The translations under genes and the position numbers were made by a program. From Lachnospiraceae bacterium (GTDB lineage: Bacteria; Bacillota_A; Clostridia; Lachnospirales; Lachnospiraceae): a stretch of 64,000 nt of DNA. The notes under the pieces are model-generated. The model saw only the letters and a program-made list of their open reading frames with translations, was not told the origin of the DNA and searched no databases. Shown one piece after another: positions 1-64,000 of this stretch; the stretch's first letter is position 1, and the number at the start of each line of letters is the position of its first letter. Location of the stretch: the NCBI GenBank assembly GCA_017626435.1, contig JAGAIR010000007.1, positions 186,001-250,000 on the forward strand. Reading direction: 5' to 3'.

Positions 1-89
1 GAATCGAGGCACCGGCAGAGCCGTCCTGTCTGTTTGGAATATATCTGGGTAAAAAGCTGGCGGTATACTGGAAAATTGGTGAGAAATAA
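1..89 (+). CDS. C-terminal end of an unidentified protein (partial)
   Basis: Reading frame 3 is open from the window edge to a TAA at 87-89. It encodes about 28 residues, including APAEPSCLFGIYLGKKLAVYW, and ends GEK. The other two forward frames also run open for some distance, so this rests only on the protein-like composition of the peptide. No family can be named. It may equally be a chance open frame. Confidence 0.25.
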   Translation, partial: IEAPAEPSCLFGIYLGKKLAVYWKIGEK

Positions 90-575
90 CTGAACCTGAT
101 GCCACAACTGTTGTAAAAGGAGGAACACACCTCCTAAAACCGTACTGAAAAAAAGCGTGAGGGTGGTTCCATATGCAAGCCACCCTGGAAAATGCAGTTT
201 ACGTCGAAAAAAACGGACAAGAGGAACCAGCATACGCATAAACAGGTAGGACAGGATGAAAGGATATACCAATGGAAGAAGAAAACGAAAGGACAAATAA
301 ACGCAGAGAGTCACACTGCTTAACAGTAACAGTCGGTATAGAAGGGGATGTACATTTTGAAAATGAGAGGATTGAGTAGTCTGCATAGTATGCCTCCAAT
401 TGATTATTAGGGTTATGAAAAACGGTACTGTCATTTGGAATGCCAGTAAGTGTTTTAGATAGTATGTGCAGAAATTGCAAAAGAAATTCTCTGTGAGACC
501 GTGTTCGTAATGTGGTACTTCCATAACGTATGAGTCCGCATTTCTAAGGAGTATACTTGCAGATAAGGGAGTTTT

Positions 576-606
576 TATAAAAAAAGAGCTGCTAATGCAG
601 CTCTTT
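576..606 (-). terminator. Rho-independent terminator for the minus-strand envelope operon
   Basis: Inverted repeat AAAGAGCTGC (583-592) and GCAGCTCTTT (597-606) with a 4-base loop. On the minus strand the stem is followed by a run of Ts. It lies about 120 bases beyond the stop of the response regulator gene, with the 638-665 dyad between them. Confidence 0.7.
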
Positions 607-637
607 AAAGGAGAAGGTATGAAAAAAATTTTAAGCA

Positions 638-665
638 CTATCAAATGATTCGCTTCATTTGATAG
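638..665. repeat. Perfect 11-bp inverted repeat
   Basis: CTATCAAATGA (638-648) is repeated in inverse as TCATTTGATAG (655-665) around a 6-base loop. Neither flank has an immediate T run, so it is not a classical terminator. It could be a stabilising 3' hairpin of the operon transcript that ends just upstream on the minus strand. Confidence 0.6.
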
Positions 666-726
666 ATTCATTATAAAAAGCAATTGTGAACTGGAAATGA
701 TGGAGTTGTGAAAAATTTGTAAACAA

Positions 727-1416
727 TCATGCCTTAAATCGGTACCCAACACCCCAGATTGTTTCAATATATTGCGGCTTAGAGGTAGAATCTTCTATTT
801 TTTCACGTATTTTTTTAATGTGTACTGTAACTGTAGCAATGTCGCCGATGGATTCCATTTCCCAGATTTCTTTAAAAAGCTCTTCTTTGGTGTACACATG
901 GTTTGGATTTTCTGCCAGGAAAGTCAGCAGATCAAATTCCTTCGTGGTAAAAGCACGTTCTTCGCCATTGACATAGACACGTCGGGCGGTCTTATCAATT
1001 TTCAGCCCGCGTATCTCAATAATTTTATTCTCAGCCTGTCCGCTGGTAGTCAAACGCTGGTAACGGGACATATGAGCCTTGACTCTTGCTACTAGTTCAC
1101 TTGGGCTGAAGGGTTTGGTCATATAGTCATCTGCTCCCAGTCCCAGTCCGCGGATTTTATCAATATCATCCTTCTTAGCGGATACCATAATGACAGGAGT
1201 ATTTTTCTGCTCCCGGATCAGTTTACAAATTTCAAAGCCATCCATACCGGGCAGCATCAGATCCAGTATGATCAGATCAAAATCTTCATCTAAGGCTCTG
1301 GCAGCACCACTGCTTCCATCCTGTTCCAAAACCACTTCAAAATCACTGAGCTCCAAATAATCTTTTTCTAATTCTGCAATTGCAGTTTCGTCTTCGATGA
1401 TCAATATTTTTGCCAT
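727..1416 (-). CDS. OmpR/PhoB-family response regulator
   Basis: A 229-residue DNA-binding response regulator. The N-terminal receiver domain has the acidic pair E8-D9, the phospho-acceptor D52 in LDLMLPGMDG, and a conserved Lys in the MTKPF motif. The C-terminal third is a winged helix, with TTKEFDLL and VTVHIKKIREKI before the terminal WGVGYRF. The ATG at 1416 is preferred because AGGAAGG lies 8 bases upstream; an in-frame ATG 21 bases earlier has no such site. It is the last gene of the minus-strand operon, 46 bases after the histidine kinase, its likely partner. Operon position suggests control of envelope or exopolysaccharide functions (inference). Confidence 0.95.
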   Translation of the reverse strand: MAKILIIEDETAIAELEKDYLELSDFEVVLEQDGSSGAARALDEDFDLIILDLMLPGMDGFEICKLIREQKNTPVIMVSAKKDDIDKIRGLGLGADDYMTKPFSPSELVARVKAHMSRYQRLTTSGQAENKIIEIRGLKIDKTARRVYVNGEERAFTTKEFDLLTFLAENPNHVYTKEELFKEIWEMESIGDIATVTVHIKKIREKIEDSTSKPQYIETIWGVGYRFKA

Positions 1417-1462
1417 AGTAAACCTTCCTTTCTGCATCTGTCTTTCATCAATGTAAGATCTA

Positions 1463-3037
1463 TTATACTGTGTCTGGTTGTTCCAGTTTTTTTAAAGTGA
1501 AAAATATGCTGGTTCCTTCCCCAAAGGTACTTTGTGCCCATACCCGTCCACCATGATCCTCAATGATTCTGGCTACGATAGCAAGTCCCAGACCGCTTCC
1601 CCGTTTAGACGAATTGCGGGAAGCATCCGCACGGAAAAAACGGTGAAAGATATATGGTAGATCCTTGGCCTCGATGCCGGGACCATTGTCGTGGATTTCA
1701 ATCTGAACAAATTGCTGTGGTGGTTTGACAGGTGCCGCAGGCTCAATTTTTGAGCCGTTTTTGCTAATCTGACGATATAATGGCGGAATTGGCTTTGGCA
1801 GGGGAACATCCTGGATCAGGATTTCAATGGTTCCAGTCGGCTTATCCAGATATTTGACTGCATTACTGATTATATTATAAACGACACGTTTCAGCTGTTC
1901 TGGGTCAGCCAGTACCTTGGTGTCTGATCTGCTGTCATTTTTATAATTGATCGTCATATGTTTTGTTTCCAAATCCAGAGCAAATTCTTCAATGCAATCA
2001 TTAAAATAGCTATGGAGATTGATAGGAATAAAATGGTATGGAAGAGTATTCTGCTCCACCTTAGCAAAAATGGAAAGCTCATCTACCAGATAACTCATAT
2101 CAGAAGCCTTGGCATAAATCGTGCGAAGGTATTTTTCCTGTTTTTCCGGAGTATTTGCAACACCATCCAGGATTCCTTCGGCATATCCCTTGATAGAGGT
2201 AAGAGGTGTCTGTAAATCATGTGCCATACTGCTTATCATTTCTCTGGTATCCTGCTCGTAGCGCATTCGTTCTTCGATCATTTCCTTTAATCGGATGCGC
2301 ATTTCTTCAAAATCACGGCAAAGCTCACCAATTTCATCGGTAGAGTTGACGTGAACAGGCTTATCCAGATGACCGGCACCAATCTGCATCGTTGCAATCC
2401 GGAGGATATTCAGTGGCTTGACAATGCTGTTGTATATCCAGAAAATCAGCAGGCATGCAGTAGCGATGATGACAATCATCAGAGAAAGAACAAGCTGCTT
2501 GATGGAATGTTCCCAGGCGGGCATGATGTGTGTTAAGTCCGTCACTAAAAAAATCTGTCCCTGACTCTTGTCTGAAAAGTAAAAATCTTTTTTCTTGATC
2601 AGACAGGGTACTGTCCGGTTAAGAGATATGGTATCATTCGAACCGGAATGGTAATCATTAAATCCTGGAAGAATTTCCAGCTGTGGATACAGTTCCTGGT
2701 TGCCGATAAAAAAGTCTTTCTGGTTTTTTCTGACGATAATAAAAGAATCCCGGGGTTTTAAAGCCTTGTTGATTGTTTTCAGATAGTCCTTATTGGAAAA
2801 ATCATCTGGGGAAGTATCCGCAATTTTCACCAATTCATTGTAATCTGACATAGTCATATTATAAAGTACATGGATTGGATTCAGGATAAAGGTAGTGGTG
2901 GAGGTTTCCGTTTGGTAAGAGTCTTCCAGTATCGAGGTCTGATTGGATAGGATCAGATTAGAGCAGATGCTCATCAATATAAGTGGAAATGCTGTAATAA
3001 TCAGAAAAGCAATAATTAAACGTCCTCTTATTTTCAA
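1463..3037 (-). CDS. Membrane sensor histidine kinase
   Basis: About 524 residues. TM1 (around 7-30) and TM2 (around 181-204) flank an extracellular sensor of about 150 residues. A HAMP domain follows, then the HisKA domain with the phospho-acceptor His near 273 in MAHDLQTP. The HATPase domain has an N box (IISNAVKYL), a G1 box (DNGPGIE) and a G2 box (GSGLGLAI). A proline-rich insertion (PLPKPIPPLY region) interrupts the ATPase domain. The frame is open to a GTG at 3046, but AGGAAGG directly abuts that codon, so the TTG at 3037, giving MKIRGRLIIAFLI, is the likelier start. Cotranscribed with the response regulator downstream and the LCP gene 35 bases upstream. The signal sensed is unknown. 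Confidence 0.93.
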   Translation of the reverse strand: MKIRGRLIIAFLIITAFPLILMSICSNLILSNQTSILEDSYQTETSTTTFILNPIHVLYNMTMSDYNELVKIADTSPDDFSNKDYLKTINKALKPRDSFIIVRKNQKDFFIGNQELYPQLEILPGFNDYHSGSNDTISLNRTVPCLIKKKDFYFSDKSQGQIFLVTDLTHIMPAWEHSIKQLVLSLMIVIIATACLLIFWIYNSIVKPLNILRIATMQIGAGHLDKPVHVNSTDEIGELCRDFEEMRIRLKEMIEERMRYEQDTREMISSMAHDLQTPLTSIKGYAEGILDGVANTPEKQEKYLRTIYAKASDMSYLVDELSIFAKVEQNTLPYHFIPINLHSYFNDCIEEFALDLETKHMTINYKNDSRSDTKVLADPEQLKRVVYNIISNAVKYLDKPTGTIEILIQDVPLPKPIPPLYRQISKNGSKIEPAAPVKPPQQFVQIEIHDNGPGIEAKDLPYIFHRFFRADASRNSSKRGSGLGLAIVARIIEDHGGRVWAQSTFGEGTSIFFTLKKLEQPDTV

Positions 3038-3072
3038 AAAGATCACCTTCCTTTCCTGTCGCAGATAAATTG

Positions 3073-4074
3073 CTATTCATAGCCCATGGCACGGTTGATT
3101 TCCAGGACGGTCTCACTTGGTTTATAATCCTTGGTGCCAAAAAGCTTCTTGTGTAATTTGGTCACATTGGAGGACAGTGTAGTCGGGAAATCATAATATA
3201 TGCCATTACTTGCCCGGTGGCAGTCCATATCATAAGGAAATCCTTTTTGGCTGGTAATATTGTAAAACGGAAGATATACTGCCATATTCAAAATATCAGA
3301 GGTGGTCATACTGGTGTAAATCTGTGGAAGCACATCATCCATGACCCGCAGCAGTGTTACCGGGTTAGTCTTTTTTGCCTTGGCAAAAATTGCTTCCAAC
3401 ACCTTTCGCTGTCTTTTGGCACGGGTGAAATCTCCTCCGGCAGTATAACGGACCCGGCAGTAACCAGTAGCTTGTACACCTGAAACTGTCTGTTTGCCTG
3501 GTTTTTTGATTTTGGTAAATTCCATGCCATTGATCTTTGCCACATCCCTGGCATAAGCATTTACCCATTTTAGTTCATCCTTATGGATGTTAAGGGTAAT
3601 TCCACCCAGACCATCTATGACATTGCTTAAGGCACTAAAATTTACGGTAATAAAATCCTGTATGTTTAAGTCAAAGTTTGTGTTAATAGTATTTACGGCA
3701 AGATCTGGTCCTCCAAATGCATATGCATGGTTAATCTTATCGAAGCCGTGATCCTCTATCCGGACATAGGTGTCACGGTAGATAGAAGTCAGGATTACGT
3801 TGTGTGTTTTTTTGTGAATACTGGCAACAATAATGGAATCGCTTCGGGTATTTTTCTTTAAATCGTTGGCGCGGGAATCCACCCCATAGATGGCAATATT
3901 GGTATAGTCATTTATATTGTCATCTTTTATCTCATTTACGGCTACATTTTTCAGAGCATGATTTTGAATATTATCCAGGCGGGATAACAGATAAAGCCCT
4001 GCTATGAGAAGCAGCATGAGAATCAGAAGAAAGATACGGATAAGCAGTCTGGACGTCCGATGTTTCTTTAACAT
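3073..4074 (-). CDS. LytR-CpsA-Psr (LCP) family glycopolymer ligase
   Basis: 333 residues: a short cytoplasmic N-terminus, one TM segment (around 11-28) and an extracellular LCP domain. Family hallmarks are IAIYGVDSR near the start of the domain, the arginine-containing NTRSDSI and SIYRDTYV motifs, KINHAYAFGG, and the late RVRYTAGGDFTRAKRQR block. LCP enzymes transfer undecaprenyl-linked glycopolymers to peptidoglycan outside the membrane. The GAGGG site 6-7 bases before the ATG supports the start. Lying directly downstream of the priming sugar transferase, it probably anchors the polymer started by that enzyme. Confidence 0.94.
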   Translation of the reverse strand: MLKKHRTSRLLIRIFLLILMLLLIAGLYLLSRLDNIQNHALKNVAVNEIKDDNINDYTNIAIYGVDSRANDLKKNTRSDSIIVASIHKKTHNVILTSIYRDTYVRIEDHGFDKINHAYAFGGPDLAVNTINTNFDLNIQDFITVNFSALSNVIDGLGGITLNIHKDELKWVNAYARDVAKINGMEFTKIKKPGKQTVSGVQATGYCRVRYTAGGDFTRAKRQRKVLEAIFAKAKKTNPVTLLRVMDDVLPQIYTSMTTSDILNMAVYLPFYNITSQKGFPYDMDCHRASNGIYYDFPTTLSSNVTKLHKKLFGTKDYKPSETVLEINRAMGYE

Positions 4075-4118
4075 AGCAATCCCTCGTTTTCTATAATATA
4101 ATCCGGAAATATGACTGT

Positions 4119-5549
4119 CTAATAAGCATTTTTGTTGACATTACGGCCAAAGAAGGTTAAAAATAATATCTTAAAATCAAGCCAGATAGTCCAGTTTTCG
4201 ACATAGTATAAATCACAGTCAATCCGTTTGGTGATAGAGGTATCCCCGCGGTAGCCGTTGACCTGAGCCCAGCCTGTCATACCAGGACGGACCTGGTGTT
4301 TGATCATATATCTTGGAATTACCTCTTTAAATTTTTCTACAAAGAAAGGACGCTCCGGACGAGGTCCTACCAGACTCATATCTCCCTTTAATACATTAAA
4401 CAACTGTGGCAGCTCATCAATATTAGTCTTCCGCATAAAGCGGCCCAACGGAGTGACGCGTGGATCGTTGGCGGTAGTCCATGCCTTTTTCTCCTCCGAT
4501 GCCTCTTGTACCCGCATGGAGCGGAACTTGTACATCTGAAATTCTTTATTGTGCAGTCCGACACGGGTCTGTTTGAAAATCAGTGGTCCTGGAGAGGTGA
4601 TTTTGATCAGGGCAGCCACGACCAGCATCGGAATGAACAGGATAATGATGCCAAACAGTGAGCCTGCTACATCAATAGTACGTTTGATTGCATTATTCAG
4701 AGAGGAACTCAGAGGAACATGGCGCACATGGATGACAGGAAGTCCATCTAAGTCCTCGGTATACGGCTTGGTAGGGATAACATGGTTATAATCTGGGATA
4801 AATTTGGTGTGTACGCCGGCTTTTTCACAGATAGTTACAATGCTTTCCAGCTTAGAAAACTCATTGATACTGAGAGTGATGGCAATTTCATCATAGGAAT
4901 TGGTGCTCAGCAAATCTGCCAGCATTGTAATGTCACCTACCACTTTGATTCCCTTATAGGTTTCTCCTGTTTTTTTGGTATCATCCAGAATGCCATGGAC
5001 ATAATATCCCCATTCCGGATGGATGCGAAGACGGTCAATATACCCTTCCGCAGTACGGCTGTAGCCCACCAGAAGGATATGTTTTAAATTTTTTCCGGCT
5101 TTGCGCATCTTACGCAGGATACGACTGATTCCCATACGGAACAGAAAGTCCATGATCAGATTCATGATAGCAAAAATCCCTAGAAAAAGACGGGCATAAT
5201 TTTGCTGTTTAATAAAGAACAATACAGCCACACAATAGATAATGCCAAGAAAGTTTGCCTTGATCAGACCAAATAGTTCTGTACGCCGGCTGCTGGTACG
5301 TTTTGGATTGTACAGATCACAGAAATTGTACATGATGATATAGCAGGGAATCAAAAATACCAGCATATTAATGTAGTCCTGTAATGTTTTTACATATCCG
5401 ATCGAAGCAGGGATAATGTGGTAACGGATTAAGGGGCTCCATGTATCGTCAAAACGTAATTTATATGATAATATAAATGAAACAGCAATAATAACTGCAT
5501 CTACTATGATATGAAGTAAATTCAGCAGCTTTTGATTTTCTTTTATCAA
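4119..5549 (-). CDS. Polyprenyl glycosylphosphotransferase (WbaP/CpsE type)
   Basis: 476 residues. Four to five N-terminal TM segments are followed by a nucleotide-binding-like middle domain ([13 protein letters not shown]) and a further membrane stretch around 290-310. The C-terminal bacterial sugar transferase domain has [24 protein letters not shown], the DE pair in [19 protein letters not shown] and [15 protein letters not shown]. It transfers a sugar-1-phosphate from a nucleotide sugar to undecaprenyl phosphate, the first step of exopolysaccharide assembly. The start is a TTG with AAGGTGAG just upstream. It is the first gene of the operon, about 35 bases behind the promoter at 5586-5614. 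No other glycosyltransferases lie in the window, so the rest of the pathway must be elsewhere. Confidence 0.95.
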
Positions 5550-5585
5550 GTGCTCACCTTCTCTTTCATGAATTTAAACCATTTT

Positions 5586-5614
5586 ATTATAAATGTTTCC
5601 CGATTAAATCGCAA
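5586..5614 (-). promoter_or_regulatory. Sigma-A promoter of the envelope/two-component operon
   Basis: On the minus strand TTGCGA (5614-5609) is separated by exactly 17 bases from a perfect TATAAT (5591-5586). The rest of the 5550-5872 gap holds no gene. It has a weak dyad (ATACCA/TGGTAT, around 5737-5763) upstream of htrA, and I could not find a good promoter there for htrA. Confidence 0.75.
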
Positions 5615-5872
5615 TATGATTCTGTTTTTTATAACTATTAAAAAAAATTAAGGACTTTTTCACAGGGAAGTCACAAATCACTGATAAACTATTACAGCAT
5701 AAATGAAACGTAAGCATGTAAGATAGCAGCCTGCTGAATACCAATGTATCACTATACTGGTATGAGAATATGTGAATAGCTATTCTGTGCAGTGAGCAAC
5801 ATACGTATGAAGCAGTCTGGTGTATGATACAAAAGTGTCTGGAGAAAAAACTGGACAGAAATGGAGGATATT

Positions 5873-7624
5873 ATGGAGGAGAATAATCAGAATTCAAATG
5901 AATATACAGGAGAATATGGAAACTCCGTAGAGGCAGGAGAAAATACCCAAAGCTCAATCTATAGTTATTCTTATAAGGATCATCAGTCGGAGGCTACCCG
6001 TTCTGGCGATTATTATGCCCGGGAGAATACCTGTCATTCCGGGGAGGGACAGTCTCATTCTTCTGCACAGCAGAGTGATGCTTCTTCGCAAAGTGACGCG
6101 TGGCAGGAGACACCATACCAGAGCCGGCAGCAGGATAGCACACAGTCACAGAATAGCGGCTGGCAGGAAACACCATATCAGAATAACAGTGGACAAGAGC
6201 AGAATGTCCAGAACCAGTCCCGGAATATATCTGGTCAGGGAAATGACAAGTCTGGGGGACTGTCATGGAAAAAGGTTGGTGCCTGTGCTGGACTCGCTGT
6301 GATTTTTGGAATTGTGGCAGCAATTTGTTTTCAGGGAGTTTGCTATTTTTCCAGTCATGTTTTAGGGATTCATGTTGGGGCGATTAATACAGATATTGGT
6401 TATACAACAGATAGCGTGAAATTTACAAAAGCATCAACTGCTGCAGCAATCGGTACCATGGATGTATCAGGAATTGCCCAGCATACTATGCCTTCTATTG
6501 TGGCGATCACAAGTACCCAGGAGGGAGAAAAGTATTATGATCTGTTTGGACAGCAATATCAGGGTAAGGATATTCCAAGCAGTGGCTCTGGATTTATTGT
6601 GGGGAAAAATGACACAGAACTTTTGATTGCTACGAATAATCATGTGATCCAGGATGCCAAAACGATATCGGTACAGTTTATTGATGAAGAGGTATATGAA
6701 GCAAAAACAAAGGGTTCAGATGCTTCTGCTGATTTAGCGGTGATTGCAGTGAAGCTTACAGATATTAAGTCTTCAACGCTGGATGCCATTAAAATTGCCA
6801 GTCTGGGAGATTCTTCCGAGGCAAAGGTTGGAGAGATGGTTGTTGCCATTGGCAATGCTCTGGGATATGGACAGTCGGTAACCGTTGGTTATATCAGTGC
6901 CAAGAACAGAGAGATTACGGAAAGTTCTGAGGATGGCAGCAGTTCAAATAAAATCAATGTAATCCAGACAGATGCGGCAATCAATCCGGGAAACAGTGGT
7001 GGAGCATTATTGAATATGCGGGGAGAGGTTATTGGAATCAATTCTGCAAAGATAGCAGATTCTTCGGTAGAGGGTGTTGGTTATGCCATTCCGATTTCGG
7101 AAGCAACACCAATCATAGATGAACTGATGAATAAAGAAGTGTTGACAGACGCCCAGAAGGGTTACCTGGGAATCTCAGGAAGAACAGTCACAGAAGAAGC
7201 AGCCTCTTTCAATATGCCAAATGGAGTTTATGTTTCTGAGGTGGCAAAAGATGGTGCAGCAGAAAAAGCGGGAATCAAGCAGGGAGATATTATTACTGCT
7301 ATCAATGACATTCAGGTGACTACCATTGAGAGTCTGAAAGAAAAGGCAAACAGCTATAAGAAGGGAACAAAGGTTACCATCACATTACAGCGTAACAGTA
7401 ATGGTACTTATGAAGAAAAGAAGGTAGAGCTTACATTACAGGGAGAATCTTCCTTAAAGAGCCTGCCACAGAGTACAACTGGCAATAATGTTTCAGGGGA
7501 TGATTCACAGGATGGAGAAAATAGAAACGATGACAGTCAGGATGACGGAACAAAAGGAGAAGAGTGGGGGGATGACAATTCGGACAACTGGTATGATTCC
7601 TTCCCATTTGGATTTGGAAATTAG
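5873..7624 (+). CDS. htrA: HtrA/DegP-type membrane-anchored serine protease
   Basis: 583 residues. A long Ser/Gln-rich cytoplasmic head (around 1-134, with WQETPYQ twice) precedes one TM segment (around 135-158). The trypsin-like domain has the triad His257 (TNNHVI), Asp287 (ADLAVI) and Ser375 (NPGNSGGALL). One PDZ domain follows (GYLGISG to KVTITLQR), then an acidic Asp-rich tail ending in FPFGFGN. This protease degrades or refolds damaged envelope proteins outside the membrane. GGAGG five bases before ATG 5873 favours that start over an ATG 12 bases earlier. It heads a tight plus-strand run with the LTA-synthase-like gene 31 bases downstream. Confidence 0.95.
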   Translation: MEENNQNSNEYTGEYGNSVEAGENTQSSIYSYSYKDHQSEATRSGDYYARENTCHSGEGQSHSSAQQSDASSQSDAWQETPYQSRQQDSTQSQNSGWQETPYQNNSGQEQNVQNQSRNISGQGNDKSGGLSWKKVGACAGLAVIFGIVAAICFQGVCYFSSHVLGIHVGAINTDIGYTTDSVKFTKASTAAAIGTMDVSGIAQHTMPSIVAITSTQEGEKYYDLFGQQYQGKDIPSSGSGFIVGKNDTELLIATNNHVIQDAKTISVQFIDEEVYEAKTKGSDASADLAVIAVKLTDIKSSTLDAIKIASLGDSSEAKVGEMVVAIGNALGYGQSVTVGYISAKNREITESSEDGSSSNKINVIQTDAAINPGNSGGALLNMRGEVIGINSAKIADSSVEGVGYAIPISEATPIIDELMNKEVLTDAQKGYLGISGRTVTEEAASFNMPNGVYVSEVAKDGAAEKAGIKQGDIITAINDIQVTTIESLKEKANSYKKGTKVTITLQRNSNGTYEEKKVELTLQGESSLKSLPQSTTGNNVSGDDSQDGENRNDDSQDDGTKGEEWGDDNSDNWYDSFPFGFGN

Positions 7625-7655
7625 GTAATGCTATAGAGAAAAGAGGAAGGACAGG

Positions 7656-9488
7656 ATGCGGGAAGAGGAGAAACGGTGGTATCGGATACGCGGAAATTTT
7701 TTCTTTCAAACAGTCTTATTTGTGGTATTATCTATTCTAGAATATTTGACAATAGAAGTATTTCTGGATGGAAATATAGCAAAGATTGGTTGGGAGTACG
7801 GAATCAAAAACATTGCCATTTTGGTGGGGGGCAATTTGATTCTCACTTCACTATTTCATCAAATGAGACCTGCATTTATTCTGTCTGAAATTGCAGTACT
7901 GGTTTTGGGAATTGCCAATTATTTTGTAGATGCTTTCCGGGGATACGGCATTGTCTATATGGACTTTTTTGCCGTTAAGACTGCTGCCAATGTGGCAGGA
8001 GATTATTCTTATTCCCTGGAATGGCATTTTTTAGCAGGGTGTTTGCTGGGGGCGGCTGGGATTGGTCTTTGTTTTCTGGCACCAAAAAGAAAGGGAGCTT
8101 ACTGGAGTATGCGGTCCGTGCTGGGAAGTGTTGCAGGGACCGGACTGGGAGCTGCCTTTTTTCTGTGGATAAATTTTAGCTATGCCTTTTGGGGGGATGT
8201 GAGCAATCTGACCTGGGATCACAATATTGGTATGTCAAATTATGGATATCTGCTTTATGTGACTGCCAATGCCGGGGAAGCCACTGTGGAAGCACCAGAG
8301 GGGTATTCTGTGGAAAAGGTAGAGGAAATTCTGGGGAGATACCGGGAACCGGCTCAGCGCAATAGTGTTCTGTCATCGCATTCTGGTGATGCAGTTTCGC
8401 CCAATCTCATTATGATAATGAATGAGTCTTTTTCGGATTTAAGTGTTTTGGGAAAACTGGCAACTACAAAACCGTATTTAAGTTTTTTTAATAGTTTGAA
8501 GGAGAATACAATCAGGGGTTATGCGGAATCCTCTGTATATGGAGGATACACTGCCAATTCAGAATTTGAGTTTTTGACAGGTTGTACGAAGGCGTTTATG
8601 CCGGGGAATCCGTATTTACAATATATGGATGATTATCTTCCATCAATGATCAGTCATATCAAGGGACAGGAGAAATACGAGGAGGCAATTGCAATTCACC
8701 CCTATCATCCATCCGGATATAACAGAAACAGGGTGTATCCTTTGTTGGATTTCAACCGCTTTTTAAGTATTGAAGATTTTAAAAATCCGGTAAAGGTACG
8801 AAAATATATTTCAGATGCATCAGACTATGAAATGATAGAGAAGATTTATGAATCCAAGAAAGAGGGAACTTCGCTTTGTCTGTTTAATGTTACTATGCAG
8901 AATCACAGTTCTTATGATGATCATACCTATCAGTTTGAAAATCCGGTAGAACTGACTAACTATGAACTGCAGTTTGAAGCGGAACAATATCTGTCCCTGA
9001 TCAAGATGTCTGACGATGCATTGAGAGATTTGATTTCTTATTTTGAAAAGGCGGAAGAGCCTACGATGATCGTTCTTTTTGGGGACCATCAGCCACATTT
9101 ACCGGATTATTTCTATCAAAAAGTGATGGGGAGTTCACCGGATGAATTTGACCAAGAAGAGGCAATGAAGAGGTATCTGGTACCGTTTATCATTTGGGCA
9201 AATTATAATATTGGAGAAGAAGAGATTGAAAGGACCTCATTAAATTATCTGTCCACTTTGATGATGCAGACGGCAGGACTGGAACTGACAGATTATCAGC
9301 ATTTTCTGCTGGATTTATACCAGCAGGTGCCTTCCATCAGTGCAAATGGATATTATGATAATCATGGAGAATTACATAGCTGGGATGAAAAAAATAACGA
9401 GGTGGGCCAGCTTTTAAAAGAATATGAAATGGTGCAGTATAATTACCTGTTTGATAAGGAGAACAGGCTGGATGAACACTATCAATAG
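7656..9488 (+). CDS. LTA synthase-family sulfatase/phosphoglycerol transferase
   Basis: 610 residues. Five predicted TM segments in roughly the first 180 residues are followed by an extracellular alkaline-phosphatase-fold domain. Glu257 in MIMNESFSDL is the probable metal ligand and Thr299 in GGYTANSEFEF the probable nucleophile; VLFGDHQPH near the end gives further metal ligands. Enzymes of this family move glycerol-phosphate (or similar) units from phosphatidylglycerol onto a glycolipid or glycan. It starts 31 bases after htrA with AGGAAGGACAGG before the ATG. Its exact polymer is unknown. A glycerol kinase three genes along could recycle released glycerol (inference). Confidence 0.9.
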   Translation: MREEEKRWYRIRGNFFFQTVLFVVLSILEYLTIEVFLDGNIAKIGWEYGIKNIAILVGGNLILTSLFHQMRPAFILSEIAVLVLGIANYFVDAFRGYGIVYMDFFAVKTAANVAGDYSYSLEWHFLAGCLLGAAGIGLCFLAPKRKGAYWSMRSVLGSVAGTGLGAAFFLWINFSYAFWGDVSNLTWDHNIGMSNYGYLLYVTANAGEATVEAPEGYSVEKVEEILGRYREPAQRNSVLSSHSGDAVSPNLIMIMNESFSDLSVLGKLATTKPYLSFFNSLKENTIRGYAESSVYGGYTANSEFEFLTGCTKAFMPGNPYLQYMDDYLPSMISHIKGQEKYEEAIAIHPYHPSGYNRNRVYPLLDFNRFLSIEDFKNPVKVRKYISDASDYEMIEKIYESKKEGTSLCLFNVTMQNHSSYDDHTYQFENPVELTNYELQFEAEQYLSLIKMSDDALRDLISYFEKAEEPTMIVLFGDHQPHLPDYFYQKVMGSSPDEFDQEEAMKRYLVPFIIWANYNIGEEEIERTSLNYLSTLMMQTAGLELTDYQHFLLDLYQQVPSISANGYYDNHGELHSWDEKNNEVGQLLKEYEMVQYNYLFDKENRLDEHYQ

Positions 9489-9537
9489 AGTGGGAGAGGA
9501 GAGAAAACGCACAAATCTGTGCAGAAATGAGGTAAAA

Positions 9538-10305
9538 ATGAAAAAAAAGGGTAATGTAGCAATTATTACAGGGGCATCTTCTGGAATCGGCAGAGAATTT
9601 GCCATGCAGATCGCACAGGGATATCGTAGCGTGGAGGAAATCTGGCTGATTGCCAGAAGGAGAGAACGGCTGGAAGCATTAAAAAAACAGCTTTTGGGAA
9701 GACGTATTAAGATTTTTTCCCTGGATTTGGCGAAACAGGAGGATTTGGAGAAGTTTAAAAAGATTCTGGAGCAGGAAAAGCCGAAAATAAGGATTATGGT
9801 CAATGCTGCCGGCTATGGGCTGATCGGAAATGTGGAGAGCCTGAGTCTGGAAGAAAATACGGGAATGGTGGATCTGAATTGCCGGGCATTGACGGCAATG
9901 ACTTATATGGTGCTGCCATATATGGCCCCCAATAGCAATCTGATCCAGATGGCTTCATCGGCGGCGTTTATGCCACAGCCCAAATTTGCTGTCTATGCTG
10001 CAAGCAAATCCTATGTGATGAGCTTTAGCCAGGCGTTGGCAAGAGAAGTGAAGGATCAGGGGGTTTGTGTAACTGCGGTCTGTCCTGGTCCGGTGAAAAC
10101 GGAATTTTTTGATATTGCAGAGACGTATGAAGCGGTAAAAATATATAAAAAACTTACTATGGCAAAGGCAGATAAGGTAGTTCGACGTGCACTTCTGGAT
10201 GCAAAACACAAAAAAACGATATCAGTTTATGGCGGGTTGATGAAGGGATTCCGGATTTTATGCAAGATACTGCCTCATGACTGGATGCTGCAATTTGTTA
10301 AATAA
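9538..10305 (+). CDS. Short-chain dehydrogenase/reductase
   Basis: 255 residues with a classical SDR Rossmann fold. It has the NAD(P)-binding TGASSGIG near residue 11, NAAGYG after beta-4, the catalytic Ser in MASSAAF and the YAASK active-site Tyr/Lys pair, then CPGPVKTEF. IARRRERL after the first helix, with its arginines, fits NADP(H) preference. The ATG at 9538 with GAGGT upstream is chosen over an in-frame ATG that overlaps the preceding gene. The substrate cannot be deduced. It is likely cotranscribed with the genes on both sides (49-base and 41-base gaps). Confidence 0.88.
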   Translation: MKKKGNVAIITGASSGIGREFAMQIAQGYRSVEEIWLIARRRERLEALKKQLLGRRIKIFSLDLAKQEDLEKFKKILEQEKPKIRIMVNAAGYGLIGNVESLSLEENTGMVDLNCRALTAMTYMVLPYMAPNSNLIQMASSAAFMPQPKFAVYAASKSYVMSFSQALAREVKDQGVCVTAVCPGPVKTEFFDIAETYEAVKIYKKLTMAKADKVVRRALLDAKHKKTISVYGGLMKGFRILCKILPHDWMLQFVK

Positions 10306-10346
10306 AGTTCATGGGGAAAGAACGGGGTTTTTAGCGAGGTGGAGTG

Positions 10347-11828
10347 ATGAAGCAAAAATATATGATAGCGTTGGACCAGGGAACGACAAGTTCCCGATGC
10401 ATACTGTTTGATCATAGTGGTAAAATCTGCAGTATGGCACAAAAAGAATTTCCACAGATATATCCAAAACCTGGCTGGGTAGAGCATGATCCGATTGACA
10501 TCTGGGCCAGCCAGCTCAGCGTGATGACAGAGGCAATGAGTAAGTTGGGAGTATCGGGGGAGGATATTGCTGGAATTGGGATTACCAACCAGAGAGAAAC
10601 AACAATTGTGTGGGATAGAATAACTGGTGAGCCGGTTTATCATGCTATTGTCTGGCAATGCCGGAGGACAGCAGACTATATTGACCGGCTGGCAGAGGGA
10701 AAATTTGACCGGATTATCAGGGAAAAGACAGGGCTGGTACCGGATGCCTATTTTTCTGCTACAAAAATAGCATGGATATTGGACAATGTTCCTGGGGCGA
10801 GAGAAAAAGCGGATAGAAGGGAATTGCTTTTTGGCACAGTTGATACCTGGCTGATCTGGAAATTAACAGAGGGACAGGTACATGTAACAGATTATACGAA
10901 TGCTTCACGTACCATGTTGTTTGATATCCACAAGCTTTGTTGGGATCCGGAAATTCTTGAATATTTTCAGATTCCGGAGTCAATGCTTCCAAAGGTAATG
11001 CCCTCCAGTACCATATATGGTTATACACAGACCTCTCTGGTCGGGGCTCCGATTCCGATTGCCGGTGCAGCAGGAGACCAGCAGGCAGCATTGTTTGGGC
11101 AGTGCTGTTTTAAAGCAGGAGAGATGAAGAATACATATGGAACAGGCTGTTTCCTGTTGATGAATACAGGGAAGGAGCCGGTAACCTCAGAAAATGGACT
11201 GTTAACAACAATTGCCGCCAGTTCGGATGGACAGGCAAGATACGCTCTGGAAGGCAGTGTATTTGTGGCAGGTGCTGTGATACAGTGGCTGAGGGATGAG
11301 ATGGGGCTGATCCAGAGTGCAGCACAATCCCAGGAGTGCTGCGAGGCGGTTGAGGATACGGCAGGAGTTTATGTTGTACCTGCTTTTACAGGTCTTGGAG
11401 CACCATACTGGGATCAGAGGGCAAGAGGAATCATTACCGGTCTGACCAGAGGTGCCGGCAGGAATCATATTGTGCGGGCAGCAGTGGAATCGATGGCGTA
11501 TCAGGTGAACGATTTGATTGAGGTAATGAAAAAGGATGCCGGTATCAAAGATATTTCATTAAAGGTAGACGGAGGGGCAGCAGTCAATGATTTTTTGTTG
11601 CAGTTTCAGTCTGATATTTTGAATACCAGTGTGGACAGACCAGTTTGTATTGAGACAACAGCTTTAGGTGCCGCATTTTTGGCGGGACTGGCTGTGGGAT
11701 TTTGGACGGACGAAGAGGAAATACGGAAAAACTGGGTATTATCCAGAAAATTTGAGCCATCCATGACACAGGAAAAACGGGACAGTTTGCTGGAAGGCTG
11801 GAGGGATGCTGTGAGCCGGTGTCAGTAG
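10347..11828 (+). CDS. glpK: Glycerol kinase
   Basis: 493 residues, the normal length for GlpK. The N-terminal FGGY signature is [11 protein letters not shown], followed by [11 protein letters not shown] and [13 protein letters not shown]; the C-terminal half has GLGAPYWD and the [13 protein letters not shown] phosphate-binding region. The enzyme phosphorylates glycerol to sn-glycerol-3-phosphate with ATP. GTG 10344 and ATG 10347 are both possible; ATG fits the GAGGTGG site better. No glycerol facilitator or glycerol-3-phosphate dehydrogenase is adjacent, which is unusual for a catabolic glp locus and makes a role in recycling lipid-polymer glycerol plausible. Confidence 0.95.
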
Positions 11829-11947
11829 ATGGTATTAGAGTCTGGCTTTTCTCTGTGAAAAGAGGTATACTGAATATAATATGCTTTTTTTAGTGGAAAT
11901 AGTAGCCGTTGCTTTGTGGGAGAGAAAGGCTGGGGGAATGAACAGTA

Positions 11948-12997
11948 ATGAATAAGTTGGAAGACATAACATTTAGTAAGGAACTTGCATGGAAATTAGA
12001 TGTTTTGTTATTAATGATACATATCTGTCTGATGGTATTTTTTATAGTGATGCACATTACTCTGATGGCGGTAGTCAATGTGTTTAGTGTGTGCATTTAT
12101 TCCGTCATGGTATGGGTCTCTCAGCGAAGGTCCTATCTTTTTTTGATGATAGCCTATTATGAAATCCTGTTGCACATGATTCTTGCAATTATCTGTGTGG
12201 GATGGGATTTTGGTTTTCAATTTTATTGCTTCTTTTTAATTCCTGTCATCTTTTTTTGTGATTATCTGAATCAGAGTAATTATGGCAGGACCAGCCATCC
12301 TGTCTTGAGCAGCTTTATGGTAATTGCATCTTTTCTGGGGCTGCGGGCATATACCTGGTTTTTTGGAGCGTTGTATCCAATGGACAGCACAGTCGTTATT
12401 TTGTTTAGTAATATGATGAATGCTTTATTTAGCTTTGGTTTTCTGATTTTTTATATGGCAAATTATGAAAGTCTTACGATATTGACAGAGCATGTGGCAA
12501 CAAAGGATGAATTGACCGGGTTGAACAACCGTCATAAGATGCGTGACATGATGCAGGTAGTATTGCAGCAGCGAAAGCAGGAAATTGCGATTGCCATGCT
12601 GGATATTGATGACTTTAAAAAGATAAATGATACCTATGGGCACAATGTAGGAGATATGGTTTTAAAGGCGGTAGCCCAGAGGATTGAAAATTTGCAGAAT
12701 AACAATATTCATGTATGCCGCTGGGGAGGTGAGGAATTTTTAATTATGGCTTCTGGAAATTCCAGTTATACAGAACTTCGGGAAGCGATACAGAAACTGA
12801 TACAGGAGCTTGGAAAAAGTCCGGTCTTATGTGATAAGACCAGGATATCGGTGACCGTTACCGCAGGGGTTTCCTGTAAAGAGGAATCGGAGAATATAGA
12901 CCAGACCATCAGCCGTGCTGACAAGTATCTGTATGAGGGAAAATTGTCAGGAAAAAATAAGATGGTAGCAAGGGATGAAATGAGTAAGAAACTATAA
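11948..12997 (+). CDS. Membrane diguanylate cyclase (GGDEF)
   Basis: 349 residues. About six TM segments fill the first 180 residues, followed by a GGDEF domain. Substrate and metal motifs are LDIDDFKKINDTYGH and GGEEF at 260-264, a sequence seen in active cyclases. There is no RxxD inhibitory site five residues before GGEEF, so product feedback at the I-site is unlikely. It makes cyclic di-GMP at the membrane; the sensed ligand is unknown. A perfect TATAAT at 11875-11880 without a good -35 lies upstream. The secreted LRR genes follow on the same strand after 83 bases. Confidence 0.9.
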   Translation: MNKLEDITFSKELAWKLDVLLLMIHICLMVFFIVMHITLMAVVNVFSVCIYSVMVWVSQRRSYLFLMIAYYEILLHMILAIICVGWDFGFQFYCFFLIPVIFFCDYLNQSNYGRTSHPVLSSFMVIASFLGLRAYTWFFGALYPMDSTVVILFSNMMNALFSFGFLIFYMANYESLTILTEHVATKDELTGLNNRHKMRDMMQVVLQQRKQEIAIAMLDIDDFKKINDTYGHNVGDMVLKAVAQRIENLQNNNIHVCRWGGEEFLIMASGNSSYTELREAIQKLIQELGKSPVLCDKTRISVTVTAGVSCKEESENIDQTISRADKYLYEGKLSGKNKMVARDEMSKKL

Positions 12998-13080
12998 GAT
13001 GACCTCAGGGAAGGGACACATAATTGCCATATACGTAGATTATGTTTTTCATGAGGTTCCGGGGGAAAGGAGAAAAATGT

Positions 13081-14547
13081 ATGGGAGAAAAAAATCTGAC
13101 AGGTATGATGAAAATTTGTGCTGCTATTCTTTTTGGGGGAAGTCTGGTATGTGGTATGGGTGTATGTCGTGCCAGTGCCAGTGAGGTAGCAGTAAATAAA
13201 ACAAATTTTCCGGATGATACCTTTCGTGCTTATGTGAGAGAGTATGTGGATAAAGACCAGGACGGAATTTTATCAGAGCAGGAGATCGCTGGAAAGAAAA
13301 AACTTAAACTGGTGGGAGAAAAAGAAGTGGCATTGTCAGAGAAAACGGAGCAGAGGCAGAAACTGAATGTCACTGGAATTCAATATCTTACTGGATTGAA
13401 AAATGTAGATCTCAGTGGATGGAAACTGAGTGGAACAGATTTTTCTGCTTTGACCTCTCTGAGAAAATTGACAGTTTCTTACGCTAATCTGCAGGAATTG
13501 GATGTTTCTGCACTGACACAGTTAAAACAGCTGGATTGCAGTGACAACAACATTAGTGTACTTGATTTGTCTGAAGTACAGAAACTGACCAAATTAGATT
13601 GTTCACGGAATGAGTTGAGAGTGTTAGACATCAGGAAACATACGAAGTTGACTAGTTTGCGATGCAGTGACAATCATATCAGCCAGCTGCAGGTTGCAAA
13701 TCTGAAAGAGCTGAAAGTTCTCACTTGTGCGGGAAACCGGATTGGAAAGCTAAATGTATTACATGCATCCGGATTGTGGAAATTAAGATGTGGATATAAT
13801 TATATAAAAAAACTGAGTGTGTGGGGCAATCCTTCTCTTCGCATTCTGGATTGCAGTGGAAATGATATTACTTCTTTGAATCTGTACCGTAATACCCGTT
13901 TGAGAGATCTGGATGTAGATAATAATTCTCTGACCAGCCTTGATTTGAGACGGAATACTCAATTAGAGTTGTTAGAATGTTCGGATAATAAAATTAAGAC
14001 GCTGGATATCAGTAAACTGAAGAAATTGAGAGTATTAAAATGTTCTAATACTTCATTAAGTAAATTGGATCTTAGCCAGAACAGAAATTTAAAAGGGCTT
14101 TATGCAAGAAATCTCTCCATTCCTGAATTGAATCTGTCAGCGCAGCAAAACCTGGAAATCATAAACTGCATGAATGGAAAACTGACCAGTCTTGATCTGA
14201 GTAAATGCAAAAGATTGAGACGATTGAACTGCACTTTTAATCAGTTAGGAGCACTTGATATCAGTAATAATCCAAAACTATGGGAATGTAAGGTCAAAAA
14301 CAACCAGTTGAAAGAACTGATTTTGGGACAAAACTCCAGTTTGCGTTTTTTATCTTGTGAAAACAATGCATTGACACAATTGGACGTTTCACAGTGTGTC
14401 AATTTGAACGCAGGTTCTGCCAGTTCCTTTCTGTTTTCTGGAAATCCTCTAAGCAGCATTATTGTGTCTGAAATAAATTGTGAAGAGGATTCAGACAATG
14501 AGAAGCTGGCACGTTTGTCTGGTGTATCGTGGGTGTTTGTCATATAA
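13081..14547 (+). CDS. Secreted EF-hand/leucine-rich-repeat protein A
   Basis: 488 residues. A signal peptide (around 1-33, ending near RASA) is followed by an NFPDDTF motif and a canonical EF-hand loop at 57-68 (DKDQDGILSEQE). About 15 to 17 leucine-rich repeats of roughly 21 residues follow, of the type L-x-x-L-D-C-S-x-N-x-I-x-x-L-D-L-S. There is no LPXTG motif or membrane anchor. AGGAG eight bases before ATG 13081 sets the start. Such proteins are common on Lachnospiraceae surfaces and are presumed to be adhesion or binding proteins; the ligand is unknown. The next gene is a paralogue of identical length. Confidence 0.88.
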   Translation: MGEKNLTGMMKICAAILFGGSLVCGMGVCRASASEVAVNKTNFPDDTFRAYVREYVDKDQDGILSEQEIAGKKKLKLVGEKEVALSEKTEQRQKLNVTGIQYLTGLKNVDLSGWKLSGTDFSALTSLRKLTVSYANLQELDVSALTQLKQLDCSDNNISVLDLSEVQKLTKLDCSRNELRVLDIRKHTKLTSLRCSDNHISQLQVANLKELKVLTCAGNRIGKLNVLHASGLWKLRCGYNYIKKLSVWGNPSLRILDCSGNDITSLNLYRNTRLRDLDVDNNSLTSLDLRRNTQLELLECSDNKIKTLDISKLKKLRVLKCSNTSLSKLDLSQNRNLKGLYARNLSIPELNLSAQQNLEIINCMNGKLTSLDLSKCKRLRRLNCTFNQLGALDISNNPKLWECKVKNNQLKELILGQNSSLRFLSCENNALTQLDVSQCVNLNAGSASSFLFSGNPLSSIIVSEINCEEDSDNEKLARLSGVSWVFVI

Positions 14548-14718
14548 TTGACACAAAAATGCAAAAAAATTGACAAGGAAAAGCCCGAATATTGCCTCAT
14601 GATAGAACTACACTTTTCTGTAACAACATGAATTATGTATACACGGTGTAAAACAGGTGTATCGATGGTTTGGCAGTTGCAAGTACGGCAGCTGCATTTC
14701 AGGAAAGGATGTAGAGGT

Positions 14719-16185
14719 ATGAAAAAGAACTGGAACAAAATCATGGCAGTAGGAGGGCTAATTTTATGCGCAGGACTGGCAACAGGAGGGATGGGGGTTG
14801 ATCCGTTATCTGCTTTGGCGGCCGATGAGGGGATCGTGCTGGATAGTGACAATTTTCCTGACAGTGTATTTTTGAAGTTTGTTTCTGATAATTATGATAC
14901 AAACCGGAACGGAATTCTGGATACAGAAGAGATTCAGGCGGCAAAGACCCTGACTTTTTCTGCAATGCCGGAAGGTGGTGTGAAGGATGAGGATTCGGAA
15001 GAAGACATTCCAGAAGCCAGAAAATATCTGGATATTGAGGGAATACAATATCTGGAAGCATTGACAACGGTTGATCTCAGTGGATGGTATCTGAATCATG
15101 CAGGTAAAGTGAAAGAACTGTTAAAGTTGGAAAATTTATCATTGGATTATGATGATCTGGATTCCATTGATATAACCGATTTGAAGAAGTTAAAAACTTT
15201 TCGTGCTACATACAATAATCTGGAAAAAATGGATCTGTCAGCAAATAAAAATTTGACGGTAATAAATCTGGATCACAACCAACTGAAGGAATTGAAGTTA
15301 AAGGATCACTCTAAATTGAAAGAGCTTACCTGTACAAAAAATCGAATTCGCCAGTTGGATCTGTCAAGTTTGAAGAGGCTGGAAATATTATATGCAGACT
15401 CTAATGCGATGAAAACATTGAAACTTCCCAATACATCAACAGTTAAGGAGCTTTCTTTGGAGGACAACAAACTGAAAAATATTTCTCTGTCAAAGTATAA
15501 AGCATTAACCTGCTGTAAAATGGAAAGCAATCCTTTAAAGAGGATAGATGTTTCCTCGAACCCTAAATTAAAAGTTCTTTGTGTAAGCGGCGATCGGATT
15601 GATAAACTGGATATCAGTAAAAATAAAAAATTGAACTATCTATCTTGCAGAGATACTTCTTGTAAAAAAATTATGGTTTCCCATTTGAAGAATTTGGAGA
15701 CGCTAATCTGTTCGGACAACGATTTAGATATTCTGGATATTTCAAAAAATGAAAAACTTAAAAGATTAGAATGTCAAAATGTTAGATTAGCAAAATTAGA
15801 TGTATCCTCCAATTATGATCTGGTGTATCTGGATTGCAGCAATAATATTTTGGAAAAGCTCAATGTCAGTATGTGTAATGAATTGGAATATCTGGATTGT
15901 AACAGCAATAATATAAAGAAGCTTAATCTGGGAACACAGACACAGCTGAAATATTTATTTTGTTATTCCAATCAGATGACATCCCTGGACCTTTCAGGAT
16001 GTACTGCATTAGATATTATGAACATTGATGAATTTCAGGTACATGAGGATACTTATTATGGTTCGGATGATACCACTGTGCGGAAAATATTCCTGCCACA
16101 TTCAGTATATACAGACAGATTTACGTTGGAAGAGATCAGAAGTTATCTTTCGATTGATTGTGTTTACACAAATTACACTGCATAG
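14719..16185 (+). CDS. Secreted EF-hand/leucine-rich-repeat protein B
   Basis: 488 residues, exactly as long as its neighbour. It has a signal peptide (around 1-35, ending SALAA), an NFPDSVF motif, then an EF-hand-like loop at 60-71 (DTNRNGILDTEE) in which two Asp ligands are Asn. An acidic insert (EDSEEDIPEA) precedes the shared GIQYL/DLSGW entry to the repeats, which are more Lys-rich and more diverged than in protein A. The C-terminus (YLSIDCVYTNYTA) differs from A. The start is ATG 14719; the nearby GAGG is close and the AAAGGA is further away. The pair is most simply a tandem duplication. Confidence 0.87.
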   Translation: MKKNWNKIMAVGGLILCAGLATGGMGVDPLSALAADEGIVLDSDNFPDSVFLKFVSDNYDTNRNGILDTEEIQAAKTLTFSAMPEGGVKDEDSEEDIPEARKYLDIEGIQYLEALTTVDLSGWYLNHAGKVKELLKLENLSLDYDDLDSIDITDLKKLKTFRATYNNLEKMDLSANKNLTVINLDHNQLKELKLKDHSKLKELTCTKNRIRQLDLSSLKRLEILYADSNAMKTLKLPNTSTVKELSLEDNKLKNISLSKYKALTCCKMESNPLKRIDVSSNPKLKVLCVSGDRIDKLDISKNKKLNYLSCRDTSCKKIMVSHLKNLETLICSDNDLDILDISKNEKLKRLECQNVRLAKLDVSSNYDLVYLDCSNNILEKLNVSMCNELEYLDCNSNNIKKLNLGTQTQLKYLFCYSNQMTSLDLSGCTALDIMNIDEFQVHEDTYYGSDDTTVRKIFLPHSVYTDRFTLEEIRSYLSIDCVYTNYTA

Positions 16186-16212
16186 GGATTTTTCAGGAAT
16201 GAAAAATTCTGC

Positions 16213-16241
16213 TTGACATATCATTAAAAAAAGAGTATTAT
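16213..16241 (+). promoter_or_regulatory. Sigma-A promoter of the ilvBN T-box transcript
   Basis: A consensus TTGACA (16213-16218), 17-base spacer and TATTAT (16236-16241). It starts within 30 bases of the stop of the preceding LRR gene and places transcription start near 16248, just before the T-box. Confidence 0.85.
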
Positions 16242-16247
16242 CATTTG

Positions 16248-16545
16248 CAAATCATAAATGCTATGACGAGGAGGAGTACATATCTTTCGGAGTTAGAGAG
16301 AGAAGATGGTTGGTGGAAATCTTCATTCCGAACCTATGGAAGTAGCCTTCGAGCAGTGGACCGAACAGGAGACTTTTCCTAAGTAGACTCCAACGGAAGT
16401 CCCACCGTTACAGGGGAGACAATATTCAAGGCAGATGCCTGCGTATTGGCAGAGAGCAGAGAGAAATCTCTGAATTTAGGTGGTAACACGGATTTTGTAG
16501 ATTCGCCCTAAACTGATAAATTTCAGTTTAGGGCTTTTTGTTTAA
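16248..16545 (+). promoter_or_regulatory. T-box riboswitch controlling ilvBN, probable Val specifier
   Basis: A leader of about 300 bases. It contains the T-box sequence AGGTGGTAACACGG (16478-16491) and a GAGGAGTA stretch typical of stem I, and ends in a terminator. The candidate specifier is GTA (16342-16344) in GAA-GTA-GCC. This is aligned with the clearer Trp leader downstream, where TGG occupies the same place (AAA-TGG-ACC). GTA means tRNA-Val, which fits acetolactate synthase. Uncharged tRNA would favour the antiterminator and allow transcription. Together with its promoter it accounts for the whole 16186-16565 gap. Confidence 0.88.
16505..16539 (+). terminator. T-box regulatory terminator before ilvB
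   Basis: GCCCTAAACTGA (16505-16516) pairs perfectly with TCAGTTTAGGGC (16523-16534) and is followed by five Ts. It is the conditional terminator competing with the T-box antiterminator. Confidence 0.92.
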
Positions 16546-16565
16546 AGAAAAGAGGGATGAGCATA

Positions 16566-18287
16566 ATGATGAAGGGAACAGAACTTTTAGTAAAGGCATT
16601 AAAGGAAGAGGGGGTAGACATCCTATTCGGCTATCCGGGAGGTCAGGCAGTGGATATTTTTGATGCATTGTATGACCAGGAGGATATTGAAGTGATTTTA
16701 CCACGTCATGAGCAGGCTTTGATTCATGCTGCGGATGGATATGCCCGTTCTACCGGAAAGGTAGGTGTCTGTCTGGTAACCAGCGGACCGGGAGCGACAA
16801 ATCTGGTGACAGGAATTGCCACTGCCAATTATGACAGTGTTCCGCTGGTATGTATTACCGGACAGGTGCCTTTGGGACTGATGGGCAATGATGCTTTCCA
16901 GGAGGTGGATATTGTGGGGATTACCCGGAATATCTGCAAATATGCAGTAACGGTAAGAAAACGGGAGGATTTAGGACGGATTATCAAGGAAGCCTTTTAT
17001 ATTGCCAGAACAGGACGTCCGGGACCGGTTGTCATTGACCTGCCCAAGGACATTCAGCAGGCAATGGGCAGTGATGAGTATCCATCCGAGGTATCTATCC
17101 GTGGATATAAGCCAAATGAAGGAGTGCATGTCGGGCAGATAAAGAAGGCCGTTGCTGCTTTGAAGAAGGCGAAAAAACCATTATTCCTTGTTGGAGGAGG
17201 CGTCAATATAGCAGGTGCCAATGAGCAGATGCGCAAACTGGCGGAGAATACTGGAGTTCCTGTTATCACTACGATCATGGGGAAGGGCGCAATTCCTACC
17301 AGACATCCGCTCTATCTTGGGAATATAGGTATCCATGGAAGTTACGCGGCGAATCATGCTGTCAGCGAATGTGATGTGCTATTTTCGATCGGTACCCGTT
17401 TTAATGACCGAATTACTGGAAAAATCAGTGAATTTGCCAAGGATGCAAAAATTATTCACATAGATGTAGATTCTGCATCCATTTCTAAGAATATTGTGGT
17501 AGATATTCCTATTGTGGCAGATGCCAGGTCTGCCATTGAAAAGCTTCTGGAGTATGTAACTCCCCTGAAAACTGCCAAATGGCTGGAGCAGGTTCAGGCA
17601 TGGAAAGCAGAGTATCCGATCACTATGGAGAAATATCCCGGGCTGACACCGGAAAAGGTGATTCGGTATATCAGCGAACATTTTGAACGCCCTATTGTTG
17701 CTACAGATGTAGGGCAGAACCAGCTTTGGACTACACAGTTTCTGGACCTGGAGGGAAACCGCCAGCTCCTTACTTCCGGCGGACTGGGAACGATGGGGTA
17801 TGGATTTCCGGCAGCGATCGGAGCACAGCTTGGCAACCCGGATGCAGATGTCTTTGCAATTTCGGGTGATGGCGGTATGCAGATGAATATTCAGGAGTTT
17901 GCCACTGCAGTAGCATTGGAGCTGCCATTGACGTTGATCGTATTCAATAACGGATATCTGGGAAATGTGCGGCAGTGGCAGGAAATGCTGTTTAACCGGA
18001 GATATTCCAGTACCTGCCTGACATACCGTAAGAGCTGTCAGAAAGATTGCATGAATAAAGATAAATGCTGTCCAAAATATATTCCGGATTTTGTGAAGCT
18101 GGCGGAGAGTTATGAAGCATATGGGATGCGTATTACTAAAGAAGAGGATATCGAAAAGGCGTTTGCATTTGCCAAATCCCATAAAAAAGGACCGACACTT
18201 CTGGAGTTTATCATTGAGCGGGAAGCAAATGTTTCCCCGATGGTACCAGTTGGAAAGCCGCTGGATGAAATGATTCTGGATTGCTAA
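16566..18287 (+). CDS. ilvB: Acetolactate synthase large subunit
   Basis: About 573 residues. The N-terminal ThDP-binding domain has FGYPGGQAVDIFDAL, the catalytic Glu in LPRHEQALIHAADGYAR, and TSGPGATNLVTGIA. The C-terminal ThDP domain has GDGGMQMNIQEFATA and the metal site in NNGYLG. It condenses two pyruvates, or pyruvate with 2-ketobutyrate, in the Val/Leu/Ile pathway and needs the IlvN subunit encoded 77 bases later. ATG 16566 is nine bases behind AGAGGG; an ATG at 16557 abuts that site. Five Cys (484, 491, 495, 501, 502) cluster in an insert before PDFVKLAESY. No ilvC, ilvD or leu genes lie in the window. Confidence 0.96.
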   Translation: MMKGTELLVKALKEEGVDILFGYPGGQAVDIFDALYDQEDIEVILPRHEQALIHAADGYARSTGKVGVCLVTSGPGATNLVTGIATANYDSVPLVCITGQVPLGLMGNDAFQEVDIVGITRNICKYAVTVRKREDLGRIIKEAFYIARTGRPGPVVIDLPKDIQQAMGSDEYPSEVSIRGYKPNEGVHVGQIKKAVAALKKAKKPLFLVGGGVNIAGANEQMRKLAENTGVPVITTIMGKGAIPTRHPLYLGNIGIHGSYAANHAVSECDVLFSIGTRFNDRITGKISEFAKDAKIIHIDVDSASISKNIVVDIPIVADARSAIEKLLEYVTPLKTAKWLEQVQAWKAEYPITMEKYPGLTPEKVIRYISEHFERPIVATDVGQNQLWTTQFLDLEGNRQLLTSGGLGTMGYGFPAAIGAQLGNPDADVFAISGDGGMQMNIQEFATAVALELPLTLIVFNNGYLGNVRQWQEMLFNRRYSSTCLTYRKSCQKDCMNKDKCCPKYIPDFVKLAESYEAYGMRITKEEDIEKAFAFAKSHKKGPTLLEFIIEREANVSPMVPVGKPLDEMILDC

Positions 18288-18364
18288 ATAAATATGTTGC
18301 GTGATGGCATGTTAATATGATGTATAAAGCACATACTTTATGGTATGTGCAGATTGGAGCGAAT

Positions 18365-18871
18365 ATGGAGATAAAGAAGCGCTGGATTTCCGCCTATGTG
18401 GAAAATCAAATTGGTGTATTAGCTAAGGTTTCCGGTTTGTTTTCCGGAAAAAATTATAATCTGGATACCCTGACGGTAGGGGAGACAGAGGATCCTACGA
18501 TGTCCCGCATGACTATCGGGCTTACCTGTGATGATCTGACCTTCGAGCAGATTATCAAACAGTTAAACCGGAGTGTAGAGGTAATAAAGGTAATTGATTT
18601 TACAGATATTCCGATTCACAAAAAAGAACTGTTGTTCATCAAGGTGAACAGCTGTAATGAAAAGGATAAGGAAGAGATTTTCCGCATTGTCCAGACCTTT
18701 AATCTGACAGTGGTTGACTATAATAAAAATACAGTCCTGGTGCAGTGCGTCAAAACAGAACAAAAGAATAATCATATGATAGAACTGTTCCGGGACAACT
18801 TTGTCAACCGTATCGAGGTGGTACGCGGAGGAAGTGTGGCGATTGAAGCCATATCTCTGACGGACAGATAG
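18365..18871 (+). CDS. ilvN: Acetolactate synthase small (regulatory) subunit
   Basis: 168 residues. The N-terminal ACT domain begins RWISAYVENQIGVLAKVSGLFSGKNYN and includes LTVGETEDPTMSRMTI; the C-terminal domain ends with VVRGGSVAIEAI. It stabilises the large subunit and confers feedback inhibition, normally by valine. The start at 18365 has TTGGAG five bases upstream; the frame is open 16 codons earlier without a comparable site. It is cotranscribed with ilvB under the same T-box. Confidence 0.94.
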   Translation: MEIKKRWISAYVENQIGVLAKVSGLFSGKNYNLDTLTVGETEDPTMSRMTIGLTCDDLTFEQIIKQLNRSVEVIKVIDFTDIPIHKKELLFIKVNSCNEKDKEEIFRIVQTFNLTVVDYNKNTVLVQCVKTEQKNNHMIELFRDNFVNRIEVVRGGSVAIEAISLTDR

Positions 18872-18995
18872 TCAGTTCTAATGATGGAAAAGAAAAAGGC
18901 AGGGTGAAGATAATCGGAACAAGTGATTTGATCTTGTCTGGAAGTTTAAAAGAAAGTTCGGCTATGATATTACTTCATGAAATGTAGGTTTTATC

Positions 18996-19023
18996 TTGAC
19001 AAATAAAAGAATCAGAGTATAAT
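18996..19023 (+). promoter_or_regulatory. Sigma-A promoter of the trp T-box transcript
   Basis: Perfect TTGACA (18996-19001), a 16-base spacer and perfect TATAAT (19018-19023). Transcription would start near 19030. The 18872-18995 stretch upstream shows no gene and no clear terminator for ilvN. Confidence 0.88.
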
Positions 19024-19029
19024 TTAACT

Positions 19030-19330
19030 AGTTGAATATTTCAAACCGTTGAGGTGGAGATAAAAATGAAAGATGCGCTTACAGAGAGTGGGGAGAGCTG
19101 AGAACCCTGCAGAGATGCAGTTCATTAAATGGACCACTGAGGGCATGGTCAAAGAGCAGATGTTTTGCTTGAGTATTCCATGACGTGAGGACATACGTCA
19201 GTTGTCGGAAATATGTTAGTATTTCGCTAAGTGTGTGGGAAACCATGAATCAAGGTGGCACCGCGGTATATGAGTAAAATATCCGTCCTTGACTATCACG
19301 ATTTTTTTGTGATGGTCAGGGACTTTTTTG
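19030..19330 (+). promoter_or_regulatory. T-box riboswitch controlling the trp operon, Trp specifier
   Basis: The T-box sequence AGGTGGCACCGCGG is at 19253-19266, and the specifier TGG (19130-19132) sits in AAATGGACCACTGAG. The leader ends in a long regulatory terminator. It should sense uncharged tRNA-Trp and open transcription into trpEGDCBA. After the terminator, 19331-19458 holds a short direct repeat (TATGGATGCA twice) but no gene. Confidence 0.93.
19285..19329 (+). terminator. T-box regulatory terminator before trpE
   Basis: GTCCTTGACTATCAC (19285-19299) pairs, with wobble, with GTGATGGTCAGGGAC (19309-19323) and is followed by six Ts. Confidence 0.92.
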
Positions 19331-19458
19331 TGTAATAGAAAAATCCTCTGCGAGTCGTTTCTAATATACAAAAAACGCTCCGCTATGGATGCACACTGGC
19401 GTATGGATGCAGGATGAATGGCTAGAGGAATATTATTTTGCAGGAGAGGAGAGTCAAT

Positions 19459-20916
19459 ATGATTTCATTGGAAGAAGCAAGAAAATTATCAAAGGGTTAC
19501 AAGGTAATACCTATTAGCAAAGAGATTCTTTCTGATATCAGAACGCCCATCGAGGTGCTGCGGATATTGAAGGGAGTCAGCAGACACTGTTATATGCTGG
19601 AGAGCATGGAGAATCAGGAAAGATGGGGACGGTATACGTTCTTAGGCTTTGAGCCAAAAATGGAAATTACCTGTATGAATGGTAAAATGACCATACGCAA
19701 TGGAGAAACAAAGACAAAAGAGGTGAGCCATCCAGGAGAGGCTATCAAGAAGATTCTGGAGGATTATACCAGTCCGAAAATCCCAGGTCTTCCAACTTTT
19801 ACCGGTGGACTGGTAGGTTACTTTTCTTATGATTATGTGAAGTACAGTGAACCGAAACTGAATCTGGATGCCCGGGATCAGGAAGGCTTTAAGGATGTAG
19901 ATGTAATGCTTTTTGATAAAGTCATTGCCTTTGACAATCTGAAGCAGAAAATTATTGTCATCGCCAATGCCAGAACAGAAAATCTGGAAGAAGAGTACCA
20001 GCGCTGTACGGAGGAAATAGAAAAAATTCTGGATTTAATCCGCACGGGAACACCTATTTCGGTGGAACCAGGAAAAATCACATCCGACTTCCGGGCACTT
20101 TTTTCAGAGGAAGCCTATTGTAACATGGTGGAGAGAGCAAAAAAATATATTTATGAGGGAGATATTTTCCAAGTAGTGTTATCTAATCGTCTGGAGGCAG
20201 ATTATGAAGGCAGCCTGCTCAATACATACCGTCATCTGCGAACGATCAATCCTTCTCCGTATATGTTCTATTTCAGCAGTGATGACATGGAGGTGGCAGG
20301 GGCTTCGCCGGAAACTCTGGTAAAGCTGGAGGATGGAACTCTTCATACCTTTCCACTGGCTGGCACCAGACCAAGAGGAAAGAGTCCGGCTGAAGATGAA
20401 CAGCTGGAAAAAGAGCTTCTTGCAGATGAAAAAGAACGGGCAGAACATAATATGCTGGTGGATCTGGGAAGAAATGATCTGGGGAAAATCAGCCAGTTTG
20501 GCAGCGTACAGGTAGAAAAGTATATGTCTATTGAGAGGTATTCCCATGTGATGCATATTGGCTCCACGGTTGCAGGGCGGATACGGGAAGGAAAATGCAG
20601 CCTGGATGCAGTAGATGCAGTATTGCCGGCAGGAACTCTCTCAGGAGCACCAAAAATCCGTGCCATGGAAATTATTAATGAGCTGGAAAATAATAAGCGT
20701 GGCATTTACGGCGGTGCTATTGGATACATCGATTTCACCGGCAATCTGGACACCTGCATTGCGATACGGATTGCCTATAAGAAGAACGGAAAGGTTTTTG
20801 TACGTTCCGGAGCAGGTATCGTAGCTGACAGTGTGCCGGAAAATGAATATCATGAATGTATCAACAAGGCAAAGGCTGTCATGAATGCGGTAGGAGAAGG
20901 AATGGAGCTGGATTAA
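19459..20916 (+). CDS. trpE: Anthranilate synthase component I
   Basis: 485 residues of the chorismate-binding family. The N-terminal region has YMLESMENQERWGRYTFLG with the LLES-like feedback element. The catalytic half has GDIFQVVLSNRL, NPSPYMFYF, AGASPETLVKL, PLAGTRPRGK, DLGRNDLGK, PAGTLSGAPKIRAMEII and YGGAIGYI. It converts chorismate to anthranilate with TrpG, encoded 51 bases downstream. ATG 19459 follows GGAGAGGAGAG. The operon is controlled by the Trp T-box upstream. Confidence 0.96.
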   Translation: MISLEEARKLSKGYKVIPISKEILSDIRTPIEVLRILKGVSRHCYMLESMENQERWGRYTFLGFEPKMEITCMNGKMTIRNGETKTKEVSHPGEAIKKILEDYTSPKIPGLPTFTGGLVGYFSYDYVKYSEPKLNLDARDQEGFKDVDVMLFDKVIAFDNLKQKIIVIANARTENLEEEYQRCTEEIEKILDLIRTGTPISVEPGKITSDFRALFSEEAYCNMVERAKKYIYEGDIFQVVLSNRLEADYEGSLLNTYRHLRTINPSPYMFYFSSDDMEVAGASPETLVKLEDGTLHTFPLAGTRPRGKSPAEDEQLEKELLADEKERAEHNMLVDLGRNDLGKISQFGSVQVEKYMSIERYSHVMHIGSTVAGRIREGKCSLDAVDAVLPAGTLSGAPKIRAMEIINELENNKRGIYGGAIGYIDFTGNLDTCIAIRIAYKKNGKVFVRSGAGIVADSVPENEYHECINKAKAVMNAVGEGMELD

Positions 20917-20967
20917 AAAAAGAACTAAGCCAGAGGAAAATACAGATAAAAAGAAGGAGGTTAAGTC

Positions 20968-21540
20968 ATGGTTTTATTGATAGATAATTACGATAGTTTT
21001 TCCTATAATCTGTATCAGTTGGTAGGAATGATCAATCCGGATATTAAGGTGGTAAGAAATGACGAATATTCTGTACAGGAAATCGAAGCGATGCATCCCA
21101 CACATCTGATTATTTCACCAGGACCGGGCAGACCGGACCAGGCGGGGATTTGTGAGGAAGCGGCAGAGTATTTTAAAGATAAGATGCCGATATTGGGTGT
21201 TTGTCTGGGACATCAGGCTATTTGCGAAGCCTTTGGGGCAAAAGTATCCTACGCTAAAAAACTGATGCATGGAAAAATGTCGTTGGCAAAGCTGGATACA
21301 GAATGTAAGCTTTTTAAAGGGATGAAAGAAGAAACAGAGGTGGCAAGGTACCATTCCCTGGCAGCAGTGAAAGATACCATACCGGACACCTTGAAAATGA
21401 TTGCCTCTACAGAGGATGGCGAGGTGATGGCGGTAAAACACAGCCAGTATGAGGTGTATGGTGTTCAGTTCCATCCGGAGTCCATATTGACTCCAGAGGG
21501 GAAAACTATTTTGGAAAATTTCCTGAAAATAAAGCTATAA
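20968..21540 (+). CDS. trpG: Anthranilate synthase component II (glutamine amidotransferase)
   Basis: 190 residues, a class I glutamine amidotransferase. It has [13 protein letters not shown] at the N-terminus, [11 protein letters not shown] (oxyanion region), the nucleophile Cys in GVCLGHQAI and the His-x-Glu pair in [13 protein letters not shown]. It supplies ammonia from glutamine to TrpE. AAGAAGGAGG before the ATG is a strong ribosome binding site. A free-standing trpG suits dedicated tryptophan synthesis, although such proteins can also serve PabB. Confidence 0.95.
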
Positions 21541-21599
21541 GAAAAAAAGTAAATGATAAATGTAACGCCGGAACCGGCAGAATGACAGGAGGTTATATT

Positions 21600-22607
21600 A
21601 TGATTAAAGAAGCAATTTCAATGTTGAGCAGAAAACAGAATCTGGAAGCAGATATGGTGGAACAGGTCATCGATGAAATCATGACCAATAAGGCCACGGA
21701 TGCACAGAAGGCAGCATTTTTAACTGCTCTTGCCATGAAGGGCGAAACCATTGAGGAAATTACCGCAGCAGTCAGGACAATGCGCAGGCACTGTGAACCG
21801 TTCGAGAATGATAAAGATGTACTGGAAATCGTAGGGACTGGAGGAGACGGCTCCAATACCTTTAATATTTCTACATTGTCTTCTATTGTAGTATCTGCAG
21901 CAGGTGTTCCGGTAGCGAAGCATGGAAACCGTGCAGCTTCCAGCAAATGTGGTGCTGCTGACTGCCTGGAGGCACTGGGTGTTAAGATTGATCTGGATGC
22001 CAAAAGAAGCGAACAGGTACTGAAGGAGATCAATATCTGTTTTCTGTTTGCCCAGAAGTATCATCCGGCAATGCGTTTCGTCGGTGCAGTACGTAAGGAA
22101 ATTGGAATCCGTACCCTGTTTAATATTTTGGGGCCTCTGACCAATCCGGCAAAAGCCAGCATGCAGGTGTATGGTGTATACAGTGAAGGATTATTAGAGC
22201 CGCTGGCACATGTACTTCACAATGTTGGAGTGAAGCGTGGAATGACAGTGTATGGAATGGACTGTATGGATGAGATTTCCCTGAGTGCACCAACAAAAAT
22301 CTGTGAGTTTAACGGAGATGACTTTAAAACATATGAGATTACGCCAGAACAATTTGGCCTGAAGCGCTGTGAAAAAGCTGACCTGGTAGGAGGAGATCCA
22401 CAGGAGAATGCGCAGATTGCCAGAGATATCCTGTCTGGTATGGAAGGTCCTAAGATGGATACGATCCTGCTCAATGCGGGTGCTGCACTTCATATCGCAT
22501 TGGAAGATGTCAGCATCCAACAGGGTATCGAGAAGGCAAGAGAAATTATTACCAGCGGAAAGGGTGTGGAGCAGCTGGAACGCTTTATTGCCGTAACAAA
22601 TGCATAA
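21600..22607 (+). CDS. trpD: Anthranilate phosphoribosyltransferase
   Basis: 335 residues. The PRPP-binding motif [14 protein letters not shown] and the following [21 protein letters not shown] block are intact. Later come [15 protein letters not shown] and [14 protein letters not shown]. It joins anthranilate to PRPP. ATG 21600 is chosen because GGAGG lies upstream; an ATG 18 bases earlier lacks one. It is not fused to trpG here. Confidence 0.96.
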
Positions 22608-22636
22608 ACAATCCAGAGAGAAAGAGGTTGACAGAA

Positions 22637-23461
22637 ATGACCATCTTAAATGAAATTGCAGAAAAAACCCGGAAAAGAGTAGGAGAATGTAAACAGAAAA
22701 AAACGTTGGAGCAGGTAAAGGCAGAGGCGTTGTCTATGAATGCAGATACCGGGTATCCATTTGAAAAAGCCATGAAGAAAGAGGGATTATCCTTCATCTG
22801 TGAAGTGAAAAAAGCATCTCCATCGAAAGGGCTGATTGCGGCTGATTTTCCCTATGTGGAGATAGCCAAAGATTATGAAATGGGAGGAGCCAGTGCGATA
22901 TCAGTACTGACAGAGCCATATTATTTTAAAGGAAGCGACCAGTATCTGGAGGAGATTCGTCAGGCAGTATCCCTTCCTATTATCCGTAAAGATTTTGTGG
23001 TGGATGAATACATGATCTATGAAGCAAAAGTAATGGGAGCTGATGCGGTTTTGTTGATTTGCGCTATCTTGTCGGAAGAAGAGCTGTCACAGTTCTTTCG
23101 ACTGGCAGATAGTCTGGGACTGACTGCACTTGTGGAGGCGCACGACCAGGCTGAAGTGGAAAGTGCATTAAGGATTGGTGCCAGGCTGATAGGGGTAAAT
23201 AACAGAGATCTTCATAGCTTTACAGTTGATATCAACAATAGCATAAGATATCGGAAACTGGTACCTGAGGATGTCCTGTTTGTGTCAGAGAGTGGTATCA
23301 GGACTGCGGAGGATATTGCCAGACTGGTAGAGAATCAGGTGGATGGCGTGCTGATTGGAGAGACTATGATGGTAGCATCGGACAGGGTGCAGGCGGTGAA
23401 GGAGTTTATTTCCTATTCAAATATAGAAACAAATAAAAGAGAAAGGATAAGAGAATCATGA
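22637..23461 (+). CDS. trpC: Indole-3-glycerol phosphate synthase
   Basis: 274 residues, a single TIM barrel. It has [15 protein letters not shown] (catalytic Lys), the ISVLTE strand, [46 protein letters not shown] and SESGI. It cyclises CdRP to indole-3-glycerol phosphate. The length leaves no room for a fused TrpF domain. ATG 22637 lies nine bases from AAAGAGG. Its TGA overlaps the trpB start as ATGA, implying translational coupling. Confidence 0.95.
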
Positions 23462-24642
23462 GTAAAGGCAGATATGGAATTCATGGCGGGCAGTATATTC
23501 CGGAAACATTGATGAATGAGATCCAGAAGCTGGAAAAAGCCTATGAATTCTACAAAAAGGATGAAGAATTTAATCAGGAATTAAATACATTGCTGCAGGA
23601 GTATGCGGGACGCCCTTCTCTGCTCTATTATGCAGAGAAGATGACAAAGGATCTGGGAGGAGCTAAGATTTATTTTAAGCGGGAAGACTTAAACCATACC
23701 GGTTCCCACAAAATTAACAATGTATTGGGGCAGGCTCTTTTGGCTAAAAAAATGGGAAAGACCAGAATCATCGCTGAGACAGGTGCCGGACAGCATGGTG
23801 TGGCAACTGCTACAGCGGCAGCATTGTTAGGACTGGAATGTGAGATATTTATGGGGAAGGAGGATACCATTCGCCAGGCATTGAATGTGTATCGGATGGA
23901 ACTGCTGGGAGCTAAGGTACATCCTGTAGAGAGCGGAACCATGACATTGAAGGATGCAGTCAATGAATGTATGAGAGAGTGGACCAGCCGTGTAGATGAT
24001 ACTCTTTATGTACTGGGGTCTGTTATGGGACCTCATCCGTTCCCGATGATTGTCCGTGATTTCCAGAGTGTAATCAGCCGGGAGGCGAGATCGCAGATCC
24101 TGGAAAAGGAAGGAAAACTGCCGGATGTGGTGATGGCTTGTGTCGGCGGCGGCAGTAATGCTATGGGTATGTTTTATGAGTTTATCAAAGATGAGAGTGT
24201 ACAACTGATTGGATGTGAAGCGGCAGGTCATGGTGTAGATACGGACAGAACGGCAGCTACCATTGCAGTAGGAACAGAAGGTGTCTTTCATGGAATGAAA
24301 TCCTATTTCTGTCAGGATGAATACGGTCAGATCGCACCGGTATATTCTATTTCAGCAGGGCTGGATTATCCGGGAATTGGACCAGAGCATGCATATCTTC
24401 ATGACATTGGCAGAGCAAAATATGTTCCGGTAACGGATGAAGAAGCGGTATCTGCCTTTGAATATATTGCCAAAGAAGAAGGTATTATTGCAGCCATCGA
24501 AAGTTCTCATGCAGTGGCTCATCTGATGAAGATAGCACCAACTATGAGAAAAGACCAGATTATTATCTGCTGTCTGTCAGGACGCGGAGATAAGGATGTG
24601 GCAGCAATCGCCAGATACAGGGGGGTAGATTTACATGACTAG
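23458..24642 (+). CDS. trpB: Tryptophan synthase beta chain
   Basis: 394 residues of the TrpB1 type. It has [16 protein letters not shown] at the start, [13 protein letters not shown], the PLP lysine in [39 protein letters not shown] for PLP phosphate binding, and the C-terminal SGRGDKDV. It joins indole and serine. It overlaps trpC by four bases and trpA by eight, a layout consistent with balanced synthesis of the alpha-beta complex. Confidence 0.97.
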
Positions 24643-25411
24643 AATACACAATGCGTTTGACAATAAAAAAGCATTTATTGGATTTGTAACGGCTGGTGAT
24701 CCCAGCCTGGATAAAACAGAGGAGTTTGTGCTGGAAATGGAACGTGCCGGAGCCGGGCTGATAGAGCTGGGCGTTCCTTTTTCAGATCCCATTGCTGAGG
24801 GACCGGTAATCCAGGAGGCAAATATCCGTGCGCTTTCCGCAGGCTGTACTACAGATAAGTTGTTTGATATGGTGAAACGTCTGCGTCAGAAGACAGATAT
24901 TCCGCTGGTATTTCTGGCATACTTAAATACCCTGTTTAAATATGGCTATGAAAAATTCTGTGACAGATGTGAAGATGTGGGAATTGACGGAGTGATTATT
25001 CCGGATATGCCGTTTGAGGAGAAGGGAGAACTGACATCTGTTGCGGCAGCACATAATGTAGATATCATCTCTCTGATTGCCCCGACCTCCCAACAGAGAA
25101 TACAGATGATAGCAAAAGAGGCAACAGGATTTATCTATGTGGTTTCCTCTATGGGGGTAACTGGTGTCCGCAGTGAGATTACTACAGATATCAGCAGCAT
25201 GATTGATCTGATCAGGCAGGTGACGGATGTGCCGACAGCAGTGGGGTTCGGAATCAATACCAAAGAGCAGGTAAATCATTACAGTTCGATTGCAGATGGG
25301 GCGATCATCGGCAGTGCGATAGTGAAAATCGTCGCACAGTATGGAGAAAATGCCGGACCGAAGATTTATGAATATGTTTCTGAGATGGTCAGCGGATTGG
25401 CTGAAAAATAG
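24635..25411 (+). CDS. trpA: Tryptophan synthase alpha chain
   Basis: 258 residues, TIM barrel. It has [15 protein letters not shown], the catalytic Glu in [19 protein letters not shown], the Asp in [24 protein letters not shown] and [10 protein letters not shown]. It cleaves indole-3-glycerol phosphate to indole, channelled to TrpB. Its end is only seven bases from the convergent araC-type gene; a weak hairpin (CTGAAA/TTTCAG) spans the junction. Confidence 0.95.
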
Positions 25412-25418
25412 AGGTATT

Positions 25419-26252
25419 TCAGACACAATTTTTCTTTCTCCATTCATTGGGGGATAGATGCATGGCGTTTTTAAAAGCACGTGAGAAGTGAAACTGATTA
25501 CTGTAGCCAACAAGGGAAGCAATCTCTCCAATACTCATTTTAGTGGAACGAAGAAGTTCGCAGGATTTATTAAGGCGATAGGCGATTAGATAATCCTGCG
25601 GACTTTTTTGTGTTAATTTTTTAAAAAGTTTGCTAAAATAGCTTCTGCTTAGTCCAAGAGCAGCGGCCATATTGTCAATGGTAATATCTTCCATATAGTG
25701 TTCTTCTATAAAACCGATAGTAGACTGGATATAAAATTCCTGAATACTGTTATTCGGGATTTTACGTGTTTTGTCTGAACTCTGGATCAGAGCGTTCAAA
25801 AAGAGATAGGTATATCCCATACTTTCAGGGACAGGCATATCAGGATGTTCAACGATGTGACGGAGATATCCTGCCATTGAATCCCGGAGGGATGTTGAAA
25901 CGGCATTATAAATAGGTGAATTCTGTGTCAATCCGGCCTGACCGATATATTCTTTAGCTTTCAGCCCATCTACTTCAATCCACATATATTCCCATGGATC
26001 ATTTGCGTCAGCCATATAATGGATGAGCTTGTTTGGAACGATTAAAAATGCTTGTCCGGCATGAAGTCTGTACTCATGCACCTGGTTATTAACCTGAATA
26101 CGGAATACTCCATGGCCGGAGATAACATAATGGATCAGATAATGACTTCGCAAGGCAGGTCCGAAAGAATGATGAGGTCTGCATTTTTCGTATCCATACT
26201 GATAAATGATAACATCAAAAAAGTCATTGTTCAAAAGGGAGTGGGAAATCAT
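25419..26252 (-). CDS. AraC-family regulator of the alpha-galactoside module
   Basis: 277 residues. An N-terminal cupin-like sugar-sensing domain (HHSFGPALRSHYLIHYVISGHGVF) is followed by two C-terminal helix-turn-helix motifs (DITIDNMAAALGLSRSYFSKLFKK and SIGEIASLVGYSNQFHFSRAFK). The start at 26252 has AGGTG upstream and fits the promoter at 26278-26307; the frame is open to 26282, which lies inside that promoter. It is divergent from the EIIA/symporter/GH36 genes and is probably their sugar-responsive activator, acting at the dyad at 26355-26382 (inference). Confidence 0.9.
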   Translation of the reverse strand: MISHSLLNNDFFDVIIYQYGYEKCRPHHSFGPALRSHYLIHYVISGHGVFRIQVNNQVHEYRLHAGQAFLIVPNKLIHYMADANDPWEYMWIEVDGLKAKEYIGQAGLTQNSPIYNAVSTSLRDSMAGYLRHIVEHPDMPVPESMGYTYLFLNALIQSSDKTRKIPNNSIQEFYIQSTIGFIEEHYMEDITIDNMAAALGLSRSYFSKLFKKLTQKSPQDYLIAYRLNKSCELLRSTKMSIGEIASLVGYSNQFHFSRAFKNAMHLSPNEWRKKNCV

Positions 26253-26277
26253 ATTTTCACCTGCTTTCTTTTTAGGT

Positions 26278-26307
26278 ATCATATATCATTATGTGTCCTA
26301 ACGTCAA
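26278..26307 (-). promoter_or_regulatory. Promoter of the AraC-family regulator
   Basis: On the minus strand TTGACG (26307-26302), an 18-base spacer and TATGAT (26283-26278). It overlaps one arm of an inverted repeat TATGTGTC (26290-26297)/GACACATA (26323-26330), which could be an autoregulatory site. Confidence 0.6.
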
Positions 26308-26354
26308 CAAAAAACAATAAATGACACATACGGGTATAAAATAAAAAATATTGA

Positions 26355-26390
26355 ATCATGTAATTTAGGAAAAATACATGATAATATAAT
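26355..26390 (+). promoter_or_regulatory. Operator-like dyad and -10 of the alpha-galactoside operon
   Basis: ATCATGTA (26355-26362) is repeated in inverse as TACATGAT (26375-26382), 12 bases apart. A perfect TATAAT follows at 26385-26390. The -35 position reads AATTTA, a poor match, as expected of a promoter that needs an activator. Transcription would start about 105 bases before the first gene. Confidence 0.55.
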
Positions 26391-26501
26391 TACAGAACAG
26401 AAAAAAATGTAACATTTTACTAATTGTATGCGCAAAAAAGGCTGCAGACTTTGGGGACGCATAGCACATAAAATTATATATTTATGTAAAGGAGTGATTC
26501 C

Positions 26502-27212
26502 ATGATTACTGTAAAAATACAATATCATGACATGCGGGATGCGGCAGAAATTGTCAGGGAGATATCAAATTGTGCGTTTGATGTAAAGATAGTATGTGGT
26601 ACGGAGACAGTAAATGGGAAGTCTCTGTTAGGTGTAGTGAGTTTAGGCGTAGATAAAGAAATTGAAGTTCAGATGGACACCGATAATGTACAGAATGCCA
26701 AACCACTCATGGAAGTGTTAAGGAAATACTGTTTAAACGGTGCAAATGGAAAAAAGAAAAAAATGAATGAGGTATACAGTCCGTTGGATGGGAGGATTGC
26801 ATTGTTGTCAGAGGCCGGCGATGAAATTTTTGCCAAAGAGTTGTTGGGGAATGGAGTTGCAATCTATCCAGATAGTGAAAACGTATACAGTCCTGTTAAT
26901 GGAAAGATTTTCTTTATCTTCCCAACGCAAAATGCAATTGGTATTCAGACAGCTGACGGGACAGAAATTATGCTGCATGTAGGAACTGATGCCATTCAGA
27001 GAAATCAAGGGAAAGATTTTGATATGCAGGTGAAGGAAGGACAGGAGGTGAAAACGGGAGATCTGCTCCTTTCTTTTAACAGGAAAGAGCTAGAAGGTAA
27101 AGGCTATGATACAGTGACTTTTCTATTGTTTATTAATAAAAAAATGACTCAGCTGCAGATTCTCCGTGGTGGGAATGTGAAGAAGGGTGAAAAGATTATA
27201 GAGATGGTATAA
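26502..27212 (+). CDS. Crh-like domain fused to an EIIA(Glc)-type domain
   Basis: 236 residues. Residues about 1-75 align with HPr. The Ser-46 region is kept (GKSLLGVVSLG, Ser41), but the phospho-His position is Asp10 in HDMRDAAE, as in Crh-type proteins that lack His15. Residues about 88-236 form an EIIA-glucose barrel. The phospho-acceptor His159 is kept (MLHVGTDAI), but the partner His 15 residues earlier is Asn144 (PTQNAIGI). No EIIB or EIIC is nearby; a GPH symporter without a IIA domain follows after 48 bases. I infer a regulator of that symporter, equivalent to a detached LacS/RafP-type tail, rather than a sugar-phosphorylating PTS component. GGAG lies before the ATG. Confidence 0.85.
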   Translation: MITVKIQYHDMRDAAEIVREISNCAFDVKIVCGTETVNGKSLLGVVSLGVDKEIEVQMDTDNVQNAKPLMEVLRKYCLNGANGKKKKMNEVYSPLDGRIALLSEAGDEIFAKELLGNGVAIYPDSENVYSPVNGKIFFIFPTQNAIGIQTADGTEIMLHVGTDAIQRNQGKDFDMQVKEGQEVKTGDLLLSFNRKELEGKGYDTVTFLLFINKKMTQLQILRGGNVKKGEKIIEMV

Positions 27213-27260
27213 CAGCTGGGGATGTTTTAAGACCGCAGGGGCGGCAGAAATGAGGCAAAA

Positions 27261-28652
27261 ATGAAATTAAAATTAAGGGAAAAACTCTCATATGGGTTGG
27301 GGGCATTGGGGAAAGACATGGTATGTGGATTGATTTTTACTTATGCTATGATATATTTTACAGATGTTTTGAAAATATCAGCATCATTTGTAGGAAGTCT
27401 GTTTTTCTTCGCAAAATTCTGGGATGCAGTCAATGACTTAGGGATGGGAATGATTGTGGACAACACAAGGACCCGATGGGGAAAATTCCGGCCATGGCTG
27501 GCGATCGGCACTTTGGTAAATGCCGTTGTATTTGTTTGTCTGTTTACGAACTGGGGGCTTTCCGGAACAGCACTGTATGTATTTGCGGCAGTGATGTATA
27601 TACTTTGGGGGATGACTTATACCATTATGGATATTCCGTATTGGTCCATGCTTCCTAATCTGACAGATGACAAGAGGGAAAGAGAAAAGCTCTCTGTGAT
27701 TCCCAGAATCTTTGCATCTATTGGTGGTTCTCTGATTGTCGGCGGCTTTGGTCTGCAGATCATTGATTTTATTGGAAAAGGGAATGCACAAAAGGGATAT
27801 ACGGGATTTGCCTGGCTGATCGCAATTATATTTGTCGTAACCATTGGTATCACAGTATTTAATGTAAAATCTGCTGATAGGGTAGAAACATCACAGACTG
27901 AAAAAACATCGGCAAAGCAGATGCTCTATATTATCAGACAGAACGATCAGCTTTTGGTTGCGATTGGTGTGATTTTGACCTTCAATCTTGCAGTGCAGAT
28001 TATGAATGGTGTGTCTACATATTATTTTATATACGTAGCGGGCAGCAAAGGAATGTTCTCTGTTTTTACAATGTTTGCAGGTTTTGCAGAAATCGCAGGG
28101 CTGTTCCTGTTTCCTAAGCTGGTGAAAAGATTCAACAGAACATCTGTATATTTTATGGCATGCCTGACTCCTGTTATTGGATTGGCTCTGCTATTTGTAA
28201 CAGGATATCTCTGTCCGCAGAATGCGGTATTAACGGCAGTGGCAGGTATTTTAGTAAAATTGGGTTCGGGACTTCATCTGGGAACAGCAACTGTTGTCTT
28301 AGCTGATGTTGTTGATTATGGCGAGTATAAATTTGGCAGCAGAAATGAATCTGTGACGTTTTCCATTCAGACGTTGATGGTGAAATTTGCTTCTGCAATG
28401 GGAGCACTTCTGACAGGTGCCGCCCTTGATCTGACTGGGTATATTCCAAATGCTGTCCAGAGTGCAGGCACACTTATGGGAATGAGAGTGATAATGGTTT
28501 TGATTCCAGCTCTGTTCACTGTTATCAGCTTTGTTGTCTATAAAAAGTGTTTTAAACTAAATGGAGATTACTATGAACATATTATGAATATTTTAACTTT
28601 ACGAAAAAGCGGAGTGAAAGAATCTGCTCAAATAAAGGAGCAAAGAGTATAG
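27261..28652 (+). CDS. GPH-family (MelB-like) sugar:cation symporter
   Basis: 463 residues with about 12 TM segments. Family landmarks are LSYGLGALGKDMVCG at the N-terminus, FFAKFWDAVNDLGMGMIVDNTRTRWGKFRPWL with the cation and sugar-site Asp residues, and later DVVDYGEYKFGSRNESVTFS. The C-terminus ends soon after the last helix, with no IIA domain. It probably imports melibiose, raffinose or related alpha-galactosides for the GH36 enzyme encoded 40 bases downstream. The solute is inferred from neighbours, not from the sequence alone. Confidence 0.9.
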   Translation: MKLKLREKLSYGLGALGKDMVCGLIFTYAMIYFTDVLKISASFVGSLFFFAKFWDAVNDLGMGMIVDNTRTRWGKFRPWLAIGTLVNAVVFVCLFTNWGLSGTALYVFAAVMYILWGMTYTIMDIPYWSMLPNLTDDKREREKLSVIPRIFASIGGSLIVGGFGLQIIDFIGKGNAQKGYTGFAWLIAIIFVVTIGITVFNVKSADRVETSQTEKTSAKQMLYIIRQNDQLLVAIGVILTFNLAVQIMNGVSTYYFIYVAGSKGMFSVFTMFAGFAEIAGLFLFPKLVKRFNRTSVYFMACLTPVIGLALLFVTGYLCPQNAVLTAVAGILVKLGSGLHLGTATVVLADVVDYGEYKFGSRNESVTFSIQTLMVKFASAMGALLTGAALDLTGYIPNAVQSAGTLMGMRVIMVLIPALFTVISFVVYKKCFKLNGDYYEHIMNILTLRKSGVKESAQIKEQRV

Positions 28653-28692
28653 AAAGAGAAAAAGGCATCACGATGCCGGAAATGAGGTTACT

Positions 28693-30918
28693 ATGTCAAT
28701 TATTTTTCATAAAACCAGCAAGACTTTTCATTTATACAATAATAAGATCAGCTATATATTTATGATATTAAGAAATGGCCAGCTGGGTCAGCTTTATTTT
28801 GGAGAGCGTATCCATGACAGAGAGGATTTTGGTTATCTACTGGAAATACAGGATCGTCCGATGGCGGCATGTGCCTATGAAGAAAACCGGAGTTTTTCAC
28901 TGGAGCACATAAAGCAGGAATATCCGTCCTATGGAACGGGTGATATGCGTTATCCTGCTTTTACTATTGCGCAGGAAAATGGAAGCCGGATTTCTGATTT
29001 TGTATATTCGGGATATCATATTTTTGCTGGGAAACCAAAGTTGCCCGGATTACCGGCAACTTATGTGGAGCAGGAAGCCGAAGCGGATTCTCTGGAAGTC
29101 TATCTGGAGGACGAGCTGACTGATACAAGAATGACATTGCGCTATTCTATTTTTAATGACATGGCTTTGATCAGCAGAAATGTAAGGTTTGAACAGAAGG
29201 GAGAAACATCTGTAACACTGGAACGCGCCATGAGCCTGAGTATAGACCTGCCAGATAAAAACTATGAAATGATTGAATTGACCGGTGCATGGAGCCGGGA
29301 GCGTTATATAAAGTCAAGAAAGTTGGAGCATGGGATACAGTCTGTCTACAGCCTTCGGGGATGCAGTAGTGCCAATTACAATCCTTTTATTGCGCTGAAA
29401 AGACCTGAGACCACAGAAAACAGTGGTGAAGTCATAGGATTCAGTCTTGTATACAGTGGTAATTTTCTTGCACAGACAGAGGTGGATACGTATGATGTTA
29501 CCCGTGTTACTCTTGGCATCCATCCTGAGAATTTTTCGTGGCCCCTTGCAAAGGGAGAAAGTTTTGAAACTCCTGAGGCTGTCATGGTTTACTCGAACAA
29601 TGGTCTGAATGGCATGAGTCAGATTTTCCACAAACTGTATCAGAAAAGGCTGGCAAGAGGAACCTGGAGGGACAGGGAACGCCCGATTCTCATTAACAAT
29701 TGGGAAGCTACTTATTTTGATTTCAACGAAGAAAAGATCTTACAGATTGCAGAAACAGCACAAAAAACGGGAATAGAACTGTTTGTTTTGGATGATGGCT
29801 GGTTTGGCAAAAGAAATGATGACACAAGTTCTTTAGGTGACTGGTATGTAAATTTGGAGAAATTGCCAAACGGGATTGCAGGGCTGGCAAAAAAAGTGGA
29901 ACAGCTGGGGATTCGATTTGGTCTATGGATAGAGCCAGAAATGGTAAATAAGGATAGTGACCTTTACCGGAATCATCCGGACTGGGTGTTGGCTACGCCG
30001 GGGCGGAGAATGTCTCATGGCAGAAATCAATATGTTCTGGATTTTTCCAGAGAAGAAGTAGTGGATGGGATTTTCAGACAACTGGAAAAAATCTTTGCTG
30101 ATGCACCGATTTCTTATATTAAATGGGATATGAACCGAAGTATGACAGAAGTATATTCCCGGGCAGTATCCCCAAAGGAGCAGGGAATGGTGATGCATAA
30201 ATATATTCTTGGTGTATATCGGTTGTATGAAAAGCTGATTGAAAGATTTCCTGAAATACTGTTTGAGTCCTGTGCCAGTGGTGGATCCCGGTTTGATCCA
30301 GGCATGCTATACTATGCGCCGCAGTGTTGGACTTCCGATGACACGGATGCCATAGAGCGGCTGAAAATCCAATATGGGACTTCTCTGGCTTATCCGATCA
30401 GCAGCATGGGAGCTCATGTTTCTGCCGTACCAAATCATCAGCTGTTGCGGAAGACACCATTAACAACGAGAGGAAATGTAGCGTGTTTTGGCGCATTTGG
30501 TTATGAGCTCGATATTACAAAAATGTCGGAAGAAGAAATGGAGGTAATCAGGTGTCAGGTTTCTTTCGTGAAAGAATACCGGAGTCTGCTTCAGTATGGC
30601 ACATTTTATCGACTCCTGAGTCCATTTGAAGGCAATGTGACAGCGTGGATGATAGTAAGTAGAGACCAGAAGAAGGCTCTTGTTGGCTATTACCGTGTAC
30701 TACAACATGTCAATGATGCTTATCACAGAATTCGTCTTCAGGGACTGAATGAAAACTTTTGTTATCATGTATCCATTTTGGAAAATGAATTTTATGGGGA
30801 TGAATTAATGCGTGCCGGATTGATTGTTTCCGATTCTTCCTCTGGAGAAAATCATGAAAAATATGATGGTACAAATGGAGATTACCAATCCAGAATTTAT
30901 GAGTTGGCTGCTGTCTAG
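28693..30918 (+). CDS. GH36 alpha-galactosidase
   Basis: 741 residues, the usual size for tetrameric GH36 enzymes. The N-terminal beta-sandwich precedes a TIM barrel with VLDDGWFGKRNDD and GLWIEPEMVN. The nucleophile is Asp479 in YIKWDMNRS; CASGGSRFD follows, with the acid/base Asp549 in TSDDTDAIERL. A beta-sandwich closes the C-terminus. There is no signal peptide, so it acts in the cytoplasm on imported alpha-galactosides. It is the last gene of the module and is followed by a terminator at 30985-31022. GAGG seven bases before the ATG supports the start. Confidence 0.95.
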   Translation: MSIIFHKTSKTFHLYNNKISYIFMILRNGQLGQLYFGERIHDREDFGYLLEIQDRPMAACAYEENRSFSLEHIKQEYPSYGTGDMRYPAFTIAQENGSRISDFVYSGYHIFAGKPKLPGLPATYVEQEAEADSLEVYLEDELTDTRMTLRYSIFNDMALISRNVRFEQKGETSVTLERAMSLSIDLPDKNYEMIELTGAWSRERYIKSRKLEHGIQSVYSLRGCSSANYNPFIALKRPETTENSGEVIGFSLVYSGNFLAQTEVDTYDVTRVTLGIHPENFSWPLAKGESFETPEAVMVYSNNGLNGMSQIFHKLYQKRLARGTWRDRERPILINNWEATYFDFNEEKILQIAETAQKTGIELFVLDDGWFGKRNDDTSSLGDWYVNLEKLPNGIAGLAKKVEQLGIRFGLWIEPEMVNKDSDLYRNHPDWVLATPGRRMSHGRNQYVLDFSREEVVDGIFRQLEKIFADAPISYIKWDMNRSMTEVYSRAVSPKEQGMVMHKYILGVYRLYEKLIERFPEILFESCASGGSRFDPGMLYYAPQCWTSDDTDAIERLKIQYGTSLAYPISSMGAHVSAVPNHQLLRKTPLTTRGNVACFGAFGYELDITKMSEEEMEVIRCQVSFVKEYRSLLQYGTFYRLLSPFEGNVTAWMIVSRDQKKALVGYYRVLQHVNDAYHRIRLQGLNENFCYHVSILENEFYGDELMRAGLIVSDSSSGENHEKYDGTNGDYQSRIYELAAV

Positions 30919-30984
30919 GGAAAAAGGTATTTTCATAAAGATGATGAGAAAGTTCTCTGGAAATCATGAATAAAGTTTAGAATG

Positions 30985-31022
30985 AAAAAGACCGTTCACA
31001 GTAAAAAGAAAACGGTCTTTTT
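30985..31022 (+). terminator. Rho-independent terminator after the alpha-galactosidase
   Basis: AAAAAGACCGTT (30985-30996) pairs with AACGGTCTTTTT (31011-31022). The arms are A- and T-rich, so it could work on both strands. The rest of 30919-31219 holds a perfect TATAAT at 31098-31103, preceded by an 8-bp dyad ATTCTTTT/AAAAGAAT (31071-31095), and a short open frame at 31177-31233. Confidence 0.88.
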
Positions 31023-31176
31023 CATTAGCATATTTTTGTGTCTGTTCTGTAGCATAATAAAATGTACTGCATTCTTTTATTTTTTCGAAAAGAATGATAT
31101 AATGTATGTGAATGAGTAGGGAAAAAGCTCGTGGCTGGGAAGGTGGGCCCGGCTGTGTGGACGTTGAGGGGAGCAA

Positions 31177-31233
31177 ATGAAAAAAGTGCTATTGGGGGCA
31201 CAGAATCGAGGAACGGTATATGTTGGGGAATAG
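31177..31233 (+). CDS. Possible 18-residue leader peptide overlapping the GGDEF gene
   Basis: ATG 31177 is preceded by GAGGGGAG at good spacing and opens a frame encoding MKKVLLGAQNRGTVYVGE, which stops 14 bases inside the following gene in another frame. The ribosome binding site is better than that of the GGDEF gene itself. It may couple or modulate translation, or be a chance frame. Confidence 0.3.
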   Translation: MKKVLLGAQNRGTVYVGE

Positions 31234-32251
31234 TGTTAGTTTAAATGTATTCATATCGTTAGTTGGAGCGATCATTGTTGATATCCTTTTTGGCATTCTG
31301 ATTGTTGTACTTTTGCTGTACATACGTAAGATCAGCATAGAGAAAGAAAGATATGATCTGATTGCCCAGCAGCAACAGGACATATGGCTGGATTACCAGT
31401 TTTCTCCGCAGAATCTCAAAGTAACTGGCAACATCAGCAATCTGACCGAGGAGGAGAGCCTGAACCTGATGGGAATGGAGGTTTTTGAGATTTATGACTG
31501 GGTTTATAAGGAGGACACCTCGATCCGCAGTATCATCCGTCAGTTTTTTGACAGCGGGGATCATCATTTTAAAACAGAGCTTCGTATCAAACAGCTGGAC
31601 AGCAGTTATGGCTGGTATACTCTTACAGGAGCACTGTTAAAAAAGAAAAATGGCAAAAATAAACGGTTTGTGGCAAGAATGCAGAACATAGATTCCCGGA
31701 TGAAAGAGGAAAAGAAACTGATGCAGAAAGCGGAAAATGATTTACTCACGGGGATTTTTAACAAAAAGACCATGGAAGAAAAAATAGAAGAAGCCATTGA
31801 AAACCGCCAGAATAATCAACATTATATATTCTTTATGATAGACCTGGATAATTTTAAGACCGTGAATGATACTTTGGGACATATTTATGGAGATCAGGTA
31901 CTGACCGATACCGCTGGCAAATTGAAAGAGGTCTTTCCGGTTAATGCGATAATAGGGCGGCTTGGCGGAGATGAATTTGCTGTCTGTGCATCCTTCGAAG
32001 CATTTGATTCGTCTAATCTCCTGAAATATATGGAGAAGAAAGCAGGGCAGCTTTGTGAGACTCTGAGAGAACATTATTGTTGTGATGGTTTAGGCGTTGA
32101 TGTATCAGCAAGTATCGGTATTGCAGTGGCTCCGGAAGACGGGAGGGATTTTGAGACCATTTACCGCAAAGCAGATAAAGCACTTTATCTGTCTAAACGT
32201 TCTGGAAAGAACCGATTTAATATTTTCCAGAGCAGTGATGCAAATGAGTAA
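31220..32251 (+). CDS. Membrane PAS-like/GGDEF diguanylate cyclase
   Basis: 343 residues. One N-terminal TM segment (around 9-33) is followed by a PAS-like domain (about 50-155, ending in a VARMQNIDSRMKEE linker) and a GGDEF domain with NDLLTGIFNKKTMEE, IDLDNFKTVNDTLGH and an intact GRLGGDEF. There is no RxxD inhibitory site at the usual distance. It should synthesise cyclic di-GMP. It heads a three-gene set with two EAL-type membrane proteins, so synthesis and breakdown are encoded together. The ATG at 31220 has GAGG eight bases upstream. Confidence 0.9.
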   Translation: MLGNSVSLNVFISLVGAIIVDILFGILIVVLLLYIRKISIEKERYDLIAQQQQDIWLDYQFSPQNLKVTGNISNLTEEESLNLMGMEVFEIYDWVYKEDTSIRSIIRQFFDSGDHHFKTELRIKQLDSSYGWYTLTGALLKKKNGKNKRFVARMQNIDSRMKEEKKLMQKAENDLLTGIFNKKTMEEKIEEAIENRQNNQHYIFFMIDLDNFKTVNDTLGHIYGDQVLTDTAGKLKEVFPVNAIIGRLGGDEFAVCASFEAFDSSNLLKYMEKKAGQLCETLREHYCCDGLGVDVSASIGIAVAPEDGRDFETIYRKADKALYLSKRSGKNRFNIFQSSDANE

Positions 32252-32268
32252 TTGTCGGGAGGGAGTTT

Positions 32269-34200
32269 ATGTCTTATGAATATGCATATGAATTAGCAGG
32301 TCTGACCTTTCTGCTCCTGGTATTGATAAGTTATACTGCTAAGAACTGGCTGCCTCTCCGGGCAAACCAGCTGTTTCATTGGCTGATAAATATAGCGGTT
32401 TTGTTTACTGTGCTGGATATGGCGATCAGAGCTGCAAGTGAAATTCCGGCACTGCAGACTGTCAGAATTCATTATGTTTTGGGTGTTTTAACTACTTTGG
32501 GAATTCTCTGGATGGTTATTCTGTTTTTTGTCTATTTTCTGGCGTTGACAGAACATATTAAATCCTATACAGATAACGGTTTTCTCGGAGCAATGTGTCC
32601 TGCCGGGGTGATCAGTATTGCAGTATTGTTGACACCGTGGACTCATTTTATTTTCTACTATGATAAAACGGTGCATTATCATAGAGGGCCGGGAAGTATT
32701 GTATTTTTGGCAGTGGTATTTGGTTATGTGTTAGCAATGTGCATACTTGCATTTTCTAATCCGCATATTATACGACGTATGGATGCGGTTCTCACTGTAA
32801 TGCTGGCAATTATTCATGGTCTTGTAGTTTTGTTCCAGTTTCATGTTTTACAAGACCGGTATCTGCTGATGTTTTATTCTGCTGATTTTATGGTAGTAGT
32901 ATGCTATCTGGTCTTTCAGAATATGGATCGTTTTTCCGACCGCGTCAGCGGAGGTTTTTCCAGGGCTGGTTTCCGTAAAGTGGTCCGCGAGAAATGCCTC
33001 TGTCAGGAAGCCTTTGGCTGTCTGTTTATCTCTATTCAAAATTATCAAAATATTACCAGTATTTGTGTGGATGGGGAACTCTATGAGGTGATGGGAGAAA
33101 TTGGAGTTATTTTGCGACGATGTGGCGGAAGACATAATCAGTATCATATCCATGGAGCAGATTTTGCAGTGATGCAGAAGACGGAAGAGGATGTGCTTAG
33201 CTTGTTTCAGGAAGTATCCCAAAGACTTCCTGCCGTGATGCGAGTCAACAACCGCAATATTGCAATCAATTATGATTATTATATGCTGACTCTGGAAGAA
33301 GCATCCTACAACCAGGATGATTTCTTTAATATCATGTCCAGTATGAAGAAAATGTTGAAGGAACATGCAGATGGCAGAAGCCTTATGCGTTTTGATGGTG
33401 TAGTAAAAGAAGAGATTTTGTTAGAACTTTTGATTGGAAGAAAGCTGAAACGTATTTTATCTGATCATCAATATGAGCTTCGTTTTTTGCCGATTGTAGA
33501 TGCAAAAACCGGAAAGTGCAATGCACTGGAAATATTGCCGTTTATGACAAAGGAAAATGGTGAGATCATTCCGGAGGAGAATGTCTGGCAGGTGGCAAAG
33601 GAGATGGGTTGTATTAAGGAGATTGGCCGGATTGTAATGGAGAATACACTCCGGTTTGCAGCAGAGGAGAAACTTTTTGAGAAAGGAATTGAAAGGATTC
33701 ATATCAACATAACTCCAGTCCATATTGGTTCTGAATCTGTGATGAGGGAATATCGGAATCTGGCAGATAAATATCAGATTTCGATGGATAAGCTTTGTAT
33801 GGAAATGACTGAGGACATGAGTGTATCGCAGGAAGTACTGGGTAAATATCTGAACATGCTGAAGAAATCCGGTGTCAGATTGATGTTAGACCGCTATGGT
33901 GAAAATATCTGTAATCTGCAGAGTATCATGAATATGCCATTTGATATGGTAAAAATAAACCGGCAGATGCTTCATCGGTATTGTCATGGAGAAAGTGAAA
34001 TTTTGGAATACCAGATCAAAATGCTAAAGGAAAGCGGCTGGACCATCTGTCTGGATGGAGTCGATACAGGGGAACAGTATCAAAAAGTAACAAAACTGGA
34101 AGTGGAGTGTTTTCAGGGAAATTATTTTTCCCGTCCGCTTTCACCGGAAAGATTGCATATTTATATGGAGGATAGTCATGGTATATCACATTCATTATGA
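32269..34200 (+). CDS. Seven-TM protein with degenerate GGDEF and EAL domains
   Basis: 643 residues. About seven TM segments in the first 220 residues are followed by a remnant GGDEF domain (GGDEF position reads HGADF) and an EAL-fold domain. The first Glu of EAL is present (E421-I-L), as are INITP and the Glu of EMTED. The usual DDFGTG, however, reads LDRYGEN, KID reads KIN and EGIET reads DGVDT. These changes remove key metal and base residues, so phosphodiesterase activity is unlikely; it may bind cyclic di-GMP or the next protein. GGGAGGG precedes the ATG. It overlaps the intact EAL gene by 23 bases. Confidence 0.85.
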   Translation: MSYEYAYELAGLTFLLLVLISYTAKNWLPLRANQLFHWLINIAVLFTVLDMAIRAASEIPALQTVRIHYVLGVLTTLGILWMVILFFVYFLALTEHIKSYTDNGFLGAMCPAGVISIAVLLTPWTHFIFYYDKTVHYHRGPGSIVFLAVVFGYVLAMCILAFSNPHIIRRMDAVLTVMLAIIHGLVVLFQFHVLQDRYLLMFYSADFMVVVCYLVFQNMDRFSDRVSGGFSRAGFRKVVREKCLCQEAFGCLFISIQNYQNITSICVDGELYEVMGEIGVILRRCGGRHNQYHIHGADFAVMQKTEEDVLSLFQEVSQRLPAVMRVNNRNIAINYDYYMLTLEEASYNQDDFFNIMSSMKKMLKEHADGRSLMRFDGVVKEEILLELLIGRKLKRILSDHQYELRFLPIVDAKTGKCNALEILPFMTKENGEIIPEENVWQVAKEMGCIKEIGRIVMENTLRFAAEEKLFEKGIERIHINITPVHIGSESVMREYRNLADKYQISMDKLCMEMTEDMSVSQEVLGKYLNMLKKSGVRLMLDRYGENICNLQSIMNMPFDMVKINRQMLHRYCHGESEILEYQIKMLKESGWTICLDGVDTGEQYQKVTKLEVECFQGNYFSRPLSPERLHIYMEDSHGISHSL

Positions 34201-36097
34201 ATTGGCAGCTGCCGGATTTATGGTGGCAGTACTGGCTGCGCTCTATCGGCAGAAACATTTAAAAATATATCGGAACCAATTATTTCAAGTTCTTTTGATT
34301 TTGGTGCTGATTGCTGACTGTCTGGATGTTCTCAGGGGATGTGTCGTGGCATCTGAGACTGTACTGCCTGAATTTGCAAGGCAAGCTACAGAAATAATTT
34401 ATCTAACTATCCTTATGTCCTGCGGAGTGGGATATGCCGCCTATATTCTTGCAGTAGTCCGAAATTTGGATATTGTCATGAATTATAAATGGTTTCTATT
34501 GATTCCGTATCTGATTGGGGTTGTGTTGTGTATTTCATCTCCATGGAGTCATGTTATCTTTTATTTTAATGAGCGGGGGGTTTTTTGCAGAGGAAGTCTT
34601 TATTTGCTGTTGTATGTTATTACACTTGCTTATGTGCTGATTCCTTCACTGATGGCAATATTAAGTCCGCATAAGATGAAAAAAGGAGAAATGGTCTGGA
34701 TATACGGGATTCCGGCAATGATTATCTTTTGTGCAGCAGTGCAGCAGATATTTTTTCCAGAAGTGCTTTTGATTGGCTTTGTTAACTGCCTGGTAGTATT
34801 TACGGGATTCTTATTCCTGCAAAGTTCTGATTATTATCTGGATGAAGTAACAGGGTTATTCAAAATGCATGGTTTTGAAGAAGTTCTCAGGGAGAGGATG
34901 AGTTATGGGACACACAGCTCTTATCTGATCATACGTATCATAAATTTTAATGCCATGCAGGAGATGTATGAGGATTCCCGGTTAACACAGATTCAGAATG
35001 ATATGGCACAAATTATGCGAAGGGAATGTAAAGGAAGGACATTTTATCATATCGCAGCGTCTACCTTTGCTGTGATTTCTTCTACCCGTCAGGAGTCGGA
35101 GGAGATATACCGGCGTCTCTGCCAAACGCTTCCTCGTGTGTGGGTGATCGACGGGGAAGAGGTTGTGCATGATTACAGTTATTATACGGTAGAAACTCCA
35201 GCGGAATGTGATAATACAACAGAGCTTTTGCAGAGAATTGCCTATGCCCGTTCGGATCATCCGGGACATCATAAACCGGGAGAACTGATCCATTTGTCTC
35301 ATGATACCGTGAAGCTGGCAGAAGAGAAACAGAGAGTGGCTGACCTGGTAGAAGAGGCCATAATGGATAACAGTATTGAGATTTATTTTCAGCCGATCTA
35401 TTCACTGGAAAAGGAGAGGATTACATCTGTAGAGGTGCTGGCAAGATTAAAGGACCGGAATAAAAAATTCATTAATCCAGAATTTTTCATTCATGTTGCA
35501 GAGGAAAACCGTGCTATCATCCAGCTGGGAGAGCAGATTTACCGGAAGGCGTGTATTTTTGCCAGCCAGAATCATATTTTTGATATGGGGATCGATGATA
35601 TCAATATCAATTTGTCACCAATTCAATGTTGCTATGAAGATCTGGCGCACGATCTGATACAGATTGCAGAGGAATATGATATTCCAATGTCGCGGATGCA
35701 TCTGGAAATTACGGAAAGTGCAATAATGAACCGGGATGAAATCATGACTACCCTGGAGGAGCTTAGTGCTTCCGGTGCTAAGATTGCGTTAGATGATTTT
35801 GGAACAGGATATTCCAGTATGACAAGTATCGTCAGTCTTCCAGTGGACTATGTTAAGATCGACAAAAGTCTGGTCTGGTCCTATGGAAGAGGAGAGAATC
35901 AATATCTGAACCAGTTGGTGCCGATGATTCAGGCGGAGGGAAAGAAGATTATCTCTGAGGGAATTGAAACGATAGAGCACATTGATATTTTCCGGAGACT
36001 GAAAGGTGACTTTTTACAGGGTTATTATTATTCCAAACCGCTTCCGGAGCAGGAATTTATCCAGTATCTAAAAAAGGCAAACCAAGTAGTAACATAA
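34178..36097 (+). CDS. Seven-TM EAL-domain cyclic-di-GMP phosphodiesterase
   Basis: 639 residues with the same layout as the preceding gene. About seven TM segments and a degenerate GGDEF domain (AASTF in place of GGDEF) precede a complete EAL domain: E419-V-L, ININLSP, LEITES, LDDFGTGYSS, VKIDKSL, SEGIET and QGYYYSKPLP. It should hydrolyse cyclic di-GMP. GGAGG seven bases before ATG 34178, inside the end of the upstream gene, implies translational coupling, consistent with a heteromeric complex of the two paralogues (inference). Confidence 0.92.
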   Translation: MVYHIHYELAAAGFMVAVLAALYRQKHLKIYRNQLFQVLLILVLIADCLDVLRGCVVASETVLPEFARQATEIIYLTILMSCGVGYAAYILAVVRNLDIVMNYKWFLLIPYLIGVVLCISSPWSHVIFYFNERGVFCRGSLYLLLYVITLAYVLIPSLMAILSPHKMKKGEMVWIYGIPAMIIFCAAVQQIFFPEVLLIGFVNCLVVFTGFLFLQSSDYYLDEVTGLFKMHGFEEVLRERMSYGTHSSYLIIRIINFNAMQEMYEDSRLTQIQNDMAQIMRRECKGRTFYHIAASTFAVISSTRQESEEIYRRLCQTLPRVWVIDGEEVVHDYSYYTVETPAECDNTTELLQRIAYARSDHPGHHKPGELIHLSHDTVKLAEEKQRVADLVEEAIMDNSIEIYFQPIYSLEKERITSVEVLARLKDRNKKFINPEFFIHVAEENRAIIQLGEQIYRKACIFASQNHIFDMGIDDININLSPIQCCYEDLAHDLIQIAEEYDIPMSRMHLEITESAIMNRDEIMTTLEELSASGAKIALDDFGTGYSSMTSIVSLPVDYVKIDKSLVWSYGRGENQYLNQLVPMIQAEGKKIISEGIETIEHIDIFRRLKGDFLQGYYYSKPLPEQEFIQYLKKANQVVT

Positions 36098-36181
36098 CAA
36101 GGGGTCATAGCCCGATTACAAGTTTGTGGCATTGGTCTGTCATGAGGAAGTAAAAATACGGAGATGCAGGACAGATTTCTG

Positions 36182-36210
36182 TGGAAATCCGGGATGAAGT
36201 GTATTATAAT
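36182..36210 (+). promoter_or_regulatory. Probable promoter of the class II aldolase gene
   Basis: A perfect TATAAT (36205-36210) is 17 bases after TGGAAA (36182-36187, 4 of 6 matches). No terminator was recognised between it and the EAL gene. Confidence 0.45.
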
Positions 36211-36290
36211 AGATTCAAACCGTTCGGAAAATAGAATGTACGGATTTTTATATTAATGAGACGCAGGAGAAGCGTAGAATGGAGGATATT

Positions 36291-36977
36291 ATGGAATTAA
36301 GTCATATGGAGTTAAGAGAGGAAATGTGTGATATCTGTCATAAGATGTGGCAGTTGGGCTGGGTTGCCGCCAATGACGGAAATGTATCTGCAAAACTGTT
36401 CGATGGAACATTTCTTGCAACACCTACGGGTATCAGTAAGAGCTTTATCACACCGGAAAAGCTGGTCCGCATTGATAAAGATGGAAATGTGCTGGAAGCT
36501 TTGGAGGGATATCGTCCATCCTCTGAGATCAAGATGCATTTAAGATGCTATCAGGAAAGAGAAGACGTGGGAGCTGTGCTCCATGCACATCCTCCGGTTG
36601 CTACTGGCTATGCTGTAGCGAATATTCCATTGGATGAGTATTCTATGATTGAGACAGTAATTGCGATTGGTTCTGTACCGGTGACACCATATGGAACACC
36701 ATCTACCAATGAGGTACCGGATGCCATTACTCCTTATCTGGGCGAGCATGATGTTATGCTGCTTCAGAATCATGGTGCGCTGGCTGTGGGAGCTGATGTT
36801 CTGACTGCGTATTACCGCATGGAGTCATTAGAGCTCTTTGCAAAGATCAGTCTGAATGCACATCTTCTGGGAGGTGCACAGGAGCTTTCCAAAGAAAATA
36901 TTGACCGCCTCATCAGCATGAGGGAACAGTATAAGGTAACTGGAAAGCATCCGGGATATAAAAAATATTCAAAATAA
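36291..36977 (+). CDS. fucA: Class II aldolase, L-fuculose-phosphate aldolase type
   Basis: 228 residues. Zinc ligands are His98 and His100 (VLHAHPP) and His161 (LQNHGAL); the catalytic Glu79 is in PSSEIKMH. The N-terminal AANDGNVSAKL and TPTGISKS phosphate-binding segments are typical. It cleaves a ketose-1-phosphate to DHAP and an aldehyde; with the neighbouring rhamnulokinase-type kinase this suggests L-fucose or L-rhamnose breakdown. GGAGG five bases before ATG 36291 decides the start. Substrate choice between fuculose-1-phosphate and related sugars is unsettled; no isomerase gene is in view. Confidence 0.82.
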   Translation: MELSHMELREEMCDICHKMWQLGWVAANDGNVSAKLFDGTFLATPTGISKSFITPEKLVRIDKDGNVLEALEGYRPSSEIKMHLRCYQEREDVGAVLHAHPPVATGYAVANIPLDEYSMIETVIAIGSVPVTPYGTPSTNEVPDAITPYLGEHDVMLLQNHGALAVGADVLTAYYRMESLELFAKISLNAHLLGGAQELSKENIDRLISMREQYKVTGKHPGYKKYSK

Positions 36978-37038
36978 GCAATCTATTCTTACCATTGCAA
37001 TAGTAATGGATTTGTGATGATGGATTACATAGAGAATG

Positions 37039-37078
37039 ACAGGCGGGGTATTCTTCTGATGGAGGATGCCCTGTTTTT
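37039..37078 (+). terminator. Probable terminator after the aldolase gene
   Basis: ACAGG and a bulged GTATTC arm pair with GGATGCCCTGT, followed by TTTTT. The stem is imperfect, so confidence is moderate. Confidence 0.5.
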
Positions 37079-37098
37079 AAATTTGGACAGGTTACAAG

Positions 37099-37127
37099 TT
37101 GTGAAACAGGGAAGGGAATGCTATAAT
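37099..37127 (+). promoter_or_regulatory. Promoter of the rhamnulokinase-type gene
   Basis: TTGTGA (37099-37104), a 17-base spacer and a perfect TATAAT (37122-37127), 40 bases before the start codon. Confidence 0.7.
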
Positions 37128-37167
37128 AAAATGAAATTGTTTGAGGTTGTGAAAGGAGATTACATCA

Positions 37168-38658
37168 ATGAATGTATTGGCGTTTGACTTAGGGGCAAGC
37201 AGTGGTCGTGGAATACTGGCATGCTTTGATGGGAAAAAGATTACGCTGGAGGAGATCCACCGTTTTCCGCATAATTTCAGTATGATGAACGGTCATGCTT
37301 ACTGGAATATCCTTTCCCTGATGGATGAGATGAAAGAAGGGATGCGGCTTTGCAAGGAGCCTTTAGCTGGTGTTGGGTTTGATACATGGGGGGTAGACTG
37401 TGGCATTCTGGATGCAGAAGGAAATCTTCTTGGAATTCCGGGAAGTTACCGTGATCCGGCATTAGATGATGCAAATATGGAAAAGGTATTGAAACGATTG
37501 GCACCAGAGGGGACCGCGGAAGAGAAAAAGGCAGCTGCCGGTGAAAAATATGCATTTGAACAGACTGGGATTGCCAGTCTGGCATATAATACATTGTATA
37601 AGCTTTGTTATATGAAAGAACAGATGCCAACCCAGATGGAAGCGGCAGAAACAGTACTTTTAATGCCTAATCTGATCGAATATCTTTTTTCTGGTGTAAA
37701 GCACAGTGAGTATTCTATTGCTTCCACTACCCAGCTTTTTAATATGAAGGAAAAGTGCTGGTCTGCGGAGTTGATGAAAAAGGCAGGACTGAATCCATCG
37801 CTGTTTCCAGCTGTGGATTATGCAGGGCGGGACCTGGGAACTCTCCGTCCTGAAATAGCAGAGGAAGTAGGGCAGGAAAATCTGCATATTATTTCCATAT
37901 CAGGACATGATACCGCATGTGCGGCAGCTGCTGTGCCTGCTGCCGAAGAGGAATTCACTTTCCTGTCCAGTGGAACCTGGTCATTACTTGGCATTTCTTC
38001 TCAAACAATGCTGGCCGGAGAGGATGTGATCGAAAGCAAGATCTCCAACGAAGGAACCTGGGATGGGGGATACCGTCCAACTGTCAATATCATTGGCTTG
38101 TGGATGTTTCAGGAGATTCGCCGTAATTTCCAGAAGGCAGGCAAAGATTACAGTTTTGTGGAACTGACAGATCTGGCGGCAAAAGAACCGCCGCTGCGCA
38201 GTTTTATCCGTCCGGATGATTTTATGCAGCCGGGAGATTATCCCACTAAAATACGGGAATACTGTAAAAAAACAGGTCAGCCTGTACCGGAAAGTGATGG
38301 GGCCCTGGTCAGATGCATTTTGGAAAGTCTGGCGATGAAATACCGTCAGGTATATCAGAGTCTGCGTCCATTTGTTACCTGGGAGGAGAAAATTTATATC
38401 GTAGGCGGGGGTGTCCAGAATGATCTGTTGAACCAGTTTACAGCCAATGCACTTGGCATCCCGGTGATTACAGGGGCAAGTGAGGCTACTGCAGTAGGGA
38501 ATGTGATGGAACAGCTCCAGGCACTGGGAGCTTACCAGACGAGGGAAGAGAAGTGCAGGATATTGGCGGCATCTTTTGAAACGAAGGAAATTATGCCGCA
38601 GGATCGACTGGAATGGGATGAAGGCTATCTCCGTTTTAGCAGCCTGTATGAAATTTGA
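37168..38658 (+). CDS. rhaB: FGGY-family rhamnulokinase-type sugar kinase
   Basis: 496 residues. The N-terminal half has LAFDLGASSGRGIL, the RhaB-like FPHNFSMMNGHAYWNI and GFDTWGVDCGILD. The C-terminal half has SISGHDTACAAAA, FLSSGTWSLLG and VGGGVQNDLLNQFTANALGIPV. Members phosphorylate L-rhamnulose, and related ones L-fuculose. Its neighbour is a fuculose-phosphate-type aldolase, so the true substrate could be either deoxy-sugar. AAAGGAG precedes the ATG. It has its own promoter and no obvious terminator afterwards. Confidence 0.85.
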   Translation: MNVLAFDLGASSGRGILACFDGKKITLEEIHRFPHNFSMMNGHAYWNILSLMDEMKEGMRLCKEPLAGVGFDTWGVDCGILDAEGNLLGIPGSYRDPALDDANMEKVLKRLAPEGTAEEKKAAAGEKYAFEQTGIASLAYNTLYKLCYMKEQMPTQMEAAETVLLMPNLIEYLFSGVKHSEYSIASTTQLFNMKEKCWSAELMKKAGLNPSLFPAVDYAGRDLGTLRPEIAEEVGQENLHIISISGHDTACAAAAVPAAEEEFTFLSSGTWSLLGISSQTMLAGEDVIESKISNEGTWDGGYRPTVNIIGLWMFQEIRRNFQKAGKDYSFVELTDLAAKEPPLRSFIRPDDFMQPGDYPTKIREYCKKTGQPVPESDGALVRCILESLAMKYRQVYQSLRPFVTWEEKIYIVGGGVQNDLLNQFTANALGIPVITGASEATAVGNVMEQLQALGAYQTREEKCRILAASFETKEIMPQDRLEWDEGYLRFSSLYEI

Positions 38659-38727
38659 ATGCTATCAATCAGTGTTTATCTTTATGGTTTAAATGAAAAT
38701 AAAAAAAGAAGTGAATGGAGGAAGAGA

Positions 38728-41697
38728 ATGGCAGCAAGCATAAAAAGCATCGAGGAAGTGAAGATTCCAGAAACTTATGTCCTGGAACAGTCAGAATATA
38801 TCAGAGAGGTTGACAGCTTTGCCCTGTCGCTGCGCCACAAGGTAAGCGGGGCGAGAGTGCTGGTATTGAGTAACGAAGACGACAATAAGGTGTTTTCGAT
38901 TGGGTTCCGTACACCGCCAAAGGATGCCACAGGGGTCCCCCACATCATTGAACATACTGTACTGTGCGGTTCAAAGCATTTTCCGGCAAAGGATCCTTTT
39001 GTAGAACTGGTGAAGGGTTCTTTAAATACCTATCTGAATGCAACTACCTATCCGGACAAAACTTTGTATCCGGTAGCAAGCTGCAATGACAAGGATTTCG
39101 AGAATCTGATGCATGTGTATATGGATGCTGTATTCTATCCTAATATTTATGAACATGAGGAAATCTTTAAGCAGGAGGGCTGGCATTATGAAATTACGGA
39201 GCCTGATGAGCCGGTTATCTATAATGGTGTCGTGTACAACGAGATGAAAGGAGCATTTTCCTCTGAGGAAGGTGTACTGGAGCGTTTTGTAATGAACAGT
39301 CTGTTTCCGGATACCACCTATGGACAGGAATCCGGCGGCGATCCTGCGTGTATTCCGGATCTGACCTATGAAGAATATCTGGATTTCCATCGCCGTTATT
39401 ATCATCCGGTCAACAGCTACATCTATCTCTATGGTGATATGGATGTAGAGGAACGTCTGAACTGGATGGATGAAAACTATCTGAAGGATTTTCCGGCAAT
39501 TGAGCTGGATTCTTCTATCGGTCTGCAAAAACCATTTAACAAGATGAAAAGTCTTACCAAAGAATATGCAGTATCCCAGACAGCAGACTGCAGTGAAAAG
39601 ACCTATTATGCTTATGCGGCGGCTATGGATATTACTATGGACCAGGAGGCGTGTAAGGCATTTGAACTATTGTCTTATGTGCTGATTGAGATGCCGGGAG
39701 CACCGTTAAAGCAGGCACTTTTGGATGCCGGAATCGGAAATGATGTGGATGTGGATTTTTGTGATATCCTGCGCCAGAGCTACTTTGCCATTACCACAAA
39801 GAATGCCGGGGCTGGGGAGAAGGAGAGGTTCTACCAGGTAATCCGCCAGACCCTGGAACGGCTGGTAAAGGATGGCATTGACAGAAAGGCACTGGAAGCG
39901 GCTATCAATGGAACAGAATTTAAGGAGAGAGAGGCAGATTTCGGTTCTTTTCCGAAAGGACTTTTGTATGGGCTGAAGACCATGAAAACCTGGCTGTATG
40001 ATGACAGCCAGCCATACACTTCACTGTGCTATGATAAATATTATCAGTTTTTGAGAGAACAGCTTGCTACGGATTATTATGAACAATTGATTCAGAAATA
40101 TCTTCTGGATAATCCGCACTCTATTTTGGTGGAAATGGTACCAAAGCTTGGGCTGGCAGCAGAAAACGAACAGAAGGAAAAAGAGCGTCTGGCTGCTTAC
40201 AAGGCAAGTCTTACTGATGAAGAAATCCAACAACTGATGGAAGATACCAAGGCATTGAAAGCATATCAGGAAGAGCCTAGTCCGAAGGAAGTACTGGAGA
40301 TGATCCCAATGCTTTCCAGAGAGGATATTGACAGCAAAGTACAGCCATTTGTGAATGAAGAAATCACTCTCCAGGGAATTAAAACAGTGCATCACGATAT
40401 TCATACCAATGACATTGTCTATCTGCGTCTGTTTTTTGATGGAGGAGAGCTGGAGGAATATGTGCCTCAGATGAGTTTCCTGGCTACCCTGCTGGGGTAT
40501 ATGGACACCAAAAAGCACAGTTACATGGAATTTGATACAGAGACCAATTTCTATACTGGGGGCATTGCCTCAGATGTAAATATTTTCTGCATGTATGGAA
40601 ATAAAGATGATTACCGGATACAGTTTGAGGTGAGGACCAAGGTGCTGCGGAGCCAGGTAGAGGCGGCGATGAAGTTGATGGCAGAGATGATGTTTGAAAC
40701 GCTGTTTTCCGATGAGAAACATTTAAAAGAGGTTGTGGCAGAGACCCGGTCCCGGTTGAAGGTGCGTCTGATGTCGGCTGGCCATCAGGCGGCAGCTGGA
40801 AGAGCGACCTCTTATTTCTCCAAAAGTGCATGGCTCAATGATGCGTCTGTGGGAATTGGCTATTATCAGTATCTGGTACAGCTGGATGAACATTTCGATG
40901 AGGAAAAAGAAAATTTAAAAGCGGGCTGTCAGGCTCTGCTGAAAAAATTGTTCCGGAAGGAAAATATGTTGATATCCTGTACCTCAGACAAAGAAGGGCT
41001 TCGGGCAGTGGATTCTGCATTGGCAGGATTTTTGAAAGAGCTTACAGCATTTGAGACAGAAGATGTTCCGAAAAAAGCGTTAGACAATATTCTCCAGGCA
41101 TATCCAGCCGATCCAAAGCAGCGTAATGAGGGGTGGATGACACCGGCAGAAATCCAGTATGTTGCTATGGCGGGCAGCTATGAGAATGTAAAAAATGTTA
41201 ATTTTGGTGCACTCCGGGTAGTACGCCACCTGCTTAATTATGGATATCTTTGGAATGAAGTACGTGTCAAGGGTGGAGCGTATGGTGTCTTCTGTCAGTT
41301 TAACCGTGACCAGGAGGGATTTTTTGCTTCTTACCGTGACCCTAAGCTTTCCGAAACTATGGAGGTATATCAAAAAGCAGCAGAGTTTCTGAAGGAATAT
41401 CAGACAGAGGAAAGAGAAATCTTAAAGACCATTATCGGAACAGTCAGCGGTATGGATACTCCACTGACTCCGGCAATGAAGGGACGACGATCTATGACTG
41501 CTTATCTGACGAAGACACCTCTGGGTGCACTTCAGGAGGAAAGGGATCAGGTTCTTTCCTGTACTTGTGAGGATATCCACGAGACAGCGTCTGTTATGGA
41601 GGCTGTGACAAATGCCGGCAATCTTTGTGTGATTGGTAATGAACAGCATTTGGAAGAAGAAAAGGAATTGTTCCAGAAAATGATTCCGCTTTCATAA
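38728..41697 (+). CDS. M16C (PreP/Cym1-type) zinc metallopeptidase
   Basis: 989 residues, the size of the presequence-protease group. The inverted zinc motif HxxEH is at His72-Glu75-His76 in PHIIEHTVLCG, with a downstream Glu ligand near EEIFKQEGWHYE. Later blocks include NEMKGAFSSEEGV, HSYMEFDTETNFYTGGIA and the substrate-binding VKGGAYGVFCQFNRDQEG. Four homologous M16 lobes form a closed chamber that degrades oligopeptides. There is no signal peptide, so it is cytoplasmic. GGAGG seven bases before ATG 38728 decides the start; the frame is open 23 codons earlier. A palindrome at 41750-41775 separates it from era. Confidence 0.93.
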   Translation: MAASIKSIEEVKIPETYVLEQSEYIREVDSFALSLRHKVSGARVLVLSNEDDNKVFSIGFRTPPKDATGVPHIIEHTVLCGSKHFPAKDPFVELVKGSLNTYLNATTYPDKTLYPVASCNDKDFENLMHVYMDAVFYPNIYEHEEIFKQEGWHYEITEPDEPVIYNGVVYNEMKGAFSSEEGVLERFVMNSLFPDTTYGQESGGDPACIPDLTYEEYLDFHRRYYHPVNSYIYLYGDMDVEERLNWMDENYLKDFPAIELDSSIGLQKPFNKMKSLTKEYAVSQTADCSEKTYYAYAAAMDITMDQEACKAFELLSYVLIEMPGAPLKQALLDAGIGNDVDVDFCDILRQSYFAITTKNAGAGEKERFYQVIRQTLERLVKDGIDRKALEAAINGTEFKEREADFGSFPKGLLYGLKTMKTWLYDDSQPYTSLCYDKYYQFLREQLATDYYEQLIQKYLLDNPHSILVEMVPKLGLAAENEQKEKERLAAYKASLTDEEIQQLMEDTKALKAYQEEPSPKEVLEMIPMLSREDIDSKVQPFVNEEITLQGIKTVHHDIHTNDIVYLRLFFDGGELEEYVPQMSFLATLLGYMDTKKHSYMEFDTETNFYTGGIASDVNIFCMYGNKDDYRIQFEVRTKVLRSQVEAAMKLMAEMMFETLFSDEKHLKEVVAETRSRLKVRLMSAGHQAAAGRATSYFSKSAWLNDASVGIGYYQYLVQLDEHFDEEKENLKAGCQALLKKLFRKENMLISCTSDKEGLRAVDSALAGFLKELTAFETEDVPKKALDNILQAYPADPKQRNEGWMTPAEIQYVAMAGSYENVKNVNFGALRVVRHLLNYGYLWNEVRVKGGAYGVFCQFNRDQEGFFASYRDPKLSETMEVYQKAAEFLKEYQTEEREILKTIIGTVSGMDTPLTPAMKGRRSMTAYLTKTPLGALQEERDQVLSCTCEDIHETASVMEAVTNAGNLCVIGNEQHLEEEKELFQKMIPLS

Positions 41698-41749
41698 TGT
41701 GAAATGAAGATTTGGGAGGAGATAAAATGTCTCCCCTGAATTTTGGAAG

Positions 41750-41775
41750 GTTTGTGCCTGCACTGTGGCACAAAC
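41750..41775. repeat. Transcribed palindrome, 9-bp stem and 8-base loop
   Basis: GTTTGTGCC (41750-41758) and GGCACAAAC (41767-41775) around TGCACTGT. It sits between the M16 peptidase and era genes without a following T run. It resembles the palindromes at 49044-49071 and 58384-58409. Confidence 0.65.
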
Positions 41776-41815
41776 TTTTCATGGAAAGTGAAATCAGTGC
41801 AGAAAAGAGGAACAT

Positions 41816-42724
41816 ATGAAAAAATTCAAATCTGGTTTTGTGACATTGATCGGAAGACCAAATGTAGGGAAATCAACCTTGATGAACCAGCTTATTGGAC
41901 AGAAGATTGCCATAACCTCCAATAAGCCGCAGACCACAAGAAACAGAATACAGACTGTATATACCTGCAAGGAAGGACAGATTATCTTTCTGGATACTCC
42001 GGGAATCCACAAGGCAAAAAATAAATTGGGAGAATATATGGTATCAGTAGCCGAGCGTACCTTGCGGGAAGTTGATCTGATTTTATGGCTGGTGGAACCA
42101 AGCACCTTTATCGGAGCGGGAGAACGCCATATTGCTGAGCAGTTGAAAAAGGCAGATACACCGGTTTTTCTGGTGATCAATAAAATTGATACTGTAACAA
42201 AAGCAGAGATACTCACCTTTATTGATGCATATAAGGATATTGTGGATTTCGCAGAGATTATCCCGGTATCCGCATTAAACGGAGAAAATACAGATGAACT
42301 GCTGGCTACCATGTTTCAATATCTGGAGGAGGGACCCTGCTATTATGACGAGGATACCATCACTGACCAGCCGGAACGTCAGATTGTTGCAGAGCTGATC
42401 AGGGAAAAAGCACTTCGCAATCTGGATGATGAAATACCTCATGGAATCGCAGTAGCCATTGATCAGATGAAGGAACGCCCTAATGGCAATCTGATAGATA
42501 TTGATGCTACGATTGTTTGTGAGAGAAATTCCCATAAGGGAATCATTATCGGTAAGCAGGGCTCTATGTTGAAAAAAATTGGAACGGATGCCAGAAGAGA
42601 CATAGAGGCATTATTGGATTGCCGTGTGAATTTAAAGCTCTGGGTCAAGGTGAAGAAAGATTGGCGTGACAGTGATTTTCTGATTAAAAACTTTGGATAC
42701 CGTGCATCTGATTATGAAGAGTAA
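41816..42724 (+). CDS. era: GTPase Era
   Basis: 302 residues. The G domain has GRPNVGKSTLMN (G1), the switch region around TTRNRIQ, DTPGIHKAKNKLGEYM (G3) and NKID (G4). The C-terminal KH domain has GKQGSMLKKIGTDARRDIE and VNLKLWVKVKKDWRD. It binds 16S rRNA near its 3' end during 30S assembly. AGAGGA is five bases before the ATG. It is followed by yqzL and recO, the arrangement known in other Firmicutes. Confidence 0.97.
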   Translation: MKKFKSGFVTLIGRPNVGKSTLMNQLIGQKIAITSNKPQTTRNRIQTVYTCKEGQIIFLDTPGIHKAKNKLGEYMVSVAERTLREVDLILWLVEPSTFIGAGERHIAEQLKKADTPVFLVINKIDTVTKAEILTFIDAYKDIVDFAEIIPVSALNGENTDELLATMFQYLEEGPCYYDEDTITDQPERQIVAELIREKALRNLDDEIPHGIAVAIDQMKERPNGNLIDIDATIVCERNSHKGIIIGKQGSMLKKIGTDARRDIEALLDCRVNLKLWVKVKKDWRDSDFLIKNFGYRASDYEE

Positions 42725-42863
42725 GATGATGCAGTATCAGCCAGTTTTGTGAGGGATTATAAAAGACAATTTTCGGATGCCATAAGCTTCCAGTATATCC
42801 ATTTTCCTTTTTTGACATTCTAATAAAGCACTTATAAAAGAACATAGGCAGAAAGGTCGGTGA

Positions 42864-43052
42864 ATGGGAATGGAACAAGAAGATAAATGGACGCGTTTTG
42901 CAGCAACTGGAAGGATACAGGATTATCTGGATTACAGACAGGTGGAAAATGCAACAAATGCAGGTGAAAGGTCAACTTATGGCAGTAGTGAAGTGGGACA
43001 AAGTGATTTTCTACGTCAGGAGAAACAGGATGGAAATGGAATAATATGGTAG
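42864..43052 (+). CDS. yqzL: YqzL-like small protein between era and recO
   Basis: 62 residues, or 60 from an ATG six bases later. The N-terminus (DKWTRFAATGRIQDYLDYR) matches the short YqzL pattern W-x-x-F-x-x-T-G-x-I-x-x-Y-L, and the gene lies in the same place as yqzL in Bacillus. The tail beyond residue 35 is hydrophilic and longer than in the 47-residue Bacillus protein. Function is unknown. AAAGG lies upstream. A TTGACA at 42812-42817 with a short-spaced TATAAA could be its own promoter. Confidence 0.75.
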   Translation: MGMEQEDKWTRFAATGRIQDYLDYRQVENATNAGERSTYGSSEVGQSDFLRQEKQDGNGIIW

Positions 43053-43100
43053 GGGATTGGTGGAGTATAAAAAACATAAAGATTCTCTTTCATGAGTAAG

Positions 43101-43163
43101 AATCAAAAAACAATCCGCAGATGCCGGGGCAGTTGTCCGTATCTGTCGGATTGTTTTTTGATT
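43101..43163. terminator. Strong 17-bp hairpin between yqzL and recO
   Basis: AATCAAAAAACAATCCG (43101-43117) and CGGATTGTTTTTTGATT (43147-43163) are perfect inverse complements, with a partly paired 29-base interior (AGAT/ATCT). The T-rich 3' arm makes it a likely terminator of the upstream transcript, and its symmetry allows both directions. Confidence 0.75.
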
Positions 43164-43251
43164 GATAGAGCTGTTTTTATCAGTCTGGTTGCGCTGGCTT
43201 TCCCTATTCGATATAATGAAACCATATTTTTGAGAAATCGGAGTGTAAACC

Positions 43252-43998
43252 ATGGGAGATGTTATTGAGGTGACCGGTATGGTGCTGGTATCCTCTCCAA
43301 TCAGGGAATACGATAAAAGAATAGAACTTCTTACCAGGGAAAGAGGGAGAATATCTGCATTTGTGCAGGGTGCAAGAAGACCAAACAGTGTACTGTCTGC
43401 CTGCACGATTCCATTCACCTTTGGTATTTATTATCTGTATGAAGGCAGAAATTCCTATAACGTTCAGTCTGCACAGATTAAAACATATTTTGACAAGATC
43501 GCAGAAGATTTTGATGGATTGTGCTATGCTTCCTATTTTGCAGAAATGGCACAATATTTTTCGCGGGAAAATGTGGAGGCACCACAGGAATTGCTTCTAT
43601 TATATATGACCTGTAAGGCTGTCACGAAAGGATTGGTTTCTCTTCCTCTGATACGAAGCATTTATGAAATGCGTCTGATGCAGATTGAAGGGGAGGGGCT
43701 GGAACTGTTCCGATGCCTGAAATGCGGACGGGAGGATGCGGATAAGATGATATATTTTTCCCAGGGAGGATTTTTGTGCCGGGAGTGTGCGTCGAAGATT
43801 CCCGGACTTCAACAGGAAAAGCCGGTGAAATTAAGCAATGATGCACTGTATGCTTTACAGTTTATTCTTACTACTCCCATAGAAAAGCTATATTCATTCC
43901 GTGTGTCAGCGGAGGTCGAGAAAGAACTGGCGGCATTCATGAAGCAGTATCTGCATAAATATCTGCCCTATGAATTTAAAACCATGGCTTTTTTGTAA
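43252..43998 (+). CDS. recO: DNA repair/recombination mediator RecO
   Basis: 248 residues. The N-terminal OB fold starts with VTGMVLVSSPIREYDKRIELLTRERGR and FVQGARR. The C-terminal helical domain carries a four-Cys zinc site (CLKCG, then CRECA). RecO loads RecA on SSB-coated single-stranded DNA with RecR. The ATG has GGAG upstream. It ends 114 bases before the glyS start; the glyS promoter overlaps the gap. Confidence 0.95.
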   Translation: MGDVIEVTGMVLVSSPIREYDKRIELLTRERGRISAFVQGARRPNSVLSACTIPFTFGIYYLYEGRNSYNVQSAQIKTYFDKIAEDFDGLCYASYFAEMAQYFSRENVEAPQELLLLYMTCKAVTKGLVSLPLIRSIYEMRLMQIEGEGLELFRCLKCGREDADKMIYFSQGGFLCRECASKIPGLQQEKPVKLSNDALYALQFILTTPIEKLYSFRVSAEVEKELAAFMKQYLHKYLPYEFKTMAFL

Positions 43999-44007
43999 GG
44001 GGAGTTC

Positions 44008-44036
44008 TTGCAATCTGGGCCGGATAATGGTATATT
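44008..44036 (+). promoter_or_regulatory. Probable promoter of glyS
   Basis: TTGCAA (44008-44013), a 17-base spacer and TATATT (44031-44036). The leader of about 70 bases is too short for a T-box and lacks the T-box sequence. Confidence 0.6.
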
Positions 44037-44112
44037 TTTACTTAATGTGCAAGATTTGTATCTGCATCGATACAGAGGGATTATTGCAAGACTAGAATTG
44101 GAGGAAATCATT

Positions 44113-45501
44113 ATGGAAAAGACGATGGAAAAAATCGCAGCGCTTGCCAAAGCAAGAGGGTTTATCTATCCAGGCTCTGAGATTTATGGCGGTCTGGCAA
44201 ATACATGGGATTACGGAAATCTTGGTGTAGAATTAAAAAATAACGTAAAACAGGCATGGTGGCAGAAATTTATTCGTGAGACACCATATAATGTAGGGAT
44301 TGACTGTGCAATCCTGATGAATCCACAGACATGGGTTGCTTCTGGTCATCTGGGAAGCTTTTCTGACCCGCTGATGGATTGTAAGGAATGTCATGAGCGT
44401 TTCCGTGCAGATCAGGTCATTGAAAATTTTGCTGAGGAAAAAGGCATCGAACTGGATGGCAGCGTAGATGGCTGGAGCAATGAGCAGATGCAGGATTTTA
44501 TTAAAGAACATGAAATTCCATGTCCTACCTGTGGAAAACACAATTTTACGGATATCCGTCAGTTTAACCTGATGTTCAAGACATTCCAGGGGGTTACCGA
44601 GGATGCCAAGAATACGGTTTATCTTCGTCCGGAGACAGCACAGGGTATTTTTGTCAATTTCAAGAATATCCAGCGTACATCCCGTAAAAAGATTCCTTTC
44701 GGTATTGGTCAGATTGGTAAGTCCTTCCGTAATGAGATTACACCTGGTAACTTTACTTTCCGTACCAGAGAGTTTGAACAGATGGAGCTGGAGTTCTTCT
44801 GCGAGCCGGACACTGATTTAGAGTGGTTTGAGTATTGGAAGAAGTATTGCATTGACTGGCTTCATTCTTTGGGGATGAAGGAAGAAGAAATGCGTGTCCG
44901 TGATCACGAGCCGGAGGAGCTTTCCTTCTATAGTAAAGCAACTTCTGATATTGAATATCTATTCCCGTTTGGCTGGGGTGAGCTTTGGGGAATCGCAGAC
45001 CGTACCAATTACGATCTGACCCAGCATCAGACAGTATCTGGTGAGGATATGAGTTACTTTGATGATACAAAAAATGAAAAATACATTCCATATGTTATTG
45101 AGCCATCTCTTGGTGCAGATCGTGTAACACTTGCATTCCTGTGTGGTGCATATGATGAAGAAGAACTGGAAGGAGGGGATGTACGTACCGTGCTTCATTT
45201 CCATCCGGCACTTGCTCCGGTGAAGATTGGTATCCTTCCATTGTCTAAGAAACTGGCAGAGCCTGCGGAAAAGATCTATACAGAGTTATCCAGAATGTAT
45301 AACTGTGAATATGATGACCGTGGAAATATCGGAAAGCGTTACCGCCGTCAGGATGAAATCGGTACACCATATTGTATTACGTATGATTTTGATTCTCAGG
45401 AAGATGGGGCCGTTACTGTACGTGACCGTGATACAATGGAACAGGAACGTGTTAAGATTGCTGATCTTGCAAAGTATTTTGAAGGAAAATTTGATTTTTA
45501 A
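44113..45501 (+). CDS. glyS: Glycyl-tRNA synthetase (single-chain, dimeric type)
   Basis: 462 residues of the alpha-2, class II type. It has the N-terminal [24 protein letters not shown], a zinc-binding-like Cys pair (CPTCGKHNF), motif 2 in [20 protein letters not shown] and motif 3 in [14 protein letters not shown]. The C-terminal anticodon-binding domain has [22 protein letters not shown]. It charges tRNA-Gly. ATG 44113 follows GGAGG; the frame is open upstream but lacks such a site. A terminator at 45604-45645 ends the transcript. Confidence 0.96.
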
Positions 45502-45603
45502 TCCAAACAGATCAAAATATTAAGAAAATTTAAATACGTTAAGAAAATTGTTATTTATGTTGAAATTGTGTCAAAAAAATTGAACAATTTCAACAAGAAA
45601 AAG

Positions 45604-45645
45604 AGATAGTAATTTTGTGGTATGTACAAAATTACTATCTTTTTT
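45604..45645 (+). terminator. Rho-independent terminator after glyS
   Basis: AGATAGTAATTTTG (45604-45617) pairs perfectly with CAAAATTACTATCT (45627-45640) and is followed by TTTTT. Confidence 0.9.
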
Positions 45646-45711
45646 GGTTTATTGTAACATTCTTACTAGGGGGGATGAATGTATGAAATGTTTTTTTGTC
45701 AAAAGTTACAG

Positions 45712-45740
45712 TTGATTTGACAATTTTCTCGTGATAGAAT
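45712..45740 (+). promoter_or_regulatory. Promoter of the lysine-rich secreted protein gene
   Basis: TTGATT (45712-45717), a 17-base spacer and TAGAAT (45735-45740). The start codon is about 40 bases downstream behind a long purine-rich ribosome binding site (AAGGGGG). Confidence 0.6.
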
Positions 45741-45786
45741 CACCACTGTAACAAACAGACAGAAATATTTTAAGGGGGAAAAAAGA

Positions 45787-46743
45787 ATGAAGTTATCAGT
45801 TAAGAAAGCGCTTTCTTTAGCAATGGCATGTGCATTAGCTCTTACAAGTGTTGGGGCAGCAGACGCAGCAAAAGTAAAGAAAGCACAGAGCATTCCAACA
45901 GCAAACATTACTATCCAGGCAGATGCCAACAAGGCTGTAACTGGCAGTGCAGTAGTATCAGGTGTTGCTATCGCATCTCATTCAGCATTAAAGTGTAACT
46001 ATGATGCATCTTTAGTTACAAGTATTGCTGATGCAAAGGCAGAGAAGGCATCTGATAATTCTGTAAAGGTTACTGTAACAGCAACAAAGGGTGCAGTGGC
46101 AGTAACAAATGCAGCAGTAGCAGTATTATCTGACAATGCTACAGTAGCATCTGTATATGTAACGATTAAGGGGGTACCTGTTAAGCCTGTAGTAAAGAAG
46201 ACAAAGTCTCTTTCTATTAAGAAGAGTGTTGTTATCGCAGCTGGTAAGTCTAAGACAGTTAAGTATACAGCAAAGAAGACCGCAGCTGCTGACAAGATTC
46301 AGACAGTTAAGGTGAAGTCCTCTAACAACAAGGTAGTTAAGGCAGTGAAAAAGACTGGCAAGAAGATTAAGCTTACCGTTCCTAAGAAGGCAACAAAGGG
46401 TGCTTCTGCAAAGGTTACTCTGACTTCTGGAAGCAAAAAAGCTGCAATCAAAGTTTTCGTTCAGAATAAGGCTAAGACTGTGAAGGCTTCTAAGAAGACT
46501 GTAACTGTTAAGAAGGGTAAGACAGCTAAGGTTACTCTTAAGGTAACTGCTCAGAATAAGAAGAAAGCAACAACAGATACTATTACAACAAAGGTAGCTA
46601 AGAAGAAGGCTGCAAAGGTAACTAAGAGTGTTGCTAAGAAAGGCAAAGTAGTTGTATCTCTGAAGGCTAAGAAAAAAGGTACAACAAAAGTTACTGTTAA
46701 GGTTGGTGCTAAGAAGGTGAATGTATCTTTAAAGGTTAAATAA
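45787..46743 (+). CDS. Lysine-rich secreted protein with Ig-like repeats
   Basis: 318 residues. A signal peptide (about 1-28, ending DAA) precedes a neutral Ala/Val/Thr domain (about 30-125) and a strongly basic C-terminal half of beta-sandwich-like units. Each unit starts K-x-x-S/V-x-x-K-K-x-V-x-x-x-x-G-K-x-x-x-V and contains the phrase KVTLT or KVTVKV, recalling bacterial Ig-like group 2 domains. By my count there are about 73 Lys, no Arg and about nine acidic residues. Codon use is narrow (AAG, GCA/GCT, GTT/GTA), as in highly expressed genes. It has its own promoter and terminator. The function is unknown; a surface or matrix polycation is an inference. Confidence 0.85.
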   Translation: MKLSVKKALSLAMACALALTSVGAADAAKVKKAQSIPTANITIQADANKAVTGSAVVSGVAIASHSALKCNYDASLVTSIADAKAEKASDNSVKVTVTATKGAVAVTNAAVAVLSDNATVASVYVTIKGVPVKPVVKKTKSLSIKKSVVIAAGKSKTVKYTAKKTAAADKIQTVKVKSSNNKVVKAVKKTGKKIKLTVPKKATKGASAKVTLTSGSKKAAIKVFVQNKAKTVKASKKTVTVKKGKTAKVTLKVTAQNKKKATTDTITTKVAKKKAAKVTKSVAKKGKVVVSLKAKKKGTTKVTVKVGAKKVNVSLKVK

Positions 46744-46770
46744 TTGAATCTTTAGAATATGTTTTGTCAA

Positions 46771-46806
46771 AAGAGGGGATATCGTATGGTATCTCCTCTT
46801 TTTTTC
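46771..46806 (+). terminator. Rho-independent terminator after the lysine-rich gene
   Basis: AAGAGGGGATA (46771-46781) pairs with TATCTCCTCTT (46790-46800), with one G-T wobble, followed by TTTTT. Confidence 0.88.
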
Positions 46807-46903
46807 TGTTATACTGGTTACAGTTTTTAAAACGCTTGATGAGAAACTGCATTAAAAGAAGATACATTTACATAAAGAATCAAAAAAAGGACAAAATAAG
46901 CGG

Positions 46904-47764
46904 ATGAGAAGAAAACGAAGATCTAGAAACCAACAGAGAAAAATGCAAAAATTGCAGAATACAGTGATAGCACTGGGAATTTTATGCATTGTCTTAATTG
47001 TTGTAAAAGGAATCATTCAAACGCAAAATAGCAGCAGACAGAAAAAAGAGACAGAACAACAGCAGATAACAGAAGCAACGATAGAACCATCGTCCAAACC
47101 ATCTTCTAAGCCAAAGGATATGATTACCTCAACACCGGATCCGGAGGAAAAGGTGTATACTTTTTTGCAAGGCCCTAAATCCTGGAAAAACAGAGTAGTG
47201 TGGTCAGGTGAATGGGGAGATCTGTATGTGGACGGAGGATATTTCGGTGCTTTTGGCTGTGGTTTATGCTGTATGGCAAATATTTATTCTACACAGACAA
47301 AGTATCAGTGTTCTCCTATGGAGATGTACCGGTATGCAAAAAAGACAACTTATTATGGTGGGGGTATGGCAATTGAGTGGGGATATATGAGAAGGACGCT
47401 GACTTCACTTGGTTTTGATTGCAGTGTAAAGAAGAAACCCAAGTCATACCAACAATTTGTTGATTCTATAAAAGAGTCAGAATGCTGCATTGTTCTGGTC
47501 AGCAGTAATGATTCACAGGTTTTTTGGAGAAATACACCAGGTCATTATGTGACAATATTTCTTTATGATGAGAATAGTGAAAAGGTGTTTTTAGCTGATT
47601 CCGGCGATCCGGATCATAACCGTCAATGGATCAGCCTGAAAAAAATATATCAATCATTGAAAACCAGCAGTAACTGGCAATATCTTCCTGTAGGAAAATA
47701 TCATGAAAAGCAGGATTCCTGGAAACATAAAAAGATATCCGGAAATTGGACAGTGCCAGAATGA
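46904..47764 (+). CDS. Membrane-anchored C39-like cysteine peptidase
   Basis: 286 residues. A very basic N-terminus (RRKRRSRNQQRK) and one TM segment (about 20-39) are followed by a Ser/Pro/Lys linker and a C39-type papain-like domain. Probable catalytic residues are Cys119 (FGCGLCCMANIY), His214 (TPGHYVTIFLYD) and Asp232 (LADSGDPD). It faces outward as a single-gene unit, with no transporter or bacteriocin gene nearby, so a toxin-leader-processing role is unlikely; the substrate is unknown. The ribosome binding site is weak. Confidence 0.8.
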   Translation: MRRKRRSRNQQRKMQKLQNTVIALGILCIVLIVVKGIIQTQNSSRQKKETEQQQITEATIEPSSKPSSKPKDMITSTPDPEEKVYTFLQGPKSWKNRVVWSGEWGDLYVDGGYFGAFGCGLCCMANIYSTQTKYQCSPMEMYRYAKKTTYYGGGMAIEWGYMRRTLTSLGFDCSVKKKPKSYQQFVDSIKESECCIVLVSSNDSQVFWRNTPGHYVTIFLYDENSEKVFLADSGDPDHNRQWISLKKIYQSLKTSSNWQYLPVGKYHEKQDSWKHKKISGNWTVPE

Positions 47765-47774
47765 TAGAAAAGAA

Positions 47775-47805
47775 CCGGCACATGATATGCAGTATCATGT
47801 GCCGG
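47775..47805. terminator. Convergent terminator between C39-like and beta-lactamase-fold genes
   Basis: CCGGCACATGATA (47775-47787) and TATCATGTGCCGG (47793-47805) are perfect inverse complements. The minus-strand side is followed by a T-rich run (TTCTTTTCT) and the plus side by TGTTCTAT, so it suits the minus-strand gene best. Confidence 0.8.
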
Positions 47806-47824
47806 TGTTCTATAAAGAATAAAA

Positions 47825-49000
47825 TTACAGCGCGGAATAGATGATGTTTCGGAGAACCTGTACATCACGATACCCATTACCGCCACATTTTTGGATAACA
47901 TAGATAATGGTCAGATCTTCTTTTGGATCCATCGCGACATAACAGCCGAGCCAGCCGTCCCAACCGAATTCTCCGATGGAACCCAGACCTCCGGAAGCAT
48001 GGACATCTACCATTTGGCGCATCAGATTGCCATAGCCATAGCCATAGAGAGCATCCCAGTCATACATTTTTAACTGTTGTTCTGTTAAGTGGTTGGTTGT
48101 CATATATTCAATTGATTTTCTGCTGAGAATACGTACCCCATGGTAGGTTCCATTATGGAGCATCATTTGAGTGAAACGGGAATAATCATCTATTGTAGAA
48201 ACCAGGCCGGCACCACCAGATTCAAAGGCCGGCTGCTTCAGATGCATATAGGACAAGCCGAGGTGTTGCCAAGTACATGGTTCCAGCTTTTTGGTATCCT
48301 CTTTGTATTCATAATTTTGCATAAAACGATTTTGCTTTTCTTCTGGAACATAAAAATCGGTGTCGATCATACCAAGTGGCTGAAAAATTGTCTCTTTCAG
48401 ATAATCGCTGAACTTCTGACCAGCAATCACTTCAATAACAGCACCAAGTATATCAGCACAGAAAGAGTAGCGCCATCCCTCGCCTGGCTGAAACTCTAAT
48501 GGCTGCTGACCAATTAAATTTGCCAGATCATAAGTATTGGTAGGTTTTCCCTGCTCCAGATCAGCATAGTATTTATCGATCATATTCTGCATATATTCGC
48601 CGGCAGGGAAGCTTGCGTCCGGATAAGTAATACCGGCGGTCATATCCAGAAGATCCTGGATAGTCACTTCTCGTTTTACCGGTACCAGACCATTTTCTGT
48701 CAATACCTTCTGATTCTGAAATCCTGGTAAATAGGTGGAAACTGTATCAGATAATGCTAGCCTTCCAGTTTCTACCAAAGTCATAACAGCAGAAGAGGTA
48801 ATTGGTTTTGTCATAGAGTAGCAGCGGAAAATGGAATCTCTGGTCATGGGAATATTTTTTTCAGCATCAGCCATACCAAATTCACGGCGGTATACCTCAT
48901 CACCTTTGTGAATGACACAGAGACTGGCTCCCATAATAGCACCCGTATCTATTTTTTCCTGAATGGCTTTGTCCGCACGGTTTAAGATATCATAATTCAT
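47825..49000 (-). CDS. Beta-lactamase-fold serine hydrolase (class C/EstB-like)
   Basis: 391 residues. The nucleophile motif is SxxK, Ser62-Met-Thr-Lys65 (YSMTKPITSSAV). The Tyr motif reads WRYSFCADILG, with Phe where beta-lactamases have Asn. The third motif is HASGGLGSIGEFGWDG, the H/G-x-G variant usual in esterases. There is no signal peptide, so it is probably a cytoplasmic esterase or peptidase-like enzyme rather than an antibiotic-resistance enzyme. GAGG lies eight bases before the ATG. The leader of about 95 bases contains a palindrome (49044-49071). Confidence 0.88.
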   Translation of the reverse strand: MNYDILNRADKAIQEKIDTGAIMGASLCVIHKGDEVYRREFGMADAEKNIPMTRDSIFRCYSMTKPITSSAVMTLVETGRLALSDTVSTYLPGFQNQKVLTENGLVPVKREVTIQDLLDMTAGITYPDASFPAGEYMQNMIDKYYADLEQGKPTNTYDLANLIGQQPLEFQPGEGWRYSFCADILGAVIEVIAGQKFSDYLKETIFQPLGMIDTDFYVPEEKQNRFMQNYEYKEDTKKLEPCTWQHLGLSYMHLKQPAFESGGAGLVSTIDDYSRFTQMMLHNGTYHGVRILSRKSIEYMTTNHLTEQQLKMYDWDALYGYGYGNLMRQMVDVHASGGLGSIGEFGWDGWLGCYVAMDPKEDLTIIYVIQKCGGNGYRDVQVLRNIIYSAL

Positions 49001-49043
49001 TATTTTTCCTCATTTCTGCGCTGCCTTTTGAGAATAATACAAT

Positions 49044-49071
49044 AGTTTGTGACGCAGCGCGGACACAAACT
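49044..49071. repeat. Palindrome in the leader of the beta-lactamase-fold gene
   Basis: AGTTTGTG (49044-49051) and CACAAACT (49064-49071) around a 12-base GC-rich core (ACGCAGCGCGGA). On the gene's own strand it reads CAAGTTTGTG-core-CACAAACT. Confidence 0.65.
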
Positions 49072-49101
49072 TGTCATAATACTCAATTTGCTTTTGCGTA
49101 T

Positions 49102-49131
49102 ATTATATCATAAATTGTCCTGATGTGAAAA
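49102..49131 (-). promoter_or_regulatory. Probable promoter of the beta-lactamase-fold gene
   Basis: On the minus strand TTTTCA (49131-49126), an 18-base spacer and a perfect TATAAT (49107-49102). Confidence 0.5.
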
Positions 49132-49266
49132 ATTATCTCAATATTTTGAATGAATAAATTGCAGGGAACCGTATCATAATAGTACAGGGAAAAAGGAAAC
49201 ATAGCATATGGTAACGTCCGGAAAGTTTAGTGTACCTGTGTTACCATGTGTAGATAGGAGGAAGGC

Positions 49267-49689
49267 ATGATTTTAAATCCCGTTCAGGCATATACTATTA
49301 TGTTTTTTACAGGTGGATTTGTATATTGTGGAATAGAAATATTATACCGGGGATTTTCACATATATCCATGTTGTTTGCAGGAGGGATTTGTTTCCTGTT
49401 GGTCGGTGTGGTTGAAAATATTTTGGGGGAATCTTCTTCGATTGTTGCCCAGATGCTGGTATGTAGTTTAATGATCACTGCGGTGGAATTTGTTTTTGGA
49501 ATTATTGTAAACCGCCAGATGCATTTAAATGTCTGGGATTATTCCGGTGAACAATATAATATCAAGGGACAGATCTGCCTTTTAAACAGCAATCTCTGGT
49601 TTTTGTTATCCGGACCGGCAATCTTTCTGTATGATTATATGAGGTATCTGCTCATGGGGATTCAGTTGCCCCATTACAAATTTTTTTGA
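49267..49689 (+). CDS. CmpB-type (PF06541-like) integral membrane protein
   Basis: 140 residues with about four TM segments. The conserved stretch LNVWDYSGEQYNIKGQICLLNS near residues 88-109 marks the family often labelled ABC transporter type IV or CmpB. No ATPase subunit is adjacent, so a transport role is not supported here. GGAGG lies six bases before the ATG. It is followed by its own terminator and appears monocistronic. Confidence 0.8.
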   Translation: MILNPVQAYTIMFFTGGFVYCGIEILYRGFSHISMLFAGGICFLLVGVVENILGESSSIVAQMLVCSLMITAVEFVFGIIVNRQMHLNVWDYSGEQYNIKGQICLLNSNLWFLLSGPAIFLYDYMRYLLMGIQLPHYKFF

Positions 49690-49708
49690 TTGTATTTAAC
49701 ACATTAAG

Positions 49709-49750
49709 GCAGAAGAAACAGGCAAGCAGCTTGTTTCTTCTGCTGTTTTT
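49709..49750 (+). terminator. Rho-independent terminator after the CmpB-type gene
   Basis: GCAGAAGAAACA (49709-49720) pairs perfectly with TGTTTCTTCTGC (49732-49743), followed by TGTTTTT. Confidence 0.9.
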
Positions 49751-49798
49751 GTTGGTGGGAATATTTGTCTCTGGTTCGAACCTGGATGCTGGAGTTCA

Positions 49799-49827
49799 TG
49801 GACAAAGTGAAAAAAATGTGATAAAAT
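49799..49827 (+). promoter_or_regulatory. Promoter of the transglycosylase pair
   Basis: TGGACA (49799-49804), a 17-base spacer and TAAAAT (49822-49827), each a 5 of 6 match, 40 bases before the next start codon. Confidence 0.65.
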
Positions 49828-49867
49828 AACTTATCGATGTGTGCCAATTAGAAAGGAAGCTGGCAAA

Positions 49868-50251
49868 ATGGGAAAACAAATGGTTCTACAGAAACAAAAG
49901 ATGGAACAATGTAGCACAAACATATTGTCAGCCCGGACAAAATCACCGGTTCGGGCGATATGCCTGGGAGTAAAAACTGCCACAGAGAGAAAGCTGATCT
50001 GTCGAAAAGTGAAACAGGCAGTGGTGGAAGAATCACGGTCTTATGATGATGTGGTACAGGCTTCTGTGGGCAGCATTTCCGTTTCTGAACGGATAGCAGG
50101 TCATGCCTGTGGCATATCCATTTCCCATAAAAATGCCAGACAGATACAAATTCAGGAAAAAAAGGCACAGAATATATCTTATAAAAATGTTGCCAGTGAT
50201 ATTACAATAGAGGAACTATTTTCAAGGCAGGAAGGGAAAAGAAATGGTTGA
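49868..50251 (+). CDS. Unrecognised 127-residue protein upstream of a transglycosylase
   Basis: I do not recognise this family. It is hydrophilic and basic, with no signal peptide or TM segment, rich in Lys, Gln, Ser and Ile. It has short near-repeats (SIS and ISIS around 70-90) and an acidic SDITIEELFSRQE near the end. AAAGGAAG precedes ATG 49868. It overlaps the transglycosylase start by eight bases, so the two are translationally coupled and may act together. Confidence 0.65.
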   Translation: MGKQMVLQKQKMEQCSTNILSARTKSPVRAICLGVKTATERKLICRKVKQAVVEESRSYDDVVQASVGSISVSERIAGHACGISISHKNARQIQIQEKKAQNISYKNVASDITIEELFSRQEGKRNG

Positions 50252-51023
50252 TTATGTGACAAGTCTTAATTTAATACCCATTACTACATATAATGATCAT
50301 ACTGGAAGAAAAACAACCATTACCAGCTTTGAAGATATGTTTAAGGAGCAAAGGCTCACGAAACAATCGAAAGCTGATGATACAGAGAATGCAGCTTCCA
50401 AAGCAGGTACGACAAGCGAGACGAGCAGTACAGAAAAGTCGGAAAGTGCATCGGATGCTGTTTCCGGTAGAGATAAAAATTCTGAGGGGCAGGGTATTAT
50501 ATTCCGAAATCCATCTAACGGAACAAGGGTACGATATGTGGATGTTTCAGATTCTGCAAAAGAGGATACTTCGGTAGCTGCTTCTAAAGGGGCTGACACA
50601 AAAACAACTACGGCATCTTCGATGAAAACAACCAAATATGATAAATATTTTAAGAAAGCAGCTTTGAAATATGGAGTTTCAGAAAGCCTGTTAAAGGCCA
50701 TTGCCAAAGCAGAGTCCAATTTTAATGCGAAGGATGTGTCCAGTGCAGGAGCTATGGGAGTTATGCAGCTGATGCCTGCTACAGCCGAAGGGCTGGGGGT
50801 GAAGGACCCGTACGATCCAGAGCAGAATATTATGGGAGGTGCCAAGTGTATTTCCTTAAAACTAAAAGAATTTAAAGGAGATGTGAAACTTGCGTTGGCA
50901 GCTTACAATGCAGGAAGCGGGGCTGTCAGAAAATATGGAGGGGTTCCTTCCTATTGCCGCACCTATGTCAATCGTGTGCTGAGTTATAAAGAGGCTTATG
51001 AAACAGCATCCGCAGTAGGGTAA
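50244..51023 (+). CDS. Lytic transglycosylase (SLT family) without signal peptide
   Basis: 259 residues. The first 130 are low-complexity (Ser, Thr, Lys, Ala) with FEDMFKEQ near residue 30. The SLT domain follows, with catalytic Glu157 in AIAKAESNFN, then SSAGAMGVMQLMPATA and ALAAYNAGSGAVRKYGG. These enzymes cut peptidoglycan glycan chains to 1,6-anhydro ends. No export signal is visible, as in transglycosylases delivered by flagellar or other machinery; no such genes lie in the window. GGAAGGG precedes the ATG inside the upstream gene. Confidence 0.88.
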   Translation: MVDYVTSLNLIPITTYNDHTGRKTTITSFEDMFKEQRLTKQSKADDTENAASKAGTTSETSSTEKSESASDAVSGRDKNSEGQGIIFRNPSNGTRVRYVDVSDSAKEDTSVAASKGADTKTTTASSMKTTKYDKYFKKAALKYGVSESLLKAIAKAESNFNAKDVSSAGAMGVMQLMPATAEGLGVKDPYDPEQNIMGGAKCISLKLKEFKGDVKLALAAYNAGSGAVRKYGGVPSYCRTYVNRVLSYKEAYETASAVG

Positions 51024-51078
51024 GTAAAATCGAAAAGATAAAAGAGTATTATCAATGGCAATAAGGAAAAGGAATTAT

Positions 51079-51708
51079 ATGAAATATCAATATATTGTAT
51101 GGGATTGGAACGGAACTGTCATGGATGACGTGCAGATAGCATTGGATGCAGTGAATGACATGTTGAGAGAGTGGAACAGACCGTTTATCTCACTGGATGA
51201 GTATCGGAGGGCAATGGACACTCCGATCATTCATTTTTATGAGCAGTTTTTTGATTTAAAGAGGACTTCTTTCGACTGGATAACAAAGAAATTTAACAGC
51301 TATTATGAGGAACATCAGGACGAGCTTTCTCTTCACGATGGAATACCGGAAAAGCTGGAGCTTTTTCGACAGAATGGCTGCAGGCAGATTGTCTTATCTT
51401 CCTCTTCTACAGATATGATTAAAGGATATGCTAAAAGCTATGGAATTCAATCTTATTTTGAAGCTATATTGGGGGCAGACAACTTACTATCGGAAAGCAA
51501 AATAGAGAGGGCGGTTCATTATTTCCGGAAACAGCAGGTGGATTTAACGCAGATCATTCTTGCAGGAGATACAGTCCACGATTTCGAAGTGGCATCCGCG
51601 TTGGGGGTGGACTGTATTCTGCTTGCCTGTGGTCATCAGGACAGGGAGACCTTGTCAGCGTGTGGCTGCCCTGTCTATGACAATATAAGAGAATGGCAGC
51701 AGATTTAA
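51079..51708 (+). CDS. HAD-superfamily phosphatase (phosphoglycolate phosphatase-like)
   Basis: 209 residues. Motif I is DWNGTVMDD, with Asn replacing the usual second Asp (acid/base), motif II is VLSSSS, and motif III/IV is LAGDTVHDFEVA. The cap is a small helical domain (residues about 15-85). The first Asp nucleophile is present, so phosphatase activity is still possible; the substrate is unknown. ATG 51079 lies six bases after AAAAGGAA; an in-frame start 24 bases upstream has no site. It converges on the methylase gene. Confidence 0.85.
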   Translation: MKYQYIVWDWNGTVMDDVQIALDAVNDMLREWNRPFISLDEYRRAMDTPIIHFYEQFFDLKRTSFDWITKKFNSYYEEHQDELSLHDGIPEKLELFRQNGCRQIVLSSSSTDMIKGYAKSYGIQSYFEAILGADNLLSESKIERAVHYFRKQQVDLTQIILAGDTVHDFEVASALGVDCILLACGHQDRETLSACGCPVYDNIREWQQI

Positions 51709-51730
51709 ACTGGTTCAGGGAAACAAACCC

Positions 51731-51752
51731 GCGGTGGAGTTATATCCACCGC
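51731..51752. terminator. Convergent terminator between HAD and rRNA methylase genes
   Basis: GCGGTGGA (51731-51738) and TCCACCGC (51745-51752) form an 8-bp stem overlapping the stop codon of the minus-strand gene. T-rich sequence follows on both sides, but neither run is long. Confidence 0.55.
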
Positions 51753-53281
51753 AGTCCTTTTGGAAAGTGATTCTTTAATAGACCATTTTGCGCTTTTCCC
51801 CATCCCAGAGGATAATTTTGATAGCAGACCAGAATCCAGCCTTTTAAATCAGAGTTGCAGGATAAGGTTTCTCCCTTGAGATAACGGACGGCATCCTCCT
51901 GTGTGCAGTCATGAACATATCTTGCCTGGCTTTTTGTCAAAGCTTTGGCTAATGCATAGGATGGTTCAAAACGATTTTTCTTGTTGGTGCCGAGATGAAG
52001 GCCAGCGCGTAAAATCTTAATTCCTTCCAGTGATGGAGCGGGAGAAGGAAGTTGGTAAAGCTCATCTCCAAAAAGCTCAAAACAGGAGTTGATAGATTCC
52101 AGTCCTGTTTTAAGGATAGAAACAGGACTGGAAGTCAGATAGTCCTTCTGAAAGGATTCATAACCGGAAACAGCATTGGTTAGGATATTTCTTTTTGCTG
52201 TATCCCTGCCAGAGCGGTTCTTTTTGGAGGAACGTTTTTTGCTTCCGTTTTTTTCCGGCCAGGCAGAAATTTCTGTGAATGAGGGAAATGGTATTCCTGT
52301 TTTACGCAGTCTTGCTGCGAAATGACCTTCTCCCCTAAGCTTATGAGGCCAGAGCCGGAGCGTTTTTTTTAAATCGTCCGGAAGGTTATCGGGGATTTTA
52401 CCGTCTGCTTCTTCACACTCCTGCCTGAGAGCATCCCAGTCTACCCATTGAGGGAATCCATTGCATAATCCAGCATTGTCCTGGAATTGGGACACGGACT
52501 TGCCTATTTCAGTTTCTTTCCAGTCCTCCAAAATGTAGTCCGGATGGGTGGAAAGAAACCAGGCAATCATGGTTTCATCTTCTTCCGGCGCAAAGGTGCA
52601 GGTAGAATACACCATTACACCCCCGGGTTTTAGCATTTCATCTGCACAATCTAATATCATGCGTTGCCGGCTGACACAGGTTCGGATGTTTTCCAGGCTC
52701 CATTCTTTGATTGCTGTTTCGTCTTTGCGGAACATCCCCTCACCAGAGCAAGGGGCATCTACTACGATACGGTCAAAATACAGTGGAAAAAGAGAAGCCA
52801 TATGGTCTGGCGGTTCATTGCAGACCAGAGCATTTGTAATTCCAAGACGTTCTATGTTCTGGGAGAGGATTTTTGCCCGATTGGGAAAAATTTCATTCGA
52901 TACCAGAAGTCCCTGTCCCTGAAGACGTCCCGCAATCTGTGTACTTTTTCCACCGGGAGCGGCACATAGATCACAGACAAGTTCACCTGGCAGGGGTTCC
53001 AGAAGGCTTACAACAGACATGGCACTTGGCTCCTGGATGTAATAAGCACCTGCTTCGTGAAGAGGATGCTTGCCGGGGTGTTCTTCCGGATCTGCATAAA
53101 ATCCTTCTTTTGTCCAAGGTACCTGTTTCAGCTTAAAAGGGAGTCCGCTACAGTCCTTGAGAGGATTGAGACGGAGTCCGTAAGACCTTGGGGCATGGAA
53201 GCTGTCCAAAAAGGCATCCCATTGGTCTCCAAGGAGCGGTTTTCTGGATTCGATAAAGTCCTTTGGCAATGCTTTATTCAT
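51740..53281 (-). CDS. rsmF: RsmF-like rRNA cytosine-C5 methyltransferase
   Basis: 513 residues of the NOL1/NOP2/Sun family. SAM motif I is DLCAAPGGKSTQIA. The two catalytic Cys are Cys178 (DAPCSGEGMFRKD, motif IV) and Cys228 (YSTCTFAPEEDE, motif VI). A C-terminal RNA-binding region ends with YPLGWGKAQNGLLKNHFPKGLRW, typical of the RsmF group. A Lys/Arg/Ser-rich linker (KKRSSKKNRSGRD) separates the halves. It methylates a cytosine in rRNA; the exact position is not deducible. The start is 53281 behind AAAAGGA rather than the frame's upstream ATG. Confidence 0.92.
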   Translation of the reverse strand: MNKALPKDFIESRKPLLGDQWDAFLDSFHAPRSYGLRLNPLKDCSGLPFKLKQVPWTKEGFYADPEEHPGKHPLHEAGAYYIQEPSAMSVVSLLEPLPGELVCDLCAAPGGKSTQIAGRLQGQGLLVSNEIFPNRAKILSQNIERLGITNALVCNEPPDHMASLFPLYFDRIVVDAPCSGEGMFRKDETAIKEWSLENIRTCVSRQRMILDCADEMLKPGGVMVYSTCTFAPEEDETMIAWFLSTHPDYILEDWKETEIGKSVSQFQDNAGLCNGFPQWVDWDALRQECEEADGKIPDNLPDDLKKTLRLWPHKLRGEGHFAARLRKTGIPFPSFTEISAWPEKNGSKKRSSKKNRSGRDTAKRNILTNAVSGYESFQKDYLTSSPVSILKTGLESINSCFELFGDELYQLPSPAPSLEGIKILRAGLHLGTNKKNRFEPSYALAKALTKSQARYVHDCTQEDAVRYLKGETLSCNSDLKGWILVCYQNYPLGWGKAQNGLLKNHFPKGLRWI

Positions 53282-53320
53282 ATTTTTTTCCTTTTTTCTG
53301 ATTTTATCTGTACAGGATTT

Positions 53321-53359
53321 GACCCATGTCAAACTATTTTTGGCATGGGTCGCTTTTTT
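53321..53359 (+). terminator. Plus-strand terminator-like hairpin between two minus-strand genes
   Basis: GACCCATG (53321-53328) pairs with CATGGGTC (53344-53351), extended by CAAA/TTTG across one mismatch, and is followed by GCTTTTTT on the plus strand. On the minus strand no T run follows. Both flanking genes are on the minus strand, so no annotated transcript ends here. Confidence 0.6.
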
Positions 53360-53388
53360 CCAGTTTATGTTCCGAAAAATTTCCTGTC

Positions 53389-54027
53389 CTAAATTAAGTC
53401 GGTAATATCAATATTTTCCCCGGTAATGCCAACCTGTGCTCCATCGGCAGCCTCGGAAGCTTCTGGATGAGCAATAAGCCATTTATTTCTTGCCCAGAGA
53501 TATTTGTCATTTTCGTTGACAACAGAAATTTCAGGAGCCTCCTCGTTGGTTCCCTTTGGAAGTACGATGACTACACGGAAGCCCTCGCCTTTTCTGGCAC
53601 TGCAAGGAGCATAGTGAAGTGTAGTTGCATATAATTCTACAGCAGTACCTTTTGGACAGAGGAATGCCTCTGTTTTGGAAGAATCAATCTTACCACCAAT
53701 GATATCCTGCTGTCTTGCCACCAGGAGAATCACATCATCTGCAGCAATGTCGATCTCGCTGTCGCGGTGATATTCAAAGCAGTTAAGTTTTGTATTGGTT
53801 CCGTTACAGTAACCGATTTGAACAGGCATACCACCATAGCAGTTATCTTGAAGCTGTGCATAAGCAGGAGTATCCTCCAGTTGTGAATCAGATGGTACAT
53901 AGATTACACTGTCTGCCGGTTTCTCCGTCGCAGCTTCCAGACGTTCCAGAAGCAGATTGTAATCATAGCCGTCTACAATACGGCCATAAGTTTTAAATGA
54001 GTCATCAAAAACTGACTGAATTTTCAT
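53389..54027 (-). CDS. DUF4867-type cupin-like protein
   Basis: 212 residues, resembling the DUF4867 family found in Lachnospiraceae. A probable metal-binding cupin core is seen in FEYHRDSEIDI (His and Glu) and LHYAPCSARKGEGFRV (His). The C-terminal KYLWARNKWLIAHPE is another recognisable block. No signal peptide is present. The activity is not established to my knowledge; sugar isomerase or lyase activity would be speculation. GGAGG five bases before the ATG, preceded by a small GCGC palindrome (54043-54055) in the leader. Confidence 0.75.
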   Translation of the reverse strand: MKIQSVFDDSFKTYGRIVDGYDYNLLLERLEAATEKPADSVIYVPSDSQLEDTPAYAQLQDNCYGGMPVQIGYCNGTNTKLNCFEYHRDSEIDIAADDVILLVARQQDIIGGKIDSSKTEAFLCPKGTAVELYATTLHYAPCSARKGEGFRVVIVLPKGTNEEAPEISVVNENDKYLWARNKWLIAHPEASEAADGAQVGITGENIDITDLI

Positions 54028-54293
54028 AATATCCTCCGTTCCTGCGCGTAGCGCAAAATTTAATAAGTTAAGTATAGCACATCTCGGGCAAATATGGAAA
54101 TAGTAATCTTGGCATAGAAACTATATTTTGAAATAATAGTTTAAGGAAATATAACAAAATGTAAAAGAATTGTAATGGTATTTTTTGGCAGGAGAAACTA
54201 TACTATTTTTGTTGTTACTAAGAAGCGGAATAAACTTGTGAGGATGGTATTACAGTCAGAGCAGTTTTTGGATGAAAAGAAGCGGAGGATACA

Positions 54294-55694
54294 ATGGGAA
54301 AGAGAATAGCAGCATTGATCATGATCGTGACAATGGTAGTTGGTCTGTGTGGCTGCCACGAAGAGAGTGGCAGGGGAGATGGTAGTTTAGTGGTGGAGAC
54401 CACAGATCCTTTAAAGAGAAATTTACCAGATAATATAACAGATCAGTTGAAAATCATTGCCCGCAAATACAAGAAATGGACAAAGGGAGAGTCAGAGGAC
54501 GATCCATATCTCAGTTATGCCGTGACAGATCTGGACCAAAATGGAAGGCTGGAGATCATTGCATCTTCTGCTGACCAGGGATCTGGACGCTTTACTAATT
54601 CAGAGTATTTTCAGGTAAATAGGGCAGGAGATGGCTTGGAGAAGATTTCTACTCCCTATAAGGAGGGGTGGTCGCAGGATGATATTGTATCCAATATGGA
54701 GACAGCGTATTATGATGAAGATTCCGGTGGATATTACTATATTACGGGAGATTTTGTTACTGCGGGACTTGCCACCGGATATTATGATTCCGTTTCTGCC
54801 CTTACTTTGCAGCAGGGAAAAATTACTACAGAATGCCTGGGTTATGTACAGAAAGAAAACGAAAAAGACAGCAAGTCTCATACTACATATTGCAAAATAA
54901 CAAAGAAAGGGAGAGAAAAAAAGGTTTCAAAGCGTGAATACAACGAGGATGATATTGCGGATGAGTGGTTTTCCAGTTGCGGAAAGCTGTCAGTAAATAT
55001 TTCCTGGTTTCAACTAAAAAAGGCTCCTTCAAAGTTGTCTGTTGTAGAAATCGAGAAGATACTGGAGCAATCCTATGAAGAATTTCAATTAGGGTATCCC
55101 GTGAAACAGAAAAAGAAAAAAATCTCTGGTTATTCCATAAAAGTGCCTGTTATCACCCGGATGGAGGACAAGGGAAAGCAAAAGAGAATTAATCATATGA
55201 TTGTCCAGAAAATTAAGAAACAATTCCAGCCCTTTGGCAAAGAGGGAAAGAAATCATTTGCTCTGTGGTACCACAACTTTCATGTGACATATGCTGCCAG
55301 GGACAGACTGAGTATTGTCGGAGAATATCAAGGATATGGAAAAGATGCAGCGCATCCTTGTGCAGTGGCATACGCGGTCAATTTGGATTTGGAGCAGGAG
55401 AAGGAGATCTCGCAGAAAAAGTTATTGCCTGAAAAATATCGTAAGGATGTGGAGAAATTGATTATAAACGGGAACTGTAAAGATGTCTCAGAGATGGCCT
55501 CTGCTTACCGGAAAGCAGTAAAAATGGCAAATGGAAAAAAGAAGAAACAAATTTTTGGATTACAGGATTTGTGGGATTGCGTGGATGTTTATCAGGGAAA
55601 ATACGATTACATCGGTGTAATCATACCAACTCCATATGTTATCGGAAGCTATGCGATCTATGAGATTCATTCGTCTGATTTAGAAGAGTATTGA
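54294..55694 (+). CDS. Lipoprotein with DLDQNGRLE module and DUF3298-like domain
   Basis: 466 residues. A lipoprotein signal ends in LCGC (Cys near 21). Residues about 50-235 contain one module with YAVTDLDQNGRLEI, followed by EYFQVN and acidic Tyr-rich strands and closing with WFQLKKAP. Residues about 270-466 resemble DUF3298/DUF4163 (SIVGEYQGYGKDAAHP, AYAVNLDL, then LPEKYRKDVEKLI). Such C-terminal domains occur in clostridial surface proteins and in PdaC-type deacetylases. GGAGG precedes the ATG. The next gene carries two copies of the same N-terminal module. The function is unknown. Confidence 0.8.
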   Translation: MGKRIAALIMIVTMVVGLCGCHEESGRGDGSLVVETTDPLKRNLPDNITDQLKIIARKYKKWTKGESEDDPYLSYAVTDLDQNGRLEIIASSADQGSGRFTNSEYFQVNRAGDGLEKISTPYKEGWSQDDIVSNMETAYYDEDSGGYYYITGDFVTAGLATGYYDSVSALTLQQGKITTECLGYVQKENEKDSKSHTTYCKITKKGREKKVSKREYNEDDIADEWFSSCGKLSVNISWFQLKKAPSKLSVVEIEKILEQSYEEFQLGYPVKQKKKKISGYSIKVPVITRMEDKGKQKRINHMIVQKIKKQFQPFGKEGKKSFALWYHNFHVTYAARDRLSIVGEYQGYGKDAAHPCAVAYAVNLDLEQEKEISQKKLLPEKYRKDVEKLIINGNCKDVSEMASAYRKAVKMANGKKKKQIFGLQDLWDCVDVYQGKYDYIGVIIPTPYVIGSYAIYEIHSSDLEEY

Positions 55695-55791
55695 GAGACA
55701 GAAATGAAAGAACTTTTAGTCTGTCAAAAGGAATTACGGAAAGAATAAGGGGTATTGACCATAAATATATTGTAGCAGGAGTGAAATCAGG

Positions 55792-57372
55792 ATGAAAAAA
55801 ACAGGCATAAGGTTAGCAGCGCTTCTTTTGGCTGCAGGACTTCTGACAGGCTGTTGGGCAACAATGGATAATGTAGAGAAAAGAGAAGAGAAGCAGCTAA
55901 GCAAAGCAGATGCAACGGAAGAATCAGAATTAACTGCAACAAAGGACAGGGAAATCAGTGAAGATTTGCTGGAAAAGCAGATTCAGGTGATTTTGGACAA
56001 TGAAACGCTTTGGCGGTATGATTACCGGGAAGAAAATGATGAAGCATATCAGGGAGCAGCGTTTTATAAATATGCAGTCACTGATTTAGATCAAAATGGA
56101 AGGCTTGAAATTCTCAGTGTGATGTATAGTGGGAATGAGCAACATCCTTATCATGATTACTATGAGGTGAATCAGGAAATGGATGGTCTGGATCAGATTA
56201 CCTGCGATGTATCGGATTCCATATGTGAAATGACGGATCTTTACACAGATCAGTGTCCGGTCTATCTTGATGAGAAAAATAATGTGTACCATTATGATAT
56301 ATCACAGACAGATATGGTACTGCAGAAAGGTGTGTTGAAGGCAACCTGTTATAGCTATTGGGATAGTGAATATGTGTATGGTCCAGATGATTATCCGGTG
56401 GAAAGATATAAATTTTATGACGGAAACGAGAAGAGAATATCTCCGGTGGAATGGCTGAAGCTACAGAGAAGTCATTTTGAGGAAATGGAACAGCGGCAGG
56501 CAGTATTTCGTTGGTTTTATACCATAAATGAGAAAGAAGAAACAGAGGAAATTGAAGATATTTTCGAACAACAGAAATTCAGTAAAAAAGCAAAGAAAAA
56601 TCCAATCACCCAGAAAGAATTGTCAAACCGTCTGAGACGCTCCTATGCGCATTTTGGTTTCCGCACAGATTTACTCACAGTATCAAAGCAGTTGGAGCTG
56701 ATCGTACAGCAAGTTCGGCAATGGATGCCATGGCAAAATGGAGACATGGCAGACCTTGAGCCGGATATGTATTCCTTTGTGTTGACCGATCTGGATTCTA
56801 ATGGAAGACTGGAGCTGATCGTCAGTACCACACATGGATCGGGAAATGTTTCGGAAAATGATTACTATGAAGTGAATGAGGCGGGAAATGCTCTTGTGGA
56901 TATTACGCCTGAGGTGAAATACCAGGCGGACTGGAGGTCTGGTTACTCCCTAGATCAGTCTGTTTACTATTATGAAGATTACCATGAGATAAATGAACAT
57001 CATTATATCACGGGAGATACTACATATCATTATATGGTGCAGGATGGTATCTGGGGTGGTGCAGGAAATGGAATGGTAGTGGTACAGGATTTGTACCTGA
57101 AAGATGGGAAAATTACTGTGGAAGATATTGTAAAAAAGAAACTGGTACAGGGGAGAAGCACTTACTATACTGTGGAGGGCGGCGTCCAAAAGAAGATATC
57201 CCGAGTGGAATATCAGAAACGGAAGAAAAAGCATTTTATGGAGTTGTCAGACGTAGTGAGCAGTAAGCAGTGCCGTGTCTTTCATTGGTTTAAACTGAAA
57301 GAGGACATATCAGAGAAAAAGTTACTTGAAAAGCTGGAGACAGCATATATGAATTGGGAGTATGGGAAATAA
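55792..57372 (+). CDS. Lipoprotein with two DLDxNGRLE modules
   Basis: 526 residues. The lipoprotein signal ends LTGC (Cys near 21). Module 1 (about 60-240) has YAVTDLDQNGRLEILSV, DYYEVN and ends near VFRWFYTINEKEETEEIE. Module 2 (about 285-526) has FVLTDLDSNGRLELIVS, DYYEVNEAG, YHYITGDT and ends VFHWFKLKEDISEKKL. The loop D-x-D-x-N-G-R-L-E looks like a calcium-binding turn. There is no second domain, unlike the neighbour 97 bases upstream. I cannot assign a function. Confidence 0.8.
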   Translation: MKKTGIRLAALLLAAGLLTGCWATMDNVEKREEKQLSKADATEESELTATKDREISEDLLEKQIQVILDNETLWRYDYREENDEAYQGAAFYKYAVTDLDQNGRLEILSVMYSGNEQHPYHDYYEVNQEMDGLDQITCDVSDSICEMTDLYTDQCPVYLDEKNNVYHYDISQTDMVLQKGVLKATCYSYWDSEYVYGPDDYPVERYKFYDGNEKRISPVEWLKLQRSHFEEMEQRQAVFRWFYTINEKEETEEIEDIFEQQKFSKKAKKNPITQKELSNRLRRSYAHFGFRTDLLTVSKQLELIVQQVRQWMPWQNGDMADLEPDMYSFVLTDLDSNGRLELIVSTTHGSGNVSENDYYEVNEAGNALVDITPEVKYQADWRSGYSLDQSVYYYEDYHEINEHHYITGDTTYHYMVQDGIWGGAGNGMVVVQDLYLKDGKITVEDIVKKKLVQGRSTYYTVEGGVQKKISRVEYQKRKKKHFMELSDVVSSKQCRVFHWFKLKEDISEKKLLEKLETAYMNWEYGK

Positions 57373-57381
57373 CAGGGTGGA

Positions 57382-57419
57382 ATGAGCCAGTATGTGGTGT
57401 ACTGGCTCATTTATTTTTA
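57382..57419 (+). terminator. Rho-independent terminator after the lipoprotein pair
   Basis: ATGAGCCAGTA (57382-57392) pairs perfectly with TACTGGCTCAT (57400-57410), followed by TTATTTTTA. Confidence 0.85.
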
Positions 57420-57421
57420 AG

Positions 57422-57450
57422 TTGTAATCTAACAGGATAGCATATATAAT
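57422..57450 (+). promoter_or_regulatory. Promoter of the nitrilase-family gene
   Basis: TTGTAA (57422-57427), a 17-base spacer and a perfect TATAAT (57445-57450). Confidence 0.7.
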
Positions 57451-57547
57451 AAAAATAGTATGTTGATATGGAAAAATGAGAATCTATAGTGATAAAATTA
57501 CATGAAAGACTATGCTGTGTTACAGGGAACATAGAGTGGAGGGAACA

Positions 57548-58345
57548 ATGAAAGTAGCATTAGGACAACTGGATATGATTTGGGAAGATAAAGAAGCTAC
57601 TTTAAGGAAAGTGGAAGAAATGATGAAAACAGCTTCTGTTGGCGGAGCAGATATCATTCTGTTTCCTGAAATGACTCTGACCGGATTTTCTATGAATCTG
57701 AGGCAGATAGGAGAAACAGGGGGGAAGTCATGGTCTGTGGAAAAAATGCAGGAGCTGGCAGGAAAGTACAAGCTGGCTGTGGGTTTTGGATGGGCTGCAT
57801 TACCAGAAAGAGGCAAGTCCAAAGGAACAAACCGTTTTACCCTGATCAGTCAGGATGGTGAGGTGCTCGCAGAATATAGTAAGATTCATCCATTTCGGTT
57901 TGGAGGTGAAACCCAGGCGTTTGAGGGAGGCAGTGAAATTATCACTGTACCATTTATGGGACGGAGACTCGGATTGTTTATCTGCTATGATTTACGTTTC
58001 CCAGAGGTATTTCAGATTGCTTCCAGAGAGGCAGATGTTCTTTTGGTGATTGCAAACTGGCCATCTTCCAGACGGGAGCATTGGAAGACATTACTTCAGG
58101 CACGGGCTATTGAAAACCAGTCCTATGTGGTTGGTGTGAACTGTGTCGGCTCCCGGGATGGTCTGGATTATAGTGGAGACAGTATGGCAATTGATGTACT
58201 GGGAAATGTGCTGGGAATATTATCCGGTCAGGAAGGTGTTTTGATCACTCAATTGGAGGACAGGGCATGGAGCCTTCGGGATAAATTTCAGACAAAGCAG
58301 GACCGGCGTGAAGATTTGTATACAGCCGGCTATTCGATAAAATAA
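57548..58345 (+). CDS. Carbon-nitrogen hydrolase (omega-amidase-like)
   Basis: 265 residues of the nitrilase superfamily. The catalytic triad is Glu41 (LFPEMTLTGFS), Lys112 (YSKIHPF) and Cys146 (FICYDLRFPEVF). Other family blocks are NWPSSRREHWKTLLQARAIENQ and GVNCVGSRDGLDYSGDS. This pattern is closest to the omega-amidase/YafV group, which hydrolyses 2-oxoglutaramate-type amides; the substrate is inferred. ATG 57548 follows GGAGGG; the frame is open 12 codons earlier without a site. Confidence 0.9.
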   Translation: MKVALGQLDMIWEDKEATLRKVEEMMKTASVGGADIILFPEMTLTGFSMNLRQIGETGGKSWSVEKMQELAGKYKLAVGFGWAALPERGKSKGTNRFTLISQDGEVLAEYSKIHPFRFGGETQAFEGGSEIITVPFMGRRLGLFICYDLRFPEVFQIASREADVLLVIANWPSSRREHWKTLLQARAIENQSYVVGVNCVGSRDGLDYSGDSMAIDVLGNVLGILSGQEGVLITQLEDRAWSLRDKFQTKQDRREDLYTAGYSIK

Positions 58346-58383
58346 AGAGGCAGAAGGTTGAAAAAATTTGTTTTTACAACCTG

Positions 58384-58409
58384 CAAGTTTTGTGCTGCGC
58401 CAAAACTTG
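58384..58409. repeat. Transcribed palindrome, 9-bp stem and 8-base loop
   Basis: CAAGTTTTG (58384-58392) and CAAAACTTG (58401-58409) around TGCTGCGC, between the amidase gene and the TPR-like gene, with no following T run. Compare 41750-41775 and 49044-49071. Confidence 0.65.
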
Positions 58410-58455
58410 AGCCAAGAGGTATTTCTAAAAAACAGTCGCAGCATGGAGGCTAACA

Positions 58456-60501
58456 ATGAGTAAATACGAGACGACTATAAAAGTTGCACAGATTCAGCGT
58501 CTGGTAGAAGAGAGAAAATATAAAAAGGCAGCAGCTGTACTGGGAACAATGGATGTACGTCAGATTCGTTCCAGAGCAGATCTGCATACATTTGCAGAAG
58601 TTTATATGAAAACAGAGCAGTTTGAAGCAGCAAAGGCGATTTATCTCCGTCTGTACAAAAGAAACCGGACAAGACGGATTTTATACCGTCTGATTTATTT
58701 AGCAATTCGTACCAACGAGCTGGAAGAAGCCGAAAATTTTTATGACGAGTTTTTAAATCTCAGCAATAGCAGCCGGGACAATCTAATTTTACGTTATCGG
58801 CTTGATAAGGCGAAGGGAGTTCCTATCAGCCAGCTGATTGAAACATTGGAAATATTAAAGGATGAAGAATATATTGAGGAATGGGCTTACGAACTGGCAA
58901 AGCTTTATCAGAAAGCTGGAAGAGTGGAGGATTGCCGGCAGGAATGCCAGGATATTAAATTGTGGTTTGGTCAGGGAGAAATCGTAGAAAGAGCGGAACA
59001 GCTGATTGCATATCTGGATGGCGATGAACAGTTATATTATGAAGATAGGGATTATACGGAGAAGAATAGGGAAGAGCCGAATCCAGATGATACAGGTTCC
59101 CTTCCTGACTTAAGCCCGGAAGCACTGAGACGGGAAAAAGAAAGATTAAAGCAAAAGAAAAAGGAAGAGAAAGCAAAGAGAGAGGCTGCCAGGATGGAAG
59201 AAGATCCAGAATGCGGTGATGCAGAAGAGCAGTTTGTAGATGATTACGAAGAGGAACATGACGAGGATGAAGGGGAGATGCTGATGGAGCCTGGCGAGCT
59301 TGCCCAGATGGCAAAGGAAGGTCTTATGAAGCTGTCCGGTTTCTGGAAACGAAGTAATAAACCGTCCTCCAATGAAATGTCAGATAAAGAAGCAGCAAAT
59401 GGAAAGGCTTCAGAGAAAACCATGGCAGGGAAAAAGGCATCTGGAAGTTCTGAAAGTGAAAAAAAGGAAAAGATGCAAAACGATTCTTTGGACAAGCAGG
59501 AGAATCCCGTTAAGGAATCCCAGTCGGGAATGGGGATTACCAAGGATTTGGCAAAAGAGATTGCTGCTATTTTCGAGGCAGAACACAGAGAACAGTTAAA
59601 GGAGAAGGCAGTGGCAGTGACAAAGGAAAAAGCTGCAGCCATAACAGACGAGGTGGCGGAGCTGGCAGGGGAAGTACCCAATATGGCGGTAAATGTAGTA
59701 GACCGCATGTCACAGGCTATGCAGAATAAGACAGCGAAGAAATACATACCATTAGATGTAGAAACGGTTTCCCAGGTACAGCCGGAAGGTATGGAAGAAA
59801 TCGTAGAATCTGAAAATAAAAGGGCAGATGATGCTGAGCCGGAAACGGTAAGAACAAATGGCACAGCAGCTCAAGAGATCTCAAAGGATGATATGACACT
59901 GGAAAACCAACAGAAAGATGAGGATGAGATTACGATGATTGAATTGGATAAGATTATGCCGGAGCCGGATATGCCAGAATTAAAACAGGTGATTCCAGAG
60001 GATAGTCCGGAGCTTGGAAACCAGCCGGAACTGGAGGAACAAGAGCTTCCTACTACCCGCGCCCTGCACCATTCCTTTGATGATATACTGACACTTATTG
60101 CTGGAGAGAGGGAGCCAAAACACTTTGTACTGATGGGAGAGGGAGAGGAAAAAATTCTTGGAATCACAAAGCAAATTGTCCGTGTGATGAACCGGAAAGG
60201 ATTCTTATCTACCAACCAGATTGCACGGATTTATTCAGAACAGTTAAATGAGATGGATTTATTGAGAGTATGTAATCAGATAAAGGGAAGTTGTCTGCTG
60301 ATTGATGGAGCAGCGCAGTTGTTATTTCCGACGATTACGAAGATATTTGCGGTAATGGATGCCTTTCATGGTGATTTTGTAGTAGTTCTGGCTGATGAGG
60401 GGAATACACTGGATGACCTGTTCCGGGTAGCACCTGCTCTGGCGCGCCGTTTTGAGTATGTCATAGATATCGACCAGTATGACGAGACAGACTATCAGTA
60501 G
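58456..60501 (+). CDS. TPR-like protein with C-terminal degenerate AAA+ domain
   Basis: 681 residues, soluble. Residues 1-195 are helical repeats resembling TPRs (VEERKYKKAAAVLGT, FAEVYMKTEQFEAAKAIYLRLY, ELEEAENFYDEFLNL). Residues about 200-530 are charged and low-complexity, with a coiled-coil KEKAVAVTKEKAA stretch. Residues about 531-681 resemble a CbbX/SpoVK AAA+ core without its nucleotide motifs. The Walker A position reads HFVLMGEGEEKI (no GKT), Walker B reads CLLIDGAAQLL (Gly for Glu), and FHGDFVVVLADE and APALARRFEYVI keep the sensor-1 and arginine-finger layout. It is probably a scaffold. Cotranscription with the amidase upstream is possible. The function is unknown. Confidence 0.8.
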   Translation: MSKYETTIKVAQIQRLVEERKYKKAAAVLGTMDVRQIRSRADLHTFAEVYMKTEQFEAAKAIYLRLYKRNRTRRILYRLIYLAIRTNELEEAENFYDEFLNLSNSSRDNLILRYRLDKAKGVPISQLIETLEILKDEEYIEEWAYELAKLYQKAGRVEDCRQECQDIKLWFGQGEIVERAEQLIAYLDGDEQLYYEDRDYTEKNREEPNPDDTGSLPDLSPEALRREKERLKQKKKEEKAKREAARMEEDPECGDAEEQFVDDYEEEHDEDEGEMLMEPGELAQMAKEGLMKLSGFWKRSNKPSSNEMSDKEAANGKASEKTMAGKKASGSSESEKKEKMQNDSLDKQENPVKESQSGMGITKDLAKEIAAIFEAEHREQLKEKAVAVTKEKAAAITDEVAELAGEVPNMAVNVVDRMSQAMQNKTAKKYIPLDVETVSQVQPEGMEEIVESENKRADDAEPETVRTNGTAAQEISKDDMTLENQQKDEDEITMIELDKIMPEPDMPELKQVIPEDSPELGNQPELEEQELPTTRALHHSFDDILTLIAGEREPKHFVLMGEGEEKILGITKQIVRVMNRKGFLSTNQIARIYSEQLNEMDLLRVCNQIKGSCLLIDGAAQLLFPTITKIFAVMDAFHGDFVVVLADEGNTLDDLFRVAPALARRFEYVIDIDQYDETDYQ

Positions 60502-60584
60502 ATGTCCGTAATCCGAAGAGATAAGATTGAATGCACATGGTTTTCCTCTATATTGGAAGTCGATGTTGCAGGAATGGAGGAAAT

Positions 60585-62228
60585 ATGGCAATCGAAGAAA
60601 TTCATGTAATCGGGCATATCAATCCGGATACGGATTCTGTCTGTTCCGCTTTGGCATATGCATCTTTAAAGAGAAAAGTAACTGGTAAAAAATATGTTGC
60701 CAAAAGAGCTGGACAGATCAATTCAGAGACACGTTTTGTCCTTCAGAAATTTGGAGTGGCAGAGCCGGATTATCTCAGTGATGTGCGTACCCAGGTGTTT
60801 GATATTGATGTGGACCAGGTGCCGGGAGTCAGTCAGCATATCTCCTTAAAAAAAGCGTGGGAGCTGATGAAAGAAGGGAGCCTGATGACACTTCCTGTTG
60901 TCAGGGAGGACAAAACCCTGGAAGGATTGATCACCATAGAGGATATTGCAAAATCCTATATGGATGTTTATGACAACCGTATTATTGCTTCTGCAAAAAC
61001 ACCTTTCTGCAATCTGGTGGAGACATTGGAGGGAGAAATGGTAACTGGAAATCCGGATGAGATAATTTCTTCCGGAAAGTGTCTGATTGCAGCAGCTAAT
61101 CCAGATTTGATGGAAAGCTATATTGAGAAAGATGATATCGTTATTCTGGGTAACCGGTATGAATCACAACTTTGTGCCATCGAAATGGATGCAAAATGCA
61201 TTATTGTGTGTGATGGTGCAATGGTTTCTTTTACGATTAAGAAAATGGCAGAGAGCAAGGGGTGTTTTATAATCAAAACACCATATGATACTTATACGGC
61301 GACCCGTCTGGTGAATCAGAGTATGCCAATCCGTTATTTTATGAAATCCCATAATCTGGTTACCTTCCAGCGAAATGATTATATTGATGATATACGGGAA
61401 ACGATGGCAAAGAAGAGATATCGTGATTTTCCGATACTGGATGTCAATGGAGCCTATTATGGGATGATTTCCAGAAGGAGTCTCCTGGGTGCCAGAAAAA
61501 AGAGACTGGTTCTGGTGGATCATAATGAGGCTGCCCAGGCAGTAGACGGATTACAGGAGGCAGAGGTGCTGGAAATCATAGACCATCACCGGCTTGGCAG
61601 TTTGGAAACCATGAATCCGGTATTTTTTCGCAATCAGCCTTTAGGCTGTACTGCAACGATCATCTATCAGATGTATCTGGAAAATGAGGTGCCGATTACA
61701 AAAGAAATTGCTGGTTTACTGTGTTCTGCAATTTTATCGGATACCTTGATATACCGTTCTCCCACCTGTACAAAGACAGACAGGGAGGCTGCTGAGGCAT
61801 TGGCTGAAATAGCAGAAATCCAGGTGGAGGAATATGCCAGAGAGATGTTTGCGGCAGGCAGTAATCTTCAGGCAAAGTCTCCAGAAGAGATTTTTTATCA
61901 GGACTTTAAAAAGTTTGTGATAGGTGATATTTCCTTTGGTGTGGGACAGATTACTTCTATGACACAGGAGGAACTGGATGCCATTAAGGATAAAATGATA
62001 CCATATATGAAAAAAGCGATGGCAGACCATGGCGTACCAATGCTGTTTTTTATGCTGACAAACATTTTACAGGGAAGTACAGAGCTTTTGTATGCAGGTG
62101 CAGGAGCAAAGGAACTGGCACAGAAAGCATTTCGTCTGCCGCCTGGGACAGAACAGATTATATTAAATAACACTGTCTCCCGAAAAAAGCAGATTATTCC
62201 AGCTATGTTGCAGACAATTCAAGAGTGA
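60585..62228 (+). CDS. Manganese-dependent pyrophosphatase with CBS domains
   Basis: 547 residues, a family II (DHH) pyrophosphatase. The N-terminal half-site has GHINPDTDSVCSALAY. A regulatory insert follows with a CBS domain (GSLMTLPVVREDKTLEGLITIEDIAK), a DRTGG-like region and a second CBS domain (YRDFPILDVNGAYYGMISRRSL). The catalytic DHH (EIIDHHRLGS) and C-terminal DHHA2 domain (PPGTEQIILNNTVSRKKQ) close it. It hydrolyses PPi, and the CBS pair binds adenine nucleotides. ATG 60585 follows GGAGG at five bases. It ends at the terminator 62236-62279. Confidence 0.95.
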   Translation: MAIEEIHVIGHINPDTDSVCSALAYASLKRKVTGKKYVAKRAGQINSETRFVLQKFGVAEPDYLSDVRTQVFDIDVDQVPGVSQHISLKKAWELMKEGSLMTLPVVREDKTLEGLITIEDIAKSYMDVYDNRIIASAKTPFCNLVETLEGEMVTGNPDEIISSGKCLIAAANPDLMESYIEKDDIVILGNRYESQLCAIEMDAKCIIVCDGAMVSFTIKKMAESKGCFIIKTPYDTYTATRLVNQSMPIRYFMKSHNLVTFQRNDYIDDIRETMAKKRYRDFPILDVNGAYYGMISRRSLLGARKKRLVLVDHNEAAQAVDGLQEAEVLEIIDHHRLGSLETMNPVFFRNQPLGCTATIIYQMYLENEVPITKEIAGLLCSAILSDTLIYRSPTCTKTDREAAEALAEIAEIQVEEYAREMFAAGSNLQAKSPEEIFYQDFKKFVIGDISFGVGQITSMTQEELDAIKDKMIPYMKKAMADHGVPMLFFMLTNILQGSTELLYAGAGAKELAQKAFRLPPGTEQIILNNTVSRKKQIIPAMLQTIQE

Positions 62229-62235
62229 TAAAGAT

Positions 62236-62279
62236 AAAACCTTAATGTTTCATTTTATAAAGGAAGCATTAAGGTTTTT
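62236..62279 (+). terminator. Rho-independent terminator after the pyrophosphatase
   Basis: AAAACCTTAATG (62236-62247) pairs with CATTAAGGTTTT (62267-62278), continuing into TTTTTC. Confidence 0.88.
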
Positions 62280-62281
62280 CT

Positions 62282-62328
62282 AAGAAAATTGTAAGAAAAA
62301 TTGTCAATATATTCCCTTTACATAAAAT
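62282..62328 (+). promoter_or_regulatory. Promoter region of the 5'-nucleotidase with tandem direct repeat
   Basis: AAGAAAATTGT (62282-62292) is followed directly by AAGAAAAATTGT (62293-62304). TTGTCA (62301-62306), a 16-base spacer and TAAAAT (62323-62328) make a fair promoter. The repeats sit where an activator would bind; a phosphate-response box is possible but unproven. The leader to the GTG start is about 145 bases and holds no clear structure. Confidence 0.5.
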
Positions 62329-62480
62329 ATCCCTTTTGTTAGTATTATATATGTCAGATTTGGAAAAACTAAGAGAAAAAAACAAAAAAATCTCTGCTGA
62401 CAGAATTTTGCCACATACTAATTTTAAAATGTCTTTGGTTAGCAACAAAGATCAGAATGATACAGAAAGGGAGTATTTTT

Positions 62481-64000
62481 GTGAAGAAAGGGAAGTTAAG
62501 AAAAAATATTTTGTGTCTGGGACTGGCTGCTGTTATGTTTGGTATGCAGCTTATGGGGGCGGTTCCTGCACAACGGGCTAGCGCAGATTCTGCGGATACG
62601 GCAGATTTGCGCCTTTTGTTTACTACAGATCTGCATGGACAGCTTACTTCAGTAGACTATACTACAGGAGCGATTGCCAATCAGTTTGGTCTGGCAAAGG
62701 CGGCTACTCTGATTCAGGAGGCAAGAAATGAGAAAGGGGCAGCGAATACCCTCCTCTTTGATTTAGGGGATGTCATGTATGATTATACGACAGATTATAT
62801 TTATGATTATGATGAAAGTGCCATACAACCAATTTACAGTGCTATGGCATCTCTTGGCTATGATGCCATTACTCTGGGAAATCATGATTTTGAATATACG
62901 CTGCCATATATTCAAAACCAGCTGACGGGAAGCGGACTTCTGGACAAGGTAGTCGTATCCAATGTAAAAGATGCCAATACCGGTGCAAGTGTCTGGAATC
63001 AAAATAAAATAATCGAGAAAACCCTGACAACAAAGCAGGGACAGAGCATTACTGTAAAAGTAGGAATTATTGGAGAAACGATACCAACACTTTCCAAGAA
63101 AAGGTGTGATTATACAGGAGTATTGGTAGGAGAAGACATTGTTGCCAATGTGACAAAAGAAACACAGGCGTTGAAATCACAGGGAGCAGATATTGTAGTG
63201 GTTTTGGCTCATTCCGGTGTGGGAGAGGTAACCCCTGCGGCTATGGATGAAAATGTAGCTTATGCTTTGACAAAGATTGATGGTGTAGATGCTGTGTTGA
63301 GTGGACATAAGCATGCATATTTCTGCGCAGATGGTACTACAAAATATGACAGTTATCCTGGAGTGGATACCACTACCGGACTGGTCAATGGTAAAAATCT
63401 GGTTATGGTGGCAAATAGCGGAAAAGGAATTGGTGTTGTAGACCTGACCGTGTCCAATGCCAGTGGGAGCAATCAGATTGTAGGAAGAAAATCTGCCATC
63501 CGTAAAGTAAAAAAGGACACAAAAGCAGATGAAAATATCAATAATAACTTTATGGGAAGCTGGGCAGATACCTTTATTGCTGATAGCAGTGAGATTCTTT
63601 GCGAGATGGATACCAACATTCGTCTGCAGAATTATTTTGGTACCATTGAGGACAGTGGTGCGATTCAGTTGTTGAATGATATTGGAATTTCCTATGGCAT
63701 GCTCTATCAGAATAATGAAAATACCGCCTATCAGGGACTGCCGGTTGTATCCGGTGCAAAATATTTGAAATATGGTTCCGGAAGCGGTGACGATTATCTT
63801 GATATTACGGGTAATTTTACCCGCTCCAACCTGTATCAGCTGATTAATTACCGGACACAGCTGTATCTGTATGAAGTGACAGGAAGCCAGTTGAAAGAGT
63901 GGCTGGAATGGTCAGCAAGTGCTTACGAAACAACCGGAGATAATATCTTAGTGACACCTGCTCCTAATAAACCAACAGTTACTCCGACAGAATCACCAAT
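62481..64000 (+). CDS. Secreted 5'-nucleotidase / cyclic-nucleotide phosphodiesterase (partial)
   Basis: The first 506 residues of a gene cut by the window end. A GTG start behind AAAGGGAG gives a signal peptide (about 1-35, AQRASA). The metallophosphatase domain has LLFTTDLHGQL (Asp50, His52), LLFDLGDV, TLGNHDFE (Asn134, His135), VLAHSGVG and LSGHKHAYF. The C-terminal nucleotide-binding domain includes RSNLYQLINYRTQLYLYEVTG. A Thr/Pro-rich stretch (TPAPNKPTVTPTESP) is beginning at the window edge, an unusual insertion or linker at this point. It releases phosphate from extracellular nucleotides. The competing frame from 62336 is a shadow. Confidence 0.9.
   Translation, partial: MKKGKLRKNILCLGLAAVMFGMQLMGAVPAQRASADSADTADLRLLFTTDLHGQLTSVDYTTGAIANQFGLAKAATLIQEARNEKGAANTLLFDLGDVMYDYTTDYIYDYDESAIQPIYSAMASLGYDAITLGNHDFEYTLPYIQNQLTGSGLLDKVVVSNVKDANTGASVWNQNKIIEKTLTTKQGQSITVKVGIIGETIPTLSKKRCDYTGVLVGEDIVANVTKETQALKSQGADIVVVLAHSGVGEVTPAAMDENVAYALTKIDGVDAVLSGHKHAYFCADGTTKYDSYPGVDTTTGLVNGKNLVMVANSGKGIGVVDLTVSNASGSNQIVGRKSAIRKVKKDTKADENINNNFMGSWADTFIADSSEILCEMDTNIRLQNYFGTIEDSGAIQLLNDIGISYGMLYQNNENTAYQGLPVVSGAKYLKYGSGSGDDYLDITGNFTRSNLYQLINYRTQLYLYEVTGSQLKEWLEWSASAYETTGDNILVTPAPNKPTVTPTESP

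Follow-up and report, generated by a model that had tools for sequence, protein, structure and literature searches.

An HPr-like/EIIA fusion encoded beside a MelB-type symporter in Lachnospiraceae, a candidate detached regulator of alpha-galactoside uptake

A 236-residue protein encoded on a Lachnospiraceae contig joins an HPr-like domain, which has no phospho-histidine, to a Glc-type EIIA domain, which retains its phospho-acceptor histidine and has an asparagine in place of the phosphoryl-transfer histidine. The gene lies in the window (the whole stretch of 64,000 nucleotides that was analysed) directly ahead of a gene for a MelB-type symporter. On balance, we think it somewhat probable that the fusion acts in trans as a regulator dedicated to this adjacent alpha-galactoside symporter, with HPr(His~P) acting on His159 as one input and, probably, HPr kinase acting on Ser41 as the other; binding, inhibition and both phosphorylations are what we infer. 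If this is true, an importer would be switched by two metabolic signals via one detached regulator, and the fusion would combine, in 236 residues and in a major gut family, the control of sugar entry through HPr kinase known from Gram-positive bacteria with the Gram-negative one, inducer exclusion by EIIA. The main interest lies in the exact coupling between the gain of the HPr domain and the loss of the EIIA histidine, and in a family-wide class of HPr proteins with the serine alone. The features of the locus are as follows.

25419..26282 (-), AraC-family regulator, divergent, likely the operon regulator (Pfam HTH_AraC/AraC_binding)
26502..27212 (+), HPr-like/EIIA fusion gene, 236 aa (Pfam, structure model and fold match)
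26502..26735 (+), HPr-fold domain, residues 1-78, phospho-His loop shortened (PF00381; model, fold match, alignment)
26622..26624 (+), Ser41 codon, equivalent of HPr Ser46, in VNGKSLLGVVSLG (invariant in the 5-sequence alignment)
26769..27209 (+), Glc-type EIIA domain, residues 90-236
26931..26933 (+), Asn144 codon, position of the phosphoryl-transfer His, E. coli His75 (EIIA alignment)
26976..26978 (+), His159 codon, phospho-acceptor, E. coli His90 (EIIA alignment)
27261..28652 (+), MelB-type GPH symporter, 463 aa, without a IIA domain (NCBIfam MelB equivalog)
28693..30918 (+), GH36 alpha-galactosidase, 741 aa (Pfam Melibiase, 561 bits, with GH36 N- and C-terminal domains)

The gene order is thus divergent AraC, fusion, MelB-type symporter, GH36 alpha-galactosidase. 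The region upstream of the fusion (26283-26501) has no cre-like site when up to one mismatch is allowed, and the whole window holds 12 such sites against 17.8 expected. Promoter-like sites are at chance level (20 against 17.3 expected), and terminator-like sites number 8 against 3.4 expected.

The initial annotation had assigned the first 75 residues to HPr, and both the PF00381 match and the match of the structure model to solved folds, which include the Crh chains 1zvv and 1mo1, give residues 1-78 an HPr fold. The model of the whole fusion has a pTM of 0.65 and is an unreliable guide to domain orientation. The Ser46 motif is retained around Ser41 (VNGKSLLGVVSLG), as had been proposed, and Asp10, Ser41, Asn144 and His159 are all invariant in the alignment of five fusion members. 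Asp10 had also been read as a replacement of the phospho-histidine. The histidine is indeed missing, since an HPr phosphocarrier bears phospho-His15 in a GIHARP loop and the fusion has no His there; however, the loop is shortened and not simply substituted. Aligned with canonical and Crh-like HPrs of two Lachnospiraceae genomes, it is about five residues shorter, the five being removed where GIHAR stands. Because the spacing from helix to Ser is kept, Asp10 falls just ahead of helix 1, at the place of HPr His15, with the loop shortened. Judged from its sequence, the HPr part is incapable of carrying phosphate on a histidine, as the phospho-His is absent on either reading of the alignment. Conservation within this part is higher in the Ser41 segment (80%) than in residues 1-35 (40%), and both domains of the fusion are under purifying selection. 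HPr docking uses basic residues of helix 1, and in the alignment these are apparently not retained in the fusion. The description of the protein as Crh-like holds in so far as the fusion, like Bacillus Crh, has the HPr fold with the Ser46 motif and without the phospho-His. We do not adopt it in the strict sense because the Crh-like proteins compared (from the two genomes G001 and G105) keep a full-length loop; unlike the free-standing Crh, the fusion has the loop shortened and is joined to EIIA.

The EIIA part matches the PF00358/TIGR00830 profiles above the curated cut-off, and its fold agrees. In E. coli EIIA-Glc, His90 receives the phosphate and His75 is needed for passing it to EIIB. The phospho-acceptor (His159 in the window) is present in all 54 aligned EIIA rows, whereas at the position of the second histidine (144) all 6 fusion rows carry Asn and all 48 of the other Lachnospiraceae EIIA domains carry His, which bears out the earlier reading of His159 as kept and its partner as replaced by Asn144. 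The six fusion rows are the window, the locus L001 described below and the database clusters P0002-P0005, of which the L001 and P0002 proteins are 94% identical and P0005 has an odd stretch around its His that may be a sequencing fault; the other rows are one per fetched locus, these 48 loci being part of 119 listed places without the fusion. The transfer histidine is thus replaced by Asn in the window and in every other fusion row, and therefore the fusion should take up phosphate without passing it on. The same counts mean that the loss of transfer coincides with the gain of the HPr-like domain.

The fusion is rare. A search of a 5.8-billion-protein database, which reaches only relatives with common short exact words, gave five full-length clusters, and genome contigs gave one further fusion locus (L001), from a Roseburia MAG of water deer caecum. 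Here the order is that of the window, with divergent AraC, fusion and symporter; the symporter is 92% identical to that of the window over the 173 residues present, and the AraC neighbour, in the same place, is 74% identical. The whole fusion was found in one of 397 sampled Lachnospiraceae genomes (E ≤ 1e-30; only seven candidates were scored where a genome had more) and in one of 62 genomes of the genus (E ≤ 1e-20). No relatives were found on viral contigs or in PHROGs. The fusion query matches 736 plasmid records, mostly through the EIIA part among the 20 listed; the only place covering more than 80% of the query, on a Niallia plasmid, proved to be a PTS permease of 634 aa and not a fusion. 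The gene context comes from two loci, the window and L001, as the clusters P0003-P0005 are proteins without context. In both the fusion directly precedes the MelB-type symporter, and in neither is an EIIB or EIIC gene seen next to it. The pairing suggested earlier thus recurs wherever context is visible, but two loci are too few to say that the fusion always neighbours a GPH symporter without IIA.

The next gene had been described as a GPH symporter without the C-terminal IIA domain, and it is one. The protein scores 607.4 bits against the NCBIfam MelB equivalog, above the cut-off of 456, and 371 bits against a solved melibiose carrier chain; over its 463 aa only MFS matches are found, and the LacS-type C-terminal IIA is absent. 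Residues D19, D55, N58, D59, T121 and D124 are all present, and we take D19 and D124 to be sugar residues of MelB. The Na+ ligands of MelB include D55, N58, D59 and T121, which the window symporter keeps (PMC10942615). Asp438, Arg441 and Ile445 of the MelB tail are proposed there as possible EIIA-binding positions; in our alignment Asp438 corresponds to the conserved D436, Arg441 is replaced by E439, and Ile445 lies just past the end of the alignment. Symporters of this kind are found at 18 places in 15 of the 397 genomes (E ≤ 1e-90); we inspected 17 regions of 7.6-15 kb each, the eighteenth place being that of L001. In all 17 a blastp search with the window EIIA left the symporter ORF without a IIA match, so that close relatives of the symporter also lack it. 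As a separate observation, a GPH symporter of 607 aa from another genome (L067:5677-7500, G055) has, as assembled, a C-terminal domain that resembles pyridoxamine oxidase and not IIA.

Ranked second in similarity within the family sample is a place in genome G105, by inference Luxibacter massiliensis. There a plain EIIA with both histidines and no HPr lies 19 bp before a symporter 76% identical to that of the window, followed by GH36, and an AraC protein (33% identical) stands at the opposite end of the cluster. The likeness of the C-terminal tails of the two symporters is about what their 76% overall identity would lead one to expect, and was not used as evidence. Together with the fusions of the window and L001, this plain EIIA agrees with the earlier proposal that a GPH symporter has a detached regulatory subunit encoded next to it. 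Such pairing is uncommon. An EIIA match occurs in one of the 17 symporter regions, that of Luxibacter, which makes it a property of this small symporter clade; as the other 16 are without an EIIA match, control by an EIIA encoded next door is no general feature of such symporters. GH36 matches occur in 9 of the 17. From the other side, among the 48 EIIA loci without the fusion, inspected with flanks up to about 1.5 kb, one adjoins such a symporter, again the Luxibacter one, and in a class-wide sample the symporter is found in 4 of 391 genomes, Luxibacter included (E ≤ 1e-120). The simplest history would start with a plain EIIA beside the symporter, to which an HPr-like domain was later added while the His at position 144 was lost.

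EIIA-Glc binds the Salmonella MelB and lowers its affinity for galactosides while leaving Na+ binding unchanged, and the authors propose that MelB is trapped in a low-affinity inward-facing state (PMC10942615). Given this precedent and the retained Na+ ligands, we prefer inhibition by the unphosphorylated EIIA and relief by HPr(His~P). As in the enteric bacteria E. coli and Salmonella, a separate EIIA of the Glc family accompanies a MelB-type galactoside symporter with its Na+ and sugar residues kept; unlike the enteric EIIA-Glc, which is a shared PTS component, the EIIA here is encoded with the symporter, has no transfer His and bears an added HPr-like domain. We suggest that the unphosphorylated EIIA part would bind the cytoplasmic face of the symporter and keep its affinity low, as in inducer exclusion. 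At low use of PTS sugars HPr(His~P) would be abundant, His159 would become phosphorylated and the symporter would be released. With Asn144 in place of the transfer His the phosphate would stay, so that the EIIA part would sense PTS load and supply no EIIB. The HPr-like half would serve as a second input, HPr kinase phosphorylating Ser41 at high levels of glycolytic intermediates, and P-Ser41 would then alter either the interaction between EIIA and the symporter or the access of HPr(His~P).

LacS and RafP had been put forward as the precedent, RafP having its IIA domain fused to a GPH symporter. The pairing of a GPH symporter with a PTS IIA domain is indeed common to these proteins and the present locus, but MelB with EIIA-Glc appears from this comparison to be the better precedent, with LacS second, and unlike in LacS the IIA here is a separate protein bearing an HPr-like domain. 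As a detached counterpart of the LacS IIA, a phosphorylated EIIA would bind or stimulate the symporter (exchange mode). LacS is a GPH symporter bearing a tethered EIIA-like domain phosphorylated by HPr (PMC10710835), and the transporter family and the IIA family are the same here; yet the symporter is of the MelB type, for which it is the dephosphorylated EIIA-Glc that inhibits sugar binding (PMC10942615), and no tether links IIA and symporter, and we regard stimulation of this kind as unlikely. The fusion might instead be an autoinhibited switch. The pseudo-HPr would then sit on the EIIA face of its own chain, in the manner in which HPr docks on IIA-Glc, and keep away both HPr(His~P) and the symporter; formation of P-Ser41 by HPr kinase would free the EIIA to shut the symporter. 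A pseudo-HPr without phospho-His is here fused to its natural docking partner and the Ser41 segment is better conserved than residues 1-35 (80% against 40%), but the basic docking residues are apparently not kept and the model, with its pTM of 0.65, is not a reliable guide to how the domains are oriented, and such a switch seems to us rather improbable.

P-Ser HPr and Crh act with CcpA, and the fusion keeps the patch of the Ser46 helix and finds CcpA complexes of P-Ser HPr or Crh among its fold matches. Its partner could accordingly be CcpA, or the AraC regulator whose divergent gene adjoins it at both loci, with the PTS or HPr-kinase signal carried to transcription. Against this, the plain EIIA of Luxibacter adjoins the symporter while the AraC gene is at the other end of the cluster, and no cre-like site lies upstream of the fusion, which leaves a transcriptional partner with a small chance. 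That the protein is an ordinary EIIA feeding a distant EIIBC permease in trans, with the symporter an incidental neighbour, would agree with the intact EIIA fold and phospho-His. It is very improbable in view of the transfer His missing from 6 of 6 fusion rows, the Glc-type EIIB unmatched in the draft genome of L001, and the recurrence of the symporter at two fusion loci and beside the plain EIIA of Luxibacter.

In that draft genome (G001) the fusion supplies the one EIIA_1 domain, and no match to Glc-type PTS_EIIB, the single EIIB type searched, was found. It has two EI-type matches, one HPr kinase and seven HPr matches, which include the fusion and two below the cut-off. In Luxibacter the counts are five EIIA_1, four EIIB and a single HPr kinase. 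B. subtilis, which has an HPr kinase, gave no match as the control of the kinase search, of which the positives alone were used. The kinase and phosphodonor for both proposed inputs therefore exist in relatives, as the EI-type, HPr and HPr-kinase genes of the two genomes indicate.

The proteins behind the weak HPr matches of G001 and G105 are 75-80 aa long and free-standing. They share with the fusion the short loop and the Ser motif, here DAKS[IL][LM]G, but are unfused.

L081:3548-3784, L083:3512-3739, L085:205-435 and L091-L120, free HPr-like proteins with no phospho-His loop and with the Ser46 motif

Of 200 Lachnospiraceae genomes, 197 gave a match at E ≤ 1e-8, and 191 at 1e-20, to a profile of this small family built from six proteins (five from G001 and G105, one from G146); in a phylum sample it found 10 of 249 genomes at 1e-20, at least three of these from the Lachnospiraceae sample. 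All 30 of the fetched sequences, a biased sample as the best-scoring ones, keep the Ser and are without the HAR of the loop. Most (23 of 30) belong to one highly conserved type that starts MKTVQISLNS or MKTVKISLNS, and an mtaB-like gene lies within 1.5 kb of all 23 copies of it and of none of the seven others. Where such proteins carry a name in database records, it is 'HPr family phosphocarrier protein' or 'HPr-like phosphotransfer protein', so that a near-universal protein of the Lachnospiraceae carries a 'phosphocarrier' name which its sequence does not permit.

A tree of HPr domains (48 rows, 78 columns, bootstrap not settled) places the fusion between the small family and canonical HPr, and the profile scores are equivocal (small-family against canonical, 49.6 and 39.7 bits for the window, 44.1 and 45.4 for P0003). 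Neither gives clear support for a descent of the fusion HPr from the small family or from canonical HPr. From the sequences, the fusion domain appears close in form to the Ser-only class, the tree not placing it inside. The reverse arrangement also exists: near an EI gene, both G105 and G001 encode an HPr with GIHARPAG and with Arg for Ser46 (DAKRIFG; L070:1489-1746, L071:1432-1746), which is His-only. A second EI-linked HPr of G001 retains Ser at position 46, and the other HPrs of the two genomes keep it. It is a tentative and rather doubtful suggestion that Lachnospiraceae split the jobs of HPr between His-only carriers and family-wide Ser-only domains read by HPr kinase, the fusion being such a Ser-only domain on a dead-end EIIA and hence a two-input (P-Ser/P-His) switch gating a non-PTS symporter. 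Crh-like proteins with Glu or Asp for His15 (GLEARPIA, GMDGRPIA; L069:978-1226, L076:1489-1746) coexist with the short Ser-only proteins.

Like FruB/FPr and the IIA-HPr(-EI) proteins, the fusion has IIA and HPr in one chain, and IIA-HPr fusions appear in a 2008 survey as multiphosphoryl transfer proteins (PMC2405797). Unlike these, which are phosphoryl-transfer proteins of PTS or dihydroxyacetone kinase clusters, it has an HPr without phospho-His and no adjacent PTS permease gene. We recognised no description of the fusion or of the Ser-only class in the open-access literature, searched by titles and the starts of abstracts, with most subscription papers outside its scope. Elsewhere in the window, an ORF at 13042-14547 matches the internalin J model far under the cut-off (174 against 1700 bits) and is probably a leucine-rich-repeat surface protein.
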